Assembly: GCF_011927725.1 (NCBI RefSeq)
Contig: NZ_JAATJC010000001.1
Coordinates: 1,991,001-2,055,000 of the forward strand
Direction: 5' to 3'
Length of the DNA: 64,000 nucleotides
Source: Sphingomonas kaistensis
GTDB taxonomy: Bacteria; Pseudomonadota; Alphaproteobacteria; Sphingomonadales; Sphingomonadaceae
The position numbers were made by a program, and so were the translations under genes. The notes under the pieces were generated by a model. That model saw only the letters and a program-made list of their open reading frames with translations, was not told the origin of the DNA and searched no databases. Positions 1-64,000 of this stretch are shown piece after piece (the stretch's first letter is position 1; each line of letters opens with the position of its first letter).

Positions 1-298
1 GCGAAATCAGGCTGGCGGTGATGAACCAGGCCATGGTCCGCGCCCCGACCCGGCCAAGCGCCGCGGTATCGCCCATATGCGCCACGCCCGCGACCAGCGT
101 TGCGAACACCAGCGGCGCGATGATCATCTTGATCAGGCGCAGGAACAGGGTGGTGATGATCCCGAAGTAGCCGGCGATCGCTTCAAGCTGCGCCTTGCCC
201 TCGGGCGTGGCGTCGCCGACCCCCGCATTGATCGCCCAGCCGGTAATCAGGCCGAGAACGAGGGCGAAGAGGATGTACCAGGTCAGGCGTTTGGCCAC
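1..298 (-). CDS. Dicarboxylate/amino acid:cation symporter (N-terminal part, runs off window)
   Basis: This is the first 99 codons of a sodium- or proton-coupled dicarboxylate/glutamate-type symporter (DAACS family) of the inner membrane. The protein starts MAKRLTWYILFALVLG and continues through a hydrophobic first helix. The segment containing LRLIKMIIAPLVFATLVAG, between about residues 50 and 70, is the conserved family region after the first helices. The start is a GTG at 298, chosen because AAGGA lies about 10 nt upstream. The rest of the gene lies before the window, so the substrate cannot be told. It is divergent from nothing; the next gene is on the same strand about 120 nt upstream of it. 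Confidence 0.85.
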   Translation of the reverse strand, partial: MAKRLTWYILFALVLGLITGWAINAGVGDATPEGKAQLEAIAGYFGIITTLFLRLIKMIIAPLVFATLVAGVAHMGDTAALGRVGARTMAWFITASLIS

Positions 299-417
299 GC
301 GGGAAAGTCCTTGCAACGACAGTTGGCCCGGGATTGAAGCCCAAAGCTGGCGAACGCAAGGGCTGAGGCCGGTGCGGGAGCCCGGAGCGGTTCGTCCCGG
401 GCCCCCGCCTTCGAACC

Positions 418-2445
418 TCAGGCCAATTCGACCTGCCCGTTCCTGACCACTTTCTCGGCGAGCGGGCCGTTGAGCTCCGCGAGATGATCGAAGCCCGCCT
501 CATAGGTGGCAAGGCCGTGGCTTAGGCTGCGCAGTTCGCCCTCGAGCCCCTGCAGTTCAGCTTCGGGCACCAGCGCCTCGATCCGGTCCCACCCGGACCA
601 GCCGTCGCGCGGGACCATGCCAAGCAATTGCCCGCGCCGCGCGGCAAGCGCGCTTCCGACCTTGCTTGCGGCGGTGGAGGGCGTCGTCACGATCACCTTG
701 TGCACCGGTTCGAGGAGATGCGGCTGGGCGGCGGAAAGCGCCTCCTGCATCGCGATCCTGCCGGCGGTACGGAACGCGAGCTCGCTTGAATCCACGCTAT
801 GATAGCTGCCGTCGGTCAGGGTCACCGCAACGTCGACCACCGGAAAGCCGAGCGGGCCCTTGCCGCAGGCGTCGCGAACACCCTGCTCGACCGCCGGGAC
901 ATATTGGCGGGGAATGGCGCCGCCGTGGATTTGCTCGGCAAAGGCAAAGCCCTCGCCGCGCTGGCGGGGGGACAGATCGATCACCACGTCGCCGAACTGA
1001 CCATGGCCACCAGACTGCTTCTTGTGCCGTCCGCGCTGGGTCACGCCGCGGCGGATCGATTCGCGGTAACGGACCCGCGGCGTGCGTTGGGTGACCTCGA
1101 CCCCGTGCCGCCGCTTGAGCCGGGCCAGGACGACGCCCAGCTGCTCCTCGTTGACCCCCGACAGGACCAAAGCGTGATCCTCTTCGTCATGGTCGACATG
1201 GAGGGTGGGATCCTCCTCCGCCAGCTTGTGGAGTGCGCCCGACAGCTTGACGTCGTCCTTGCGGTCGGCCGGCTGGATCGCGGCCCGCATGTTGCGCGAG
1301 GGCAGCGGCACATCGAGGGCAGGGGGCAGCGGCCCGGTTCCGGCCCAGTCGCCGGCGTGCAGGGAGTCGGCCTTGGCAAACGCCACGACCGCGCCCTCGG
1401 GCGCTTCGCCCAGGCGCTGGTTGCGCTCGCCCTGCAGCGCGAACATCGCGCTTGCCTTGAGCGTCCGGCCGTCGGCGGTGGCCAGTTCCTGCCCCTCCCT
1501 CAAGGGGCCGCCGAGCAGCCGGCCGATGACCAGCCGGCCAAGCTGGTGGGCATGGCTGACCTTGACTGCATGGACGGCGGGCCGATCCACTCCCAACCGG
1601 TCGGCAGTCGCCGACGGAGCGGGTGCCTCATGGCGCAGCGCCTTCATCAGCCGCCGCACTCCGAAACTGCTCGAGGCGGACCCGAACAGCACCGACACGC
1701 CAAGGTTTTCGCTGGTTTCGCGGGCAAGGTCGTCCAACACGCGGGCAGGCTCCGGCACCTCGTCCATCAGCACCTGCTCGAGCAGGGCATCGTCATGGTC
1801 GGCAAGCTGTTCGAGCAGGCGGGTGCGGGCCTGGGCCTCGACCGCGTCCAGTTCGGCCGGCATCGGGATCGGCTCGGACGGCTTGCCCGGGCGGTAATGA
1901 AAGGCGCGTTCCAGCGCGACGTCGATGAAACCGGTGACCTTGTCGCCGGTGGTGATCGGCACCTGACGAGCGATCAGCGGCGACACGCTCAGCGGCTGCA
2001 GCGCTTCCAGCAGCTCGCCGATCGAGGCCCGCGCGCCGTCGATCCGGTTGACGAAGATGAGGTGGGGCAGGCCAAGCTCGTCGAGCAGCCGGAGCATCGG
2101 CGCTGCAAGCGGTGCGCGGGCGGGATCGGGATCGACCACCACCACTGCCAGATCGGCCAGCGCCAGTGCGCGGGCGCCATCGGCCTGGAAGCCGGTTCCG
2201 CCCGGTACGTCGATCAGCGCGAAATGCTCGCCCAGCCAGTCGAACCCCATCAGGTTGAGTTCGGTCGATCCGCCCCGCGCCCGAGCTTCCGGGCTCCAGT
2301 CGCCGACGCTGTTCCGGGCGGCGGTGTCGCCTTGCCGGTCGATCGTGCCGCTGGCGTACAGCATCGCCTCGGCAAGGCAGGTCTTGCCTGCGCCCGCCGG
2401 ACCGACCAGCGCGATGGCTCTCGTGCCTGTGATGGCCTCATGCAT
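418..2445 (-). CDS. Elongation factor G-like GTPase (EF-G paralog)
   Basis: This 675-residue protein has the five-domain layout of translocation factor EF-G: a GTPase domain to about residue 240, a beta-barrel domain, and EF-G domains III-V with the usual run through GGHGQFGDVVIDL. The P-loop is GPAGAGKT at 15-22 and the base-recognition motif is NRID at 133-136 instead of NKxD. The DxPGH motif reads DVPGG at 79-83, so the histidine that activates water in EF-G is absent, and the switch I RGITI motif is degenerate (RGGST). It is therefore a divergent paralog rather than the main EF-G, perhaps with weak or altered GTP hydrolysis. Its cellular role is not known from the sequence. Confidence 0.85.
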   Translation of the reverse strand: MHEAITGTRAIALVGPAGAGKTCLAEAMLYASGTIDRQGDTAARNSVGDWSPEARARGGSTELNLMGFDWLGEHFALIDVPGGTGFQADGARALALADLAVVVVDPDPARAPLAAPMLRLLDELGLPHLIFVNRIDGARASIGELLEALQPLSVSPLIARQVPITTGDKVTGFIDVALERAFHYRPGKPSEPIPMPAELDAVEAQARTRLLEQLADHDDALLEQVLMDEVPEPARVLDDLARETSENLGVSVLFGSASSSFGVRRLMKALRHEAPAPSATADRLGVDRPAVHAVKVSHAHQLGRLVIGRLLGGPLREGQELATADGRTLKASAMFALQGERNQRLGEAPEGAVVAFAKADSLHAGDWAGTGPLPPALDVPLPSRNMRAAIQPADRKDDVKLSGALHKLAEEDPTLHVDHDEEDHALVLSGVNEEQLGVVLARLKRRHGVEVTQRTPRVRYRESIRRGVTQRGRHKKQSGGHGQFGDVVIDLSPRQRGEGFAFAEQIHGGAIPRQYVPAVEQGVRDACGKGPLGFPVVDVAVTLTDGSYHSVDSSELAFRTAGRIAMQEALSAAQPHLLEPVHKVIVTTPSTAASKVGSALAARRGQLLGMVPRDGWSGWDRIEALVPEAELQGLEGELRSLSHGLATYEAGFDHLAELNGPLAEKVVRNGQVELA

Positions 2446-2624
2446 GGTTGCAACTCTCCTTGCGTCCGGGTTGCGGCGCGCTGAGTCGCTGTGGGCGCCT
2501 CACGCGCCAGGGGAGGGCAAGGGTCTGCCTGTTGGACATGGATGGCAAGGGGAACGGTCGCCGCAAACCGGCGGTTGGGCGATTATCGTATTTTCGTTTC
2601 TGACCCCCCGGAGTTCCGCCCCTC

Positions 2625-3848
2625 ATGGCCAGTGCCGCCGCAGCCCGCGACAAGGGCCGATCCGCGACATCGCCGACCGACATTCCCTCGCAGGGCTGGA
2701 TCGAGATCGCCAAGCGGACGTGGAGTCAGGTCGGCAAGGACAATGTCGGGATCGTCGCGGCGGGAGTCGGCTTCTATTTCTTCCTGGCGCTGGTCCCGCT
2801 GCTCGGCGCGACGGTGCTGACCTACGGATTGTTCACGACGCCGGAGGCGGTGGTCCGACAGGCGCAGGGGCTGACCGCCTTCCTGCCGGGCGGAGCCGCC
2901 AAGCTGATCGGCGAGCAGATGCTGAACGTCGTCGAGACGTCGGGAGAGAAGAAGGGCCTCGGCCTCCTCCTCGCCATCGCGGTCGCCTTTTGGGGGGCGC
3001 GCAACGCCGCGGGCGCGATCGTCACCGCCCTCAACATTGCTTACGGGGCGGAGGAGAAGCGCGGCATCGTCAAATCGACCATGCTGGCGCTGGCGATGAC
3101 GCTTGGCGCGATCATCATGGTGGGGGTGGTCGGCGTCGCGATCGCTATTCTGGCGGCGGTCGAAAGGCTGCTTCCCGCCGCCGGACCGGTCGGGCGCTTC
3201 CTGTTCTCGGCCGTCACTTATGCGATGCTGGGCGCCATGGCCGCGGCGGCCGCGGCGACGCTCTATCGCTACGGGCCGAGCCGCCAGCGTGCCCGCTGGA
3301 CCTGGCTTACCCCGGGTTCGCTATTCTTTGCGGTGGTGTGGCTGCTGCTCACGTTGGGGTTCGGTTTCTACGTCCGCAACTTCGCCAGCTACGGAGCGAC
3401 CTATGGCGCCCTGTCGAGCGTGGTGGTGCTGCTGACCTGGCTCTACCTCTCGAGCTATGTCCTGATCTTCGGTGCCGAGCTCAACAGCGAGGTCGAGCAC
3501 CAGACCGCCAGAGACACATTCGCAAAACCGGGCGAGCAATCGCCGGGTGCGCGCGGGACCTTTGGCGCCGATCACGTCGTCCAGAAGGAAAATGAAGAGC
3601 GGCCGCCGGTCGACGCCCGCCCGATTGAAGTCGTTGCACCGCAGCGGGAAGACGACAGGGGCCATCCCTATCTCGCCAGCCGCCTCGCCTCACGCACCGG
3701 ACAGCTGGCCGGCGCACGCAGGATCTCGATGCTGAGTTCGGGGCTGGCGACGCTTGGCCTCGGGTTCCTCAGGAAGCGCGGGTCGGAAAAGGCCGGTGCG
3801 CTGCTGCTGGTGACCGCTGCCGGACTTGCGCTGCTGAACCGCCGCTAG
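2625..3848 (+). CDS. YihY/BrkB family inner-membrane protein
   Basis: This 407-residue integral membrane protein belongs to the YihY/virulence factor BrkB family. A soluble N-terminus of about 40 residues is followed by six hydrophobic segments between roughly residues 45 and 290, with the family features GIVAAGVGFYFFLALVPLL near 43-61 and ATYGALSSVVVLLTWLYLSSY near 258-278. The C-terminal 110 residues are polar and end in a short hydrophobic stretch. The family was once called ribonuclease BN in error and its function is still unclear; a transport or envelope role is inferred. An AT-rich stretch (TTATCGTATTTTCG) about 35 nt upstream may hold its promoter. Confidence 0.85.
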   Translation: MASAAAARDKGRSATSPTDIPSQGWIEIAKRTWSQVGKDNVGIVAAGVGFYFFLALVPLLGATVLTYGLFTTPEAVVRQAQGLTAFLPGGAAKLIGEQMLNVVETSGEKKGLGLLLAIAVAFWGARNAAGAIVTALNIAYGAEEKRGIVKSTMLALAMTLGAIIMVGVVGVAIAILAAVERLLPAAGPVGRFLFSAVTYAMLGAMAAAAAATLYRYGPSRQRARWTWLTPGSLFFAVVWLLLTLGFGFYVRNFASYGATYGALSSVVVLLTWLYLSSYVLIFGAELNSEVEHQTARDTFAKPGEQSPGARGTFGADHVVQKENEERPPVDARPIEVVAPQREDDRGHPYLASRLASRTGQLAGARRISMLSSGLATLGLGFLRKRGSEKAGALLLVTAAGLALLNRR

Positions 3849-4327
3849 CGCCCCGCGGCGATGTCGCGCAGGACGGGGCCGAGCGAGGAGGGATGGACCA
3901 GCTTGGCGGCTTCCTCGGGCGCGAACCAGCCGCGCTGCCGTTCGTCGGCTTCGGGATAATCCTCGGCCACGCTTTCGACACGCAGCGGAAACACCGCCAT
4001 CTGCCACTCGATCTCGCCCGCCAGCCGGTAGCGCTTGCGCTTGGGGACCACCGTCAGGACGGTGTTGGCGACGGTGCCGCTGACCCCGGCCTCCTCCCAG
4101 GCCTCACGTTCCGCGGTGGCGGCAAGGGGTCGGCCACGCAGGGCCCAGCCCGCCGGGAGGACCCATCGCCCCGACGACTTGGCCTTGACCAGCAGGACTT
4201 CGAGCCGCCCTTCGTGGCGGCGCCAGCACAGCGCACCGGCCTGGGCCGGCTTGCCGCCGAGGCGCGGCACTTCCAGCGTGTAGAGAAAGCGGCAGAACGG
4301 AGTGTGGATGCCCATGAGGCGCTCCAC
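3845..4327 (-). CDS. Nudix hydrolase
   Basis: This is a 160-residue Nudix-fold pyrophosphohydrolase. The Nudix box is recognisable near residues 60-82, ending REAWEEAGV, which supplies the metal-binding glutamates. The first Glu of the consensus G-x5-E is an Arg here (GWALRGR); this G-W-x4-R form occurs in the diphosphoinositol/dinucleoside polyphosphate-like subgroup, so it is not evidence of inactivation. The substrate is unknown. An alternative start is the Met four residues in (MGIHTPFCR). The stop codon overlaps the stop of the convergent yihY-like gene by 4 nt. Confidence 0.85.
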   Translation of the reverse strand: MERLMGIHTPFCRFLYTLEVPRLGGKPAQAGALCWRRHEGRLEVLLVKAKSSGRWVLPAGWALRGRPLAATAEREAWEEAGVSGTVANTVLTVVPKRKRYRLAGEIEWQMAVFPLRVESVAEDYPEADERQRGWFAPEEAAKLVHPSSLGPVLRDIAAGR

Positions 4328-4354
4328 TACTCCATCATGGTTAGCGAGTGGTGA

Positions 4355-5260
4355 CTATTCGGCGGGAAGCAGCCGCTGCTCGGTCGCGCTCTTCATCAGC
4401 GCGGCCTGCAGCTTCTCGAACGCCCGGACCTCGATCTGGCGAATCCGCTCGCGGCTGACGCCATAGACCTGGCTCAATTCCTCCAGCGTCTTGGGATCGT
4501 CGGCCAGACGGCGTTCGGTGAGGATGAACTTCTCGCGTTCGTTGAGCGATTCCATCGCATTGGTCAGCAGCATGTGCCGGACCTGCTTTTCCTCTTCGTC
4601 GGCGACCAGCTCGTCCTGCAGCGGGCCGTTGTCGACCAGGAAGTCCTGCCACTGGCTCTCGGCACCCTCGTCGCCCTTGAGCGGCGCGTTGAGGCTGGTG
4701 TCGCCGCCCATCGACATGCGGCGGTTCATCGAGATGACCTCTTCCTCGGTGACTCCGAGATCGGTCGCGATCTTGGTCACGTCGGCAGGCTTGAGGTCGC
4801 CCTCCTCGAACGCGTCGATCTGGTTCTTCATCCGGCGCAGGTTGAAGAACAATTTCTTCTGCGCGGCGGTGGTGCCCATCTTCACCAGGGACCACGAGCG
4901 CAGGATGAATTCCTGGATGCTCGCGCGGATCCACCACATGGCGTAGGTCGCCAGGCGGAAGCCCCGGTCGGGCTCGAACTTCTTGACGCCCTGCATCAGG
5001 CCGATGTTGCCCTCGCTGATCAGTTCGCTGACCGGCAGGCCGTAGCCGCGATAGCCCATGGCGATCTTGGCCACGAGTCGCAGGTGGCTGTTCACCAGCT
5101 TGGCCGCGGCGTCGGTGTCGTTATGCTCCCGCCAGCGCTTGGCGAGCATATATTCTTCTTCCGGGGCAAGGATCGGAAATTTCTTGATCTCAGACAGATA
5201 GCGGTTGAGTCCGACTTCGCCGGCGCCCGCTGGGATCGATAATGCCTTTGCTTGTGCCAT
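4355..5260 (-). CDS. rpoH: RNA polymerase heat-shock sigma factor (sigma-32)
   Basis: RpoH directs RNA polymerase to heat-shock promoters such as those of chaperone and protease genes. The 301-residue protein has sigma region 2 (NSHLRLVAKIAMGYRGYGLP and the -10-recognition helix with YAMWWIRASIQEFI), the RpoH box QKKLFFNLR near 134-142 that is specific to sigma-32, and region 4 with the helix-turn-helix LSQVYGVSRERIRQIE near 263-278. Length and start are normal for the family. Sphingomonads may carry more than one rpoH; nothing here tells which paralog this is. Confidence 0.97.
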   Translation of the reverse strand: MAQAKALSIPAGAGEVGLNRYLSEIKKFPILAPEEEYMLAKRWREHNDTDAAAKLVNSHLRLVAKIAMGYRGYGLPVSELISEGNIGLMQGVKKFEPDRGFRLATYAMWWIRASIQEFILRSWSLVKMGTTAAQKKLFFNLRRMKNQIDAFEEGDLKPADVTKIATDLGVTEEEVISMNRRMSMGGDTSLNAPLKGDEGAESQWQDFLVDNGPLQDELVADEEEKQVRHMLLTNAMESLNEREKFILTERRLADDPKTLEELSQVYGVSRERIRQIEVRAFEKLQAALMKSATEQRLLPAE

Positions 5261-5320
5261 CTTGAAATCACGTCCTTGCCTGTCGGAGCGGCTTTCCCCA
5301 CCACTCTGACACCTGAAATC

Positions 5321-6277
5321 CTATACCCCAAGCGCTCTGAACAGTTCCTGCATATCCTGCGGAACGGCGCTCTCGAACGACAGACGGTCCTTCGTCACCG
5401 GGTGAACGAAGCCAAGCCGTGCAGCGTGCAACGCCTGGCGCCGGAAGTTGAGCCTGTTCAATAATTCACGCAGCTTCTGCGCCGGGGCGCGGCCGTAGAC
5501 CGGATCGCCGAGCAGCGGATGGCCGATACTGGCCATGTGGACGCGCACCTGGTGCGTCCGCCCGGTTTCCAGCCGGCATTCGATCCTCGCCGCGACGTTG
5601 TTCACCCCCAGGACCTTATAGTGGGTCACCGCGCGCTTGCCGCGATCCGCATCGACGATTGCCATCTTCTTGCGGTCATGCGGCGAGCGGGCGAGGGCGG
5701 CATCGACGCTGCCTTCCATCCTGGCCGGACGGCCGCCGACCGCGGCCAGGTAGCGCCGGTCGATGGTGTGCGCCTGGAATTGCCGCGCCAGCCCCTCGTG
5801 GGCGACATCGGTCTTCGCCACTACCAGGAGGCCGGTCGTATCCTTGTCGATGCGGTGGACGATCCCCGGCCGCGCCACCCCGCCGATGCCGCTGAGCCGG
5901 CCGGCGCAATGGTGAAGGAGGGCATTGACCAACGTCCCGTCGAGATTGCCGGCGGCAGGGTGCACCACCAGCCCGGCGGGCTTGTCGACCACCAGCAGGT
6001 GATCGTCCTCGTGGACGATGACCAGCGGAATGTCCTGCGCCGGAGCGCTCGCCTGTTCAGGCTGGGGCACGGTCAGGCGAAACTGTTCGGAGCCGTCGAC
6101 CTTGAGCGCGGGATCGCGAACCAGGGCCCCGCCACGGTCGAGCGCGCCAGCCTTGACCAGGCTTTTCAGTCGCTCGCGGCTCATCGTCGGAAGGGCGTCG
6201 GCAAGCGCGCGGTCGAGGCGCCAGCCCGCGTGTCCGGCGTCCAGCGCCACGTCGATGATGTCGGACCCCCCGGTCAT
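5321..6277 (-). CDS. rluD: 23S rRNA pseudouridine synthase, RluD family
   Basis: This enzyme converts uridines of helix 69 of 23S rRNA to pseudouridine. The protein has an N-terminal S4 domain (RLDRALADALPTMSRERLKSL) and a PseudoU_synth_2 domain with the HRIDKDTTGLLVVAK motif, which contains the catalytic Asp. The frame is open to a further Met at 6358, but family members start near MTGGSDIIDVAL, so 6277 is preferred, giving 318 residues. It is divergent from chpT, with about 90 nt between the starts; an AT-rich TTTATCCTAT lies just upstream and may be part of the promoter. Confidence 0.93.
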   Translation of the reverse strand: MTGGSDIIDVALDAGHAGWRLDRALADALPTMSRERLKSLVKAGALDRGGALVRDPALKVDGSEQFRLTVPQPEQASAPAQDIPLVIVHEDDHLLVVDKPAGLVVHPAAGNLDGTLVNALLHHCAGRLSGIGGVARPGIVHRIDKDTTGLLVVAKTDVAHEGLARQFQAHTIDRRYLAAVGGRPARMEGSVDAALARSPHDRKKMAIVDADRGKRAVTHYKVLGVNNVAARIECRLETGRTHQVRVHMASIGHPLLGDPVYGRAPAQKLRELLNRLNFRRQALHAARLGFVHPVTKDRLSFESAVPQDMQELFRALGV

Positions 6278-6369
6278 TGGATAGGATAAATTAGGAACCG
6301 CCCCGCTACTTTCAAGGTCGCCACGCATTGGGTTGAACAAATGACCGTCATCAGCCACGACACGCGCCC

Positions 6370-6996
6370 ATGAACGCGATCGAACTCGCCAGTCTGCTCT
6401 GCTCCCGCTTGTGCCACGATCTGCTCAGTCCGGTCGGGGCGCTCAACAATGGCCTCGAGCTGATGGCCGACGAGCAGGACCCGGAGATGCGGGAACGTTG
6501 CCTCGAGCTGCTCGCGGAGAGCGCCAAGGCCAGCGCCTCGAAGCTCAAGTTCTTCCGCCTCGCCTTCGGTGCGGCGGGCGGCTTCGGAGAAGAGATTGAC
6601 ACCCGCGAGGCGCGCACCGCGCTCGAAGGCCTGTTCGGGGCCGAGAAGAAGATCGAACTTGGCTGGATGGTCGCCGCCGACAAATTGCCCAAGGAAGCGG
6701 TCAAGGTGCTGCTCAACCTTGCGCTGGTCGCCGGCGATGCGCTGGTCCGCGGCGGTCAGCTCGACATCGGTGCCGAGAAGAGCGCCAGCGGGACCGAGAT
6801 CGTGATCCGCGCCGAAGGCCCGCGCCTGCTGCTCGACCCTAACCTCCGCGCCACGCTGGAGCGCGGGGCCGCCGGCACGGTCGAGCCGCGGGCCGCCGGT
6901 GCGTGGCTCGCCCATGCGCTGATCAGCGAAGCGGGCGGCAAGTTGCAGATCTCGCCAGCCGACAGCCCGGTGCTGATGATCGGCGCTTCCTTCTAG
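6370..6996 (+). CDS. chpT: Histidine phosphotransferase ChpT
   Basis: ChpT relays phosphate from hybrid kinase CckA to the response regulators CtrA and CpdR in the alphaproteobacterial cell-cycle pathway. The 208-residue protein begins with the conserved LCSRLCHDLLSPVGALNNGLELM helix, in which His16 is the expected phospho-acceptor, followed by a dimerisation helix pair and a degenerate HATPase-like C-terminal domain that does not bind ATP in characterised members. Length fits the family (Caulobacter ChpT is slightly longer). It stands alone, divergent from rluD. Confidence 0.93.
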   Translation: MNAIELASLLCSRLCHDLLSPVGALNNGLELMADEQDPEMRERCLELLAESAKASASKLKFFRLAFGAAGGFGEEIDTREARTALEGLFGAEKKIELGWMVAADKLPKEAVKVLLNLALVAGDALVRGGQLDIGAEKSASGTEIVIRAEGPRLLLDPNLRATLERGAAGTVEPRAAGAWLAHALISEAGGKLQISPADSPVLMIGASF

Positions 6997-7001
6997 GGCG
7001 G

Positions 7002-7988
7002 TCAGCCCTCTCCGGTTTCGGCCATTTCCCGCTTTGTATCGCTGTCGGCCGGCACCACCGGCTGGCGCAACATGGGGCGCTTGGCGGCAAGGTCGTTGCG
7101 GATGGTGGTGGCGGCTTGCCCGCCTTCGCCCATCGCGTGGCTGATCTGGTCGAGACCGTGGACCACGTCGCCGGCGGCATACAGCCCCTCGACGCTGGTC
7201 CGCATCTTCTCGTCACATACCAGGCAGCAATCCTCCGGGTTGATCTTCGCCCCGACCATTTCCGCCAGGCCGGTATGGGTGTCGGACCCCAGCGCCGGAT
7301 AGATGCTGTCGAAGCTCAGCAACCCCTCGGCGGTGTCGACCGTGATGCACTCCTCGATGCAGCCGATCGCTTCGGCCGGGCCGTCGACGAGGGTCACTCC
7401 GGCCTGTTCGAGCTTGTCGCGGTCCTCGGCGCTGATCTCGAGCTTCTTGTCGGGGGCGATCAACGTCACGTCGGCGGTGTAGGAACGCAGGAAGATCGCC
7501 TCGCCAACCCCGCCCTTGCCCGATCCGATCACGCCGACCTTCTTGTCAGTGACCTCGAAGCCGTCGCAGATCGGGCAATAGCGGATCAGGCCGCGGGCCA
7601 TCGCCTCGTCGTGCAATTCGGGGTCCATCGGCGGCTTGCGGTTGGTCAGCCCAGTCGCCAGCAAAACCGCGCGCGCCCGTTGCGGCCCGCCGCCGCAATC
7701 GGCGGTGAACAGCCCGTCCTCGTCCTTGTCCAGCCGGTGCACCCGCCCGGTCTCGATCTTCGTCCCATATTTCTGCGCCTGGGTGCGCATCAGCTCGAGC
7801 AGTTCCTTGCCGTTGATCCCGTCGGGATAGCCGGCATGGTTGTGGGAGCAGGGGATCCAGCTCGCCCGGCTCTTGCCCTCGTCAACCACCACGATGTCGA
7901 GGTGGAAGCGGGCAAGGTAGATGGCGGCGGTCAGACCGGCCGGGCCGCCGCCGATGATCAGGACGTCGTGAGGTTCTTGGGATGCCAT
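7002..7988 (-). CDS. Thioredoxin reductase-like NAD(P)/FAD oxidoreductase
   Basis: This 328-residue pyridine-nucleotide disulfide oxidoreductase has an N-terminal FAD-binding motif ([17 protein letters not shown], about 9-25), a redox-type CPIC motif near 140 followed by DGFE, a second dinucleotide motif [14 protein letters not shown], and the C-terminal FAD contact GLYAAGDV. Classical TrxB has CATC, so CPIC marks a paralog family whose electron acceptor is not defined; it may be ferredoxin/flavodoxin-reductase-like. The start MASQEPHDV at 7988 is preferred over the Met at 8009, because the extra seven residues are not conserved-looking. The stop is 5 nt from the chpT stop. Confidence 0.85.
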
Positions 7989-8047
7989 GAGCGCCGCAAT
8001 GAGCGGCATGCCTTGGCGGTTCCTTAGGCGATGTCTAGTAGCGTCGC

Positions 8048-8368
8048 GTGATCGAGCCCATCCGCCTCTTTCTGACGCATCCGTTCGGCCTGACTGTGGT
8101 CGCGCTTGCGGTCATCCTCGCGGGCCTGCTCGCTGCCTTCATGGAGCGCAGGCGGGCGGGCTGGTCGGCCAAACGCCTGGTTCTTGCCGCCACCCTGCCG
8201 CTCCCGCTCCTCTGCGCGATCGCGACGACGACGTTGCTCCTGGTTTCGCCTTGGGACGATTCGCTGCTCGAGGCCGTTTTGCTGACAGTCGGCCTGCTCG
8301 GCACCGCCTTCACGCTTATCGCGGGGGCAATATCGGCGTCGCTGGTCGTCGCAGGGATTCGCCGGTGA
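8048..8368 (+). CDS. Small integral membrane protein, function unknown
   Basis: This 106-residue hydrophobic protein begins with GTG and shows three clear membrane segments, at about residues 13-32, 44-67 and 76-100. I do not recognise its family. Its stop codon TGA overlaps the GTG start of trmD by 4 nt (GTGA), so it is very likely cotranscribed and translationally coupled with trmD and rplS. The coupling is the strongest evidence that it is a real gene. Confidence 0.65.
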
Positions 8369-9102
8369 CCTTCCGCGCCTCGGTCCTCACCCTCTACCCC
8401 GACATGTTTCCCGGGCCGCTCGGGACCAGCCTTGCCGGCCGCGCGCTGGACACGGGCAAGTGGAGCCTCGACACCACCAACATCCGCGACTTCGCGATCG
8501 ACAAGCATCGCACCGTCGATGACACGCCGGCCGGCGGCGGGGCGGGGATGGTGCTGCGCTGCGACGTGCTCGCGGCCGCGATCGACAGCGTGGCAGACGG
8601 CCGCCCGATCCTCGCGATGAGCCCGCGCGGCGCCCCGCTGACGCAAGGCCGCGTCCGTGACTTCGTGGCGGGCGAAGGCGCGATCATCCTGTGCGGGCGG
8701 TTCGAAGGCTTCGACGAGCGCATCTTCGAGGCCCGTGCCGTCGAACCCGTCTCGATCGGCGACTACATCCTGTCGGGCGGCGAACTCGGCGCGATGGTGC
8801 TGCTCGATGCTTGCGTTCGGCTGCTTCCCGGCGTAATGGGCGCCCCCGACAGCGGTGTGGACGAGAGCTTCGAAACGGGGCTGCTCGAACATCCGCATTA
8901 TACCCGACCGCAAGAGTGGGAAGGGCGCACGATCCCCGAAGTGCTGCGATCGGGGGATCATGCGAAGATTGCCGCATGGCGTAAGGCCCGGGCAATCGAG
9001 GATACACGGCTACGGCGGCCGGACCTGTACGAGCGCCATGGGGGCGTCTCGCAGGCGTCGCCCTCTGGTGCGCGGCAACGAGACGAAGGTAGATCGAAGT
9101 GA
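8365..9102 (+). CDS. trmD: tRNA (guanine-N1-)-methyltransferase
   Basis: TrmD methylates G37 of tRNAs that read codons starting with C or with G at position 36, using S-adenosylmethionine, and so prevents +1 frameshifting. The 245-residue protein starts [19 protein letters not shown] and contains the trefoil-knot SAM site: the segments [15 protein letters not shown] and [18 protein letters not shown] carry the conserved RYEG-like and GDYVLSGGE motifs. The GTG start at 8365 overlaps the preceding gene's stop, and its own TGA overlaps the rplS start. trmD normally sits after rpsP-rimM; here those genes lie about 20 kb away. Confidence 0.96.
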
Positions 9103-9494
9103 ACCTTATTCAGACCCTCGAGCGTGAGCAGATCGACGAGCTCACCGCCAAGCGCGCCATTCCGGAATTCCGCCCGGGCGACACGCTCCGCGTCGGCGTC
9201 CGCGTCGTCGAAGGCGAGCGCACCCGCGTCCAGAACTACGAGGGCGTCTGCATCGCCCGTTCGAACAAGGGCATCGGCTCCAACTTCACCGTTCGCAAGA
9301 TCAGCTTCGGCGAAGGTGTCGAGCGCGTGTTCCCGCTCTACTCGCCGTCGATCGAAGAGATCGCCGTCGTTCGCCGCGGTGTCGTGCGCCGCGCCAAGCT
9401 TTACTACCTGCGTGGCCGCACCGGTAAGTCGGCCCGTATCGCCGAGCGCCGCGATCCGCGTCCGGCCAAGAAGGCTGCCGAAGCCGCCGAGTAA
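9099..9494 (+). CDS. rplS: 50S ribosomal protein L19
   Basis: This is L19, a protein of the large subunit at the interface with 30S. The 131-residue sequence shows the family core ([54 protein letters not shown]) and a short Ala/Glu-rich alphaproteobacterial tail. The start is GTG at 9099, overlapping the trmD stop as GTGA, so translation is probably coupled. A strong rho-independent terminator follows at 9519-9547. Confidence 0.97.
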
Positions 9495-9518
9495 GGCGCC
9501 GCTCAAGGCAAGAAACAG

Positions 9519-9547
9519 GGGCTCGGCCGCATGGCCGGGCCCTTTTT
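9519..9547 (+). terminator. Rho-independent terminator after trmD-rplS
   Basis: A 10-bp GC-rich stem (GGGCTCGGCC paired with GGCCGGGCCC, one G-T pair) with a GCAT loop is followed by TTTTTCTT. It lies 24 nt after the rplS stop and ends that operon. The convergent M28 peptidase gene stops just beyond it. Confidence 0.85.
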
Positions 9548-9557
9548 CTTGTGCGCG

Positions 9558-11813
9558 TCAGATCCGGATGCGTTCGATGGTGATGGTGGCATCCGGTTGA
9601 TATTGCGGCCGGGCGTGGGCTGGCCGCGCGGCCATCAGCGGCGCAGCGGCGGCGGGCAGCGCCCAGCGCGTGCCCGTCACCTGCAGCTTCACGGGCTGCG
9701 GCCCGACCAGCAGCTCGACCACCTGGCCGTCGCAGGAACGACCGGTGCAACTGAGGGTGTAAGGGCCCTTGGTGCCCTTGGAGTCGATTGCGCGGACCTG
9801 TCCTGGAATGCCGAGCCCGGCGATCGCCGCCCCCTCGGGCGCGAGCAGGACGATGCTGTCGGCACCGTTGGCCTGAAGCCGCAGCCGCACCCGCCGCCCA
9901 CCCGGTCGCGCCACCGCTTCCGCGGGCAGCGCGCGAGCCGGGACAAATCCCTCGACTGGCCGAGCCGGGGACAGCCAGCGCTGGCGCGTGCCGAGTGGCA
10001 GCGTGCCGAGCCGCCATTGGCCAAATTCTCTCCACGCTTCGGGCAAGGGCTTACGGTCGTTGACCACCGACCAGAACGGCTGGTCCGGCCCGGCGCCGAC
10101 GACATATTGCAGCGTCCATTGCTGCTGCCGGTCGGCGCTGTAGGCAGGAGCAAGCGCTGCCGGCAACCACGCCAGCGCGGCAAAAGCGGCCGCCACGGCC
10201 GCCACCCGCGACCAGCGCGCGCTTCCGAGCAACGGCTTCGCCTCGATCAGCCACGGCATCAGCACCATCCCGCCGAACAGCGCGAGGATCCACAGCGGTC
10301 CCGAGTTGACCAGATCCTGGATCAGTCCCAGCGCGGCGCCCATCGTCACGAACAGGGCCAGCGCGGCGAGCACGGCCACCCCAGTCTCGACCCCGGGCCA
10401 GCGACGACCGAGCAGGCTTCCGAGCGAGAAGATCACGGGCGGGATGATGAAATAGACCATCGCCCCCGGCGCAAACACACTGAACAGGATTCCGACGAGG
10501 ACGAACAGCAGCCACCAGGCTCGGCGCAGCTGCGGCACCGTCCAGCCGCGCATGGCTGCAAGCAGGGCGATTCCGGCGGCGATGACCCCGGCGTAGATCG
10601 CCAGCTCGCTCAGCGGCTGGTGGGCCCGCCAGAACTGTCCCTCGCGGACGCTTCCGACCAATGTCACGCCGATCCAGGCGACCGCCGCGCCGGCGAGCGG
10701 CGCGATCAGCAGCAGCGGAAGGGCGGTCAACACACCGCGCAGCACCCCGCGGCCATTCTCCCCGCGCCCCGGCAGGGAGGTGCTGGCGACCAGCAGGACC
10801 AGCGCCGCGAGGCTGAACAAGGATGGCGGCGCAAAGCTGATCAGCCAACGCGTGCCGACGTTCATGAAGAGACGCTCACCGTCTCGTTTCCTCATGTCGA
10901 CGCCATCCTGTCCCGCCACCGCGCTCGCGACCTGCAGCACCTGGTCCCCCATGTGCTGCAACGTCGCCGGATCCATCGCCGCCAGGTCGTCGCCAGGCGA
11001 ATGATAGCGCGTCTCGTTGCCGATCGGGGCGAAGTTCAGGGTCAGCCACTGCCGGTCCTCGGCAAAGGTGCTGACGTCGGTCGAATTGGGGATCAGCCGA
11101 TAGGCGCTGACCGCCAGGCTGTTGGCTACGGGGCTCCGAACGGCGTTCCGGTACAGCGCCACCGCCCCTGCATTGGGCTCCGACGTCTCGAACATGTTGA
11201 CCGGCCCGGTGGTGCCGCGTGCTTCGAGGTTGATCAGGGTATCGACGTTGCGGCTCAGCGGATCGGCATCGAGAAAGGCACGGGCACCGATCAACCCGAG
11301 TTCCTCGCCCTCGTTGAAGAGAAAGGTGACCGGGCGCCGCAGCGGGCGGTCCTTCAGCAGCGCCGCCACCTCCAGCATCGAGGCGACCCCGAGCCCGGCA
11401 TCGCTTGCGCCCGGGCCGACCGTCGAGCTGTCGTAATGCGAGTTGACCAGCAGGTGCTTGCCTGGAAGCCCACCGCCGATCGTCACCAGGACGTTGCGCA
11501 CCCTGGAACAGGATACGCCGCTCGACTTCTGGAGATTGTTACAGGCGAACCGGTCGGCGACCCTCGGCTCCAGCCCCAGCGCGCGGATCTCGGCGGCCAG
11601 CCGCTCACGGACGCCGTCGCTCGCGGCGCTGTCGGCGGGGTGGGGCGCTTCGTTCCCCAGCACCCGCGCCAGCCGCGCCTTTGCCCGCACCGCGTCGAAC
11701 TGGCCGGCGGCGGCTTCGGTGCGGAGCGGAGGCGGGAGGCTCAGCCAGCGGGTCGCCGCCATCCCCAGCAGCAATCCGGTGACGATCAGCGCCAGCAACC
11801 AGATCTTGCGCAT
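9558..11813 (-). CDS. Membrane-anchored M28 family metallopeptidase
   Basis: This 751-residue protein joins an N-terminal signal-anchor (residues 4-25) to a zinc peptidase domain of family M28 (about 50-300) and a polytopic membrane region with around eight segments (about 320-560), then a C-terminal soluble beta-rich part. Zinc ligands are visible: His of HYDS (near 126), Asp of PGASDAG, Glu-Glu of FNEGEELG, and a His after TRYHSPGDD. The layout resembles eukaryotic Fxna/ERMP1-type M28 proteins. The peptidase domain should face the periplasm. The substrate is unknown. It is convergent with rplS and divergent from asd. Confidence 0.87.
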   Translation of the reverse strand: MRKIWLLALIVTGLLLGMAATRWLSLPPPLRTEAAAGQFDAVRAKARLARVLGNEAPHPADSAASDGVRERLAAEIRALGLEPRVADRFACNNLQKSSGVSCSRVRNVLVTIGGGLPGKHLLVNSHYDSSTVGPGASDAGLGVASMLEVAALLKDRPLRRPVTFLFNEGEELGLIGARAFLDADPLSRNVDTLINLEARGTTGPVNMFETSEPNAGAVALYRNAVRSPVANSLAVSAYRLIPNSTDVSTFAEDRQWLTLNFAPIGNETRYHSPGDDLAAMDPATLQHMGDQVLQVASAVAGQDGVDMRKRDGERLFMNVGTRWLISFAPPSLFSLAALVLLVASTSLPGRGENGRGVLRGVLTALPLLLIAPLAGAAVAWIGVTLVGSVREGQFWRAHQPLSELAIYAGVIAAGIALLAAMRGWTVPQLRRAWWLLFVLVGILFSVFAPGAMVYFIIPPVIFSLGSLLGRRWPGVETGVAVLAALALFVTMGAALGLIQDLVNSGPLWILALFGGMVLMPWLIEAKPLLGSARWSRVAAVAAAFAALAWLPAALAPAYSADRQQQWTLQYVVGAGPDQPFWSVVNDRKPLPEAWREFGQWRLGTLPLGTRQRWLSPARPVEGFVPARALPAEAVARPGGRRVRLRLQANGADSIVLLAPEGAAIAGLGIPGQVRAIDSKGTKGPYTLSCTGRSCDGQVVELLVGPQPVKLQVTGTRWALPAAAAPLMAARPAHARPQYQPDATITIERIRI

Positions 11814-11872
11814 CCGTCACCCCTCGCCACATGCCAGCGCTCAGGATAAGGCCGCCCCCAAGGAGAACAAGC

Positions 11873-12898
11873 ATGGGTTATCGGGTCGTCGTGGTCGGCG
11901 CGACGGGCAATGTCGGGCGCGAAATGCTGCAGATCCTGTCCGAGCGGCAATTCCCGCTGGACGAGGTCGCGGCCGTCGCCTCCAGCCGTAGCCAGGGCGA
12001 CATCATCGATTTCGGCGACAGCGGCGAGGAGCTGAAGGTCGTCAACATCGACAACTTCGACTTCACCGGTTGGGACATCGCCCTGTTCGCCGCCGGATCG
12101 GCTGCCAGCAAGGCCCATGCTCCGCGTGCAGCGGCGGCGGGCTGCACGGTGATCGACAACAGCTCGCTCTACCGGATGGACCCCGACGTCCCGCTGATCG
12201 TGCCCGAGGTGAACCCCGAGGCGCTGGCCGGCTACAAGGCCCGCAACATCATCGCCAATCCCAATTGCTCCACCGCGCAGATGGTGGTGGCCCTGAAGCC
12301 GCTGCACGATGCTGCCGGGATCAAGCGGGTGGTCGTCTCGACCTACCAATCGGTGTCGGGCAGCGGCAAGCAGGGCATGGACGAGCTGTTCAACCAGTCG
12401 CGCAACATCTTCGTCGGCGACAGCGCCGAGTCCGCCTTCTATCCCAAGCAGATCGCCTTCAACGTCATCCCCCACATCGACGATTTCCTCGATGACGGGT
12501 CGACCAAGGAGGAATGGAAGATGGTGGTCGAAACCAAGAAGATCCTCGATCCCAGGATCAAGGTCACGGCGACCTGCGTCCGTGTCCCGGTGTTCGTCGG
12601 GCACTCGGAAAGCATCAACATCGAGTTCGAGCGCGAGATCGGCGCCCAGGAAGCGCAGGACATCCTGCGCGAATCGCCCGGCGTCATGGTGATCGATAAG
12701 CGCGAGCCCGGCGGCTACATCACCCCGGTCGAGTGCGTCGGCGACTATGCCACGTTCGTGTCCCGCGTCCGCGAGGATCCGACGGTCGAGAACGGCCTCA
12801 ACCTGTGGTGCGTCAGCGACAACCTGCGCAAAGGTGCCGCGCTGAACGCGGTGCAGATCGCCGAGCTGCTGGGCCGCAAGCACCTGCAGAAGGGCTGA
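11873..12898 (+). CDS. asd: Aspartate-semialdehyde dehydrogenase
   Basis: Asd reduces aspartyl phosphate to aspartate semialdehyde with NADPH, the branch point for lysine, diaminopimelate, threonine and methionine. The 341-residue protein has the Rossmann motif VVVVGATGNVGREMLQ at 4-19, the catalytic Cys in NPNCSTAQM, and the typical TYQSVSGSGKQGMDEL segment. The ATG at 11873 follows AAGGAG at good spacing, so upstream in-frame extension is not used. A DUF2238-type gene and a GFA-family gene follow in tight overlap. Confidence 0.97.
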   Translation: MGYRVVVVGATGNVGREMLQILSERQFPLDEVAAVASSRSQGDIIDFGDSGEELKVVNIDNFDFTGWDIALFAAGSAASKAHAPRAAAAGCTVIDNSSLYRMDPDVPLIVPEVNPEALAGYKARNIIANPNCSTAQMVVALKPLHDAAGIKRVVVSTYQSVSGSGKQGMDELFNQSRNIFVGDSAESAFYPKQIAFNVIPHIDDFLDDGSTKEEWKMVVETKKILDPRIKVTATCVRVPVFVGHSESINIEFEREIGAQEAQDILRESPGVMVIDKREPGGYITPVECVGDYATFVSRVREDPTVENGLNLWCVSDNLRKGAALNAVQIAELLGRKHLQKG

Positions 12899-13494
12899 GC
12901 CTGACCCTCCCGCGTTCTCAGCAAGCGTTACTGGCTCTTCTCGCGCTCGGCATTCCGCTGAGCGCCTGGGGAGCGCTCTATCCCCAGAACACTTGGCTGC
13001 AGGTCGGGCCGGTCGCCTTGTTCCTGCCGGCTGCTTGGGCGGCGTTGCGGCGCTGGCCATTGTCGACAGCCTCGGTGGCTTGCCTGGCGCTGTTCATCGG
13101 CCTCCACCTGCTGGCGGCGCGGTGGAGCTACAGTTTCGTGCCCTATCGCGAATGGCTTGGGCTGGCGGAGGAGGGGCGCAACCACTTCGACCGGTTGATC
13201 CATTTCCTGTTCGGTCTGCTGTGGACGTTACCACTGGCCGAGGCTGCGCGGCGCCATGCCGGCTATTTGGCGGGAAAGGCGCTGCTGTTCGCTTTCCTTG
13301 CCGTGCAATCGGTCAGCGCCGTCTACGAGATATTCGAGTGGAGCCTCGCTCTCCTCATGGCACCTGAGTCCGCCGAGGCTTACAATGGCCAGCAGGGCGA
13401 CGGCTTCGACGCGCAAAAGGATATGGCGCTGGCCTTGGCCGGCAACATCCTGGCGCTGGCCACGCTGTCGCTCGTCGGAAGGAGCAAGAGATGA
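12895..13494 (+). CDS. DUF2238 (YjdF-like) membrane protein
   Basis: This roughly 199-residue polytopic protein carries the DUF2238/YjdF signature: NHFDRLIHFLFGLL near 98-111, SAVYEIFEWS, and an ending with GDGFDAQKDMALALAGN. Five to six hydrophobic segments are visible, so it sits in the inner membrane; its function is unknown. No ATG, GTG or TTG lies in a sensible place. A CTG at 12895 overlaps the asd stop as CTGA, and another CTG is at 12901; the next TTG, near 13018, would remove the first helix. A non-standard CTG start coupled to asd is therefore inferred. Its own stop overlaps the next gene as ATGA. Confidence 0.75.
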   Translation: MSLTLPRSQQALLALLALGIPLSAWGALYPQNTWLQVGPVALFLPAAWAALRRWPLSTASVACLALFIGLHLLAARWSYSFVPYREWLGLAEEGRNHFDRLIHFLFGLLWTLPLAEAARRHAGYLAGKALLFAFLAVQSVSAVYEIFEWSLALLMAPESAEAYNGQQGDGFDAQKDMALALAGNILALATLSLVGRSKR

Positions 13495-13922
13495 CAACCA
13501 TGACCGGCGGCTGCCTGTGCGGTGCTAAACGCTTCACGGCCGAGGTGGGCGAGGAAAAGGCCTATCTCTGCCATTGCCGACTGTGCCAGCGCGCCACCGG
13601 CAACGTCAGCATCGCGATGGTCGTCCTCCCCACCGCGACGATCAAATGGGACGGCGAGCCCGACTGGTACCGCAGCAGCGCCATCGCCGAGCGTCCGTTC
13701 TGCGCCACCTGCGGCACCAGCCTCGGATTTCGCTACATCGATTCGCCTGAGAAGATGGACCTGACCGTCGCCTCGTTCGACGACCCGAGCGTCTTCACGC
13801 CGCACTATCACTTCGGTGCCGAGAGCATACACCGCCCCTGGCTCAACACCGAAGGTCTGCCGGAGACCCGCAGCGACGAATATCCGGCCCTGCAGGAGCG
13901 CTGGGCCAAGGCCGAGCGCTGA
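13491..13922 (+). CDS. GFA/CENP-V family zinc protein
   Basis: This 143-residue protein is of the glutathione-dependent formaldehyde-activating enzyme (GFA) fold. It shows the zinc-binding cysteines of the family: GGCLCGA near 7-12, CHCRLCQ near 28-33, and CATCGTSL near 72-79. Family members bind glutathione or S-hydroxymethylglutathione, but most, including this one, have no proven reaction. The ATG overlaps the stop of the DUF2238 gene by 4 nt, so it belongs to the asd transcript. Confidence 0.85.
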   Translation: MTTMTGGCLCGAKRFTAEVGEEKAYLCHCRLCQRATGNVSIAMVVLPTATIKWDGEPDWYRSSAIAERPFCATCGTSLGFRYIDSPEKMDLTVASFDDPSVFTPHYHFGAESIHRPWLNTEGLPETRSDEYPALQERWAKAER

Positions 13923-13935
13923 CGCCACCAAAAGA

Positions 13936-13967
13936 AAAGGGCGCCCCGCGCGAACGGGACGCCCTTT
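13936..13967. terminator. Bidirectional terminator between GFA gene and rpsI
   Basis: A 12-position stem with one mismatch (AAAGGGCGCCCC against GGGACGCCCTTT) and an 8-nt loop lies between two convergent genes. On the minus strand it is followed by TCTTTT, so it should end the rplM-rpsI transcript; on the plus strand the tail is only CCG, so termination there is weaker. Confidence 0.75.
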
Positions 13968-13989
13968 CCGGCATGAGGATGGGAGACGC

Positions 13990-14571
13990 TTAGCGCTTCG
14001 AGAACTGGAAGCTGCGGCGGGCCTTCGCCTTGCCGTACTTCTTGCGCTCGACGACGCGCGAATCGCGGGTCAGGAAACCGGCCCGCTTTACCGTGGTGCG
14101 CAGGATCGGCTCGTAGCGCGACAGCGCCTGGGCGATGCCGTGCAGCACCGCGCCGGCCTGGCCCGACAGACCGCCGCCCTTGACGGTGGCGATGATGTCA
14201 TACTGGCCGGCACGATCGGTGATCCCGAACGGCTGGTTGATGACCAGACGCAGGGTCGGACGCGCGAAATAGACTTCCTGGTCGCGGCCGTTGACGACGA
14301 TCTTGCCCGAACCCGGCTTCAGCCAGACCCGCGCAACGGCGTCCTTGCGGCGGCCGGTCGCATAGGCGCGGCCATACTTGTCGAGCTGCTGCTCGCGCAG
14401 CGGGGCGTCGGACACGGCCGGCACGAACGGCTGCGGCTCGTCATTCGCTTCCGGGGCAGCGGCTTCGGCGCCTTCGGTGCCGGCGTTCTCGGCCGGAGCA
14501 GCGCTCTCGGCTTCCGGAGCCGGCTGGCTGGTCAGCGCAGCGAGATCGGAGAGGGACTTCTTGTCGGCCAT
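13990..14571 (-). CDS. rpsI: 30S ribosomal protein S9
   Basis: S9 contacts the P-site tRNA with its basic C-terminal tail. The conserved S9 domain starts at about residue 65 ([22 protein letters not shown]) and ends with the typical [17 protein letters not shown]. The 193-residue protein is longer than the usual 130 because of a low-complexity, Ala/Glu/Pro-rich N-terminal extension of about 60 residues, a form seen in sphingomonads and relatives. It lies 1 nt after rplM, the classical pair. Confidence 0.97.
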
Positions 14572-14572
14572 G

Positions 14573-15052
14573 TTATGCGCCCACCTTGTTCTTGCGGTTC
14601 ATCGACGCGACGTCGAGCGTCTGCGGGTCCTGGCCGGCATGGGGATGCTCGGTCCCGTTGTAGAGGTGCAGGGCACGCATCTGGTCGCGGCCGAGCGGAC
14701 CGCGCGGAATCATCCGCTCGACGGCCTTTTCGAGGACGCGCTCGGGGAAACGACCTTCGAGCACCTTGGCCGCAGTGGTCTCCTTGAGGCCGCCCGCATA
14801 ACCGGTGTGCTTATAGTAGATCTTCTGCTGCAGCTTGCGGCCGGTGAAGCGCACCTTGTCAGCGTTGATGACGACGACATGATCGCCGCAATCGACGTGC
14901 GGGGTGAAGCTCGGCTTGTGCTTGCCGCGCAGGATGTTGGCGATCAGCGTGGCCACGCGGCCAACGACCAGACCTTCGGCATCAATCAGATGCCACTTCT
15001 TCTCGACCTCAGCCGGCTTCGCCGACTTGGTGGTCTTCATCAGCGCCTTCAT
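14573..15052 (-). CDS. rplM: 50S ribosomal protein L13
   Basis: L13 is an early-assembly protein of the large subunit. The 159-residue sequence shows the family landmarks [31 protein letters not shown], and [30 protein letters not shown]. It begins MKALMKTTK; the second Met is an alternative start. It is the first gene of the rplM-rpsI operon. The 126 nt upstream, shared with the end of cutA, hold its promoter, which I could not fix by eye. Confidence 0.97.
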
Positions 15053-15178
15053 GGCTGAAAACCCTTTTTCAAACAGGAAAACGCCACCCGTCCGGGCAGC
15101 GCTTGTGCGGGCCTAATCGCGTCGAGGGGGCCGAAAGTCAAGCAAAACGGCGGCTTTTCGGGCGGGTAAAATGTTACC

Positions 15179-15499
15179 CTATGCCTGGAGCACGCTTCGC
15201 GCGACCCACTTTTCATAGCCGTCCAGCGCGCGATCGACCGGCCAGACGGTGATCGCCGGGACATCATAGCTGTGGAGCAGGGTCAGGCGCTCGACCAGCC
15301 GGTTGGCCACGTCGTCGGTGGTCTTGAACAGGGCAGGGACCTCGCGCGCCTCCTCGACCCGGCCGTCCCATCGGTAGAAGGACCGGCACGGCGCCATGAT
15401 GTTGACGCAGGCGGCGAGGCTTTCCTCGACCACCAGCCGTCCGATCCGGCGCGCCTCTTCATCGTCGGCGAACACGCAATAGACGGTGGCGATGCTCAT
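15179..15499 (-). CDS. cutA: Divalent-cation tolerance protein CutA
   Basis: This 106-residue protein has the trimeric ferredoxin-like CutA fold, with the landmarks SLAACVNIM, SFYRWDGRVEE, VPALFKT and HSYDVPAITVWPV. The family is linked to copper and divalent-metal tolerance in Escherichia coli, but the molecular role is debated. Its start overlaps the ctaA stop by 4 nt (ATGA), so it is cotranscribed with heme A synthase. Confidence 0.94.
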   Translation of the reverse strand: MSIATVYCVFADDEEARRIGRLVVEESLAACVNIMAPCRSFYRWDGRVEEAREVPALFKTTDDVANRLVERLTLLHSYDVPAITVWPVDRALDGYEKWVARSVLQA

Positions 15500-16611
15500 C
15501 GTGCCTCTGCCTCGCTTGGGACCAGCGGAAAGTTGGGTTCATCCTCGAAGCCCCTGGTGCCGGGCAGGGTCGAGGCAGTCGCGCGCGCACCTGCCAGACG
15601 GTGGACCGCCGCAACGAAGCTTGCCACCACCAGCACCGCGGTCGCCTGGTGCGCCACCGCGACATGCAGGTTCATTCCCGACAGCAAAGTCCCGATGCCG
15701 AGCAGGATCTGCAGGCCGATCGCCGCATGCAGTGCGGCCGAATGGCGCCGGCTCAGCGTGCGGACGCGGCGGGCAAGGGCGACCGCGAACACCAGCACCA
15801 CGAACGCCCACCAGCGGTGGATGAACTGCACGGTGATCGGATTGTCGACGAAATTGCGGAAGAAGGGCTCCAGCCACGGAGCAGCGCTGGGATAGATTTC
15901 GTCGCCCATCAGCGGCCAGCTGTTGAACGCGTAGCCGGCGTCCAGCCCGGCAACATAAGCCCCGAACAGCAATTGCAGGGCCAGCGCCGCAAATGCCCAC
16001 AGCCCAATCGTCGGAATCCGCCGCGGCACCGCCCCCTCGGAGCGCAGGTCGAGCGCGGTCCACAGGGTGAAGCCGAAGATGAGCAGCGCCGTCAGCAGGT
16101 GTACGGCCAGCCGGACGTGACTGACGTCGGTCCGCTCGGTCAGTCCGCTCGCCACCATCCACCAGCCGATCGCGCCCTGCACGCAGACCAGGAGGAAGAT
16201 GCTGCCCGTCCGCCAGCCGTAACGGCGGGGAATCGCCTTCTTCACCGCGAACCACAGCAGCGGCAGCAAGGCGACCAGCCCGATCACCCGGCCAAGCTGG
16301 CGATGCACCCACTCCCAGAAGAAGATGTTCTTGAAGTCGGCCAGGCTCATGCCATTGTTGATCTGCTGATATTCGGGGATCCGCTTGTAGAGCTCGAACT
16401 CGCGCAGCCACTGGGCCTCGGTGATCGGCGGGATCGCGCCGCTGATCGGCTTCCATTCGGTGATCGACAGCCCGCTTTCGGTCAGCCGGGTGATCCCGCC
16501 GACCACCACCATGACGAAGATCAGCGCGCACAGGCTCAGCAGCCAGTTCGAGACGGCAAGCGGGCGAGCGGTAGGGCGGGGCAGGGCGGCGTCGGTCATC
16601 AGGGCGGCCAT
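15496..16611 (-). CDS. ctaA: Heme A synthase (COX15 type)
   Basis: CtaA oxidises the C8 methyl of heme O to a formyl group, giving heme A for aa3-type cytochrome c oxidase. The 371-residue inner-membrane protein has eight hydrophobic segments and the conserved histidines of the family in EWVHRQLGR, VRLAVHLLTA, FIHRWWAF and VAHQATA. The segment ITRLTESGLSITEWKPISG is the signature of the alphaproteobacterial/mitochondrial group. It implies that the organism respires aerobically with heme A. Confidence 0.96.
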   Translation of the reverse strand: MAALMTDAALPRPTARPLAVSNWLLSLCALIFVMVVVGGITRLTESGLSITEWKPISGAIPPITEAQWLREFELYKRIPEYQQINNGMSLADFKNIFFWEWVHRQLGRVIGLVALLPLLWFAVKKAIPRRYGWRTGSIFLLVCVQGAIGWWMVASGLTERTDVSHVRLAVHLLTALLIFGFTLWTALDLRSEGAVPRRIPTIGLWAFAALALQLLFGAYVAGLDAGYAFNSWPLMGDEIYPSAAPWLEPFFRNFVDNPITVQFIHRWWAFVVLVFAVALARRVRTLSRRHSAALHAAIGLQILLGIGTLLSGMNLHVAVAHQATAVLVVASFVAAVHRLAGARATASTLPGTRGFEDEPNFPLVPSEAEAR

Positions 16612-16699
16612 ATGGTCGCCTCGCGGAACGCGGGCAAGCGGACCAATTGTCCACCCGATCGGAGCAACAAAAGCATCGCGAGACGTTGTAACCTGTCCA

Positions 16700-16716
16700 A
16701 TGTTGCACTATAACAT
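16700..16716. promoter_or_regulatory. Putative Zur-type operator upstream of merC-like gene
   Basis: The 17-bp sequence ATGTTGCACTATAACAT is an imperfect palindrome (outer five bases match exactly) resembling the TGTTATANTATAACA type of Zur box known in alphaproteobacteria. It lies 12 nt before the MerC-domain start, between two divergent genes, and a Fur/Zur-family gene is about 1.2 kb downstream. Binding by Zur is inferred from similarity only. Confidence 0.45.
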
Positions 16717-16728
16717 CGGCACGCGATC

Positions 16729-17118
16729 ATGAGTGACACACACGCCTCGACTCACCTGTGGGACCGGATGGCCATCGGCCTGTCCGGGCTGTGCCTAGTC
16801 CATTGCATCGCCACCACCGTGCTGCTGGCCTTCATGTCGGCGTTCGGCGGCCTGCTCGGCTCGCACTGGATCCATGAGATCGGCCTGACCCTGGCGATGG
16901 CGCTCGGCGCCTTCGCGCTTGGCCGCGGCATCCTCGAGCATGGCTTTGTCATGCCCAGCGCGGTCGGCGGCATGGGGCTTGGCGTCATGGCCGGCTCGCT
17001 GACCTTGCCGCATGACGGAACCGAGGCGGTGGCGACCATGCTCGGCGTGCTGATCCTCGCGCTCGGCCACGACCTCAACCGCCGTGGCACCGCTCATCCG
17101 TTCGGCCGCCGGGCCTAG
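16729..17118 (+). CDS. MerC domain-containing membrane protein
   Basis: This 129-residue protein matches the MerC family of small four-helix inner-membrane proteins. It has the family Cys-His pair in GLCLVHCIATT near residues 21-31 and four hydrophobic segments. Classical MerC imports mercuric ions; chromosomal homologs outside mer operons, as here, are likely to handle another soft metal such as zinc. The putative Zur-type palindrome directly upstream and the Zur-like gene nearby support a zinc-linked role. The stop overlaps that of the convergent TMEM175-type gene. Confidence 0.8.
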   Translation: MSDTHASTHLWDRMAIGLSGLCLVHCIATTVLLAFMSAFGGLLGSHWIHEIGLTLAMALGAFALGRGILEHGFVMPSAVGGMGLGVMAGSLTLPHDGTEAVATMLGVLILALGHDLNRRGTAHPFGRRA

Positions 17119-17810
17119 CCTTCGCCCTCGATGACCGGCGCCTCGGTCAGGTAGCGCGGCGTTTCGGGCGGCTGGAGCTTGGCCAGCACTCCCATCCAGC
17201 TCATCGTGATCCCGACCGGCCACCACAGCCACACCAGCACCGCCGCCAGGACGTTCCAGGCCGTGATCGCCCGGTAACGGCGGGTCAGCCGCGCCAGATA
17301 GGCCGGGTCCAACCGGGAATCGACATGGCCATGCGCGTTGCCGACCGTCCATTTCAGCAACCAGGTCAAAGACGTCAGCGCCAGGCTGCAGGACAGGAAT
17401 GCCGCCGAATCCGGCACCGCCTCGGCATGCAGCAGGCTTTCGGTAAATGCCCGCACCGGAAAGGCGATGTAGCCGATCATGGTCAGGAACAGCACCGTCG
17501 CCAGCAGGAAGTAATGACCGGTCGTGCGGTAGATCGCGCCCGAGAAATGATGGTGCACCCAGTATAAGCCGATCACCATGCTCGCGAGCAGGTAGTTGAG
17601 ATTTTCCGGCCAGCCCTCCAGCAGCCGTGCCCCGAACCCGGCGCCCGAGCCCTGCAGCGAGGGCAATGCGACGTTGAAGATGGGCAGGGTGAAAGCGATC
17701 GCGAACACCCCGTCGGCGAACGCCTCCATCCGCGAGGTGCCGCGGGTCGCGCCTTCGCCCTCATGGTCGTCGCGCCGGACCGGCGCCTGGGGATCGAGGG
17801 GAGTCGACAT
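17115..17810 (-). CDS. TMEM175/DUF1211 family potassium channel-like protein
   Basis: The protein (231 residues from MSTPLDPQ) contains RMEAFADGVFAIAFTLPIF near 27-45, the first-helix signature of TMEM175-type channels (usually FSDGVFAIA), followed by five further membrane segments. Bacterial members form tetrameric, weakly selective potassium channels. Ser is replaced by Ala in the FSD motif here. The frame extends to 17882, but that would overlap the divergent Zur-like gene start, so the Met at 17810 is preferred. Confidence 0.82.
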   Translation of the reverse strand: MSTPLDPQAPVRRDDHEGEGATRGTSRMEAFADGVFAIAFTLPIFNVALPSLQGSGAGFGARLLEGWPENLNYLLASMVIGLYWVHHHFSGAIYRTTGHYFLLATVLFLTMIGYIAFPVRAFTESLLHAEAVPDSAAFLSCSLALTSLTWLLKWTVGNAHGHVDSRLDPAYLARLTRRYRAITAWNVLAAVLVWLWWPVGITMSWMGVLAKLQPPETPRYLTEAPVIEGEG

Positions 17811-17880
17811 GGGGTCGCAACGGGCCACGGTGCCCACTGGTTCACTTGTGGAACCGCGTCCCGCGCGCCTATATACGAGC

Positions 17881-18345
17881 ATGGCCAGGCACGATCATCA
17901 CGACCACGGCGGCGCGGACCTCAAAAGCGCCGCGCGGGACCGGCTGACGGAGAGCGGCGAGCAATGGACGGGCATGCGCGAAGCGGTGTTCGACGCCCTT
18001 GCCGGCTTCGACCGGCCGGCCAGCGCCTATGACATCGCCGAGGCCGTCAGCAAGGCGCAGGACCGCCGGGTCGCCGCCAATAGCGTGTACCGCATCCTCG
18101 ACCTGTTCGTCGGCGCCAATCTCGCCCGCCGGGTCGAGAGCGCCAATGCCTATGTCGCCAACAACCACCCGGGCTGCCTGCACGATTGCATCTTTCTGAT
18201 CTGCGACACCTGCGGCCAGGCCAAGCATATCGACGACGACAGCATCTCCAACGGCGTCCGCAAGGCCGCCGAAAAGAGCGGTTTCGCACCGACCCGCCCG
18301 GTGATCGAAGTCCGCGGCACCTGTGAGGATTGCGCGGAAGCCTGA
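17881..18345 (+). CDS. zur: Fur-family transcriptional repressor, Zur-like
   Basis: This 154-residue Fur-superfamily protein has a winged-helix domain (SAYDIAEAVSKAQDRRVAANSVYRILDLFV) and a metal-binding C-terminal half with HPGCLHDCIFLICDTCG near 99-115 and CEDC near the end, giving the two CxxC pairs of a structural zinc site. The Leu-Ile-Cys-x-x-Cys-Gly context and the His-rich N-terminus (HDHHDHGG) fit Zur, the zinc-uptake regulator, better than iron-responsive Fur/Mur. The nearby MerC-type gene carries a Zur-box-like palindrome. Assignment to Zur rather than another Fur paralog is an inference. Confidence 0.8.
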   Translation: MARHDHHDHGGADLKSAARDRLTESGEQWTGMREAVFDALAGFDRPASAYDIAEAVSKAQDRRVAANSVYRILDLFVGANLARRVESANAYVANNHPGCLHDCIFLICDTCGQAKHIDDDSISNGVRKAAEKSGFAPTRPVIEVRGTCEDCAEA

Positions 18346-18401
18346 TCGGCCTCAAAGCCCTATTCGACTTCGCGTGCAGCTGGTTGTAGGGCAACATCCT
18401 T

Positions 18402-20330
18402 ATGAATTCGCGCCCTGACACCCCGCTCCTCGACACGATCCACTATCCGGCCGACATCCGGGCCCTCGACAAGAGCCAGCTGCCGCAGCTGTGCGAGGAA
18501 CTCCGCCAGGAGGTGATCTCGGCCGTTTCGGTTACCGGCGGCCACCTCGGCGCCGGCCTCGGCGTGGTCGAGCTGACCGTCGCCATCCATTATGTGTTCG
18601 ATACCCCCAGCGACAAGCTGGTGTGGGACGTCGGGCACCAATGCTACCCTCACAAGGTCGTCACCGGCCGCCGCGATCGCATCCGCACCCTGCGCATGGG
18701 CGGGGGCCTCAGCGGTTTCACCAAGCGCACCGAGAGCGAATATGACCCGTTCGGGGCGGCTCACAGCTCGACCAGCATTTCGGCTGCGCTCGGCTTCGCG
18801 GTTGCGTCCAAGCTGGAGGGCGCCAACCGCCGCGCCATCGCGGTGATCGGCGACGGCGCCGCCACCGCCGGCATGGCGTTCGAGGCGATGAACAATGCCG
18901 AGGCGGGCGGAAGCCGGCTGATCGTCATCCTCAACGATAACGACATGTCGATCGCGCCGCCGGTCGGCAACTTGCGCAACGCGCTCGCCCGGCTGGTGTC
19001 GAGCAACAAGTATCTCAGCCCCCGCAAGCTCGCCGCGCGCCTGGCGGGCCACCTGCCCAAGCCGATGCGCAACGCTGCCGAGCGGTTCGAGGAATATGCC
19101 CGCGGGATGATGACCGGCGGCACCCTGTTCGAGGAACTGGGCTTCTATTACGTCGGCCCGGTCGACGGCCACGACATCATCGGTCTGGTCGAAATCCTCG
19201 AGAACGTCCGCGACAGCGACCACGGCCCGATGCTGATCCATGCCGTCACTCAGAAGGGCAAGGGCTACGCCCCGGCCGAAAGCAGCGCCGACAAATATCA
19301 TGGCGTGGTGAAGTTCGACGTCATCACCGGCAAGCAGGAAAAGGGCCCCGGCGGCGGTCCGCCCGCCTACACCCGCGTGTTCGCCGACGCCCTGGTCGCC
19401 GAGGCCGACAAGGACGACAAGATCGTCGCCATCACCGCGGCCATGCCCGGCGGCACCGGCCTCGACGTGTTCGGCGCCGCGCATCCGACCAAGATGTTCG
19501 ACGTCGGCATCGCCGAGCAGCATGCGGTGACCTTCGCCGCCGGCCTCGCCGCCGAAGGCTTCCGCCCGTTCTGCGCCATCTATTCGACCTTCCTCCAGCG
19601 CGCCTACGACCAGGTCGTCCACGACGTCGCCATCCAGAACCTGCCCGTCCGCTTCGCGATGGACCGCGCGGGACTGGTCGGGGCCGACGGGGCCACCCAC
19701 GCCGGCTCGTTCGACCTCGCCTATCTCTGCACGCTGCCCAACTTCGTGGTGATGGCCGCGGCCGACGAGGTCGAGCTCACCCACATGGTCCACACCATGG
19801 CCAAGCACGACAGCGGCCCCATCGCGGTCCGCTATCCGCGCGGCAACGGCCGCGGCCTCCCCTTGCCAGCCGAGCCCCAGCTGCTCGAGATCGGCAAGGG
19901 CCGGGTGGTGCGCGAAGGCAAGACCGTCGCCATCCTCTCGCTCGGTACTCGCCTCGAAGAAGCCGAAAAGGCTGCCGAGCAGCTCGAGAGCATGGGGCTC
20001 AGCACCACCGTCGCCGACCTCCGCTTCGCCAAGCCGCTCGACGAAGCGCTGATCCGCAAACTCCTCACCACCCACGAAGTCGCGGTCACGATCGAGGAAG
20101 CGGCTGTCGGCGGCATGGGCGCTCACGTCCTTACGATGGCCAGCGACGAGGGCCTGATCGACGGGGGCCTCCGCCTCCGCACCATGCGCCTCCCCGACGC
20201 CTTCCAGGACCAGGACAATCCGACCAAGCAATATGACGAAGCCGGCCTCAACGCCCCGCATATCGTCGACACCGTCCTGAAGGCCCTGCGCCGCAACAGT
20301 GTCGGCGTGGAGAATGGGGCGCGGGCCTAA
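18402..20330 (+). CDS. dxs: 1-deoxy-D-xylulose-5-phosphate synthase
   Basis: Dxs condenses pyruvate and glyceraldehyde 3-phosphate with thiamine diphosphate, the first step of the MEP isoprenoid pathway, whose later enzyme IspDF is encoded near 60 kb. The 642-residue protein shows the ThDP motif [19 protein letters not shown] near 148-166, the [10 protein letters not shown] segment, and the catalytic-Glu/transketolase pyrimidine domain with [15 protein letters not shown] and [16 protein letters not shown]. Length is normal. It begins a run of five close-packed genes through ybjN. Confidence 0.98.
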
Positions 20331-21093
20331 GCCATTGGCCAAGCAGCGCGTCGATCAGGCGCTCGTGGACCGCGGGCTGGTCGAGACGCGCAGCCGCGCG
20401 CAGGCCCTGATCATGGCCGGGCTCGTCTTCGCCGGGGAGCGCAAGGTCGCCAAGGCGGGCGAAACGATCGCCGCCGACGCCTCGCTCGACGTGCGCGGCA
20501 AGGACCATCCCTGGGTTTCCCGCGGCGGCCTGAAGCTGGTCGGCGGGCTCGACCATTTCGCCATCGACCCCGCGGGTGCCACCTGCCTCGATGTGGGCTC
20601 GTCGACCGGCGGCTTTACCGACGTGCTGCTCAGCCGCGGCGCCTCCAGGGTCTACGCCGTCGACGTCGGCACCAACCAGCTCGCCTGGAAGCTTCGCCAG
20701 GACCCGCGCGTGGTCGTGCTCGAACAGTTCAACGCCCGGCACCTGACCGCAGAACAGATCCCCGAGCCGATCGACCTCCTCGTCTGCGACGCCAGCTTCA
20801 TCGCGCTCCACAAGGTGCTCGACAAGGCGATCGATTTCGTGCGCGCCGACGGACATGCCCTGCTGCTGGTCAAGCCGCAGTTCGAGGCGGGCCGAAGCGA
20901 AGTGGGGAAGGGCGGGGTCGTCCGCGATCCCCTCATCCACGCCCGCGTCTGCGACGAGGCGGCGCAATGGATCACCAGCCGGGGTTGGCGCGTAATCGGG
21001 GTAATCGAAAGCCCGATCACCGGGCCCGAAGGCAATGTCGAATTCCTCCTCGCAGCTCGGAAGGAGCCTGAACGTGACCGCCCAAGCGACTGA
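20314..21093 (+). CDS. tlyA: TlyA family rRNA 2'-O-methyltransferase/hemolysin-like protein
   Basis: TlyA-family proteins pair an N-terminal S4 RNA-binding domain ([20 protein letters not shown]) with an FtsJ-like SAM methyltransferase domain; the SAM loop [16 protein letters not shown] is near residues 90-105. In mycobacteria TlyA methylates 16S and 23S rRNA; the hemolysin name is historical. The ATG at 20314 overlaps the end of dxs by 17 nt; a TTG at 20335 is an alternative start. The dxs-tlyA neighbourhood is common in bacteria. Confidence 0.9.
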
Positions 21094-21607
21094 ACGCAAA
21101 GCCTGGTGGAAGGTGGCGCTGGTGACCGTGCCCGTGATCGTGGTGCTCGGTAACCTGTCCGGCCTGCTGTCCAATTCGGGCTTCGGCAATCCGTGGTTCG
21201 ACGCGGTCCGCAAGCCGGGCTTCATGCCTCCGGGCTGGGTGTTCGGCGCGGCGTGGACCACCCTCTACACCCTGATGGGCCTGTCGGTGGCGATGGTTAT
21301 TTCCGCGCCCGATTCGTCCTGGCGCAGCCGCGGCCTCAGCTTTTTCTTCGCCCAGTTGATCCTCAACTACCTGTGGTCGCCGGTCTTTTTCGGCGCCGGT
21401 GCGATCGATTTCGGCTTCCTGATCATCATCGCCATGGCAGTCGCGCTGTGCCTCACCATCTCGCTGTTCTGGCGCGTGGAAAAGGTGGCGGCGTTGCTGC
21501 TTCTGCCCTATCTGGCGTGGCTGTGCCTGGCGACCGCGCTCAACTTCGAGATCGGCCGCCTCAATCCGGGCGCCGACCGGGCGCCATTGGGTATCACTGG
21601 GGGTTAA
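21074..21607 (+). CDS. tspO: TspO/MBR family membrane protein
   Basis: This 177-residue protein belongs to the TspO/peripheral benzodiazepine receptor family, five-helix membrane proteins that bind tetrapyrroles and sterols. The signature KPGFMPPGWVFGAAWTTLYTLMG and the C-terminal YLAWLCLATALNFEIGRLNPG (with the Trp and Asn-rich terminal helix) are visible. The GTG at 21074 follows AAGGAG by 7 nt, so it is chosen over the in-frame Met upstream. It overlaps the end of tlyA. Confidence 0.9.
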   Translation: MTAQATERKAWWKVALVTVPVIVVLGNLSGLLSNSGFGNPWFDAVRKPGFMPPGWVFGAAWTTLYTLMGLSVAMVISAPDSSWRSRGLSFFFAQLILNYLWSPVFFGAGAIDFGFLIIIAMAVALCLTISLFWRVEKVAALLLLPYLAWLCLATALNFEIGRLNPGADRAPLGITGG

Positions 21608-21610
21608 AAG

Positions 21611-21928
21611 ATGCAGTCTCAGAACCGCTTCTTCGAGGATTTCGTCAAGATCATGAACGGTGCCGCGGGCACCGTGGCCGGCATGACCCGTGAAGCGCAG
21701 GACGGCATGCGCGAGCGGGCCAAGGAATGGGTTGCCGGCATGGACTTCGTGTCGCGCGACGAGTTCGAAGCGGTAAAGGCGATGGCCGCCACCGCACGCG
21801 AGGAGGTCGAGGCGCTCAAGGCCGAGGTCGCCGCGCTCAAGGGCGGTAAGTTCGGTCGCAAGTCGCCCGAAGGCGACACCAAGGCTCCCCCGGTCGGAAC
21901 CACCGGCATCGAGACTCCGGAGGAGTGA
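21611..21928 (+). CDS. ubiK: UbiK/BMFP family ubiquinone-biosynthesis accessory protein
   Basis: This 105-residue protein matches the membrane fusogenic/UbiK family. It opens with QNRFFEDFVKIMNGAAGT, has a middle helical region, and contains the coiled-coil SRDEFEAVKAMAATAREEVEALKAEVAAL near 49-77 through which members trimerise. In Escherichia coli UbiK assists aerobic ubiquinone synthesis. It lies 3 nt after tspO and just before a YbjN-domain gene. Confidence 0.82.
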   Translation: MQSQNRFFEDFVKIMNGAAGTVAGMTREAQDGMRERAKEWVAGMDFVSRDEFEAVKAMAATAREEVEALKAEVAALKGGKFGRKSPEGDTKAPPVGTTGIETPEE

Positions 21929-21930
21929 GC

Positions 21931-22446
21931 TTGCCCGCCCGCGACGAGGACAATGCGACCGAGGAGCGCGACGACGGCGCTCCGATCGAGGTGCTCGAAG
22001 CCTATTTCGAAGCGCGCGGCTGGCCGTGCGAGCGCACCGGCGACGGCGAGATCGTCGCCTCCGCGCCCGGCAGCTGGGCCCAGTACGAATTGCGCGGCGT
22101 CTGGCGGCCCGAAGATCAGGTCCTCCAGTTCCTCGCCTTTCCCGACGTCAAGGTGTCCGCCGACAAGCGCGCCGCCATGTACGAGACATTGGGCCTGGTG
22201 AACGAGCAGCTCTGGCTCGGCCATTTCGAACTCTGGTCGTCGAGCGGCCTGATCGTCTTCCGCTACGCCGCGCTGGTCGACGGCGGCGACGATGGCCTCA
22301 GCTTCGAACAGGCCGAATCGCTCAGCGAAGCGGCGCTGGAGGAGTGCGAGCGCTTCTATCCGGTATTCCAGTTCGTCCTGTGGGGCGGCAAGAGCCCGAC
22401 CGAGGCGATCCAGGCCGCGCTGATCGAAACCGCCGGCGAGGCCTGA
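21931..22446 (+). CDS. YbjN domain-containing protein
   Basis: This roughly 171-residue acidic protein has the YbjN (type III secretion chaperone-like) fold: a helix around IEVLEAYFEARGWP, strands ending in QFLAFPDVKV, and the segment NEQLWLGHFELWSSSGLIVFRYAAL near 90-115. Members are predicted cytosolic regulators of unknown partner. A TTG at 21931 sits 7 nt after GGAGG and is preferred; a GTG at 21925 overlapping the ubiK stop is too close to that ribosome binding site. Confidence 0.82.
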   Translation: MPARDEDNATEERDDGAPIEVLEAYFEARGWPCERTGDGEIVASAPGSWAQYELRGVWRPEDQVLQFLAFPDVKVSADKRAAMYETLGLVNEQLWLGHFELWSSSGLIVFRYAALVDGGDDGLSFEQAESLSEAALEECERFYPVFQFVLWGGKSPTEAIQAALIETAGEA

Positions 22447-22589
22447 CCGATCGGGCTTGCAAAGTAGGATTTCGCCTGCTCGGCTTTCCTCGTCACCTGA
22501 CGAAGCACCGACTCGCGAAAGGGGCGGAAAACCGGCGATTTTACCCGGTCGCCCTATGTGAACTTCGAGAACTTCGCTCAAGGGTGATC

Positions 22590-23378
22590 ATGGCAACGAC
22601 CCTCTTCATTGGCTGCGGCAACATGGGTTCGGCGATGGTCGCCGGATGGCTGATGGCGGGCGAGGACCCGGCCAGCTTCACTGCCGTCCGCCCCAGCGGC
22701 ACGCCGGTCCCCGGGATCCGCACCGTCCGCTCGGTGGGCGAGGCCGACATGATCCCCGACCGCATCGTCCTCGGCTTCAAACCCCAGCAACTGCGCGACC
22801 TGGCCCCCGACGTCGCCCGCTGGGTCACCTCGCGCACCACGGTCATTTCGATGCTCGCCGGCGCCGACATGGCGACCCTGCAAGGCTATTTCCCCCGCGC
22901 CCGCGCCGTCGTCCGGGTCATGCCCAACCAGCCGGTCTCGGTCCGCCGCGGCGTCCTTCCGCTGCTGTGCTCCGATCCGGCGCTTCAGTCGGAACTTCAG
23001 CCCTGGTTCTCCATGCTCGGCTTCGCGCCCTGGTGCCTGTCCGAGGAAGAGTTCGGCGCGATCGGCTTCGTTGCCGGTTCCACCCCGGCCTATGTCGCCC
23101 GCTTCATCGCCGCCTTCGCCGCCGCTGGCGAGGGAAGGGGCCTCGACCCTGGCCTCGCGCTTACCGCGGCGCGTGAAGCGGTGCTCGGCTCGGCCTGGCT
23201 GGCGGCGAGCAGCGGGGAGCCGATGACTGAGCTCGCCCGCCGGGTGACCAGTCCCAACGGCACCACCGAGGCCGGCCTCAAGGTGCTCGACGCCGAACTG
23301 CATGGGCTGATCGATCGCACGCTGGCTGCAGCCACCGCCCGCTCGGCCGAACTTGCGGCGGAGACGCGCGGCTCCTAA
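22590..23378 (+). CDS. proC: Pyrroline-5-carboxylate reductase
   Basis: ProC reduces 1-pyrroline-5-carboxylate to proline with NAD(P)H. The 262-residue protein starts ATTLFIGCGNMGSAMVAGWL, the Rossmann motif, and ends with the family signature EAVLGSAWLAASSGEPMTELARRVTSPNGTTEAGL near 200-236. The ATG at 22590 is preferred over the GTG two codons upstream. It is followed 31 nt later by ilvE. Confidence 0.94.
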   Translation: MATTLFIGCGNMGSAMVAGWLMAGEDPASFTAVRPSGTPVPGIRTVRSVGEADMIPDRIVLGFKPQQLRDLAPDVARWVTSRTTVISMLAGADMATLQGYFPRARAVVRVMPNQPVSVRRGVLPLLCSDPALQSELQPWFSMLGFAPWCLSEEEFGAIGFVAGSTPAYVARFIAAFAAAGEGRGLDPGLALTAAREAVLGSAWLAASSGEPMTELARRVTSPNGTTEAGLKVLDAELHGLIDRTLAAATARSAELAAETRGS

Positions 23379-23409
23379 GCGGCTCCCAGGCAAACCCAAG
23401 GGGACACAC

Positions 23410-24282
23410 GTGAGCTTCGACGACCGCGACGGCTGGATCTGGTTCGACGGCAAGCTCGTCCCTTGGCGTGAGGCGAACGTCCACGTCCTGACCCATGCCC
23501 TCCACTATGCGTCGAGCGTGTTCGAGGGCCAGCGGGCCTATGGCGGCAAGATCTTCCGCCTGTCCGACCACAGCGCCCGGCTCCGTCGTTCCGCAGAATT
23601 GATCGGTTTCGAAGTCCCCTACAGCGTCGCCGAGATCGACGCGGCCTGCGAGGAAGTGCTGCGCGCCAACAACCTCGTCGATGCCTACATGCGCCCGGTC
23701 GCCTGGCGGGGGTCCGAGAGCATGGGCGTCAACCCGATCGGCACCCGGCCGCACCTCGCCATCGCCGCGTGGAACTGGGGCAAATATTACCCGCCCGAAA
23801 AGGCCGCCAAGGGCATCCGCCTCGACCTTGCCGAATGGCGTCGTCCCGCGCCCTATACCGCACCGACGCAAAGCAAGGCTGCGGGCCTCTACATGATCGC
23901 CAGCATGTCCAAGGCCAAGGCCGACGCCGGCGGCTTCGACGATGCGCTGATGATGGACTGGCGCGGCCAGGTGGCAGAGGCGACCGGCGCCAATGCTTTC
24001 TTCATCCGCGATGGCGTCATCCACACTCCGACGCCCGACTGCTTCCTCAATGGCATCACCCGCCAGACCTTAATCGATCTGGCGAAGCGCCGGGGGATCG
24101 AAGTGCAGGAGCGCGCGATCTGGCCGGAGGAGCTGGAGAGCTTCGAGGGCTTCTTCCTGACCGGCTCGGCCGCCGAAGTGACCTTTGTCCAGTCGGCGGG
24201 CCCGTGGCGGTTCGAGATCGGCTCGCTTCAGCAGCAGCTGGCAAAGGATTACGACGACCTGGTCAACGGCCGCCTCGACTAG
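23410..24282 (+). CDS. ilvE: Branched-chain amino acid aminotransferase
   Basis: IlvE transfers amino groups between glutamate and the keto acids of leucine, isoleucine and valine, using pyridoxal phosphate. This class IV aminotransferase of 290 residues shows HVLTHALHYASSVFEGQRAY near 25-44, the PLP lysine in the segment APTQSKAAGLYM, and EATGANAFFI followed by the class IV end signature TGSAAEVTFV. The GTG at 23410 follows AAGGGG and gives the normal N-terminus SFDDRDGWIWFDGKLV. Confidence 0.93.
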   Translation: MSFDDRDGWIWFDGKLVPWREANVHVLTHALHYASSVFEGQRAYGGKIFRLSDHSARLRRSAELIGFEVPYSVAEIDAACEEVLRANNLVDAYMRPVAWRGSESMGVNPIGTRPHLAIAAWNWGKYYPPEKAAKGIRLDLAEWRRPAPYTAPTQSKAAGLYMIASMSKAKADAGGFDDALMMDWRGQVAEATGANAFFIRDGVIHTPTPDCFLNGITRQTLIDLAKRRGIEVQERAIWPEELESFEGFFLTGSAAEVTFVQSAGPWRFEIGSLQQQLAKDYDDLVNGRLD

Positions 24283-24338
24283 GCGCTTGCCGTACCTCCT
24301 CGCCTCGCTAGAACCGCTGGCGAGGGGGAATTCTTGCC

Positions 24339-25931
24339 ATGGCCACAGCCGCCGGTTCAGCGGATGAATATGTCGTAGACCCGAAGCGCGACCGGCTGGT
24401 CATCACCGCCAGCGCGCTCGGAACCGTGTTCGAATGGTATGACTTCTTCGTCTACGGCATCCTCGCCGCGCTGCTTGGTCGCCTGTTCTTCCCTGCCGAC
24501 AATCCCACCGCCGCAACCCTTGCCAGCCTGGCCGCTTTCGGTGCCGGCTTCGGGGTAAGACCGCTCGGCGCGCTCTTGTTCGGCTGGTTCGGCGACCGCG
24601 TCGGCCGCAAATACACTTTCCTCATCACCATCAGCCTGATGGGCGGCGCGACGGCGGCCATCGGGTTCCTTCCGACGTACGAGAGCGCCGGCCTGCTCGC
24701 GCCGATCCTGCTGGTCAGCCTTCGTCTGCTCCAGGGTCTCGCGCTGGGCGGTGAATATGGCGGCGCAGCGATCTACGTCGCCGAGCACGCCCCGCCCACC
24801 AAGCGCGGTCAGTACACCAGCTGGATCCAGGTCAGCGTGGTCGGCGGCTTCCTCTTGAGCCTGGTCATGGTGCTCGCCTGTCGCGCCGCGCTGACGCCCG
24901 AGGAGTTCGATGCGTGGGGCTGGCGCATCCCGTTCCTCGCCAGCATCATCATGCTCGCCATCTCGCTCTACATCCGGATGAAGCTCAGCGAGAGCCCGGT
25001 GTTCAAGGCGATGAAGGAAGCCGGCACCACCAGCCGTAATCCCTTCAAGGACAGCCTGACCTATCCCGGCAATATCAAGCGGGTGCTGGTCGCCTTGTTC
25101 GGCGTCGCCGCGGGCCTGACGGTCATCTATTACACCAGCCAGTTCGGCACGCTCTACTTCCTGCAGGGCACGGCCCGCGTCGGCGAGACCGAGGCGCTGC
25201 TGTACATGGCCACCGGCGCCTCGCTCGCCGCGCCGCTCTACGTCGGCTTCGGAGCGTTGTCGGACAGGGTCGGGCGCAAGAAGATCCTGCTGATCGGCTA
25301 CGGCCTGACGCTGGTGCTGCTGTTTCCGCTGTTCCACCTGATGGCCGACGGCGCCAACCCGGCGCTGGCCCGCGCGACGCAGGCCAATCCGGTGACTCTG
25401 GAAATGCCCGCCGACTGCGATTTCAACGTCTTCGCGCCCAAGCATCGCACGCCCTGCGCCCAGGCGCTCAACTACCTATCCAAGCGCGGGGTCAGTTACG
25501 CCAAGGCGGATTCCGGGACGGTCGCCCTGAGGGTCGGCAATCAGCGGGTCGAGGGTTTCGACCAGGCCACCTACACTGCCACGCTGGCGGCCGCCGGCTA
25601 TCCGGACAAGGCCGACCCGGCCGAGAAGCAGCCATGGAAGATCATCCTGGCCGTGGCGGTCATGGTGGCGCTGTCGGCAATGACTTACGGCCAGGTCGCG
25701 GCGATCCTGGTGGAGATGTTCCCGGCACGCATCCGCTACACCTCGATGAGCGTGCCCTATCACATCGGATCAGGTTATTTCGGCGGTTTTCTGCCCTTGA
25801 TCAGCCAGTATATCGTGGTCCGCACCGGCGATGCCTACGCCGGTCTTTGGTACACGATCGCGGTGGTCGTGATGGCCTTCATCGTCAGCGCCATCTGGCT
25901 TCCGGAGACCCACCGCAAGCAACTCGACTGA
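24339..25931 (+). CDS. MFS transporter of the metabolite:H+ symporter (MHS) family
   Basis: This 530-residue 12-helix transporter has the MHS signatures: TVFEWYDFFVYGILAALLG at the first helix, the GDRVGRK loop between helices 2 and 3, and LQGLALGGEYGGAAIYVAEHAP in helix 4-5. MHS members move organic acids or osmolytes such as proline/betaine with protons. Between about residues 345 and 430 it carries a polar insert with two cysteines (near PADCDFN and RTPCAQ) that is longer than in ProP or KgtP and would lie outside. The substrate is not predictable. Confidence 0.88.
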   Translation: MATAAGSADEYVVDPKRDRLVITASALGTVFEWYDFFVYGILAALLGRLFFPADNPTAATLASLAAFGAGFGVRPLGALLFGWFGDRVGRKYTFLITISLMGGATAAIGFLPTYESAGLLAPILLVSLRLLQGLALGGEYGGAAIYVAEHAPPTKRGQYTSWIQVSVVGGFLLSLVMVLACRAALTPEEFDAWGWRIPFLASIIMLAISLYIRMKLSESPVFKAMKEAGTTSRNPFKDSLTYPGNIKRVLVALFGVAAGLTVIYYTSQFGTLYFLQGTARVGETEALLYMATGASLAAPLYVGFGALSDRVGRKKILLIGYGLTLVLLFPLFHLMADGANPALARATQANPVTLEMPADCDFNVFAPKHRTPCAQALNYLSKRGVSYAKADSGTVALRVGNQRVEGFDQATYTATLAAAGYPDKADPAEKQPWKIILAVAVMVALSAMTYGQVAAILVEMFPARIRYTSMSVPYHIGSGYFGGFLPLISQYIVVRTGDAYAGLWYTIAVVVMAFIVSAIWLPETHRKQLD

Positions 25932-25956
25932 GCCGGGCGGCAGCGCGAGGCAGAGG

Positions 25957-25985
25957 CTTCCCGAGCCGATTTACTTCGCTATAAG
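25957..25985 (+). promoter_or_regulatory. Possible promoter of tRNA-Gln
   Basis: A good -10 box TATAAG at 25980-25985 lies 12 nt before the tRNA 5' end. A CTTCCC at 25957-25962, 17 nt upstream, is a weak -35 candidate. Only the -10 and its placement support this. Confidence 0.4.
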
Positions 25986-25997
25986 CCGCCCGCGCAT

Positions 25998-26072
25998 TGG
26001 GGCGTCGCCAAGTGGTAAGGCACCGGTTTTTGGTACCGGCATTCGCAGGTTCGAATCCTGCCGCCCCAGCCA
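25998..26072 (+). tRNA. tRNA-Gln (anticodon TTG)
   Basis: A complete 75-nt cloverleaf is visible: acceptor TGGGGCG paired with CGCCCCA, D-arm GCCAAGTGGTAAGGC, anticodon stem CCGGT/ACCGG with loop TTTTGGT carrying anticodon TTG, and T-arm GCAGGTTCGAATCCTGC. The discriminator is G and the 3' CCA is encoded. The sequence is very like Escherichia coli tRNA-Gln. It lies between the MHS transporter and clpX, and the 207 nt after it before clpX hold no recognisable gene. Confidence 0.97.
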
Positions 26073-26279
26073 GCAGCCCTGAAAACGGGTCAAGTTGCTG
26101 GCGGACAAGGGGTTCCGGGCGTCGGGCCCTTGCCGGACCGTGACCCGGAAGCCATATCTCATCCACATCCTCGCTCTGGCGACGCAACGCGTTAAGCCTT
26201 CGGAGAGTTTGTATCCGGCAGACAAGCGGGCTAGGTTGCCCGTCCGGGCGCTGCGGTGCCTGGCGACACAAGGACGATT

Positions 26280-27548
<1,269 letters not shown>

Positions 27549-27561
27549 GGGAAGCGGCAGT

Positions 27562-27581
27562 GCCCCGGTGACAACCGGGGC
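27562..27581 (+). terminator. Hairpin after clpX
   Basis: A perfect 8-bp stem, GCCCCGGT and ACCGGGGC with a GACA loop, lies 14 nt after the clpX stop. No T-run follows, so termination may be weak or need Rho. Confidence 0.4.
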
Positions 27582-27669
27582 GCCGCGGTTGCACTTGCGC
27601 GCTCCTTCCGCTAAGCGCCTGCCCGTCCTCAAGTGACACACATCGATGAGCGCCTTTCGGGGCACGCTG

Positions 27670-27699
27670 GCCGGCGAGGTTTCGCCCGCCGGCGCATTT
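27670..27699 (+). terminator. Second hairpin in the clpX-ffh spacer
   Basis: A 7-bp stem GCCGGCG/CGCCGGC with a 10-nt loop is followed by GCATTTTCG, about 35 nt before ffh. It could be a weak terminator of clpX read-through or a leader structure of ffh. Confidence 0.35.
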
Positions 27700-27733
27700 T
27701 CGCTTTGCGCCCGTCGGTACCGGAGTTGTTTTG

Positions 27734-29191
27734 ATGTTCGAGACCCTGAGCGACCGCCTTGGCGGCGTGTTCGACAAGCTTCGCGGTCGCGGCGCCCTCA
27801 ACGAGGACGACGTCCGCGCCGCCATGCGCGAAGTCCGTGTCGCCTTGCTCGAGGCGGACGTCGCGCTGCCGGTCGCGCGCGACTTCGTTGAGACCGTCAC
27901 CAGCCGCGCGGTCGGCCAGGAAGTGCTGCGGTCGGTCACGCCGGGCCAGCAGGTCGTCAAGATCGTCAACGACGCGCTGGTCGAGATGCTCGGCGCCGAC
28001 AGCAGCGAACTCGACCTCAATGTCTCGCCGCCGGCGATCGTGATGATGGTCGGCCTGCAAGGCTCGGGCAAGACGACCTCGACGGCTAAGCTGGCCAAGC
28101 GGCTGTCGACAAAGGATCGCAAGAAGGTCCTGATGGCGTCGCTCGACGTCGCTCGTCCGGCCGCCCAGGAGCAGCTGGCCGTGCTGGGCCGCCAGGCCGG
28201 CGTCGACACGCTCCCGATCGTGCCCGGCCAGGCGCCGGTCGACATCGCACGCCGGGCGCTCCAGTCGGCCAGGCTGCAGGGCTATGACGTCCTGCTGCTC
28301 GACACCGCCGGCCGCCTGCACGTCGACGATGCGCTGATGGGCGAGATGAAGGCGGTGGCCGAGGTCAGCCGTCCGGCCGAGACCCTGCTGGTGGTCGACA
28401 GCCTGACCGGCCAGGACGCGGTCAACGTCGCCAAGGGCTTCTCCGACCAGATCGATCTCACCGGCGTTATCCTGACCCGCATGGACGGCGACGCCCGCGG
28501 CGGCGCGGCGCTCTCGATGCGCGCGGTCACCGGCAAGCCGATCAAGTTTGCCGGCACCGGCGAAGGCCTCGACGCGATCGAGCCGTTCCATCCCAGCCGT
28601 GTCGCGGGCCGGATCCTCGGCATGGGCGACGTCGTCAGCCTGGTCGAGCGCGCGGCCGAGACGATCAAGGTCGAGGATGCCGAAAAGCTCGCGGCCAAGA
28701 TGGCCAAGGGCAAGTTCGACCTCGACGACCTTCGCATGCAGCTCGACCAGATGAAGCGCATGGGCGGCCTCGGTGCGCTGGCCGGCATGATGCCCGGCAT
28801 GAAGGGCATGAAGGGCGCGATGGAGAAGGCGCAGGACACCAAGGCGCTGGTCCACCTCGAAGCCATGCTGTCGTCGATGACGGCCAAGGAGCGGGAAAAG
28901 CCGGCATTGATCAATGCCAAGCGCAAGATCCGCATCGCCAAGGGCAGCGGTCGCACCGTTCAGGACGTCAACAAGCTCCTGAAGATGCACCAGGAAATGG
29001 AAGGCGCGATGAAGCGCCTTAAGAAGATGGGCGGCCTCGGCAAGCTTGCGGCGCTGTTCGGCAAGGGCGGCATGGAAGGCGCGATGGGCGGCTTGCTGCC
29101 CGGCGCCGGTGCACCCGGCCTCCCGGGCCTGCCCGGCGGCTCCAACCCGTTCGGACTGCCTCCCGGCGGTCACAAATTCGGCAAGAAATAA
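27734..29191 (+). CDS. ffh: Signal recognition particle protein Ffh
   Basis: Ffh binds 4.5S RNA and signal sequences and targets membrane proteins to FtsY. The 485-residue protein has the N domain (to about 90), the GTPase G domain with MMVGLQGSGKTTSTAKLA and DTAGRLHVDDALM, and the methionine-rich M domain with LGALAGMMPGMKGMKG followed by the RNA-binding IRIAKGSGRT. The tail is Gly/Pro-rich. ATG at 27734 is preferred over the TTG one codon before. It starts the ffh-rpsP-rimM block. Confidence 0.98.
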   Translation: MFETLSDRLGGVFDKLRGRGALNEDDVRAAMREVRVALLEADVALPVARDFVETVTSRAVGQEVLRSVTPGQQVVKIVNDALVEMLGADSSELDLNVSPPAIVMMVGLQGSGKTTSTAKLAKRLSTKDRKKVLMASLDVARPAAQEQLAVLGRQAGVDTLPIVPGQAPVDIARRALQSARLQGYDVLLLDTAGRLHVDDALMGEMKAVAEVSRPAETLLVVDSLTGQDAVNVAKGFSDQIDLTGVILTRMDGDARGGAALSMRAVTGKPIKFAGTGEGLDAIEPFHPSRVAGRILGMGDVVSLVERAAETIKVEDAEKLAAKMAKGKFDLDDLRMQLDQMKRMGGLGALAGMMPGMKGMKGAMEKAQDTKALVHLEAMLSSMTAKEREKPALINAKRKIRIAKGSGRTVQDVNKLLKMHQEMEGAMKRLKKMGGLGKLAALFGKGGMEGAMGGLLPGAGAPGLPGLPGGSNPFGLPPGGHKFGKK

Positions 29192-29218
29192 CAAGTATCT
29201 AAGAGAAGGATTGAACAA

Positions 29219-29749
29219 ATGGCAGTAGCAATTCGCCTGGCTCGTGGTGGCTCCAAGAAGCGCCCTTATTACCGCGTCGTCGTCACCGACAGCCGCAACT
29301 CGCGCGATGGCCGCTTCATCGAGAAGGTCGGCACCTACAATCCGCTGCTGGCGAAGGATTCGCCCGAGCGCGTGAAGCTCGACGCTGACCGCATCTCGCA
29401 CTGGCTGAGCGTCGGCGCCCAGCCGACCGACCGCGTCGCCCGCTTCCTCGACGCCGCCGGCCTCAAGGAGCGCGCCGCGCGCAGCAACCCGAACAAGGGC
29501 AAGCCGGGCGAAAAGGCCACCGAGCGCGCCGAAGAGCGTGCCACCAAGGCCGCTGAAGCCGCCGAGGCCGCTGCCGCCGCCGCCGCTGCTCCTGCGCCGG
29601 CCGAAGAGCCTGCCGCTGAAGAGCCCGCTGCCGAAGAGGCTCCGGCCGCTGAAGCCACCACCGAAGAAGTCAGCGCTCCGACCCAGCCCGAGCCCGCCGA
29701 GGGCAGCGACGAGGCCGCTCCGGCCGAAGGCGCCGAAAAGGCCGAGTAA
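29219..29749 (+). CDS. rpsP: 30S ribosomal protein S16 with long acidic/Ala-rich tail
   Basis: S16 helps assemble the 5' domain of the small subunit. Residues 1-80 are a normal S16 ([34 protein letters not shown]). From about residue 90 to 176 the protein is an Ala/Glu/Pro-rich low-complexity tail with repeated [16 protein letters not shown] units, doubling the usual 80-90 residues; long tails occur in alphaproteobacterial S16. AAGGA precedes the start, 28 nt after ffh. Confidence 0.96.
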
Positions 29750-29759
29750 GCCTGCAGGG

Positions 29760-29793
29760 TCGGCTTCGCTCGGGTCTGTCCGGGCGAAGCCGA
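29760..29793 (+). terminator. Hairpin between rpsP and rimM
   Basis: A perfect 10-bp inverted repeat (TCGGCTTCGC and GCGAAGCCGA) with a 14-nt loop lies in the 57-nt gap and is followed by ACCGCTTTC. Its place inside an operon suggests an attenuator or mRNA-stabilising element that lets rpsP be made in excess over rimM, rather than full termination. Confidence 0.5.
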
Positions 29794-29806
29794 ACCGCTT
29801 TCTGCG

Positions 29807-30289
29807 ATGACCAGCCGCATCACCCTTGCCGCCATCGCCGGCGCCCACGGCGTCCGCGGCGACGTGCGCCTCAAGCTGTTCGCCGATGGCACCGAGGCGC
29901 TGACGGCACACGACATCGTGCTGGTAGACGGGGTGTCGCGCCGCCTGCTGCATGTCGGCGGCACCGCCAAGAGCCCGACCGCCCGGCTTGAGGGTGTCGC
30001 GGACCGCACGGCGGCCGAGCGGCTGCGCGGCACGCTGATCGAGGTCGAGCGTGACGCCTTGCCGCCACTGGATGACGGCGAATATTATCATTCCGACCTG
30101 CTCGGCCTTGCCTGCGTCGGCCCGGACGGTGCTGCCATCGGTACCGTATCCGCGGTCGAGAACTTCGGTGCCGGGGACCTGCTGGAGGTCGAACTGGACG
30201 GCGGCAGGAAGTCGCTGATCCCATTCAGGCCCGGCATCGCCGACCTGAAGGACGGCCGCATCACGCTTGACCCGGTCTTCCTGGCCTGA
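29807..30289 (+). CDS. rimM: 16S rRNA processing protein RimM
   Basis: RimM binds S19 and helps 30S head maturation. The 160-residue protein has the N-terminal domain (ITLAAIAGAHGVRGDVRLKLFAD) and the PRC-barrel domain (GEYYHSDLLGLACVGPDGAAIGTVSAVENFGAGDLLEV, with LIPFRPGIADLKDGRITLDP at the end). In most bacteria trmD follows directly; here the next gene is cheA and trmD is at 8.4 kb. Confidence 0.95.
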   Translation: MTSRITLAAIAGAHGVRGDVRLKLFADGTEALTAHDIVLVDGVSRRLLHVGGTAKSPTARLEGVADRTAAERLRGTLIEVERDALPPLDDGEYYHSDLLGLACVGPDGAAIGTVSAVENFGAGDLLEVELDGGRKSLIPFRPGIADLKDGRITLDPVFLA

Positions 30290-30364
30290 CGGCGCGGGGC
30301 CACTAACGGCCCCTTAACCCTCGCGGGCTAACCCACACTCCCGTCACAGACGCGAAGTGGGGCC

Positions 30365-32716
30365 ATGGACGACCTGATTGCCGATTTCGTCTCCGAATGC
30401 CGGGACATGCTGGAAAGTCTCGGTGGGGAAATCGTCGCCTGGGAGGCGGCGCCGCAGGATCGCTCGCGCCTCGACTGCATCTTTCGCTTTGTCCACACGG
30501 TGAAGGGCAATTGCGGCTTCTTCGACTTCCCGCGCCTCGAGGCGCTGAGCCATGCGGCCGAGGACGCGCTCGCCGATGTGCGCGCCGGACGCCGGCAGCC
30601 CGACCCGATGCTGGTCAGCGCCGTCCTCGCCGTGATCGACCGCATCGGCGAGATGGTGGAGATCATCGCCGCCGGTTCGCCCATTCCCGAAGGCCATGAC
30701 GACGACCTGATCGAGGCGCTCAAGCCCGGCGCCGAGCAGCCACCCGCCGCAGCGCCGGTGGCAAGCGCCGCAAGCGCCGTCCCGCAGGCGCAGGCCGCAC
30801 CGCGCACCATTCGCCTGTCGGTCGATCTCCTCGACCGCATGATGAGCGGGGTGTCGGACCTCGTGCTCGCCCGCAACGAGCTTGCCCGCCGCCTTCGCGA
30901 CAGCAGCACCGACGTCACCGTCGACAGCGCCTTCGAGCGGATGAGCGGCATCATCGCCGAAATGCGCGATGCCATCACCCGCACGCGTATGCAGCGGATC
31001 GAGAGCCTGTTCGTGGGCCTGCCGCGCATGGTGCGCGACCTGTCGGCGGAGCTTGGCCGGCAAGTGTTGATCGACATCGACGGCGGAGACGTCGAGCTCG
31101 ACCGCGAGATGATCGAGATGATCCGCGATCCCCTGACCCATATCGTCCGCAATGCGGTCGATCACGGGATCGAGGCGCCGGCCGAACGCCTCAAGGCGGG
31201 CAAGCGCGAGATCGGCCTCCTCAGCGTGTCCGCCCGCCAGTCGGGCAACCAGATCCTGATCGATATCGTCGACGACGGGCGGGGGATCGACGGGAAGCGA
31301 CTGGTCGACAAGGCCATTTCGGCTGGCATCCTCGACCGCGGCGAGGCCGCCCGGCTCAGCCCCAAGGAGCAGTTGCACCTGATCTTCGAAGCAGGCCTGT
31401 CGACCGCTGCGGCCGTCACCAGCATTTCCGGCCGCGGCGTCGGGATGGACGTGGTGCGATCGAACGTGGAGCGGATCGGAGGGGTGGTCGAGGTCGATTC
31501 GACGCCGGGGCAGGGGACCCGCATGACCCTTCGCGTTCCCCTGACCCTGACGATCATCCCGGCCCTGACCGTCTCGATCGGCAATCAGCATTTCGCCATT
31601 CCGCGGGTCGCGATCGAGGAGATCGTGCGCGCCAGCGGGGACAGCGTGCAGCTGTCTGAAGTGGGCGGCGCCGGCATCGTCACCATCCGTGGCCGCCGCG
31701 TTCCCCAACTCGTGCTTGCCGACCTTCTCGGCCTCGACAGCCCGTTGCCGGGCCACGAGCGGACCCTGATCGTGCTCAAGCCCGCCGGTGGCGACGTTTA
31801 TGCCTTGAGCGTGGACCGCGTGCACGACCATGAGGAACTGGTGGTGAAACCCGCCGCACCCGCCGTCATGGCGACCGGGCTCTACGCCGGCACCACGCTT
31901 GCCGACGACGGTTCGCCCATCCTGCTGTTCGATCCCGCAGGGCTGGCCCGAGTCGGCGGTGTCCGCTTCGAAGCGCAAGAGCGCAGCGTCCGCCTGCTCG
32001 ACGATGCCGCTTCGGCGGTGGTGACCGAGGACGCGACCCCAGTGCTGCTGTTCCGCGACTGCGCCGGCTCCCGCCGTGCGATCCGTCTTGGCGTCGTCGA
32101 CCGGATCGAGGAAGTGCGGGGCTGCAACGTGTCCCAGTCCGCCGGACGGGTGAGGGTACAGCTTGGCGACGACATCCTCCCGCTGGAGGGGCTGAACTGC
32201 TTGCCCGACGCGGATGCCAAGGTTCGGCTGTTCCGACTTAGCGATGGCGCTTCACAGATCGGCCTCGCTTTCCGCGAGGTGATCGACCTCGACGCGATCG
32301 CCGATCACATCATTGCTTCGGATGCCCCGGGAATGGTCGAGGGCGTGACCCTGGTCGCCGGCGAGCCGGCCGAGCTGGTCGATGCCCATTGGCTGTTCGC
32401 TGGAGCTGCCCGCCTCTCCAGCGGCGGGTCGGACAGGCTTCCGGTCTGCCGGCTCGACCTCAAGGATCCGTGGGTGCGCAACATGCTGCGCCCGATCGTC
32501 GAGGCTGCCGGCTACCGGGTCGTCGCTGCCGAGGGTGACGGGGAAGCGGATCTCGCCATCGCCTGGGCCGGGTCGGCGGCCGCGCAGTCGGCACGACGGA
32601 CCCTGTTCCTAAGCCCCGACGCCGAGGGAGCCGCCAATGAGAACCACGTTTATCGCTACGATCGCGCGGGCCTGCTGCTGGCCCTGCGCGATGCGGCCGC
32701 CGGAAAGGCTCGCTAA
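30365..32716 (+). CDS. cheA: Chemotaxis histidine kinase CheA with atypical C-terminus
   Basis: This 783-residue kinase has an HPt domain with HTVKGNCGFFD (phospho-acceptor His44), a dimerisation region, a HATPase domain with N-box HIVRNAVDHGIE, DDGRGID and GRGVGMD, and a CheW-like domain from about 390. There is no P2 CheY-binding domain between HPt and dimerisation, only a Pro/Ala linker. After the first CheW domain a second CheW-like segment (about 540-670) and a short degenerate receiver-like end (about 685-783) follow. It opens a tightly packed che operon. The stop is directly followed by the cheW ATG. Confidence 0.93.
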   Translation: MDDLIADFVSECRDMLESLGGEIVAWEAAPQDRSRLDCIFRFVHTVKGNCGFFDFPRLEALSHAAEDALADVRAGRRQPDPMLVSAVLAVIDRIGEMVEIIAAGSPIPEGHDDDLIEALKPGAEQPPAAAPVASAASAVPQAQAAPRTIRLSVDLLDRMMSGVSDLVLARNELARRLRDSSTDVTVDSAFERMSGIIAEMRDAITRTRMQRIESLFVGLPRMVRDLSAELGRQVLIDIDGGDVELDREMIEMIRDPLTHIVRNAVDHGIEAPAERLKAGKREIGLLSVSARQSGNQILIDIVDDGRGIDGKRLVDKAISAGILDRGEAARLSPKEQLHLIFEAGLSTAAAVTSISGRGVGMDVVRSNVERIGGVVEVDSTPGQGTRMTLRVPLTLTIIPALTVSIGNQHFAIPRVAIEEIVRASGDSVQLSEVGGAGIVTIRGRRVPQLVLADLLGLDSPLPGHERTLIVLKPAGGDVYALSVDRVHDHEELVVKPAAPAVMATGLYAGTTLADDGSPILLFDPAGLARVGGVRFEAQERSVRLLDDAASAVVTEDATPVLLFRDCAGSRRAIRLGVVDRIEEVRGCNVSQSAGRVRVQLGDDILPLEGLNCLPDADAKVRLFRLSDGASQIGLAFREVIDLDAIADHIIASDAPGMVEGVTLVAGEPAELVDAHWLFAGAARLSSGGSDRLPVCRLDLKDPWVRNMLRPIVEAAGYRVVAAEGDGEADLAIAWAGSAAAQSARRTLFLSPDAEGAANENHVYRYDRAGLLLALRDAAAGKAR

Positions 32717-33160
32717 ATGAACGAACTTCTTCTTGTCGTCCGAATCGCCGGCCAGCGCGTCGCCTTTCCGGCGGCAAAGGTCGAAAGCGTGGTCGAGCTC
32801 GACACGCTGATCCCCGTCCCGCGCGCAGCAGAGCATATCGCCGGCCTGTCGGCGCTGCGCAGCCGGGTTCTCACGGTCGTCTGTTGCCGCCGTTCGCTCG
32901 GTCTGCCGATGCCCGACGTGCAGGACAGCATTCTCGAAGCCGCCGTGACCGAGGTGGACGGTCATCACTACGCATTGATCGTGGACGGCGTGGAAGACGT
33001 GCTGACCGCGACCAGCGACCCGGCCTCGGTCCGGGCAGCGATGGGCCAGGGGTGGGAGCGCGTCTCGCTGGGCATGGTCGAAACGGAGGAGGGCGCGCTG
33101 CTGGTGCTCGACGTCGAAAGCCTGGTGACCGGCCCCGATGCGGTGCGCCAGGCGGCGTGA
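32717..33160 (+). CDS. cheW: Chemotaxis coupling protein CheW
   Basis: CheW links receptors to CheA. The 147-residue protein is a single CheW SH3-like domain: LLLVVRIAGQRVAFPAAKVESVVEL, the segment AAEHIAGLSALRSRVLTVVC (receptor-contact region), and ALIVDGVEDVL. It starts immediately after the cheA stop, so translation is coupled. No receptor gene lies in the window. Confidence 0.9.
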   Translation: MNELLLVVRIAGQRVAFPAAKVESVVELDTLIPVPRAAEHIAGLSALRSRVLTVVCCRRSLGLPMPDVQDSILEAAVTEVDGHHYALIVDGVEDVLTATSDPASVRAAMGQGWERVSLGMVETEEGALLVLDVESLVTGPDAVRQAA

Positions 33161-33227
33161 CAGCCCTTTCTTAACGCTTGGCGGCGTATCCCAAGCTCAA
33201 CCAGTTCAAGTCAGGACCTAAACCACG

Positions 33228-33605
33228 GTGCCCAGCCCCATGAAGACCTGCCTCATCGTCGACGATTCCAAGGTCATCCGGAAGGTTGCCCGCCACATCC
33301 TCGAAACGCTCGAATTCAGCGTCGAGGAGGCCGGCGACGGACGCGAAGCGCTGGAGCGCTGCGAGGCGTCAATGCCCGATGTGGTGCTGCTCGACTGGAA
33401 CATGCCAGTGATGAGCGGGATGGAATTCCTCAAGCTCCTTCGCCAGCGCGGCCACGAGGATCAGCCCAAGGTCGTCTTCTGCACCACCGAAAACGACATG
33501 GCCCACATCCGTGCGGCGCTTGAAGCCGGTGCGGACGAATATGTGATGAAGCCGTTCGACCGCGAAACGCTGCACATCAAGCTCCAGCTTGTCGGCGTCG
33601 CCTGA
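33228..33605 (+). CDS. cheY: Chemotaxis response regulator CheY
   Basis: This 125-residue stand-alone receiver carries the acid pocket DD in LIVDDSKVIRK, the phospho-acceptor Asp in VVLLDWNMPVMSG, Thr of FCTTEND and the lysine of YVMKPFD. In chemotaxis CheY-P acts on the flagellar switch. The GTG at 33228 lies 11 nt after AGGA; ATG at 33240 (MKTCLIVDD) is an equally possible start. Confidence 0.92.
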   Translation: MPSPMKTCLIVDDSKVIRKVARHILETLEFSVEEAGDGREALERCEASMPDVVLLDWNMPVMSGMEFLKLLRQRGHEDQPKVVFCTTENDMAHIRAALEAGADEYVMKPFDRETLHIKLQLVGVA

Positions 33606-33616
33606 GGTCCTGACCC

Positions 33617-34714
33617 GTGGCTCCGGCGCTCGCCCATAGAACTGCGGCGTCGGCGTCCGACCGGCGCAATCTGCGGCTGATGATCGTCGATGATTCGATG
33701 GTCGCCCGCGCGGTTCTCAGCCGGATGGTCGAGCTTGGCGGCGGGATCGAGATTTCCGCCGTCGCGGGGACCGCCGAGGATGCGGTCGAAGCCCTTGCCC
33801 GCGTTTCCGTCGACGTCATCCTGCTCGACCTGGAAATGCCCGGCGCCGGGGGCCTGAGCAAACTTCCCGAAATCATCGCCGCCGCCCGCGGCGCGCGCGT
33901 GCTGGTCGTCTCCAGCCTTGCCGAGGACGGGGCCGCGGCGACCGTCACGGCGCTGGCCCAAGGCGCCGCTGACACCTTGCTGAAGCCGGGAACTGGGCGC
34001 ATCCAGGGCCGCTTCGCCGATATCCTGATCGAGAAGATTCGGGCCCTTGGCCACGTCGAGGCGGAAGCCCCAGCGTCGGCCCGGACCGCGCGGGTCGCTC
34101 CGCTGCAGGCGATGGGGGTCGATCCCTTGTCGCTTCTCGCGATCGGCGCGTCGACGGGCGGAATCCACGCGCTTGGCCGCTTCTTCGGACAGCTTCCGCC
34201 GGTCCTGGGCGTGCCCATCCTCGTCACCCAGCATCTGCCGGTACCGTTCATGGACGTCTTCGCGCGTCAACTGAGCGCCGCCGCGCGCCGCCCGGCGCGC
34301 ATCGCGGTGGAAGGCGCAACGCTTGTGCCCGACGAGATCGTCATCGCCCCGGGTGACGCGCATCTGACGATCGAAGGCACTTCACCAAGCTCGCTCCGGG
34401 TCCACCTGGTCCGCGGGCGGGCGGCAAGCGGATGTCTTCCGAGTGTCGACCCGATGCTGTCGTCGGTGGCTGGTTCAGGCCTGACCGGAGCGGTTGCCGT
34501 GATCCTGTCCGGCATGGGCCGCGACGGCGTCGAAGGATCGGCGGCCATGGTTCGCGCGGGCGGATCGGTGCTGGTCCAGGATGAAGCGACCAGCGCCGTC
34601 TGGGGCATGCCGCGGGCGGTTGCCGATGCTGGCCTCGCCTCGGCCATCCTGCCCCCCGAAAAGCTCGCTCGCCGTGTTGCGTCCCGGATTGGTCATTTTC
34701 ATGCAGATAAGTGA
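33617..34714 (+). CDS. cheB: Protein-glutamate methylesterase CheB
   Basis: CheB demethylates and deamidates chemoreceptors for adaptation. The 365-residue protein has a receiver domain (IVDDSMVAR, phospho-acceptor Asp71 in ILLDLEMPG) and a methylesterase domain whose triad is visible as Ser179 in IGASTGG, His206 in TQHLP and Asp303 in GMGRDG. The start is GTG, 11 nt after cheY. It overlaps cheR by 14 nt. Confidence 0.93.
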   Translation: MAPALAHRTAASASDRRNLRLMIVDDSMVARAVLSRMVELGGGIEISAVAGTAEDAVEALARVSVDVILLDLEMPGAGGLSKLPEIIAAARGARVLVVSSLAEDGAAATVTALAQGAADTLLKPGTGRIQGRFADILIEKIRALGHVEAEAPASARTARVAPLQAMGVDPLSLLAIGASTGGIHALGRFFGQLPPVLGVPILVTQHLPVPFMDVFARQLSAAARRPARIAVEGATLVPDEIVIAPGDAHLTIEGTSPSSLRVHLVRGRAASGCLPSVDPMLSSVAGSGLTGAVAVILSGMGRDGVEGSAAMVRAGGSVLVQDEATSAVWGMPRAVADAGLASAILPPEKLARRVASRIGHFHADK

Positions 34715-35537
34715 CTCCAGCTCGCGCATTCTTGCCGGCTTGCTGGAGGCGAGGACAGGGCAGCAGCTAACGATGAGCCGGCGCTGGCGGCTGGAGACGG
34801 CCTTGTCCCAGCTCCTCCGCGAACGAGGCATCACCAGCATCGACGAGCTCATCACCATCCTCGTCATGGGCCGTGAACCCAGTCTCTCGACCCGGGTGGT
34901 GGAGGCCCTGTTGAACAACGAAACCTACTTCTTTCGTGATCGGACGCCGTTCGACCTGGTTCGCACGACCGCCTTGTCCGAACTGATCCGGCGCCGCGAA
35001 TCCACGCGGACGATCCGCATCTGGTCAGCCGGCTGCTCGGCGGGGCAGGAGGTCTACAGCCTCGCCATGCTGTTCGCCGAAGATCCGGCGCGGTGGGCCG
35101 GGTGGACGATCGACATTCTCGGCACCGATGTCAGCGAAAGCATGGTCGGTCGCGCCCGGGAAGGCACCTACACCCAGTTCGAGGTCCAGCGCGGGCTTGG
35201 CATTCAGCAGATGATCCGCTGGTTCGAGGAAGGGGCCGGAGGGTGGCGCGCGGCAGAGGTGTTGCGCAAGTCGCTCCGCTTCCAGGTGCACAACATCCTC
35301 GAGCCGGCACCGCATCCAGGCAAATTCGACCTGATCCTGTGTCGTAACGTCCTGCTCTATCTCAATGACAATACGCGCAAGAATGCCTTTCAACGTTTGT
35401 CGTCGGCGCTCGCGCCCGACGGCTGGTTGATGCTTGGTGCAGGGGAGACGGTAATCGGGCAGGCCCCCACGCTTGAGGCCGATCGCGACATGCGCGGCCT
35501 TTACCGTCACCGTGACCAGGTGACGAAAGCCGCCTGA
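34701..35537 (+). CDS. cheR: Chemoreceptor methyltransferase CheR
   Basis: CheR methylates receptor glutamates with S-adenosylmethionine. The 278-residue protein has the all-alpha N-terminal domain (VVEALLNNETYFFRD) and the SAM-binding domain with IWSAGCSAGQEVYSLAM and, later, FDLILCRNVLLYL. The ATG at 34701, inside the end of cheB, gives the normal N-terminus; an upstream Met would add 40 non-conserved residues. It closes the che operon. Confidence 0.92.
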   Translation: MQISDSSSRILAGLLEARTGQQLTMSRRWRLETALSQLLRERGITSIDELITILVMGREPSLSTRVVEALLNNETYFFRDRTPFDLVRTTALSELIRRRESTRTIRIWSAGCSAGQEVYSLAMLFAEDPARWAGWTIDILGTDVSESMVGRAREGTYTQFEVQRGLGIQQMIRWFEEGAGGWRAAEVLRKSLRFQVHNILEPAPHPGKFDLILCRNVLLYLNDNTRKNAFQRLSSALAPDGWLMLGAGETVIGQAPTLEADRDMRGLYRHRDQVTKAA

Positions 35538-35584
35538 ACACAAGACGCTTGACCTTCGGCGCCGCGGCCTGTCCCTTGGGGCCC

Positions 35585-36274
35585 GTGGACGCCATCTCTC
35601 GCCCATCGCCGAACCATGACGAGCGCGCCGCGCCCGTGTCGATGATCGTGCTCCATTACACCGGCATGCCGACCTGCGAAGGGGCCCTCGACCGGCTCTG
35701 CTCACCGGAAGCCAAGGTTTCCGCCCATTATTGCCTCGACGAGGACGGGACGCTCTACAGCCTGGTCCCTGAAGAGCGCCGCGCGTGGCACGCCGGCAAA
35801 AGCTACTGGCGCGGCACCCGCGACATCAACAGCGCCAGCATCGGGATCGAGATCGTCAATCCGGGCCACGAGTTCGGCTATCGTCCCTTCCCCGACGAGC
35901 AGATCGCGACGCTGATCCCGCTGGTCGCCCGGATCAAGGATCGCCACGGCATCGGCCGCGGCAACGTCGTCGGCCATTCCGATATCGCCCCGACCCGCAA
36001 GGAGGATCCGGGCGAGCTGTTCCCGTGGGAAGCGCTCGCCAAGCGTCGCCTGGCGCTGCCCAGCCCGACCCGCAACCTCATCGATCCGCACTGGTCCGAC
36101 GCCGCATTCCTCCTCGCGCTGGAGCGGTTCGGCTATGACGTCAGCGACAGCTGGAAGGCGGTGATCGCGTTCCAGCGCCGCTTCCGGCCTGACTGCATCG
36201 ACGGTGTGATCGATGGGGAGTGCCGGGCCAAGCTCCTCGCGCTGCTGCTCCCGCGGCCGCAGGGTGAGCCCTGA
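35585..36274 (+). CDS. N-acetylmuramoyl-L-alanine amidase (AmiD/AmpD type) with peptidoglycan-binding domain
   Basis: This roughly 229-residue protein is an amidase_2 enzyme that cuts the bond between MurNAc and the peptide stem. Zinc ligands are seen in IVLHYTGM (His), the conserved RRAWHAGKS segment, and VVGHSDIAPTRKEDPG (His and Asp). The C-terminal 60 residues form a peptidoglycan-binding helical domain (ALERFGYDVSDSWKAVIAFQRRFRPDCIDGVID). No signal peptide is clear, so it may be cytosolic like AmpD, in muropeptide recycling. GTG at 35585 is chosen; TTG at 35549 is possible. Confidence 0.88.
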   Translation: MDAISRPSPNHDERAAPVSMIVLHYTGMPTCEGALDRLCSPEAKVSAHYCLDEDGTLYSLVPEERRAWHAGKSYWRGTRDINSASIGIEIVNPGHEFGYRPFPDEQIATLIPLVARIKDRHGIGRGNVVGHSDIAPTRKEDPGELFPWEALAKRRLALPSPTRNLIDPHWSDAAFLLALERFGYDVSDSWKAVIAFQRRFRPDCIDGVIDGECRAKLLALLLPRPQGEP

Positions 36275-36351
36275 CGCTAGGCAAAGCCGCGCGAAGGGAC
36301 TATCTGGCTCGCAACCCCGAACCAGCTTGAAGAATAAGGACACGCGACCCC

Positions 36352-38031
36352 ATGGCCGCTCAATACGCCTTCGTGATGAAGAGTCTCACGAAGACCTTCC
36401 CCGGCGCGAACAAGCCGACCCTCAGCAACATCAACCTGCAATTCTACCAGGGCGCCAAGATCGGCATCGTCGGACCGAATGGCGCTGGTAAGTCGACCCT
36501 GATCAAGATCATGGCGGGCCTCGACACCGACTTCACCGGCGAGGCCTGGCCGGGCGAGAACATCACCATCGGTTACCTTGAGCAGGAGCCCGAACTCGAC
36601 ACCTCCAAGACGGTGCTCGAGAACGTCAAGGACGGCGCGCGCGAGGTCGCCGACATGGTCGATCGCTTCAACGCCATTTCGGCCGAGATGGGCGATCCCA
36701 AGGACGATACCGACTTCGACGCGTTGATGGAGGAGATGGGCGAGCTTCAGGGCAAGATCGACGCGGTCGACGGCTGGACGCTCGACAACCAGCTCGAGAT
36801 CGCGATGGAAGCGCTGCGCTGCCCGCCATCGGACAGCCCGGTCACCGACCTGTCGGGCGGTGAAAAGCGCCGCGTCGCGCTGACCCGCCTGCTGATCCAG
36901 AAGCCGTCGATCCTGCTGCTCGACGAACCGACCAACCACCTCGATGCCGAAAGCGTCAAGTGGCTGGAAAACCACCTCAAGGAATATGCCGGCGCGGTGC
37001 TGATGATCACCCACGACCGCTACTTCCTCGACAATGTGGTGGAATGGATCCTCGAGCTCGATCGCGGATCCTATTATCCGTACGAAGGAAACTACTCCAC
37101 CTACCTGGAAAAGAAGGCGAAACGCCTCGAGCAGGAAAGCCGCGAGGAGAGCGGCAAGCAGAAGGCGCTGCAGCGCGAGCTGGAGTGGATCCGGCAGACC
37201 CCCGCGGCACGCCAGAGCAAGTCCAAGGCCCGTATCCGCAAGTTCGAGCAGCTTCAGGACGCGCAGGATGATCGCCGCATCGGCAAGGCCCAGATCGTCA
37301 TCCAGGTCCCCGAGCGCCTTGGTGGCAAGGTGATCGAGGTCGATAACCTGACCAAGGCCTATGGCGACAAGCTGTTGTTCGAGAATCTCAGCTTCACTCT
37401 TCCGCCGGGCGGGATCGTCGGGGTCATCGGACCCAACGGCGCGGGCAAATCGACGCTGTTCAAGATGCTCACCGGCAAGGAGCAGCCCGACGCCGGCAAG
37501 GTCGAGGTGGGCGAAACGGTGCGGCTCGGCTTCGTCGACCAGAGCCGCGATCATCTCGATCCCAAGAAGAACGTCTGGGAAGAGATTTCCGACGGCCTCG
37601 ATTACATGAAGGTCAACGGGCAGGACACATCCACCCGCGCCTATGTCGGAGCCTTCAACTTCAAGGGCCCCGACCAGCAGAAGAACGTCGGCAAGCTGTC
37701 GGGCGGTGAGCGCAACCGCGTCCACATGGCCAAGATGCTCAAGCAGGGCGGCAACGTCCTGCTACTCGACGAACCGACCAACGATCTCGACGTCGAAACC
37801 CTTGGCGCGCTCGAGGAAGCGATCGAGAACTTCGCTGGCTGCGCGGTGGTCATCAGCCACGATCGCTTCTTCCTCGATCGTCTGGCGACGCACATCCTGG
37901 CGTTCGAGGGCGACAGCCACGTCGAATGGTTCGAAGGCAATTTCGAAGCCTATGAGGAAGACAAGAAGCGCCGCCTCGGCCCGGAAGCGGACCGTCCGAC
38001 CCGGACCAGCTACAAGAAGCTGGCCCGCTGA
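36352..38031 (+). CDS. ettA: Energy-dependent translational throttle protein EttA
   Basis: EttA is an ABC-F ATPase that binds the ribosomal E site and gates the first elongation step according to ATP/ADP. The 559-residue protein has two ABC domains with Walker A GPNGAGKST twice, LSGGE signatures twice, and Walker B LLLDEPTN twice, separated by the basic P-site-interaction linker (WIRQTPAARQSKSKARIRKFEQL, near 277-300) and containing the EttA-type arm in the first domain. Length matches Escherichia coli EttA (555). A strong terminator follows. Confidence 0.96.
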   Translation: MAAQYAFVMKSLTKTFPGANKPTLSNINLQFYQGAKIGIVGPNGAGKSTLIKIMAGLDTDFTGEAWPGENITIGYLEQEPELDTSKTVLENVKDGAREVADMVDRFNAISAEMGDPKDDTDFDALMEEMGELQGKIDAVDGWTLDNQLEIAMEALRCPPSDSPVTDLSGGEKRRVALTRLLIQKPSILLLDEPTNHLDAESVKWLENHLKEYAGAVLMITHDRYFLDNVVEWILELDRGSYYPYEGNYSTYLEKKAKRLEQESREESGKQKALQRELEWIRQTPAARQSKSKARIRKFEQLQDAQDDRRIGKAQIVIQVPERLGGKVIEVDNLTKAYGDKLLFENLSFTLPPGGIVGVIGPNGAGKSTLFKMLTGKEQPDAGKVEVGETVRLGFVDQSRDHLDPKKNVWEEISDGLDYMKVNGQDTSTRAYVGAFNFKGPDQQKNVGKLSGGERNRVHMAKMLKQGGNVLLLDEPTNDLDVETLGALEEAIENFAGCAVVISHDRFFLDRLATHILAFEGDSHVEWFEGNFEAYEEDKKRRLGPEADRPTRTSYKKLAR

Positions 38032-38040
38032 AGCCTGCCG

Positions 38041-38086
38041 ACCGCCCCGCGCCGATCCTTGACGGCGCGGGGCGGTGTCTTTTCTC
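38041..38086 (+). terminator. Rho-independent terminator after ettA
   Basis: A perfect 13-bp GC stem (ACCGCCCCGCGCC and GGCGCGGGGCGGT) with a 10-nt loop is followed by GTCTTTTCTC, starting 10 nt after the ettA stop and ending about 40 nt before alaS. It separates the two genes. Confidence 0.88.
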
Positions 38087-38127
38087 ACTCTTTCGCAGCG
38101 CAGCATCGCCGTGATACAGCCGCGCGC

Positions 38128-40782
38128 ATGACTTCGACCAACGACATTCGCCGCTCGTTCCTCGACTATTTCGAGAGCGCCGGGCACAGCCGCCAGCCCT
38201 CGGCGCCGCTGGTGCCGCAGAACGACCCCACCCTGATGTTCGTCAACGCCGGCATGGTGCCGTTCAAGAACGTCTTCACCGGGCTGGAGACGCGGCCCTA
38301 TTCGACTGCGGTGTCCTCGCAGAAGTGCGTTCGCGCCGGTGGCAAGCACAACGACCTCGACAACGTCGGCTACACCGCGCGCCACCACACCTTCTTCGAG
38401 ATGCTCGGCAATTTCTCGTTCGGCGATTACTTCAAGGACCAGGCGATCACGCTTGCCTGGGAATTGCTGACGGGGGAGTGGGGTCTCGCCAAGGACCGGC
38501 TGACGGTCACCGTCTATCATACCGACGACGAGGCCGCGTCGCTGTGGAAACGGATCGCCGGGCTGCCGGAAGAGCGGATCATCCGCATCGCCACCAAGGA
38601 CAATTTCTGGGCGATGGGCCCCGACGGTCCCTCGGGCCCCTGCAGCGAGATCTTCTTCGATCATGGCGACCATATCCCCGGTGGTCCTCCGGGCAGCCCC
38701 GACGAGGATGGCGACCGGTTCGTCGAAATCTGGAACCTCGTCTTCATGCAGCACTTGCAGGAAAATGACGTCATCGTCTCCGACCTGCCCAAGCCGTCGA
38801 TCGACACCGGAATGGGGCTGGAGCGCGTCGCTGCCGTGCTGCAGGGCGTGCACGACAATTACGACACCGACACCTTCAAGGCGCTGATCCACGCCTCCGA
38901 GGAATTGACCCGCACGCGCGCGGAGGGCGAGCAGAAGGCGTCGCACCGGGTGATCGCGGATCACCTGCGCTCCTGTTCGTTCCTGATCGCCGACGGCGTG
39001 CTTCCGGCCAACGAGGGGCGCGGCTACGTCCTGCGCCGGATCATGCGCCGCGCGATGCGCCACGCGCACCTCCTTGGCGCGGCCGAGCCGCTGATGCACC
39101 GCCTCGTGCCCGCGCTTGCAGCCGAGATGGGCGCCGCTTACCCCGACCTGATCCGCGCCCAGCCGCTGATCGAGGCCACGCTCCGCCAAGAGGAAACCCG
39201 CTTCCGGCAGACCCTGTCGAACGGTCTTCGCCTGCTTGACGAAGCGACCGCCACGATGGGCGAAGGCGGGACGCTGCCGGGTGAGACGGCGTTCAAGCTC
39301 TATGACACGTTCGGCTTTCCCTACGACCTGACCGAAGACGCGCTGCGCGCGCAGGGCCTGGGGGTGGACCGCGCCGGCTTCGACGCCGCCATGGCCGAGC
39401 AGAAGGCTCGCGCCCGTGCCGCCTGGAAGGGTTCGGGGCAGGCCGCGTCGGAAGAAGTCTGGTTCGACCTCGTCGAGGAACATGGAGCGACCGAATTCAC
39501 CGGTTACGCCGGACATGACGGGGAGGGCGTCGTGCTCGCCATCGTCCGTGACGGTGCCCGGGTCGAGCAGGCAGGCGAGGGCGAGGAAGTGCAACTGCTC
39601 CTCAACCAGACCCCCTTCTATGCCGAAAGCGGCGGACAGGTAGGGGATGCCGGAAAGCTCAGCAGCCTCAACGGCTTCGAAGCCGACGTTCAGGACACCT
39701 CGAAGCAGCTCGGCAAGCTCCACCTGCTGCGCGCCAGGATTGCCAAGGGCAGTCTCAAGGTCGGCGACACGCTGACCCAGAAGGTCGATGAGGAGCGGCG
39801 CCGTGCGATCCGCGCCAACCATAGCGCGACCCACCTGCTCCACGCCGCCCTGCGCCACCGGCTCGGCGCGCACGTCACGCAGAAAGGCTCCCTGGTGGCG
39901 CCTGACCGCCTGCGCTTCGACTTTGCGCACAACAGCGCGCTCAGCCCCGACGACCTTGCCGCCATCGAGGCCGAGGTGAACGCCCACATCCGCCACAACC
40001 AGCCGGTGTCGACCCGCCTGATGAGCCCGGACGAAGCCATCGCCGAAGGCGCCATGGCGCTGTTCGGTGAGAAATATGGCGACGAGGTTCGCGTCCTCTC
40101 GATGGGGAAGGCCGATGACGGCACCTACAGCGTCGAGCTGTGCGGCGGTACGCACGTCACTGCGCTGGGCGATATCGCCCTGTTCAAGATCGTGTCCGAA
40201 AGCGCTGTCTCCAGCGGCGTGCGGCGGATCGAGGCCTTGACCGGTGAAGGCGCGCGGCAGTGGCTGATCGAGCGCGACAATCGCCTGCGCGCCATCGCTG
40301 CCAGCCTCAAGGCTTCGCCCGAGGAAGCGCCGCAGCGCGTGGCCGCCATGGCCGAACAGGTCCGCCGGCTGGAGCGGGAGCTGGCCGATGCCAAGCGCCA
40401 GATCGCGCTCGGCGGTGGTTCAGGCGGTAATGCGAGCGGTCCGGAAGACGTCGCCGGCATCCAGTTCCTCGGCCGGGTGGTCGAGGGGCTCGATCCCAAG
40501 AATTTGCGCGGCGAAATCGACGCGATGAAGAAGCAACTTGGTAGCGGAGCGGCGGCATTGATCGCGGTCAACGATGGCCGCGCGTCGGTCGCTGCCGGGA
40601 TCACCTCGGACCTGATGGGCCAGGTCAACGCCGTCGATCTCGTCAAGGCGGCGGTCGCGGCGCTTGGCGGGCAGGGCGGGGGAGGCCGCCCCGACATGGC
40701 GCAGGGCGGTGGTCCGGACGGCAGCAAAGCGGACCAGGCCCTGACCGCCATCCGCGAGGCGCTGGCGAAGGTGTCGGCCTAG
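38128..40782 (+). CDS. alaS: Alanyl-tRNA synthetase
   Basis: AlaS charges tRNA-Ala and edits mischarged Ser and Gly. The 884-residue protein has the class II catalytic core ([44 protein letters not shown]), the tRNA-recognition region, the editing domain with [12 protein letters not shown] (zinc site) and CGGTHV, and the C-terminal oligomerisation domain with a Gly-rich linker. The ATG at 38128 gives the normal start [15 protein letters not shown]; the upstream extension is not used. It ends convergently with the Kef-type gene, overlapping by 4 nt. Confidence 0.98.
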
Positions 40783-42512
40783 CGCCTGCGCCCCAGCGCC
40801 GGCTCCTCGGTCAGCTCACCGGCTTCGCGGATCTGCGCGCGAAGCTGGCTGCGCTTTTCGTGGATCGAGGCGATCACCGGGCCCATTGCGACGCCAATGT
40901 CGACCAGCACCGCCTCGCTCATCTGCAGCGAGCCTTCCATCGTCTCGGGAACCGCATCGGTGGCTCCCGCGCGATAGAGTTGCGCTGCATGCGCGCCGTC
41001 GCGGGCGCGGGCGACGATCGACAGGTCGGGGCAGCTTGCCCTGATGTCGCGTGACAGCCGCACGGTCAGCACCGGGTCGTCCATCGTCAACACCAGTGCG
41101 GCCGCCTCGGACAGGTGGAACCGGTCCATCACATCGCCGCGGGCGACATCGCCGAAGATGACCTTGTAGCCTTGCTCGCGCGCTGCAGCGACACAGTCGA
41201 TGTCGCCGTCGACCGCAAAATAGGGTCGGTTATGCTCGATCATCATGTCGGCGACGATACGCCCGACCCGGCCGAACCCGAAGATCAGGGTCACGCCGCT
41301 GGTGTCCGACGCGCCGCTGGCGAGAGCTTGCGGATCGATCCGCCGCGCCATCCTCCTACCCGCTGCGGCAAGCAGGGGCGTTAGCGTCAGCCCGATCGCG
41401 GTCACTAGCGTCCAGAAGGCCGCGGTTCCGGGGCCCAGCACCCCGGCCGCAAGCGCGCTGGCAAGCACGATCAGGGTCAGCTCGGACGGGCTCGCCATCA
41501 GCAGGCCCGTCTCCACCGCCGTGCCGGTCCGGCTGCGCCGCCACCGCAGCAGGGCGACGATCACCAGCGCCTTGACCACCAGCACCGCAACCGTCGCCGC
41601 AAGCAGCTGCGGCCAGCCCGCGATCAGTTCGGCAAGGTCGAGCCGCATCCCGACCGTGATCAGGAAGATGCCGAGTGCAAGCCCACGCAACGGAGCGGTA
41701 ATGACCTCGACTTCGGCGTGATAGTCGGTTTCGGCGATCAGCAATCCGGCAATCAGCGCGCCCGCGACCGCCCCAAGGCCGACCGAGCCGGTGGCAAGGC
41801 TGGCCAGCATGACGGTGAGAAGGCTGATCGCGAGGAACAACTCCGGGCTCTTGGTCCGGGCAGCCTGCGCGAACAGCCGCGACAGGAGGAAGCGGCCGAC
41901 CAGCAGCAGCACCGCGATCACGGCGACGCCGCCGACCAGGACGCCGATCAGCGCGTCGGGGCTGCTCTTGGCATCGAGCAGGAGCAGCAGTGGGACCAGG
42001 CTGAGATCCTGGAGCAGCAGGATGGCAAGCGCGGTTTGCCCGGTGGTGGTCGCGGTGCCGGCAAGCGGCATCACCAGGGCGGTCGAGCTCATCGCCAGGG
42101 CGAGGCCCAGCACGGCCGCGGGCAGGGGCTCGAGGGCGCCGACCATCATCAGCGCAGCGCTGAACAGCAGGCCTGTCAGAAGCATCTGCAGCCCGCCGAG
42201 CCCGAACACCCGGCCCCGCATCGCCCACAGGCGGCGGAAGCTCAGTTCGAGGCCAATGCCGAACAGCAGCATCAGGATGCCGATTTCGGCGAAGGGTTCG
42301 ATGCTTTCGCGGTCGGCGATGGTGATCGCGGCAAGCCAGCGGTGTTCGTCCGCAAGCGACCCGAGCCCGGCCGGACCGACCGCGGCGCCGACCAGGATGA
42401 ACCCGATCACGGGCGAAATCCGGAACCGCGCGAAGGCCGGGATAACCACTCCGGCTGCGCCCAGGATCACCAGCGCGTCGTGTAACCCTTGTCCGCCCAG
42501 TTCCCCCGCCAT
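40779..42512 (-). CDS. Monovalent cation:proton antiporter-2 (Kef/CPA2) with TrkA-N domain
   Basis: This 577-residue protein has a 12-helix Na/H exchanger domain (to about 385), including [12 protein letters not shown] and [11 protein letters not shown], and a cytosolic RCK/TrkA-N NAD-binding domain starting [22 protein letters not shown] near 413-434. CPA2/Kef proteins exchange or leak potassium for protons; KefB/KefC are gated by glutathione adducts. No KefF/KefG partner gene is nearby, so glutathione control is unproven. Confidence 0.92.
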
Positions 42513-42595
42513 GCCGCCCTTGTGCCGTAGCCTCGAACGGGAGCCAAGCCGGGAGGCGCTTCGTTGCCAAGAAAACAGGAACGAGGAGGTGCACA

Positions 42596-42805
42596 GTGAC
42601 CGAAAAGAGCTTTAGAGCGGGCGACAAGGTCAGCTGGTCGAGCCATGGCGGGACCGCGCATGGCAAGGTGGTCAAGAAGATCACCAGCCCGACGGACATC
42701 AAGGGCCACCATGTGGCGGCGAGCAAGGACAATCCCGAGTATCTGGTCGAAACCGATGACGGCAAGCAGGCGGCTCACAAGGCCGGCGCGCTGAAGAAGG
42801 CCTGA
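42596..42805 (+). CDS. DUF2945 (hypervirulence-associated TUDOR-like) protein
   Basis: This 69-residue protein matches the DUF2945 family, a small SH3/TUDOR-like barrel: FRAGDKVSWSSHGGTAHGKVVKKIT at the start and NPEYLVETDDGKQAAHKAGALKK at the end. Function unknown. The GTG at 42596 sits 6-7 nt after GAGGAGG. It is divergent from the antiporter gene and stands alone. Confidence 0.88.
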   Translation: MTEKSFRAGDKVSWSSHGGTAHGKVVKKITSPTDIKGHHVAASKDNPEYLVETDDGKQAAHKAGALKKA

Positions 42806-42915
42806 AGGACCTGCGCCGTCTGTCCGGACGTGCCTTCACGTTAAGCATGACGATCCCGAGCGAATCGGGTGCCGTCTCACGGGCAGCAGCTAGTTAAGCA
42901 TCCCGCCACAACGCA

Positions 42916-42949
42916 GAAGCGCGCCGCGACCAGGGTCGCGACGCGCTTC
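42916..42949 (-). terminator. Long GC hairpin in the DUF2945-EAL gap
   Basis: A 16-bp inverted repeat with one mismatch (arms 42916-42931 and 42934-42949, core CGCGACC/GGTCGCG) forms a very stable hairpin downstream of the micro-ORF on the minus strand. No T-run follows on the minus strand, so termination is not certain; it could also protect a transcript end. Confidence 0.5.
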
Positions 42950-42958
42950 AAGTTGCAA

Positions 42959-42976
42959 GTTTTAGCTAGCTAAAAC
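42959..42976. promoter_or_regulatory. Perfect 18-bp palindrome
   Basis: GTTTTAGCTAGCTAAAAC is a perfect palindrome just downstream of the micro-ORF stop and 10 nt from the GC hairpin. Such a symmetrical site may bind a dimeric regulator, or form the top of a terminator with AAAAC/GTTTT flanks. Nothing else here decides between these. Confidence 0.4.
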
Positions 42977-42986
42977 CGAGGCTTAA

Positions 42987-43049
42987 TCAGCCGCGGCCGC
43001 CGGTGCTCGCAGCGCCAGAGCCCCACACCCAGTTCCAGAAATTCCACAT
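42987..43049 (-). CDS. Possible 20-residue Trp-rich micropeptide
   Basis: A 20-codon ORF starts with ATG at 43049, 7 nt after AGGGAG, and ends with TGA at 42987. The product begins MWNFWNWVWG, with four Trp in the first nine residues, then a Gly/Ala/Ser-rich tail ending GGRG. The Trp/Phe half is amphipathic or membrane-seeking; the rest is flexible. It does not overlap any gene and has possible promoter and hairpin elements on the same strand. I do not recognise it. Trp codons are a single codon (TGG), so the pattern is not easily produced by base composition. A Trp-sensing leader peptide is possible, but no Trp-related gene follows on this strand. Confidence 0.45.
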   Translation of the reverse strand: MWNFWNWVWGSGAASTGGRG

Positions 43050-43094
43050 GGTTCTGCTCCCTGTTGCGCGACGATGAGCGTCGCTCTGGGAGCA

Positions 43095-43123
43095 GTATTA
43101 ACCCTAATCGATACGGTTAGCAA
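43095..43123 (-). promoter_or_regulatory. Possible sigma-70 promoter for the micropeptide
   Basis: On the minus strand TTGCTA (43123-43118) and TAATAC (43100-43095) are separated by 17 nt, about 46 nt upstream of the micro-ORF start. The boxes match consensus only partly, but the spacing is ideal. Confidence 0.3.
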
Positions 43124-43210
43124 ACAATTAAGCATGTCGATTAGCCATATTCTTGGCGCGCACGAACAGCATCGCTGGCAACAGCGATCGAAATAGTCTG
43201 GGGTTAAAGG

Positions 43211-45505
43211 TTAAGCGGCCCGGCGGGTCGAGCGGATCTGCAGCCGCTGCACGAGCTCGCGTACGCCCATCGGGCGGCCGATGGCGAAGCCCTGGGCGAT
43301 GTCGCAGCCCATCTTGCGCAGATCGTCGAGACATTGCTGGTCCTCGACGCCTTCCGCCACCACCGAACGATCCAGCGAGTGGGCGAGGGCGATGGTCGAC
43401 TGGACCATGATAAGGTCGGAGCGGTTGACCCGCATCGACTTGACGAAGCTCTGGTCGATCTTGATCTCGCTGGCCGGGATCTTCTTCAGATACTCGAGGG
43501 TCGACAGCCCGGTGCCATAATCGTCGATGGCGATCCGGATCCCGAGGTCACGCATCGCCGTCAGGGTAGCGAGGCCGCTCTCCGCATCCTGGAGGGCGGC
43601 GGTCTCGGTCAGCTCGAGCGTCAGCCGCGAGGCCGGCAGGCCGTGAGCGGACAGCATCGTTTCGATCCGACCCAACAGGTCGCGATCGGCGAGCAGCCGG
43701 GCCGACAGGTTGACCGCGATCTGGAACTCGATGCCCCGGCGATTGATCGCCGCGCCCGAACTGATCGCGCGGTCCAGCACGAAGTCGGTCAGCTTGCCGA
43801 TGCGGCCATTGGCTTCGGCGGCGGCTACGAACTCGGTGGGACTGATCGGTCCCTTGGTCGGGTGGGTCCAGCGGGCAAGCGCCTCCGCTCCGGTGATCTT
43901 GCCCTGCTTGATGTCGAATTGCGGCTGATAGGCCAGCCACACCTCGCCCTGGTCGATCGCCTGGTCGAGCTCGCCCAGGAGCGAGACGCGCCAATTGACC
44001 TCTTCCTGGCGGGCAGGGTCATGCAGCTTCCAGCGGAGGCCCTCGGCCCAGGCCTCGTCGGCCGCGAGCACCGCGCTGCCGATGCGGTTGGGAAGGGTCC
44101 GCGAAACCCCGAGCTCGACCCCGAAGGTGACAGCGATGTCGATCTGCCGGCCGGCGACCTGAACGGGGGAGCGGAAGATCGAGTGGAGCGCTTCGAGGTG
44201 GTTGCCGATTGGAGCGCCGTTCGGAAGCGTCCAGGCGAAAGTGCCGTCGTCGCCCTGGTGCAGGTCGTTGCGGGCGCCAGCCGACAGCCGGGCCACCACT
44301 TGGCGATAGGCATCCTGCTGTTCAGCCTCGGTCAGCGCGCTGGTGATCTCGGCATGGTTGTGGATCTTGGCGAGGACCAGGGCGCGGTCGATCTTGCCTG
44401 ACGAGCGCAGCACAGCGAAGTTGGGCAGGCCGGTCTGCTCATGAACCCGGCCGCGCCGTTTCCAGCGCAGGAATGCAAGGCGGCTGCTGACGATGGTCAG
44501 CATCAAAAGGCCAGGCACGATGTCGGCCGAAATGTAGAAGCGCTCAAGCGCGAGTGGTCCAAGCAGGAGGACAAGCAGCGCGGCGGTGAGGGCGAGGGGA
44601 GCGATGCTGCGCGGACGCTTGGCGAATAGCGCTGCCAGCGTGGCGAGCAGAGCAAGGATCATGCCTGGGGCAGTGCCGAGCGAGATTGGCGTTCCACGTT
44701 TCAGGGTCTCGGCCCCGAGAATCTGGACGTTGGCCCCGGCCATTCGGCCCGATCCCGGAATCCAGAACTGATCGCCCAGCTGATCGGCGTTAAGCCCGAT
44801 GATCAGCTGCTTTCCGGCAAGTGCACCCGGCTTGAACTTACCGGCGATGAGATCGGCAGCCGACAGGTAGGGGATGGTTTCCGGACTGATCGAATAATCG
44901 ATCCAGAATTGCCGGTTGGGCTCGTTGAACCGTTGCGCGAGGCTGGCGGCGAAGGTCGGGACCTCGCGCCCGTCGATGGCGCCGGTCAGAGTGCTGTTCC
45001 AGATGATGCCGCCGAAGTCGTACACCGACGAAATGCTGGCGGTGCGCGCATGCTTGCGGAACTCGCTCAACGGGCGCGTTTCGGGTTGCTTGAGATTGCC
45101 CGACGTGCCGAGCATATGGCGGTCGGCGAGGACAACCCGGGAAGATTTCTTCAGCGCATCCGCGAAGATTCGGTCGTCGGAAGGGTTGGAGGGGCTGTCA
45201 TAGATGATGTCGAGGTGAATGCTGCTGGCACCGGCCTTGGTCGCCTGATCGATCAGGCGGGCCTGCACGCGCCGTGGCCATGGCCAGACCCCGACCGCAG
45301 ACAGGCTCTTGTCGTCGATCCCGACAAAAACGATGTCACCACTCGCATTGCTCTGATGGGTCGTGATGCGCAGAACCCGGAGATAAACCTCGAGCGGCAA
45401 GCCGAGCTGTGCCGCCCAGCAAAACAGGGCAGCGCCAAGTGACCACAGCAGCAGCCGCCAAGGCCGCGCTTGTTCTTTCTTCGTGCTGGCGGGATCCGAG
45501 CCCAT
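43211..45505 (-). CDS. CHASE2-GGDEF-like-EAL signalling protein (c-di-GMP phosphodiesterase)
   Basis: From MGSDPAST at 45505 this is a 764-residue sensor. It has an N-terminal helix, a periplasmic CHASE2 domain (about 40-270), two to three membrane helices (about 275-345), a degenerate GGDEF domain (GDDGTF instead of GGDEF near 425), and an EAL domain from about 505. EAL residues for catalysis are present: AEALARW, LELTETA, IAIDDYGTG, IKIDQSFV and VAEGVED. It should therefore degrade c-di-GMP in response to an extracellular signal. An in-frame extension to 45727 would cross the pntAB start and is rejected. Confidence 0.9.
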   Translation of the reverse strand: MGSDPASTKKEQARPWRLLLWSLGAALFCWAAQLGLPLEVYLRVLRITTHQSNASGDIVFVGIDDKSLSAVGVWPWPRRVQARLIDQATKAGASSIHLDIIYDSPSNPSDDRIFADALKKSSRVVLADRHMLGTSGNLKQPETRPLSEFRKHARTASISSVYDFGGIIWNSTLTGAIDGREVPTFAASLAQRFNEPNRQFWIDYSISPETIPYLSAADLIAGKFKPGALAGKQLIIGLNADQLGDQFWIPGSGRMAGANVQILGAETLKRGTPISLGTAPGMILALLATLAALFAKRPRSIAPLALTAALLVLLLGPLALERFYISADIVPGLLMLTIVSSRLAFLRWKRRGRVHEQTGLPNFAVLRSSGKIDRALVLAKIHNHAEITSALTEAEQQDAYRQVVARLSAGARNDLHQGDDGTFAWTLPNGAPIGNHLEALHSIFRSPVQVAGRQIDIAVTFGVELGVSRTLPNRIGSAVLAADEAWAEGLRWKLHDPARQEEVNWRVSLLGELDQAIDQGEVWLAYQPQFDIKQGKITGAEALARWTHPTKGPISPTEFVAAAEANGRIGKLTDFVLDRAISSGAAINRRGIEFQIAVNLSARLLADRDLLGRIETMLSAHGLPASRLTLELTETAALQDAESGLATLTAMRDLGIRIAIDDYGTGLSTLEYLKKIPASEIKIDQSFVKSMRVNRSDLIMVQSTIALAHSLDRSVVAEGVEDQQCLDDLRKMGCDIAQGFAIGRPMGVRELVQRLQIRSTRRAA

Positions 45506-45640
45506 GCCTCCCTGTCGCGCAGAAAGGTTATTAATTCGGAAACTCGTGTCCGGTGAACGACAGAAAAGCCGGGTGTTTTTTGCTCTTAGCAGCGAGCCCC
45601 TGCTGTGCCACACAGTCCAGGCGCACCTGAGGGGAGGTCC

Positions 45641-45924
45641 ATGGACTTCATTTCCATTCTGTCGATCTTCGTCCTGAGCTGCTTCGTCGGCTATTACGTA
45701 GTCTGGTCGGTGACTCCGGCACTTCACACCCCGCTGATGGCGGTGACCAACGCCATTTCCTCGGTGATCATCGTCGGCGCACTGATCGCCGCCGCTGCCG
45801 CCGGCAGCCCGGTGTCTAAGTGGCTCGGCCTGCTGGCCGTGGTGCTGGCCTCGATCAACATCTTCGGCGGCTTTGCGGTGACCAGCCGGATGCTTGCGAT
45901 GTACAAGAAGAAGGAGCGGCCCGA

Positions 45925-45928
<4 letters not shown>
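45641..45928 (+). CDS. pntAB: NAD(P) transhydrogenase subunit alpha 2 (membrane part)
   Basis: This 95-residue subunit contributes the first three to four membrane helices of proton-translocating transhydrogenase: DFISILSIFVLSCFVGYYVVWSVTPALHTPLMAVTNAISSVI is the conserved family run. The ATG at 45641 follows GGGGAGG. The stop overlaps the pntB start as GTGA. The soluble NAD-binding subunit gene pntAA, which normally precedes, is not here; the upstream neighbour is the divergent EAL gene. Confidence 0.93.
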
Positions 45929-47382
<1,454 letters not shown>

Positions 47383-47559
47383 CCGGCCATTCACTTGCTT
47401 CCGCAACGCTTTGTCGCCGCGCCGCAACAGTCCGTCTTTGCCGCGTTAAACTACTCAAGAATCTCGGCTAACCCGCTTGCCGGGCGGGGCCGCATGCGAG
47501 ACAAGAACCTTGTTAACTATTGCGCTGCAGGATCGTGGCAGCGGGCGAGGGGATAAGAC

Positions 47560-48285
47560 GTGAGGAAGCTCGGTGTCGTCGGCGGGGCGAGCTGGAACAG
47601 CACTGCGCTCTATTACGAGCATATCAACAAGGGCGTCGCGGCCCGGCTCGGCGGCTTGCACAGCGCGCGGATGGTGATCGAGAGCCTCGATTGCGAGGAC
47701 GATTATGCCGCTTTCCATCGCCGCGGCGACTGGGCTGGCGGCGAGCGGGTTGTGATCGCCGCCTGTAAGCGCCTCGCGGCGGCGGGTGCCGAGGCGCTGA
47801 TCCTGACCTCCAACACCATGCACAAGCATTACGATGCGGTCGTCGCCGCACTGTCGCTGCCCGTCCTGCACATCGGTGAAGCCGCGGCGGAGAAGATCGC
47901 CGCTGACGGGCGCCGCTCGGTGGCGCTGCTGGGGACCCGAGTCACCATGACCGAACCGCATGTCCGCATCCACTTCGAAGCGCGCGGCATCCAGCTCGCC
48001 TCTGTCGAGGAAAGCTGGGTGAGCGAAGTCGACCGGATCATCTACGAGGAGCTGGCCGCCGGCCGGGTGGTTCGCGAAAGCCAGCGCAAGCTCAAGACCC
48101 TGATCACCGAACTCGGCAAGAAGAGGGTGGAAGCGATCGTGCTTGGCTGCACCGAGCTGGTGCTCGCGGTCGATCCGCGCGCCAATGTCCTTCCCGTCTA
48201 TGACACCACAGCGCTTCACGCCCGCAAGGCGGTGGAATGGATCCTCGCCGATCACCAGGATGGCAAGATCGCCGCAGCCGCCTGA
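47560..48285 (+). CDS. Aspartate/glutamate racemase-family protein with altered active site
   Basis: This 241-residue protein closely resembles Escherichia coli YgeA: LGVVGGASWNSTALYYEHIN, RLGGLHSARMVIES, LLGTRVTMTEPHVRIHF and VLPVYDTTALHA. Racemases of this family use two cysteines. The second is present in VLGCTELVL near 195, but the first, in YgeA the Cys of LCTNTMHK, is a Thr here (LTSNTMHK near 86-93). A normal two-base racemisation is therefore doubtful; a single-Cys lyase or isomerase reaction, or a changed stereo-preference, is possible. GTG start follows GAGGGG. It lies 89 nt before the peptide gene. Confidence 0.85.
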   Translation: MRKLGVVGGASWNSTALYYEHINKGVAARLGGLHSARMVIESLDCEDDYAAFHRRGDWAGGERVVIAACKRLAAAGAEALILTSNTMHKHYDAVVAALSLPVLHIGEAAAEKIAADGRRSVALLGTRVTMTEPHVRIHFEARGIQLASVEESWVSEVDRIIYEELAAGRVVRESQRKLKTLITELGKKRVEAIVLGCTELVLAVDPRANVLPVYDTTALHARKAVEWILADHQDGKIAAAA

Positions 48286-48374
48286 GAATGAGCACGGGGT
48301 GATTGCGCATCGGGAACAGCTGGGTTAGGCCCCGGTTTAAGCAAGTCATCGATGATGCGCGTAAGAGGTGGTAT

Positions 48375-48497
48375 ATGAAGAAGGTCTGGAACAAGCCGGA
48401 ACTGCGGCGCCTGGTCGCCGGTGCAGCGGAATCGCGGCTCAAGGCCGGTCGGACTGACGCCACGCCGAACGGGAATGGCGGTCTCAACTTCAGCTGA
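48375..48497 (+). CDS. Putative RiPP precursor with lasso-type leader motif
   Basis: This 40-residue peptide starts MKKVWNKPELRRLVAGAAE. W5-x2-P8-x-L10 matches the aromatic-x2-P-x-L motif by which lasso-peptide leaders bind the RRE (B1) protein. The C-terminal part, TDATPNGNGGLNFS, is Asn/Gly-rich like a core. It has no Asp or Glu after D28, so a usual lasso ring (residue 1 to an acid at 7-9, with Thr at -2) cannot be drawn. AGAGG lies 6 nt before the ATG. Its end overlaps the asparagine-synthetase-like gene by 23 nt. That coupling and the leader motif are the evidence for a precursor; the modification is unknown. Confidence 0.65.
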   Translation: MKKVWNKPELRRLVAGAAESRLKAGRTDATPNGNGGLNFS

Positions 48498-50367
48498 TGA
48501 TCTGTCCAGGTTGACCCTCGGGGCGGGCCCGCGACCTGAATCCACTTTAGATTTCCTGATCCGCGCCGGCGCCGTGAAGGCGCCGGCGCGATCTTTGTTT
48601 ACCGTCGATAGCGCTGGCTCCGCGATGATGGAATGGCGCGTCCTGCGATTGCCCGACCGGTCGCAAGCCTTGGTGGTCAGGCGACGCGAGGCCGGAAACG
48701 ATCTTTGCTCGATCACGACCGAGGATCTGGCACAGGCGCTGCGGCGCTGGCCCGATGTCATCGAAGATGGTTTTGTCGTCGTTCGCGAAGGAGACGAGTG
48801 GCTGGTCTCGCTCGCTCCGGCATCGTCGTTCGACCTGTTTGCGGCTCTGGACGAAAACGGCGGTCTGCTGCTCTCGGGCACGGTCGCAGGTCTCCTGCAG
48901 CAAGGCTTCCCACAGGCAAACGTTGATCCCGACGCGCTCGCCGATCGGTTCGTCGGAGCCCTTACCGTCGACAGCTCCGATACCGTGGTTCGCGGCATCA
49001 AGCGGATCATCGGAGGGCACGAGGTTCGAGCCTGCGCTGGACAGCTTGCTGTCAGCCGCTGGTGGGAACCGCGCAAGCTGGCGATTCACCACGATCTGAC
49101 CTTGAAGCGGGCAGGGGCAGAGCTTCGCCGGATCGCAGAAGCGGTGGTGCGCCGTAACCTTCCCGCTGATGGTCCGGTCGGCGTGCACCTCAGCGGAGGG
49201 CGCGACAGCAGCGTTCTTTGCGCGCTTACCGCCAGCCAGCTTGCGGATGAAGGCCGGACGGTTCACGCGCTCACCGCCTTGCCAAGCGCGAACCTTCCCG
49301 ATGGTGACGAGCGCTACCAGTTCGACGAAGGGTCAGCCGCCGCTGCTACCGCCGCTCGCTTTCGCAACGTCGAGCATCATCTTTTCAGGCCAGAGCCGCT
49401 GCCGCTCGCGACCATTCTCGATAAGCTTCATCGCCGGATCGGCGAGCCGATCCATCAGCCGGTGTCGCTTGGATGGATATGGCCTCAGCTTTCGTTTTGC
49501 TCGGACCTGGGTCTTCCAACGCTGCTGACGGGGGATAGCGGAAACTTCACGGTCAGTACCGGCGGTCTCCTCAATCTGTCCGATGTCTGGCGCGAGAAAG
49601 GTCTGGTTGCCTGGTTTCGTGCCAGCGCGGAGGTCGTGCGCTCGGGCGGGGTCACGATGCGTGATCTTGTGCGAGAGAGCTTCGGCGGTTCGCTTCCGCT
49701 GCCATTGTACAAGGCGGGCCGCAAACGCGGGCAGCCTTCGATCCTTCCCAACGACTTCTCATTCTTCAAGGAAGCCATGCGCGGCAAGCTTCAGGCGATC
49801 TCCCCTCAGAATGAGGATCCCCGCCCGCCTACGTCCGCTCGCGCCCTGGTGCAGGAGATTGCCGCCAATCGCTGCAATCCCATGCCGCTGGGCAGGTTCG
49901 ACTTTGGCGTTGAATTGCTCGCGCCGTGGAACGACCGAGAATTGTTCGAACTGGTGCTGTCGATCCCAAGCGCGATGCTGGTGAGTGCGCCCGACCGGCG
50001 GCTCCTGTTCGAGGAGGCGTTCGGCGATCTGGTGCCCCAGGAAGTCTCGAGGCCACGTAAGCGGGGCCAGCAGAATGTCGACTTCCATGCTGCGTTTGAC
50101 CGCACGGACCTCGAAACCGCCGTGGAGCGGTATCGCGCATCAGCCCAGTGTCGCGAAGTGATCGATCTTGACCGCCTGGCCAAAGCGGCCAACCGGTGGC
50201 CGACCGAGCGGCGTACCGACATGCGCCACCTGTCTTACTGGATCGGGCAATTTCTCCCCGCCTTTTCGCTCGCCAGCTTCCTCAACAGCAGGGATTTCCC
50301 CGATGCTGGCGCTTTCGCTCCCACCGCCGACTCCTTACATGCGGGGCATGAACCGCACACCGGCTGA
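48475..50367 (+). CDS. Asparagine-synthetase-like protein (putative RiPP cyclase/amidotransferase)
   Basis: This protein, about 630 residues from the ATG at 48475 (TTG at 48511 is an alternative), has a divergent glutamine-amidotransferase-like N-terminal half without a catalytic N-terminal Cys, and an AsnB-type synthetase domain. The ATP-pyrophosphatase loop SGGRDSS is intact at about 240-246; the usual GxGxDE region reads LLTGDSGNF at about 350-358. Lasso cyclases (McjC type) are AsnB homologs that adenylate a side-chain carboxylate and likewise lack glutaminase activity. It follows the precursor-like peptide and overlaps uvrC by 20 nt. Codon use looks less GC-biased than the neighbours (by eye), suggesting transfer. 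Confidence 0.8.
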   Translation: MAVSTSADDLSRLTLGAGPRPESTLDFLIRAGAVKAPARSLFTVDSAGSAMMEWRVLRLPDRSQALVVRRREAGNDLCSITTEDLAQALRRWPDVIEDGFVVVREGDEWLVSLAPASSFDLFAALDENGGLLLSGTVAGLLQQGFPQANVDPDALADRFVGALTVDSSDTVVRGIKRIIGGHEVRACAGQLAVSRWWEPRKLAIHHDLTLKRAGAELRRIAEAVVRRNLPADGPVGVHLSGGRDSSVLCALTASQLADEGRTVHALTALPSANLPDGDERYQFDEGSAAAATAARFRNVEHHLFRPEPLPLATILDKLHRRIGEPIHQPVSLGWIWPQLSFCSDLGLPTLLTGDSGNFTVSTGGLLNLSDVWREKGLVAWFRASAEVVRSGGVTMRDLVRESFGGSLPLPLYKAGRKRGQPSILPNDFSFFKEAMRGKLQAISPQNEDPRPPTSARALVQEIAANRCNPMPLGRFDFGVELLAPWNDRELFELVLSIPSAMLVSAPDRRLLFEEAFGDLVPQEVSRPRKRGQQNVDFHAAFDRTDLETAVERYRASAQCREVIDLDRLAKAANRWPTERRTDMRHLSYWIGQFLPAFSLASFLNSRDFPDAGAFAPTADSLHAGHEPHTG

Positions 50368-52294
50368 CCGTCCGGACCACCCGCGCGCGACCGAGCGCTT
50401 CAATGAGGATGCCGCCACCTATACCGTTTCCGGGGCGGGGGAGGCGCCCGACCTCGAGGCCGGCGTCGCGGCCATCCGCAATGTCGTGAAGACCTTGCCG
50501 GTGCGACCGGGCGTCTACCGCATGCAGGATGCGCGCGGCGAGGTGCTGTACGTCGGCAAGGCGCGGGCGCTGAAGAACCGGGTCACCAATTACACGCAGG
50601 TGTCGCGGCTGTCGAAGCGGCTGCAGCGGATGGTGTCGCAAACCCGCTCGCTGACCATCGTTACCACCAACACCGAGGCCGAGGCCCTGTTGCTGGAAGC
50701 GCAGCTGATCAAGCGCTTCCGGCCGCCGTACAACGTCCTCCTGCGCGACGACAAAAGCTTCCCCTTCATCCTGCTGCGGGAAGACCATGCCTATCCGCGC
50801 GTGCAGAAGCATCGCGGTGCGCGGCGGGTACAAGGTCAGTATTTCGGGCCCTTCGCAAGCGCTGGTTCGGTCACGCGCACACTTAACGCGCTCCAGAAGC
50901 TGTTTCTGCTAAGATCCTGCAGCGACGGCTTTTTCAACAATCGCTCGCGGCCTTGCCTGCTGTACCAGATCCGCCGCTGCTCGGGCCCGTGTGTGGGGCG
51001 GATCGAGCCCGATGCCTATGCCGAACTGGTCGGCGACGCGAAGAATTTCCTGGCCGGCAAGTCGACCGGGGTGCAGGCCCGGCTGTCCAAGCAGATGGCC
51101 GAGGCCGCGGAAAAGCAGGATTACGAACTCGCCGCCATCTTCCGCGACCGCCTCCGCGCGCTGACCTACATCCAGGGCACGCAAACGGTGCATGCCGAAG
51201 GCCTTGGCGATGCCGACATCTTTGCCCTGGCGGCCAAGGGCGGGAGCATGTGCATCCAGGCCTTTTTCATCCGTGGCGGCCAGAATTGGGGCCACCGGGC
51301 GTTCTTCCCGGCCCACACCGCAGACGTTCCCGAAGAGGAGGTCTTCGCCAGCTTCCTGATCCAGTTCTACGAGGACATGCCGCCACCCAGGCGGATTCTC
51401 ATCGATCGCGAGGTGGCCGAAGCCGAACTGGTCGCCGACGCACTGAGCGAGAAGGCCGGGCGCAAGGTGCTGATCGAGCGTCCCCAGCGCGGCGACCGCA
51501 AGAAATTGGTCGACCAGGCCAGCCGCAACGCGGTGGAAGCGCTCGACCGCCGCCACGCCGAAAGCACCACACAGACCAAGTTGCTGCGCGAGCTTGCCGA
51601 CGCCTTCGAGCTTGCGGAGATGCCCAAGCGGATCGAGATCTACGACAACAGCCACATCATGGGCACCGCCGCCACCGGCGCCATGGTGGTCGCAGGCCCG
51701 CAGGGCTTCCTCAAGAACCATTATCGCAAGTTCAACATCAAGAAGGCGGCGACCGACGACGACTTCGGGATGATGAAGGAAGTGCTCGAACGGCGTTTCC
51801 AGCGCCTGGAGAAGGACGATCCAGACCGCTCCAGCGGGGAGTGGCCCGACCTCATCCTGATCGACGGTGGACGCGGGCAGCTCAACGCCGTGCTGGAGAT
51901 CATGGAGGATGCCGGGGTCCATGACGTGCCGGTGGTCGGGGTCGCCAAGGGACCGCACCACGGCCGCGAGGGGCGCGAGGTGTTTCACCTGCCAAACGGG
52001 CGGGAAATGACCTTTCCGGTCAATGCGCCGCTGCTATTCTACCTCCAGCGCCTGCGTGACGAGGCCCACCGCTTTGCGATCGGCACCCACCGGGCCAAGC
52101 GCGCCAAGAGCCTGACGACCTCGTCGCTCGACGAAGTGCCGGGCATCGGGCCGACCCGCAAGCGCGCGCTGCTGATGCACTTCGGCACTGCGCGATCGGT
52201 CAAGGGCGCGGCGCTGGAGGATCTCGAAAAGGCGCCGGGCATCAGCAAGGCGACGGCGCGCCAGATCTACGATTATTTCCATGCAAGCGGCTGA
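50348..52294 (+). CDS. uvrC: Excinuclease ABC subunit C
   Basis: UvrC makes both incisions in nucleotide excision repair. The 648-residue protein has the GIY-YIG domain for the 3' cut (RPGVYRMQDARGEVLYVGKA near 53-72), a Cys-rich region (CLLYQIRRCSGPC), a UVR motif (AAEKQDYELAAIFRDRLRAL), the RNase H-like domain for the 5' cut (RIEIYDNSHIMG, LILIDGGRGQLNA) and C-terminal helix-hairpin-helix motifs (LDEVPGIGPTRKRALL, LEKAPGISKATA). The ATG at 50348 overlaps the end of the preceding gene. Confidence 0.97.
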   Translation: MNRTPADRPDHPRATERFNEDAATYTVSGAGEAPDLEAGVAAIRNVVKTLPVRPGVYRMQDARGEVLYVGKARALKNRVTNYTQVSRLSKRLQRMVSQTRSLTIVTTNTEAEALLLEAQLIKRFRPPYNVLLRDDKSFPFILLREDHAYPRVQKHRGARRVQGQYFGPFASAGSVTRTLNALQKLFLLRSCSDGFFNNRSRPCLLYQIRRCSGPCVGRIEPDAYAELVGDAKNFLAGKSTGVQARLSKQMAEAAEKQDYELAAIFRDRLRALTYIQGTQTVHAEGLGDADIFALAAKGGSMCIQAFFIRGGQNWGHRAFFPAHTADVPEEEVFASFLIQFYEDMPPPRRILIDREVAEAELVADALSEKAGRKVLIERPQRGDRKKLVDQASRNAVEALDRRHAESTTQTKLLRELADAFELAEMPKRIEIYDNSHIMGTAATGAMVVAGPQGFLKNHYRKFNIKKAATDDDFGMMKEVLERRFQRLEKDDPDRSSGEWPDLILIDGGRGQLNAVLEIMEDAGVHDVPVVGVAKGPHHGREGREVFHLPNGREMTFPVNAPLLFYLQRLRDEAHRFAIGTHRAKRAKSLTTSSLDEVPGIGPTRKRALLMHFGTARSVKGAALEDLEKAPGISKATARQIYDYFHASG

Positions 52295-52312
52295 TCCGGG
52301 CCGGGCCACGCC

Positions 52313-52924
52313 GTGCGCCTGACCACGCCGGCCATCATCCTGTCGCTGCGGGTCCACGGCGAACAGGGTGCGGTGGTTCGCCTGCTGACACCGCGGCACG
52401 GGCTGGTCGCGGTCTATGTCCGCGGCGCGCGCGGGCGCAGGATGCGGCCCGTGCTGCTGGCCGGCAATGCGGTGGAAGCACGGCTATCGGCGCGCACGGA
52501 GGCGCAACTCCCGCAGGGCGAGGTCGAGCTTACCCGCAGCAGGGCGACGCTGATGACCGAGCCGCTGCCCGCCGCCGCGATCCTGTGGGCGACTGCGCTC
52601 ACGGCGCAAGTGCTTCCGGAGCATCAGGCCTATCCGTCGCTTTACGACGCGCTGGACGGGCTGCTCGAGGCAGTCGCCGCCGCACCGTCGGCCAGCGGGT
52701 GGGGACCGGCGCTGCTGGCCTACGAAATCCTTCTTCTGGCCGAGCTTGGGTTCGGCCTCGAGCAGGAAGTGGTCACCCGCGCGGCGTCCGACTGGCTGAC
52801 CGGGCTTGCGGTGACCGGCCGCAGGATCCGCCGCGACCTGCTCGACCGTCCGGGCGATTCGACCTGGGACGCGCGTGAACGCCTCACACTTCGGTTGCGC
52901 AGGGCGGCGGGGGTGGTAGCGTGA
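52313..52924 (+). CDS. recO: DNA repair protein RecO
   Basis: RecO anneals single strands and, with RecR, loads RecA. The 203-residue protein has the N-terminal OB fold (AIILSLRVHGEQGAVVRLLTPRHGLVAVYVRGARG) and a helical domain with LLAYEILLLAELGFGLE. It lacks the zinc-finger cysteines present in many RecO proteins and is shorter than the usual 240 residues, which is common in sphingomonads. GTG start, 18 nt after uvrC. Confidence 0.88.
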   Translation: MRLTTPAIILSLRVHGEQGAVVRLLTPRHGLVAVYVRGARGRRMRPVLLAGNAVEARLSARTEAQLPQGEVELTRSRATLMTEPLPAAAILWATALTAQVLPEHQAYPSLYDALDGLLEAVAAAPSASGWGPALLAYEILLLAELGFGLEQEVVTRAASDWLTGLAVTGRRIRRDLLDRPGDSTWDARERLTLRLRRAAGVVA

Positions 52925-52928
52925 CCCG

Positions 52929-53333
52929 ATGAAGTCACTCGGCATGGCGATCCTCTTCCCGCATGAAGCGGTCACCGGTGACGTCACGGTACGGGTGGCG
53001 GTCAGCTACCTTGCCGAGCAATCCGCTCCATCGAGCGGGCGCTGGTTCTGGTCCTATCATATTCGCATCGAGAATCATGGCGAAGCAAGCGTGCAATTGC
53101 TCGCCCGCAGCTGGACCATCACCGACGGTCGCGGCGCGGTTCACGAGGTTCGCGGCGAAGGGGTGGTCGGCGAGATGCCCCGCATCGCGGCGGGGCAATC
53201 CTATGATTACGTCTCCGGATGCCCGCTTCCCACTCCGACCGGGCGGATGACGGGCAGTTACCAGATGGTCGACGACGACGGACGCGGGTTCGATGTCGCC
53301 ATTCCGAGCTTTGCGCTGGTGGGGCCGGTCTGA
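52929..53333 (+). CDS. apaG: ApaG family protein
   Basis: This 134-residue fibronectin-III-like protein shows the ApaG core: FWSYHIRIENHGEASVQLLARSWTITDGRG and EVRGEGVVGEMPRIAAGQSYDYVSGCPLPTPTGRMTGSYQM. In enterobacteria apaG sits with apaH; a role in cobalt resistance and protein interaction has been proposed. Here it lies 4 nt after recO and before a DUF488 gene. Confidence 0.92.
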   Translation: MKSLGMAILFPHEAVTGDVTVRVAVSYLAEQSAPSSGRWFWSYHIRIENHGEASVQLLARSWTITDGRGAVHEVRGEGVVGEMPRIAAGQSYDYVSGCPLPTPTGRMTGSYQMVDDDGRGFDVAIPSFALVGPV

Positions 53334-53341
53334 CGGCTCAG

Positions 53342-53767
53342 GTGTTCACCATCGGCTATGAGGCGACCACCACGGGCGAGTTCGTGGCGGCGCTGAAACG
53401 GGCGGGTGTGGCGCAGGTGATCGACGTCCGCGCGCTTCCGCTGTCGCGGCGCCCCGGCTTTTCCAAGACCCCGTTGCGACTGGCGCTGGAAGAGGAGGGC
53501 ATCGGTTATGTCCACCTGCGCGCGCTTGGGACACCGGCCGACGGACGCGAGGCCGCGCGCAAGGGGCGGACGGCGGAGATGGAGCGGATCTACGCCGGCC
53601 AGCTTCTCCTGCCGGAGGCGATGGCGGCAGCAGCGCAGCTTGCCCAGCTGGTGCGCGAGAAGCCTTCGGCATTGCTGTGTTTCGAGCGGCAGCCCGAAGG
53701 GTGTCACCGCAGCATGCTGATCCGTGAAGCCTTGCCCGACGTCGAGGTCGAGCACCTTTTTCCCTAG
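53342..53767 (+). CDS. DUF488 domain-containing protein
   Basis: This about 141-residue protein has the DUF488 fold: VFTIGYEATTTGEFVAALKRAGVAQVIDVRALPLSRRPGFSK at the start and ALLCFERQPEGCHRSMLIREAL near the end, containing the conserved Cys-His pair. Function unknown. GTG at 53342 begins at the usual family N-terminus; a CTG overlapping the apaG stop at 53330 is the alternative. The end overlaps the convergent mtgA stop by 4 nt. Confidence 0.8.
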   Translation: MFTIGYEATTTGEFVAALKRAGVAQVIDVRALPLSRRPGFSKTPLRLALEEEGIGYVHLRALGTPADGREAARKGRTAEMERIYAGQLLLPEAMAAAAQLAQLVREKPSALLCFERQPEGCHRSMLIREALPDVEVEHLFP

Positions 53768-54741
53768 AGGCCGTTGTCGGGTTGTTCGGGCTCCGCCGCG
53801 GGCTCGGCTTGGCTCGGCTGTTCGGCAGGAGCAAGCTCGTCGCCGACCGGCTCTTCCGGCGGTGCTTCGGGCAGGGTCTCCGACGCGGCGGGCAACTGGT
53901 CGATCACCTCGCGCGGCGGCGGAGGGGGCGGGGTCGAGGTCTCGACGTCCGAGCCCGGCAGGGTGACCGGACCTTTGCTCGGCGGCGGCGTGCGATCGCG
54001 CGGTGCGGCGGTGCCGGCGTAGACGCAATTGTCGAGGCCATCGCGGGCGACGGTGCCGATCCGGCCAGCGATGCTGTTGCCATAACGCCTGGTGAAACCG
54101 CGCGGAGCGATCGCATCGCGGCCCTTGGGGAGTGGCAGGACCGCGGCCATGCGCGCTGCCTCGGTACGGGTCATCGCGCTGGCATCGTGACCGAAATAGC
54201 GGTGCGAGCCGGCGTTGACGCCATAGGTGCCGATGCCGGTCTCCGCGACGTTGAGGTACACCTCCATGATCCGGCGCTTGCCCCACAATTGCTCGATCAG
54301 AAAGGTGAACCAGGCCTCCATGCCCTTGCGGACGTAGCCGCCGCCTTGCCACAGGAAGACGTTCTTGGCGGTCTGCTGGCTGATGGTGGAACCGCCGCGG
54401 ATGCGGCCGCCGCTGGCATTGCGCCGGGCCGCGTCGGTGATCGCGTCCCAGTCGAAGCCCGAATGGGCGCAATATTTGCTGTCTTCGCCGCCGACTGCCG
54501 CCCGCACCATGTCGCGGTCGATCTCGTCGAGTCCCATCCATTCCCGCTCCGCCCCCCGCCCAGCCATGACGTCAGCCATCATGGTGGCCGTGATCGGCGG
54601 ATTGACGAAGCGATAGAGCAGCACCCAGAGGGCGGACAGGATCAGCAGGCCGACGATCAGCTTGACCAGACCGAGCACCAATCGCGCCGGCAACGATCGC
54701 GATCGACGCCTGCCGAGGGAGCGGGAAGGGGAGCGCGCCAT
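53764..54741 (-). CDS. mtgA: Monofunctional peptidoglycan transglycosylase with Pro/Glu-rich tail
   Basis: MtgA polymerises lipid II into glycan strands at the outer face of the inner membrane. The protein has one N-terminal anchor helix (about 21-45) and a GT51 domain with GGEDSKYCAHSGFDW near 84-98 (catalytic Glu), RGGSTISQQTAKNVFLW, and RRIMEVYLNVAETGIGTYGV. The 325 residues exceed the usual 220-240 because about 85 C-terminal residues form a Pro/Glu/Ala-rich disordered tail that should lie in the periplasm. Confidence 0.92.
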   Translation of the reverse strand: MARSPSRSLGRRRSRSLPARLVLGLVKLIVGLLILSALWVLLYRFVNPPITATMMADVMAGRGAEREWMGLDEIDRDMVRAAVGGEDSKYCAHSGFDWDAITDAARRNASGGRIRGGSTISQQTAKNVFLWQGGGYVRKGMEAWFTFLIEQLWGKRRIMEVYLNVAETGIGTYGVNAGSHRYFGHDASAMTRTEAARMAAVLPLPKGRDAIAPRGFTRRYGNSIAGRIGTVARDGLDNCVYAGTAAPRDRTPPPSKGPVTLPGSDVETSTPPPPPPREVIDQLPAASETLPEAPPEEPVGDELAPAEQPSQAEPAAEPEQPDNGL

Positions 54742-54787
54742 AAACGGGCGCTAGACCAGGAGGCGGTGCTGGCGCCAGCCCTGCCGG

Positions 54788-55000
54788 TCAGCGGTTCCGA
54801 TCGGGGACGCCAAGGCGATCTGCGGCTTCCTGGTAGCTTTGGGCCATGCCCTTCAGCACGTCGGCCGCTTGCCGGTCGGAAATCCCGGCGGCGAGTCGCC
54901 GGCAGCGATCGGCTTTCGACTGCAGCACGCCCGGGTCTTGGCAGGGATCCTGATGGTCGCCGATGATTCGGTCCGATTCACGAGTTGGGTCGGTAGCCAA
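54788..55000 (-). CDS. Small conserved-looking hypothetical protein
   Basis: This 70-residue protein has a charged, likely helical C-terminal half (SKADRCRRLAAGISDRQAADVLKGMAQSYQEAADRLG). A KAxxCRRLAxxxxD...L..MA..YxxxA pattern is familiar from small alphaproteobacterial proteins of unknown function. It lies between mtgA and a PPOX-fold gene on the same strand as both. Start and reality are moderately supported. Confidence 0.55.
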   Translation of the reverse strand: MATDPTRESDRIIGDHQDPCQDPGVLQSKADRCRRLAAGISDRQAADVLKGMAQSYQEAADRLGVPDRNR

Positions 55001-55087
55001 GGCAAAGATTCCGTCGACGGTTCAGAACGATGCACGCCCGGTCGTCCGGGACGTGGCGGATGAACGGGAAATCCTATGTCCGGTTCC

Positions 55088-55123
55088 AGACAAAGTTCTT
55101 CGCAGCCGAAACTGCGAAGAACT
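55088..55123 (-). terminator. Terminator of the PPOX-fold gene
   Basis: A perfect 12-bp inverted repeat (AGTTCTTCGCAG and CTGCGAAGAACT, 55094-55105 and 55112-55123) with a 6-nt loop lies 20 nt after the stop of the minus-strand gene and is followed on that strand by TTTGTC. Confidence 0.7.
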
Positions 55124-55142
55124 GTATCTGATCTGCAACTAT

Positions 55143-55664
55143 CTACAGGGCCACTTCCGCCTGGTTCTCGTGTTCGTGATCCTTGCCGGGATCCCGCCCG
55201 AGCATCTTCAGCGCCGCTGCGACGAGGGTTGCGCCCGCCTCGGCCTTCCAGATTTCGGCCTTCGAGGTATCGAGGCGCAGCAACTGGAGTTCCGGATCGT
55301 CCTTGCCGTCCTTGTACCAGCTGGCGATGAACGGGTTCCAGAACTTGTCTACTAGCGCACGGTCGTTGACCAGGTGCAGCGTGCCGTGAATGTGGGCGAA
55401 GACCTTGTGGCCCTTCGACACGAAGGTGCAGACGACGCGGTTATTCTCGCCGAGGCCCTTCACGATCGCTTCCGACTTGGCGCCGAAGAAGTAGATGTCG
55501 CCGCCTCGGTTGAGTTCCTTGTCGTCCTGCCAGTTGACCTGCGCGGTCCAGGGCCGCGTGCGGCTGTCCTCGACCCCCTGCAGGCCGATCATGACGAAGG
55601 GGCTGTCCTTCAGCTCCTCCCAGAACAGCTCTTTCAGTTCCTCGGCGCGCTCGGCATCGGCCAC
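55143..55664 (-). CDS. Pyridoxamine 5'-phosphate oxidase-fold protein (general stress protein 26-like)
   Basis: This 173-residue protein belongs to the flavin-binding PPOX-like split barrel group typified by general stress protein 26: LKDSPFVMIGLQG, WTAQVNWQDD, GDIYFFGAKSEAIVKGLGENNRVVCTFVSKGHKVFAHIHGTLHLV, and KFWNPFIASWYKDGKDDPELQLLRLD. It probably binds FMN or a related cofactor; no substrate is known. GTG at 55664 follows GGGAGA by 9 nt. Confidence 0.85.
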   Translation of the reverse strand: MADAERAEELKELFWEELKDSPFVMIGLQGVEDSRTRPWTAQVNWQDDKELNRGGDIYFFGAKSEAIVKGLGENNRVVCTFVSKGHKVFAHIHGTLHLVNDRALVDKFWNPFIASWYKDGKDDPELQLLRLDTSKAEIWKAEAGATLVAAALKMLGRDPGKDHEHENQAEVAL

Positions 55665-55731
55665 GTGACAGTCTCCCAATGATGGTTCGACTGGCGGAAC
55701 GGAGGAGGAAAGCGAGGGTTCCTTCTTGGCG

Positions 55732-56436
55732 TCAGCGAACCCTGCGCACGAGCAGCCCGCCGCCATCGGTTTCCCTGACCTGAAACTCGGGCATGCCGCG
55801 AACCAGTTCGCTGAGCGAGCGCGCACCGTAGTTGCGCACCGAGAAGCTTTGCACCGCTTTGGCCCGCTGGCCGACCTCGGACAGGGATGCGAAGCCTTCG
55901 CCGTCACGTTTGCTCTGCTTCCAGGCGGCACCGAGCAGTTCGAGCAGCGAATCGTCGGCCGCCCGTGCCTCGTTGGCGGCGGCGTCGGTCTGCTCACCAT
56001 TCTGGGCGAGCGCGGCGACATCGAAGAAGCGGGTGCAGCTGTTCTGGAAGCTGATCGGGGTCTTGGCGGTGCCGAACCCGTAGACCGGGATGCCGGCCTC
56101 GCGGATGCGCTGCGCGAGGGGGAGGAAATCGCTGTCGCTCGACATGATGCCCAGCCCCTCGAGGCCGCCGCGATAGAGCATGTCCATCGCGTCGATCACC
56201 ATCCGCATGTCGGTCGCCGACTTGCCCTTGACCACGTCGAACTGCTGGATCGGCTGGATCGAATGCTGGGTGGTCAGCTGGCCCCACCCCTTGAGCGCGG
56301 GCTTCGACCAGTTGCCATAGGCGCGGCGGACGTTGATCGCGCCCAGCTCGCCAAGCACCAGCAAAACTTCGTCGAGGTGATCGGGCGACGCGTTGTCGGC
56401 GTCGATCAGCAAAGCAATGTTGCGATCGCGGTCCAT
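55732..56436 (-). CDS. NYN domain protein with OST-HTH/LOTUS domain
   Basis: From MDRDRNIALLIDADN this 234-residue protein has an NYN (PIN-like) nuclease domain with the acidic residues in LLIDADNAS, SATDMRMVIDAMDM and IMSSDSDFLPLAQRIRE, then a C-terminal OST-HTH/LOTUS RNA-binding domain (about 165-230). The pair suggests a metal-dependent RNA nuclease or RNA-binding regulator. It starts 4 nt after the carbonic anhydrase stop. Earlier in-frame Met codons overlap that gene. Confidence 0.88.
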   Translation of the reverse strand: MDRDRNIALLIDADNASPDHLDEVLLVLGELGAINVRRAYGNWSKPALKGWGQLTTQHSIQPIQQFDVVKGKSATDMRMVIDAMDMLYRGGLEGLGIMSSDSDFLPLAQRIREAGIPVYGFGTAKTPISFQNSCTRFFDVAALAQNGEQTDAAANEARAADDSLLELLGAAWKQSKRDGEGFASLSEVGQRAKAVQSFSVRNYGARSLSELVRGMPEFQVRETDGGGLLVRRVR

Positions 56437-56440
56437 AAGC

Positions 56441-57067
56441 TCAGGCATCTTCCGGGACCGGTTGGAAGTGTCCAGCCTGCTCATCGAGCTCGTACAGCGT
56501 TCCAGCTGCGATTCCGAACCAGCAGCCGTGCAGCTGCAACTGCCCGGCCGCCTCGCGCTCGGCGACGAACGGGAAGGTGCGCAGGTTGGCGAGGCTGACC
56601 TTCACGCCCTCCAGCTCGAGCGCATGCTGCGGGTCCTGCGGCGCTGCCTCGAGCACCTGGTCGCGGGCGCGGTCGAGAAGGCCGATCCACTTGTCGATGA
56701 AGATCCGGTCGGGCTCGCCGTGCCCGGCAAGCGCAGCGCTGATGCCGCCGCACGCGCCGTGACCCATGATGACGATATGCTTCACCTCGAGCTTGGTGAC
56801 CGCGAATTCGAGCGCCGCCGACACGCCGTGGAGGCCGCCTCCCAGTTCGAACGGCGGGACCAGGTTGGCGACGTTGCGCAGGATGAAGGCCTGGCCCGGC
56901 ACGGTGTCGAAGATGGTCGCGGGATCGACCCTGCTGTCGCAGCATCCGATGATCATCACCGGCGGTTCCTGACCGGCCGCGAGGGTTTCCCAACGGCGGT
57001 GCTGATCGCGATAGCCGTTGGAACGGAAGCGGCCGTAACCGCGAAGGAGGGCAAGGAATTCAGACAT
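56441..57067 (-). CDS. Beta-class carbonic anhydrase
   Basis: It interconverts CO2 and bicarbonate. The 208-residue protein shows zinc ligands in IIGCCDSRVDP (Cys, Asp-Arg dyad) and GHGACGGI (His and Cys), and the NVANLVPPFE segment of beta-class enzymes. The start MSEFLALLRGY at 57067 gives the usual N-terminus; the upstream Met adds 11 residues. It is first in a two-gene operon with the NYN-LOTUS gene. Confidence 0.94.
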   Translation of the reverse strand: MSEFLALLRGYGRFRSNGYRDQHRRWETLAAGQEPPVMIIGCCDSRVDPATIFDTVPGQAFILRNVANLVPPFELGGGLHGVSAALEFAVTKLEVKHIVIMGHGACGGISAALAGHGEPDRIFIDKWIGLLDRARDQVLEAAPQDPQHALELEGVKVSLANLRTFPFVAEREAAGQLQLHGCWFGIAAGTLYELDEQAGHFQPVPEDA

Positions 57068-57216
57068 GGCAGCTCGTTTGAAAAAACCGGCAGAAAGCAA
57101 GCGAACCTCGTTCGTTCCCGCGGCTAGAACAGGCGCGGGGGGTTGGCAATCGGGTGCCGATGGAACTTCGGGGCGGTCAAGGGCGCTATGTCCGCAGTAA
57201 ACTCAGGAGACAGATC

Positions 57217-57549
57217 ATGAAGAAGGCAATGATGGCGACCATTCTCGTCGGCAGCCTTTCGCTCGGCGCTTGCGCCACGACCGGCTACAACGATCCCTAT
57301 TACGGCAACCGCAGCAGCACGGCGAGCCGCGCTGCGACGGGTGCTGCGGTTGGCGCTGTCGCCGGCGGCGTCATCGGTGCGGTCGTTCCGGGTGTCTCGA
57401 CGGTAGGCGGCGCGGTCGCCGGCGGCGTTGCCGGCGCGGTCATCGGCGCAGTGGTCAACGGTCGCCAATATTATCGCGATACGCGCGGCTATTGCTATTA
57501 CGTCGATCGCAACGGCCAGCCGATCTACGACAACACGACCCGCTGCTAA
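57217..57549 (+). CDS. Glycine-zipper lipoprotein
   Basis: This 110-residue protein has a lipoprotein signal with lipobox LGAC (Cys about residue 19), then a glycine-zipper hairpin ([20 protein letters not shown] and [20 protein letters not shown]) like the 17-kDa surface antigen/OmpA-associated Rickettsia 2 Tm family, and a Tyr-rich polar end. It is probably anchored in the outer membrane. AGGAGA precedes the ATG. Function unknown. Confidence 0.88.
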
Positions 57550-57601
57550 GTGGGATGGGGAGGGGTGGCAGATGCCGCCCCTCCTCGCTACATGGCGGGC
57601 C

Positions 57602-58525
57602 ATGAACGCGCCTGTCGATCTGCCCGTCCCCAATCCCCCGCGAGTCCGCAAGCCCGACTGGATCCGGGTCAAGGCCCCGACCAGCGAAGGCTATGCCGAG
57701 ACCCGGCGCCTGATGCGCAGCCTCAAGCTCGCCACGGTGTGCGAGGAGGCGGCCTGCCCCAATATCGGTGAGTGCTGGACCAAGAAGCACGCCACGGTGA
57801 TGATCCTTGGCGACACCTGCACCCGCGCCTGCGCCTTCTGCAACGTCAAGACCGGCATGCCCCGCGCGGTCGACCCGTTCGAGCCCCAGAATACCGCCAT
57901 CGCCGCGGCCCAGCTCGGCCTGGAGCATATCGTCGTGACCAGCGTCGACCGCGACGACCTCCCCGACGGCGGCGCCAGCCAGTTCGTCAAGGTCATCGAG
58001 GCGCTGCGCAGCGAGACGCCCAAGACCACGATCGAGATCCTGACCCCCGACTTCCGCAACAAGAGCGAGGATGCCGTCGCGCGGATCGTCGATGCGGGCC
58101 CCGACGTCTACAACCATAATCTCGAAACGGTGCCGAGGCTCTATCCGACGATCCGCCCCGGCGCGCGCTATTACGCGTCGCTGCGCCTGCTTGAGAGCGT
58201 CAAGCGCCGCAATCCGGCGGTGTTCACCAAGTCGGGCGTGATGGTCGGCCTTGGCGAGCAGCGGCTCGAAGTGCACCAGGTGATGGACGACATGCGTTCG
58301 GCCGACATCGATTTCCTGACCATGGGCCAGTATCTCCAGCCGACCCCGCGTCACGCGACGGTGAAAGAATTCGTCACCCCGCAGGCGTTCAATTCGTACG
58401 CCGCGATCGCGCGGGCCAAGGGCTTCCTGCTGGTAGCCGCATCGCCGCTTACTAGGTCAAGCTACCACGCCGGCGACGATTTCAAGAAGATGCAGGCCGC
58501 GCGCGCGGAGCGGCTTGCCCGCTAG
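57602..58525 (+). CDS. lipA: Lipoyl synthase
   Basis: LipA inserts two sulfurs into octanoyl groups on lipoate-dependent proteins by radical SAM chemistry. The 307-residue protein carries both iron-sulfur motifs: the auxiliary cluster [12 protein letters not shown] near 49-60 and the radical [11 protein letters not shown], plus the C-terminal conserved RSSYHAGD with its Ser ligand. The ATG at 57602 gives the family N-terminus. It lies 5 nt before the RatA-like gene, a common pair in alphaproteobacteria. Confidence 0.97.
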
Positions 58526-58530
58526 TCCCG

Positions 58531-58989
58531 ATGCCCCGCCACAGCGAGCAACGGTTTCTGCCCTACACGCCCGACCAGCTGTTCGATCTGGTCGCGGACG
58601 TCAAAAGGTATGACGAATTCCTGCCGTGGGTCACCGCGGTGCGGGTTCGCTCGTCGAGCGAGACCGAGATGGTGGCGGACCTGATCGTCGGCTTTGGCGC
58701 CTTTCGCGAGCGCTTCACCAGCCGCGTGACCAAGCAGCGGCCTGGCCGGATCGAGGTCGATTATGTCGAGGGGCCGCTGAAGTTCCTCCATAACGAATGG
58801 CGGTTCGAGCAGGCGGAGGGCGGGACCAACCTCGGCTTCACGGTCGATTTCGCGTTCCGCAACCGGATCTTCGAAGCGGTGGCCGGGCAGGTCTTCGACC
58901 GCGCGCTGCGCAAGATGACCGCCGCCTTCGAGGAGCGGGCGAACGCGCTTTACGGTTCGAGCAACTCCAGCGCGCACAGCGCTGCCTGA
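58531..58989 (+). CDS. RatA/COQ10 family START-domain protein
   Basis: This 152-residue START-like protein matches the bacterial RatA and mitochondrial COQ10 family: RFLPYTPDQLFDLVADVKRYDEFLPWVTAVRV and FHNEWRF-like text, with FRNRIFEAVAGQVFDRALRKMTAAFEERA at the end. COQ10 binds ubiquinone and aids respiration; the RatA toxin role was described in Escherichia coli. Here the ubiquinone role seems more likely given the aerobic gene set. Its 3' end overlaps pncC by 40 nt on the opposite strand. Confidence 0.88.
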   Translation: MPRHSEQRFLPYTPDQLFDLVADVKRYDEFLPWVTAVRVRSSSETEMVADLIVGFGAFRERFTSRVTKQRPGRIEVDYVEGPLKFLHNEWRFEQAEGGTNLGFTVDFAFRNRIFEAVAGQVFDRALRKMTAAFEERANALYGSSNSSAHSAA

Positions 58990-59453
58990 AGGCGGATGTT
59001 GCTCCGGCCCGAGGCCGGGTCGAAGCATTTGGTGCCGGCGATGATCGCCTCGTCCTCGTGCCCGCGCTCGGCTCTCGCGAAGACCACGGTCCCGACCGGC
59101 TTGGCGGCGCTTCCGCCGTCCGGTCCGGCGATGCCGGTGATCGCGACCGCCACATCGGCGCCCGAGCGGAGCAGGGCACCCCTCGCCATCGCCCAGGCGG
59201 TCGCCACGCTGACCGCGCCAAAGGTACTGAGAACGTCCTCCGACACGCCCAGCGCCGACATCTTGGCCTCATTGGCGTAGGTGACGTAACCCGCTTCGAA
59301 CACCGCGCTACTGCCTGGCACCTCGGTCAAGGCCGCGCTGACGAGGCCGCCGGTGCAGCTTTCGGCCACCGCGACCCGGCGTCCGGCGGCGCGGTTCTTT
59401 TCGACGATGTCTCGGGCCTTTGCGACCAGTTCGAACGGGAGCAGCGAGTCCAT
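58950..59453 (-). CDS. pncC: Nicotinamide-nucleotide amidase (CinA C-terminal family)
   Basis: PncC deamidates NMN to NaMN for NAD recycling. The 167-residue protein is a stand-alone CinA C-terminal domain with VAVAESCTGGLVSAALTEVPGSSAVFEAGYVTYANEAK near 28-65 (catalytic Ser in AESCTGG) and ITGIAGPDGGSAAKPVGTVVF. It is convergent with the RatA-like gene and overlaps it. It lies 9 nt downstream of ispDF. Confidence 0.92.
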   Translation of the reverse strand: MDSLLPFELVAKARDIVEKNRAAGRRVAVAESCTGGLVSAALTEVPGSSAVFEAGYVTYANEAKMSALGVSEDVLSTFGAVSVATAWAMARGALLRSGADVAVAITGIAGPDGGSAAKPVGTVVFARAERGHEDEAIIAGTKCFDPASGRSNIRLQAALCALELLEP

Positions 59454-59462
59454 GGGCGAACC

Positions 59463-60602
59463 TCAGGCTGGCAGGCGAATGGTGGCAATCGCCGAAGACG
59501 CTATCCCTTCGCGGCGGCCGGTGAAACCTAGTTGTTCGGTGGTGGTCGCCTTGATGCTGACCGCCTCGGGCCTGAGATCAAGGATCTCGGCGACCCGCGC
59601 CTGGATGGCGGCGCGGTGGGGGCCGACCTTGGGCGCCTCGCAGATCACCGTGCAATCGACGTGATCGATGATCCCGCCCTTGCCAGTGATCAGGTCGGCG
59701 GCGTGGCGCAGGAAGCGGTCGCTCGCCGCGCCCTTCCACTGCGGGTCCGAAGGCGGGAAGTGCTGGCCGATATCTCCCAGCGCCGCCGCGCCGAGCAGGG
59801 CGTCGGTAATGGCGTGCAGCACCACGTCGGCGTCGCTGTGCCCGGCAAGGCCCTGCGGATGGTCGATGGTGATGCCGCCCATGATCAGCGGACCGGGGCC
59901 GTCGAAGGCATGGACATCGAAGCCCGTGCCCGAACGGCTGATCATGCGAGCAGCAAGCATCATTTCGGCGCGTTCCCAGTCTCTTGGCGAAGTGAGTTTA
60001 TGCAGGATCTCATCGCCTGCGACCGTTGCGACCTTGAGCCCGGCATGCTGCATGACGGTGGATTCGTCGGTCGGCGCACTGCTTCCGGCCTCGTCATAGG
60101 CGTAGCGCAGGTCCTCGAGATGGAAGGCCTGCGGGGTCTGGATCCGCAGCAACTGCGTTCGGTTGACCGTGCCGCGCAGTTCGCTGTCGCCCTTGGCCAG
60201 CGTGTCGGCGACGGGAAGCACCGGAACCGCGCCGTCGGCCTTGCCCAGCGCATCGAGCAGGCGGTCGACCACCTCGGGCGGGCAGAAGGGGCGGGCGGCA
60301 TCATGGACGAGGACGACGCCCCTGCCGATCGCCTCCAGCCCGGCGCGGACGCTGTCGGCCCGCTCGGCGCCGCCGATGACAAACGCACCGACATCGAGGC
60401 CGGCAAGCGCTGCGCTGGCCAGGTCCTCCTGGCCTTGGCCGATGACGACGCGGACCGCGCTGATCCGCGGGTGCCCAATCAGCGCTTCCACCGCATGGCG
60501 AAGCAGCGGCTTTCCGGCGAGCGGACGATATTGCTTGGCAGTGTCGCCGCCCATGCGGGTGCCGGAGCCGGCGGCGACGATGAGGGCGGTAACCTGATCC
60601 AC
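59463..60602 (-). CDS. ispDF: Bifunctional IspD/IspF
   Basis: This fusion runs two MEP steps: IspD (about 1-220) couples CTP to methylerythritol phosphate (ALIVAAGSGTRMGGDTAKQY, LVHDAARPF), and IspF (about 224-379) makes the cyclic diphosphate (GTGFDVHAF and HSDADVVLHAITDALLGAAALGDIGQHFPP). Fusions of IspD and IspF are usual in alphaproteobacteria. It is divergent from dusB and complements dxs in this window. Confidence 0.97.
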   Translation of the reverse strand: MDQVTALIVAAGSGTRMGGDTAKQYRPLAGKPLLRHAVEALIGHPRISAVRVVIGQGQEDLASAALAGLDVGAFVIGGAERADSVRAGLEAIGRGVVLVHDAARPFCPPEVVDRLLDALGKADGAVPVLPVADTLAKGDSELRGTVNRTQLLRIQTPQAFHLEDLRYAYDEAGSSAPTDESTVMQHAGLKVATVAGDEILHKLTSPRDWERAEMMLAARMISRSGTGFDVHAFDGPGPLIMGGITIDHPQGLAGHSDADVVLHAITDALLGAAALGDIGQHFPPSDPQWKGAASDRFLRHAADLITGKGGIIDHVDCTVICEAPKVGPHRAAIQARVAEILDLRPEAVSIKATTTEQLGFTGRREGIASSAIATIRLPA

Positions 60603-60652
60603 GAGCGGCGCCTTGCCCGTTTGTGGCCGCTCCTGTAAAGGCGCCCGCTCCC

Positions 60653-61648
60653 ATGGACAGTTTCAAGCCTATCTCGATCGGTCCGGTCCGCATCGACGCG
60701 CCGGTTATCCTGGCGCCGATGACGGGCGTCAGCGACCTGCCGTTCCGCAAGATCGTCAAGCGCTTCGGCGCCGGCCTCACGGTCAGCGAGATGATCGCCA
60801 GTCAGGCCGCGATCCGAGAGACGCGCCAGAGCCTCCAGAAGGCGCTGTGGGATCCGAGCGAGGAGCCGGTCAGCCTCCAGCTTGCCGGCTGCAGCCCGAA
60901 GGAAATGGCCGATGCGGCGCGGCTGAACGAGCAGCGCGGCGCGGCGATCATCGACATCAACATGGGTTGCCCGGTCAAGAAGGTGGTCAACGGCGACGCC
61001 GGCTCGGCCCTGATGCGCGACCTGCCGCTCGCCGCCGCGATCATCGAGGCGACCGTCAAGGCGGTGAGCGTCCCGGTAACCGTGAAGATGCGGATGGGCT
61101 GGTGCCACGACAGCCTCAACGCGCCCGAACTGGCCCGCATTGCGCAGGATCTCGGCGCGCAGATGATCACCGTCCACGGCCGCACCCGCAACCAGATGTA
61201 CAAGGGCTCGGCCGACTGGTCGTTCGTCCGCAAGGTTAAGGACGCAGTGACCCTGCCGGTGATCGTCAACGGCGACATCAACAGCCGCGCCGACGCGCGC
61301 GAGGCGCTTGCGCAGTCGGGCGCCGACGGGGTGATGATCGGCCGCGGCGCCTATGGCCGTCCTTGGCTTCTCGGCCAGGTATTGGCGGACCTCGCCGGGG
61401 GCGAACGGCCCGATCCGAGCCTCGACGAGCAGCTGGCGATCATTCTCGAGCAATATGACGCCATGCAGTCACTCTATGGCACGGTCACGGGCGTGAACCT
61501 CGCCCGCAAGCATATCGGCTGGTACACCAAGGGCCTGCACGGCTCGGCCGAATTCCGACAGAAGGTGAACACGCAGGACGATCCCAAGGTGGTCGTCCAG
61601 ATGCTGCGCGACTTCTACGCGCCGTGGTTGAGCAGGGCCGCGGCCTGA
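60653..61648 (+). CDS. dusB: tRNA-dihydrouridine synthase DusB
   Basis: DusB reduces uridine in the tRNA D-loop with NADPH and FMN. The 331-residue protein shows LAPMTGVSDLPFRKIVKRFGA, the catalytic Cys in INMGCPVKKVVNGDAGSAL, and TVHGRTRNQMYKG, IVNGDINSRADA. It starts MDSFKPISIGPV; a GTG at 60623 would add ten residues. In many alphaproteobacteria this gene (nifR3) leads an ntrB-ntrC-ntrY-ntrX operon; here ntrY follows directly. Confidence 0.95.
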   Translation: MDSFKPISIGPVRIDAPVILAPMTGVSDLPFRKIVKRFGAGLTVSEMIASQAAIRETRQSLQKALWDPSEEPVSLQLAGCSPKEMADAARLNEQRGAAIIDINMGCPVKKVVNGDAGSALMRDLPLAAAIIEATVKAVSVPVTVKMRMGWCHDSLNAPELARIAQDLGAQMITVHGRTRNQMYKGSADWSFVRKVKDAVTLPVIVNGDINSRADAREALAQSGADGVMIGRGAYGRPWLLGQVLADLAGGERPDPSLDEQLAIILEQYDAMQSLYGTVTGVNLARKHIGWYTKGLHGSAEFRQKVNTQDDPKVVVQMLRDFYAPWLSRAAA

Positions 61649-61741
61649 GCGAGACAACGCCGCGGGCGGCACGAAAATAAGTTAACGCCGACCGCCACAA
61701 ACTGTGTTCTTTGCGCCACAAGTCCATGCTAGGGCACCCGC

Positions 61742-63985
61742 ATGGATGCACGGTCGGCCGCTTCCACTCTTGATCAGCCACCCAGCCTGAAGCGCTGGCT
61801 GGCGTCGGAACGCGCGAACGGTCGCTTCTATCGCGTGATGGAACTGGTCGCGACCGCCGCACTGATTGCGATGCTTGCGATCAGCTATGCCGCTTTGTCG
61901 TCCGGCGACCCGACACAGATGGTGTCGCCGCCGCTGATCGCGCTGCTGCTGGTCGGCAACCTCATTCCGGCCATCCTCCTGATGGTGCTGCTGACCCGCC
62001 ACCTCGCGGTCCGGCGTGCGGCGCAAGGGGGCCTGGGGACCGGCCGTCTTCACACTCGCCTAGTCGCCCTATTCTCGATCATCGCCGCGGTTCCGACCGT
62101 CCTGGTGGCGATCTTCGCCTCCTTCCTCCTGCAGTTCGGCCTCGAATTCTGGTTCTCGAACCGGGCGCAGACCGTGCTCACGCAGGCCCAAAGCACCGCC
62201 GCCATCTACGAGCGCGAGCATCGGGAGCGGCTGCGCAGCGACATGGAAGCGATGGGAGTGGACGTCGTGCGGGGCTTGAACGCCTTCGGCCCGACGTCGA
62301 CCGATTTCCAGACCGTGCTCTACCAGCAGGTCGCCTATCGCCAGTTGCGCGAAGCCGCTCTCTTCACCCTGAGCGATCGCGGCGAGTGGATCACCTATGC
62401 GGTGGTCAATTTCGACAATCGCCCGATTGAGCAGCGTTTCACGCCGAACGAGGGGCGCGGGCTGAAGGCCGGGCAGGTGTCGATCAAGATCGGCAAGGCG
62501 GACCGGATCGAAGGACTGATCCGCCTCGACCCGGACGAACCGGTGTTCCTCTACGGCGCGCGTGAGATCAACGCCGCCGCGGTTGGTGCGGTGCGCCAGG
62601 CGAGCCAGGCCGCGGAAGGCTATCGGCGGACGCTGGAACGCGCGCGCGCGCTGCAATTGCGCTTTAACGCGGCCCTGCTTCTTGGCGCGCTGGTCATCGT
62701 CGGCCTCGCCATTTTCGTAGCGCTGCGGCTGGCCGATCGGCTGGTCCGACCGCTTGGTGGCCTCGTGTCAGCCGCCGGCCGCGTGGAGGAAGGCGACTTC
62801 TCCGCACGGGTCGAAGTCAATCGCAAAGATGACGAACTGGGCGTGCTGGCAGCCGCCTTCAATCGCATGACCGGACGTCTCGAGGAGCAGACCGGGGCGC
62901 TCAAGGCCGTCAACACGCAGCTCGACACCCGCCGCGCCTTCATCGAGGCGGTCCTGGGATCGGTCACGGCCGGCGTCATCGCTCTCGACGATGACCGCCG
63001 GATCCTGCTCACCAATCGCTCGGCCGAGGCGCTGCTGCAGCAAGGGGCCGAAGGGATCGAGGACCGCACGCTCCACGAGGTCAGCCACGAGCTCGAGGAA
63101 TTCCTCTGCGGCGACCAGCGCGAGGCCGATGTGCTGGTCAGGGCCGAGGGCGGGCAGCGCACGCTGGCGGTAAAACGCGTTCGCTATGCCGATGGCTGGG
63201 TGCTGACCTTCGACGACATCACCGAACAGCTGGCCGACCAGCGCCGCGCCGCCTGGTCCGACATCGCGCGGCGCATCGCGCACGAGATCAAGAACCCGCT
63301 GACCCCGATCCAGCTTGCCGCCGAACGCATCCAGCGCCGCTTCGGCAAGGAAGTGCAGAGCGATCCCGAGACGTTCAGCCGCCTGACCGAAACCATCGTC
63401 CGCCAGGTCGGCGACTTGCGCCGAATGGTCGACGAATTCAGCAATTTCGCGCGCATGCCCAAGCCCAAGTTCCGCGAGGAGAATGTCCACGACATCGCCC
63501 GCACCAGCCTGTTCCTGCACGAGGTCGCTCACCCCGGCATCACTTTCACCCTGGTCCCGCCGCAGGGAGACATCCGCATGGTCTGCGACCGTGGCCAACT
63601 TGGCCAAGCGCTGACAAATGTGGTAAAGAACGCCGTGGAAGCCATTGAAAGCAGAAGAAATCGCGGCGAACATAGTCTGGAGGGCGACCGTGTCACCTTG
63701 CGTCTCAGCAAGGATAGCAGGCAGCTGGTGATGGACCTCAACGACACCGGCATCGGATTGCCGCAGGACCGCGAGCGGCTGACCGAGCCTTACATGACGA
63801 CGCGGGTCCGGGGCACCGGCCTCGGCCTCGCCATCGTCAAGAAGATTGTCGAGGAACATGGCGGCGAGATCGCCTTCCTCGATCGTGCGGGCGGCGGAAC
63901 CCATGTCCGCATCGCCTTTGACCTTGCCCGCCTGGCGCTGCTCGCCGAGGCGGCCGAACAACCCCAAGACGAGGAGTCAGCCTGA
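61742..63985 (+). CDS. ntrY: Nitrogen-responsive sensor histidine kinase NtrY
   Basis: NtrY is an inner-membrane kinase that, with NtrX, responds to nitrogen and redox state. The 747-residue protein has three to four N-terminal helices around a sensor region, a HAMP domain near 340-390, a PAS domain (about 400-500), and the kinase core with [19 protein letters not shown] (His near 517), N-box [21 protein letters not shown] and [12 protein letters not shown]. The dusB gap of 93 nt may hold its own promoter. Confidence 0.95.
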
Positions 63986-63986
63986 T

Positions 63987-64000
63987 ATGGCACTTGAAGT
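63987..64000 (+). CDS. ntrX: Start of ntrX-like response regulator (runs off window)
   Basis: An ATG at 63987, 1 nt after the ntrY stop, begins MALEV and continues past the window end. The position is that of ntrX, the sigma-54-type response regulator partner of NtrY. Only four full codons are visible, so this rests on gene order. Confidence 0.55.

Follow-up and report, generated by a model that had tools for sequence, protein, structure and literature searches.

The closest described systems are the phosphorylated class II lasso peptides, represented by paeninodin (PadeA/B1/B2/C/K) and by SyanA/SyanK of Sphingobium yanoikuyae (PMC9266682). Lasso kinases are described as sharing a His, a P-loop Lys and an Asp-Asp pair, and in paeninodin it is the C-terminal Ser that is phosphorylated (PMC9266682). 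The lasso leader motif has been worded as [Y/W]xxPx[L/V/I/F/A] (PMC13381572). Thr at leader position -2 has been termed universal in earlier precursors, with Ile or Val(-2) as the described exception (PMC10368454); these published exceptions mean that Thr(-2) is typical of lasso precursors and not strictly defining. Ile/Val(-2) relatives of one such pathway, bsf of Bradymonas sediminis, occur in Sphingomonadales (PMC10368454).

Here we analyse a window of 64,000 nucleotides from Sphingomonas kaistensis (contig NZ_JAATJC010000001.1, positions 1,991,001 to 2,055,000), in which a short peptide (A) precedes an asparagine-synthetase-like cyclase (C) with no B protein beside them. We propose that A and C are probably the substrate-specific half of a lasso pathway, with the remaining genes at other sites of the chromosome. 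Like paeninodin and SyanA, this pathway has separate B1 and B2 proteins, an HprK-like kinase with His-Lys-Asp-Asp and a C-terminal Ser (PMC9266682); unlike those systems, which are gene clusters with Thr(-2), it is spread over four places and has Glu at the -2 place. With bsf (Ile(-2)) it shares a kinase, B1, B2 and a departure from Thr(-2), whereas bsf and its relatives have Ile/Val(-2), bsf lies in a 7.2-kb cluster, and Glu or Arg is found at -2 here (PMC10368454). For citrulassins, too, the gene for one lasso enzyme (PAD) lies outside the cluster (PMC12971885), although only that tailoring enzyme is described as distant there and in the present case it is B1 and B2 that are distant. Some lanthipeptide proteases are likewise encoded away from their precursor genes (PMC8960859), in another RiPP class in which only the protease is described as distant. 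Searches of an open-access library, in which few subscription journals are represented, listed neither a lasso pathway with distant B1 and B2 nor one with Glu(-2).

A selected precursor and its cyclase

The features of the locus are as follows (positions in the window; G000 is the window's own genome and other G labels are compared genomes).
47560..48285, + strand: Asp/Glu racemase family gene (PF01177), left neighbour marking the site
48375..48497, + strand: precursor peptide A, 40 aa (ORF list and translation; dN/dS; same peptide in G312 and G352)
48387..48404, + strand: leader motif W5-N-K-P8-E-L10, candidate site at which B1/RRE binding is expected (motif match; role from PMC10368454 and PMC13381572)
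48429..48431, + strand: E19 at W+14, the place of Thr(-2) in two sister precursors (precursor comparison)
48435..48494, + strand: predicted core RLKAGRTDATPNGNGGLNFS (R21-S40), register from relatives, cleavage site putative
48456..48458, + strand: D28, predicted ring acid, core position 8 (acid at core 7 or 8 in 26 of 27 AGxAE precursors)
48492..48494, + strand: S40, C-terminal Ser, predicted phosphorylation site (Ser last in 26 of 27; kinase gene in genome)
48475..50367, + strand: lasso-type cyclase C, start at ATG 48475, TTG 48511 or ATG 48625 (PF00733; comparison with relatives)
48562..48590, + strand: GC-rich hairpin of 12 pairs between A and the conserved ATG 48625 (1 found against 0.5 +/- 0.8 in shuffles; fold z -1.92)
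49192..49209, + strand: ATP loop SGGRDS (sequence)
50348..52294, + strand: uvrC, right neighbour marking the site (UvrC domains; ATG 50348)

The original prediction, made from this sequence alone, described a 40-residue peptide with W5-x2-P-x-L next to an AsnB-like protein with SGGRDSS, and both are present. The peptide (48375-48497, plus strand) matches the motif [Y/W]xxPx[L/V/I/F/A] as W5-x2-P8-x-L10. Absence of purifying selection had been named as grounds for discarding it; its dN/dS is 0.03, 0.16 and 0.09 in the three pairs among G000, G312 and G352, and A is a real coding peptide under purifying selection, not a chance ORF. The C frame ends at 50367, scores 76 bits against PF00733 (Asn_synthase) and has an intact SGGRDSS, as expected of an AsnB-like cyclase with its ATP loop. 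Among NCBIfam models it scores best against albusnodin/ikarugamycin macrolactam cyclase, asparagine synthase and lasso isopeptide cyclase, in each case far under cut-off. Searched against the PDB, a profile built from ten C proteins hit 7 sequences, the best a hydroxyamidotransferase (7ylz) and none of the 7 a named lasso cyclase.

The proposed 23-nt overlap of A and C exists if ATG 48475 is the start, but the C frame there is closed in G352 and the overlap is therefore not conserved, which rules it out as a lasting feature; G000, G312 and G352 all retain TTG 48511 and ATG 48625 as candidate in-frame starts. At its 3' end C does overlap uvrC, by 20 nt (uvrC ATG 50348). The hairpin at 48562-48590 is partly kept in G312 and G352. 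It has a T-rich tail and, by eye, two of its pairs change on both sides in G312; it is a possible A-C attenuator that would set the ratio of A to C. No sigma-70-like promoter was found at 48200-48700.

Codon use is less GC-biased than in the flanks, as had been noted (GC3 of 0.78 in A and 0.72 in C against 0.83-0.85 in the racemase gene, uvrC and recO), and this had been read as fitting a transferred module. The A-C pair, however, lies between racemase and uvrC in G000, G312 and G352, and the C genes that G341 and G345 carry at the racemase/uvrC site, though more distant, fall in one clade with them (SH-aLRT 100, in a quick tree with long branches). Because of this shared site and clade, a recent transfer is not supported and we rejected it. 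The racemase/uvrC junction is closed (gap <100 nt) in 10 of 30 racemase loci, so that an older gain of the pair and later losses are both possible. Junctions of 0.86-1.33 kb in G316 (L204), G315 (L205), G318 (L209) and G342 (L210) gave no detectable C match and hold either something else or a decayed A-C pair. The C frame of G319 is broken or split.

Candidate partner genes at a distance

No match to PqqD, Transglut_core3 or a kinase lies within the 64-kb window, in agreement with the earlier statement that RRE, protease and kinase are missing nearby, but all three occur elsewhere in the genome, which is one contig (C1) of 2.85 Mb. The search of the whole genome for RRE/PqqD and transglutaminase-like B2 proteins that had been recommended found one of each, and our profile searches also found one such kinase.
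C1:1972947-1973144: B1/RRE (PqqD protein), the only one in the genome
C1:2393036-2393353: B2 protease (PF13471), the only one in the genome
C1:1987103-1987996: HprK-like kinase, 3 kb left of the window
The kinase is 53 kb from C, and B1 and B2, at 67 and 353 kb, leave the A, B and C genes unclustered in G000. The idea of a lasso-type leader and cyclase without a local B, served by a distant partner, is supported by candidate genes at three other places on the contig.

Both B proteins are present, B2 above the NCBIfam lasso B2 cut-off (69 vs 33 bits) and B1 with the lasso PqqD model as its best NCBIfam match, under cut-off (58 vs 80); B1 also matches the solved lasso B1 chains 9x90 and TbiB1. 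The kinase is a weak profile match, under both the Pfam and the NCBIfam cut-offs; read by eye in an alignment, its FPLH, GAGKST and GDD supply the HprK-like His-Lys-Asp-Asp set. A itself ends in Ser (S40), as phospho-lasso precursors of the paeninodin type do. For B2 and the kinase, no PDB match was found at E 0.01.

The scattering of these genes could mark a relic, a pathway that has been decaying since its cluster broke up and that has stopped processing its peptide. Decay would allow the faster evolution of C relative to its neighbours (76-81%, compared with 90-94% for the racemase) and the lack of conservation of the overlap with A. However, frames are open in all four genes, A, B1, B2 and the kinase, with dN/dS well under 1 (0.03-0.32 in pairs with G000; a few codons upstream of the start are part of the B1 and B2 alignments), and the ATP loop of C, the Cys/His of B2 and the P-loop of the kinase are intact. 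We regard a relic as quite improbable.

Some neighbours of the partner genes deserve mention. An ABC transporter beside B1 was considered as a dedicated exporter and rejected, because G306 (L193) keeps that transporter (82%) with no B1 beside it, though B2 is ~2 kb off. Directly beyond the 3' end of B2, genes at about 2386800-2392800 of C1 (L002:3800-9800) look like a prophage or mobile element; by eye, we take them to be a DNA methylase, an exonuclease and an integrase. B2 itself is full length relative to G312 and G352. The neighbours that we name enoyl-CoA hydratase-like and AI-2E-type are presumably of those kinds.

Related precursors and the core register

Among the matches listed, lasso-type C comprises at least 43 genes in at least 39 of 61 genomes of the genus, a list that may lack weak C genes; G348, for instance, has B1, B2 and the kinase and no listed C. 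Cyclase homologues lacking an upstream peptide would have spoken against the pair, and a leader-type peptide was found near 38 of the 43 listed genes, with none found for the C genes of G310a, G330, G336, G350 and G238 (5 of 43). The precursors near listed C genes comprise 27 of an AGxAE type, one each in G337, G338 and G274, and a further 10, found near 8 C genes, that carry Thr, Arg or Gly where the AGxAE type has its Glu.

The AGxAE precursors (WxxPx[LVI]...AGxAE), to which A belongs, have a Trp-to-Glu spacing of 14 in 27 of 27. If core numbering starts two residues beyond that Glu, 26 of these 27 precursors near listed C genes have an acid at core position 7 or 8 (24 of 25 without the window's two near-copies), compared with a mean of 3.7 and a highest value of 11 in 20,000 rounds of shuffled cores. 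The ring-place acid is the sole core acid in 23 of the 26; the one miss, G324, has a core without any acid. Ser is the last residue in 26 of 27. The register is set by two sister precursors in which Thr at W+14 is followed by one residue and then GGSTRNGE, that is, the familiar Thr(-2) and an 8-residue ring. At W+14, the ten sister precursors have two Thr, seven Arg and one Gly, and all ten have an acid at core 7 or 8. Two different Arg-W+14 precursors lie near one C gene in each of G351 (L171) and G299 (L175); their tails bear Cys (-CGS, -CAS or -NCS), which makes them possible disulfide lasso peptides. A precursor from another genus, G205 (L051), reads AGDAEL|GANPVIPE and has a Glu both at W+14 and at core 8; the AGxAE leader is therefore not confined to the window's genus.

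In this register the predicted core is RLKAGRTD-ATPNGNGGLNFS; Glu occupies the position normally taken by Thr(-2), and D28 lies at core 8, inside the core 7-9 range for the ring Asp or Glu, under a register deduced from relatives. The core had been described as having no Asp or Glu after D28. Taken literally this is correct, but the relatives' register places D28 itself at the ring position. We rejected an acid-free core, and the further claim that no canonical lasso core or usual ring is available here is not supported, given the acid at core 7 or 8 in 26 of 27 relatives. Some features do count against a lasso reading, among them the scores of C, B1 and the kinase under their profile cut-offs. 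Arg at core position 1 is unusual. Glu stands at -2 in 27 of 27 AGxAE precursors, where Thr or Ile/Val has been described (PMC10368454).

On points of detail, the chief alternative keeps the same pathway with a core one residue shorter, in which cleavage after R21 would give a 7-residue ring, L22-D28, and place S20 at -2. This would put W5 at -17, where described leaders have Tyr(-17), Pro(-14) and Leu(-12) (PMC10368454), and an out-of-genus precursor, G227, fits that spacing by eye. The sister precursors with Thr at W+14 and then GGSTRNGE put the Trp at -16 instead, and the shorter register would leave a 6-residue ring in 10 precursors with the acid one place earlier. We therefore consider the shorter core unlikely.

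It had also been suggested that the pair makes a different bond, Asn/Gly-based or a C-terminal amide, without B1 and B2. The B genes are indeed absent nearby, and Gln in place of the acid in three sister precursors implies that other chemistry may exist in the family. These precursors, upstream of C in G324 (L141), G338 (L157) and G274 (L173), have no core acid and carry Gln at core 7, 8 and 8, respectively; their C genes form one clade (SH-aLRT 100, quick tree), in which Gln at the ring place may point to closure by another, Gln-based chemistry. This clade is the nearest thing to a different bond, yet it is distinct from the window's pair: in the pair's own subfamily 26 of 27 AGxAE precursors near listed C genes retain the acid at the ring place, and B1 and B2 are present in the genome. 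For A and C, we judge a different bond highly improbable.

Co-occurrence and scattering of the genes

Among the matches listed, 39 genomes have C, and of these 37 have B1, 38 have B2 and 37 have the kinase (counted at E < 1e-14, a threshold chosen in this analysis). A partner occurs without a listed C in one genome for B1, three for B2 and two for the kinase; before the sub-cut-off G320 and G303 were left out, 39 genomes had B1 and 42 had B2. The genomes are related to each other and the counts are uncorrected for kinship, so Fisher values for them cannot be taken as independent evidence. B1 and the kinase are both lacking from two of the C genomes, G330 and G336, whose C genes belong to a different, deep branch. 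The kinase is a neighbour of B2, C or B1 in many relatives.

These data bear on whether B1, B2 and the kinase serve another RiPP of this genome and not this precursor. Distances of 53-353 kb would permit that, but G000 has one full-size lasso-type C among the matches listed, the 20-kb stretches searched around B1 and B2 yielded no leader-type peptide, and all three partners co-occur with C. We think another RiPP as their client rather unlikely, and prefer the reading in which they serve A.

The 36 genomes with C (among the matches listed), B1 and B2 divide evenly into 18 that are compact, defined as C with both B1 and B2 within 10 kb, and 18 that are not; in 10 of the 36, no listed C has B1 or B2 within 10 kb. 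G300, G305 and G332 are perhaps split only by contig ends, and without them 15 of 33 are not compact; G345, at 14 kb, was counted as far. Sites are conserved across genomes. A-C occupies an orthologous site in 3 genomes, B1 in 7 and the kinase in 7, B1 lying between the same two genes in G000, G312, G324, G352, G327, G315 and G316. In G324, G327, G315 and G316, B2 and the kinase sit together between two fixed neighbours; the same two neighbours flank the kinase alone in G000, G312 and G352, where B2 is far away at a place common to the three. A lone kinase at the site that holds the B2-kinase pair in four relatives is the clearest sign that B2 has moved, as judged from gene order. G316, G327 and G341 each have two A-C pairs with one B1, one B2 and one such kinase, which suggests that one B1/B2/kinase set is shared in trans by both pairs.

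Across the family, B1 and B2 both exceed the Pfam cut-offs in 62 of 199 genomes. In 38 of the 59 that fall outside the genus, a B1 and a B2 lie within 10 kb; the other 21, some of which reflect contig ends or distances just over the limit, indicate that dispersal is not unique to the genus.

Discussion

The pathway is most likely an unclustered, vertically inherited and probably phosphorylated lasso type with Glu(-2), as the sequence comparisons suggest. We infer that A is served by the B1, B2 and kinase found here, through putative cleavage, ring closure, threading and phosphorylation. B1 would bind the WxxPxL leader, the HprK-like kinase would phosphorylate the C-terminal Ser40 on the precursor, B2 would cut after E19-S20, and C would activate D28 with ATP and close an 8-residue ring onto the amine of R21. 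The predicted product mass is 2027.030 for the ring and 2106.996 with one phosphate (+79.966 Da). A broader account, which we rate as evenly balanced, is that a complete lasso pathway was dismantled stepwise and inherited in that state, with A-C as an inseparable, replaceable unit, B1, B2 and the kinase as a hub acting in trans, the protease re-tuned to Glu(-2), and the ring of the Gln sister clade perhaps closed by other chemistry.

Mining for adjacent A, B and C genes would score a scattered pathway as an orphan pair or miss it. The scattered layout is common to the closest relatives of this genome, and ordinary cluster-based searches would miss such pathways. Glu or Arg at -2, if true, would widen the known range of the leader protease, and the Gln sister precursors offer a clear test of what the cyclase requires. 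The genus forms a natural series from compact to scattered, in which one can ask why biosynthetic genes cluster and whether a single B1/B2/kinase set serves several precursors.
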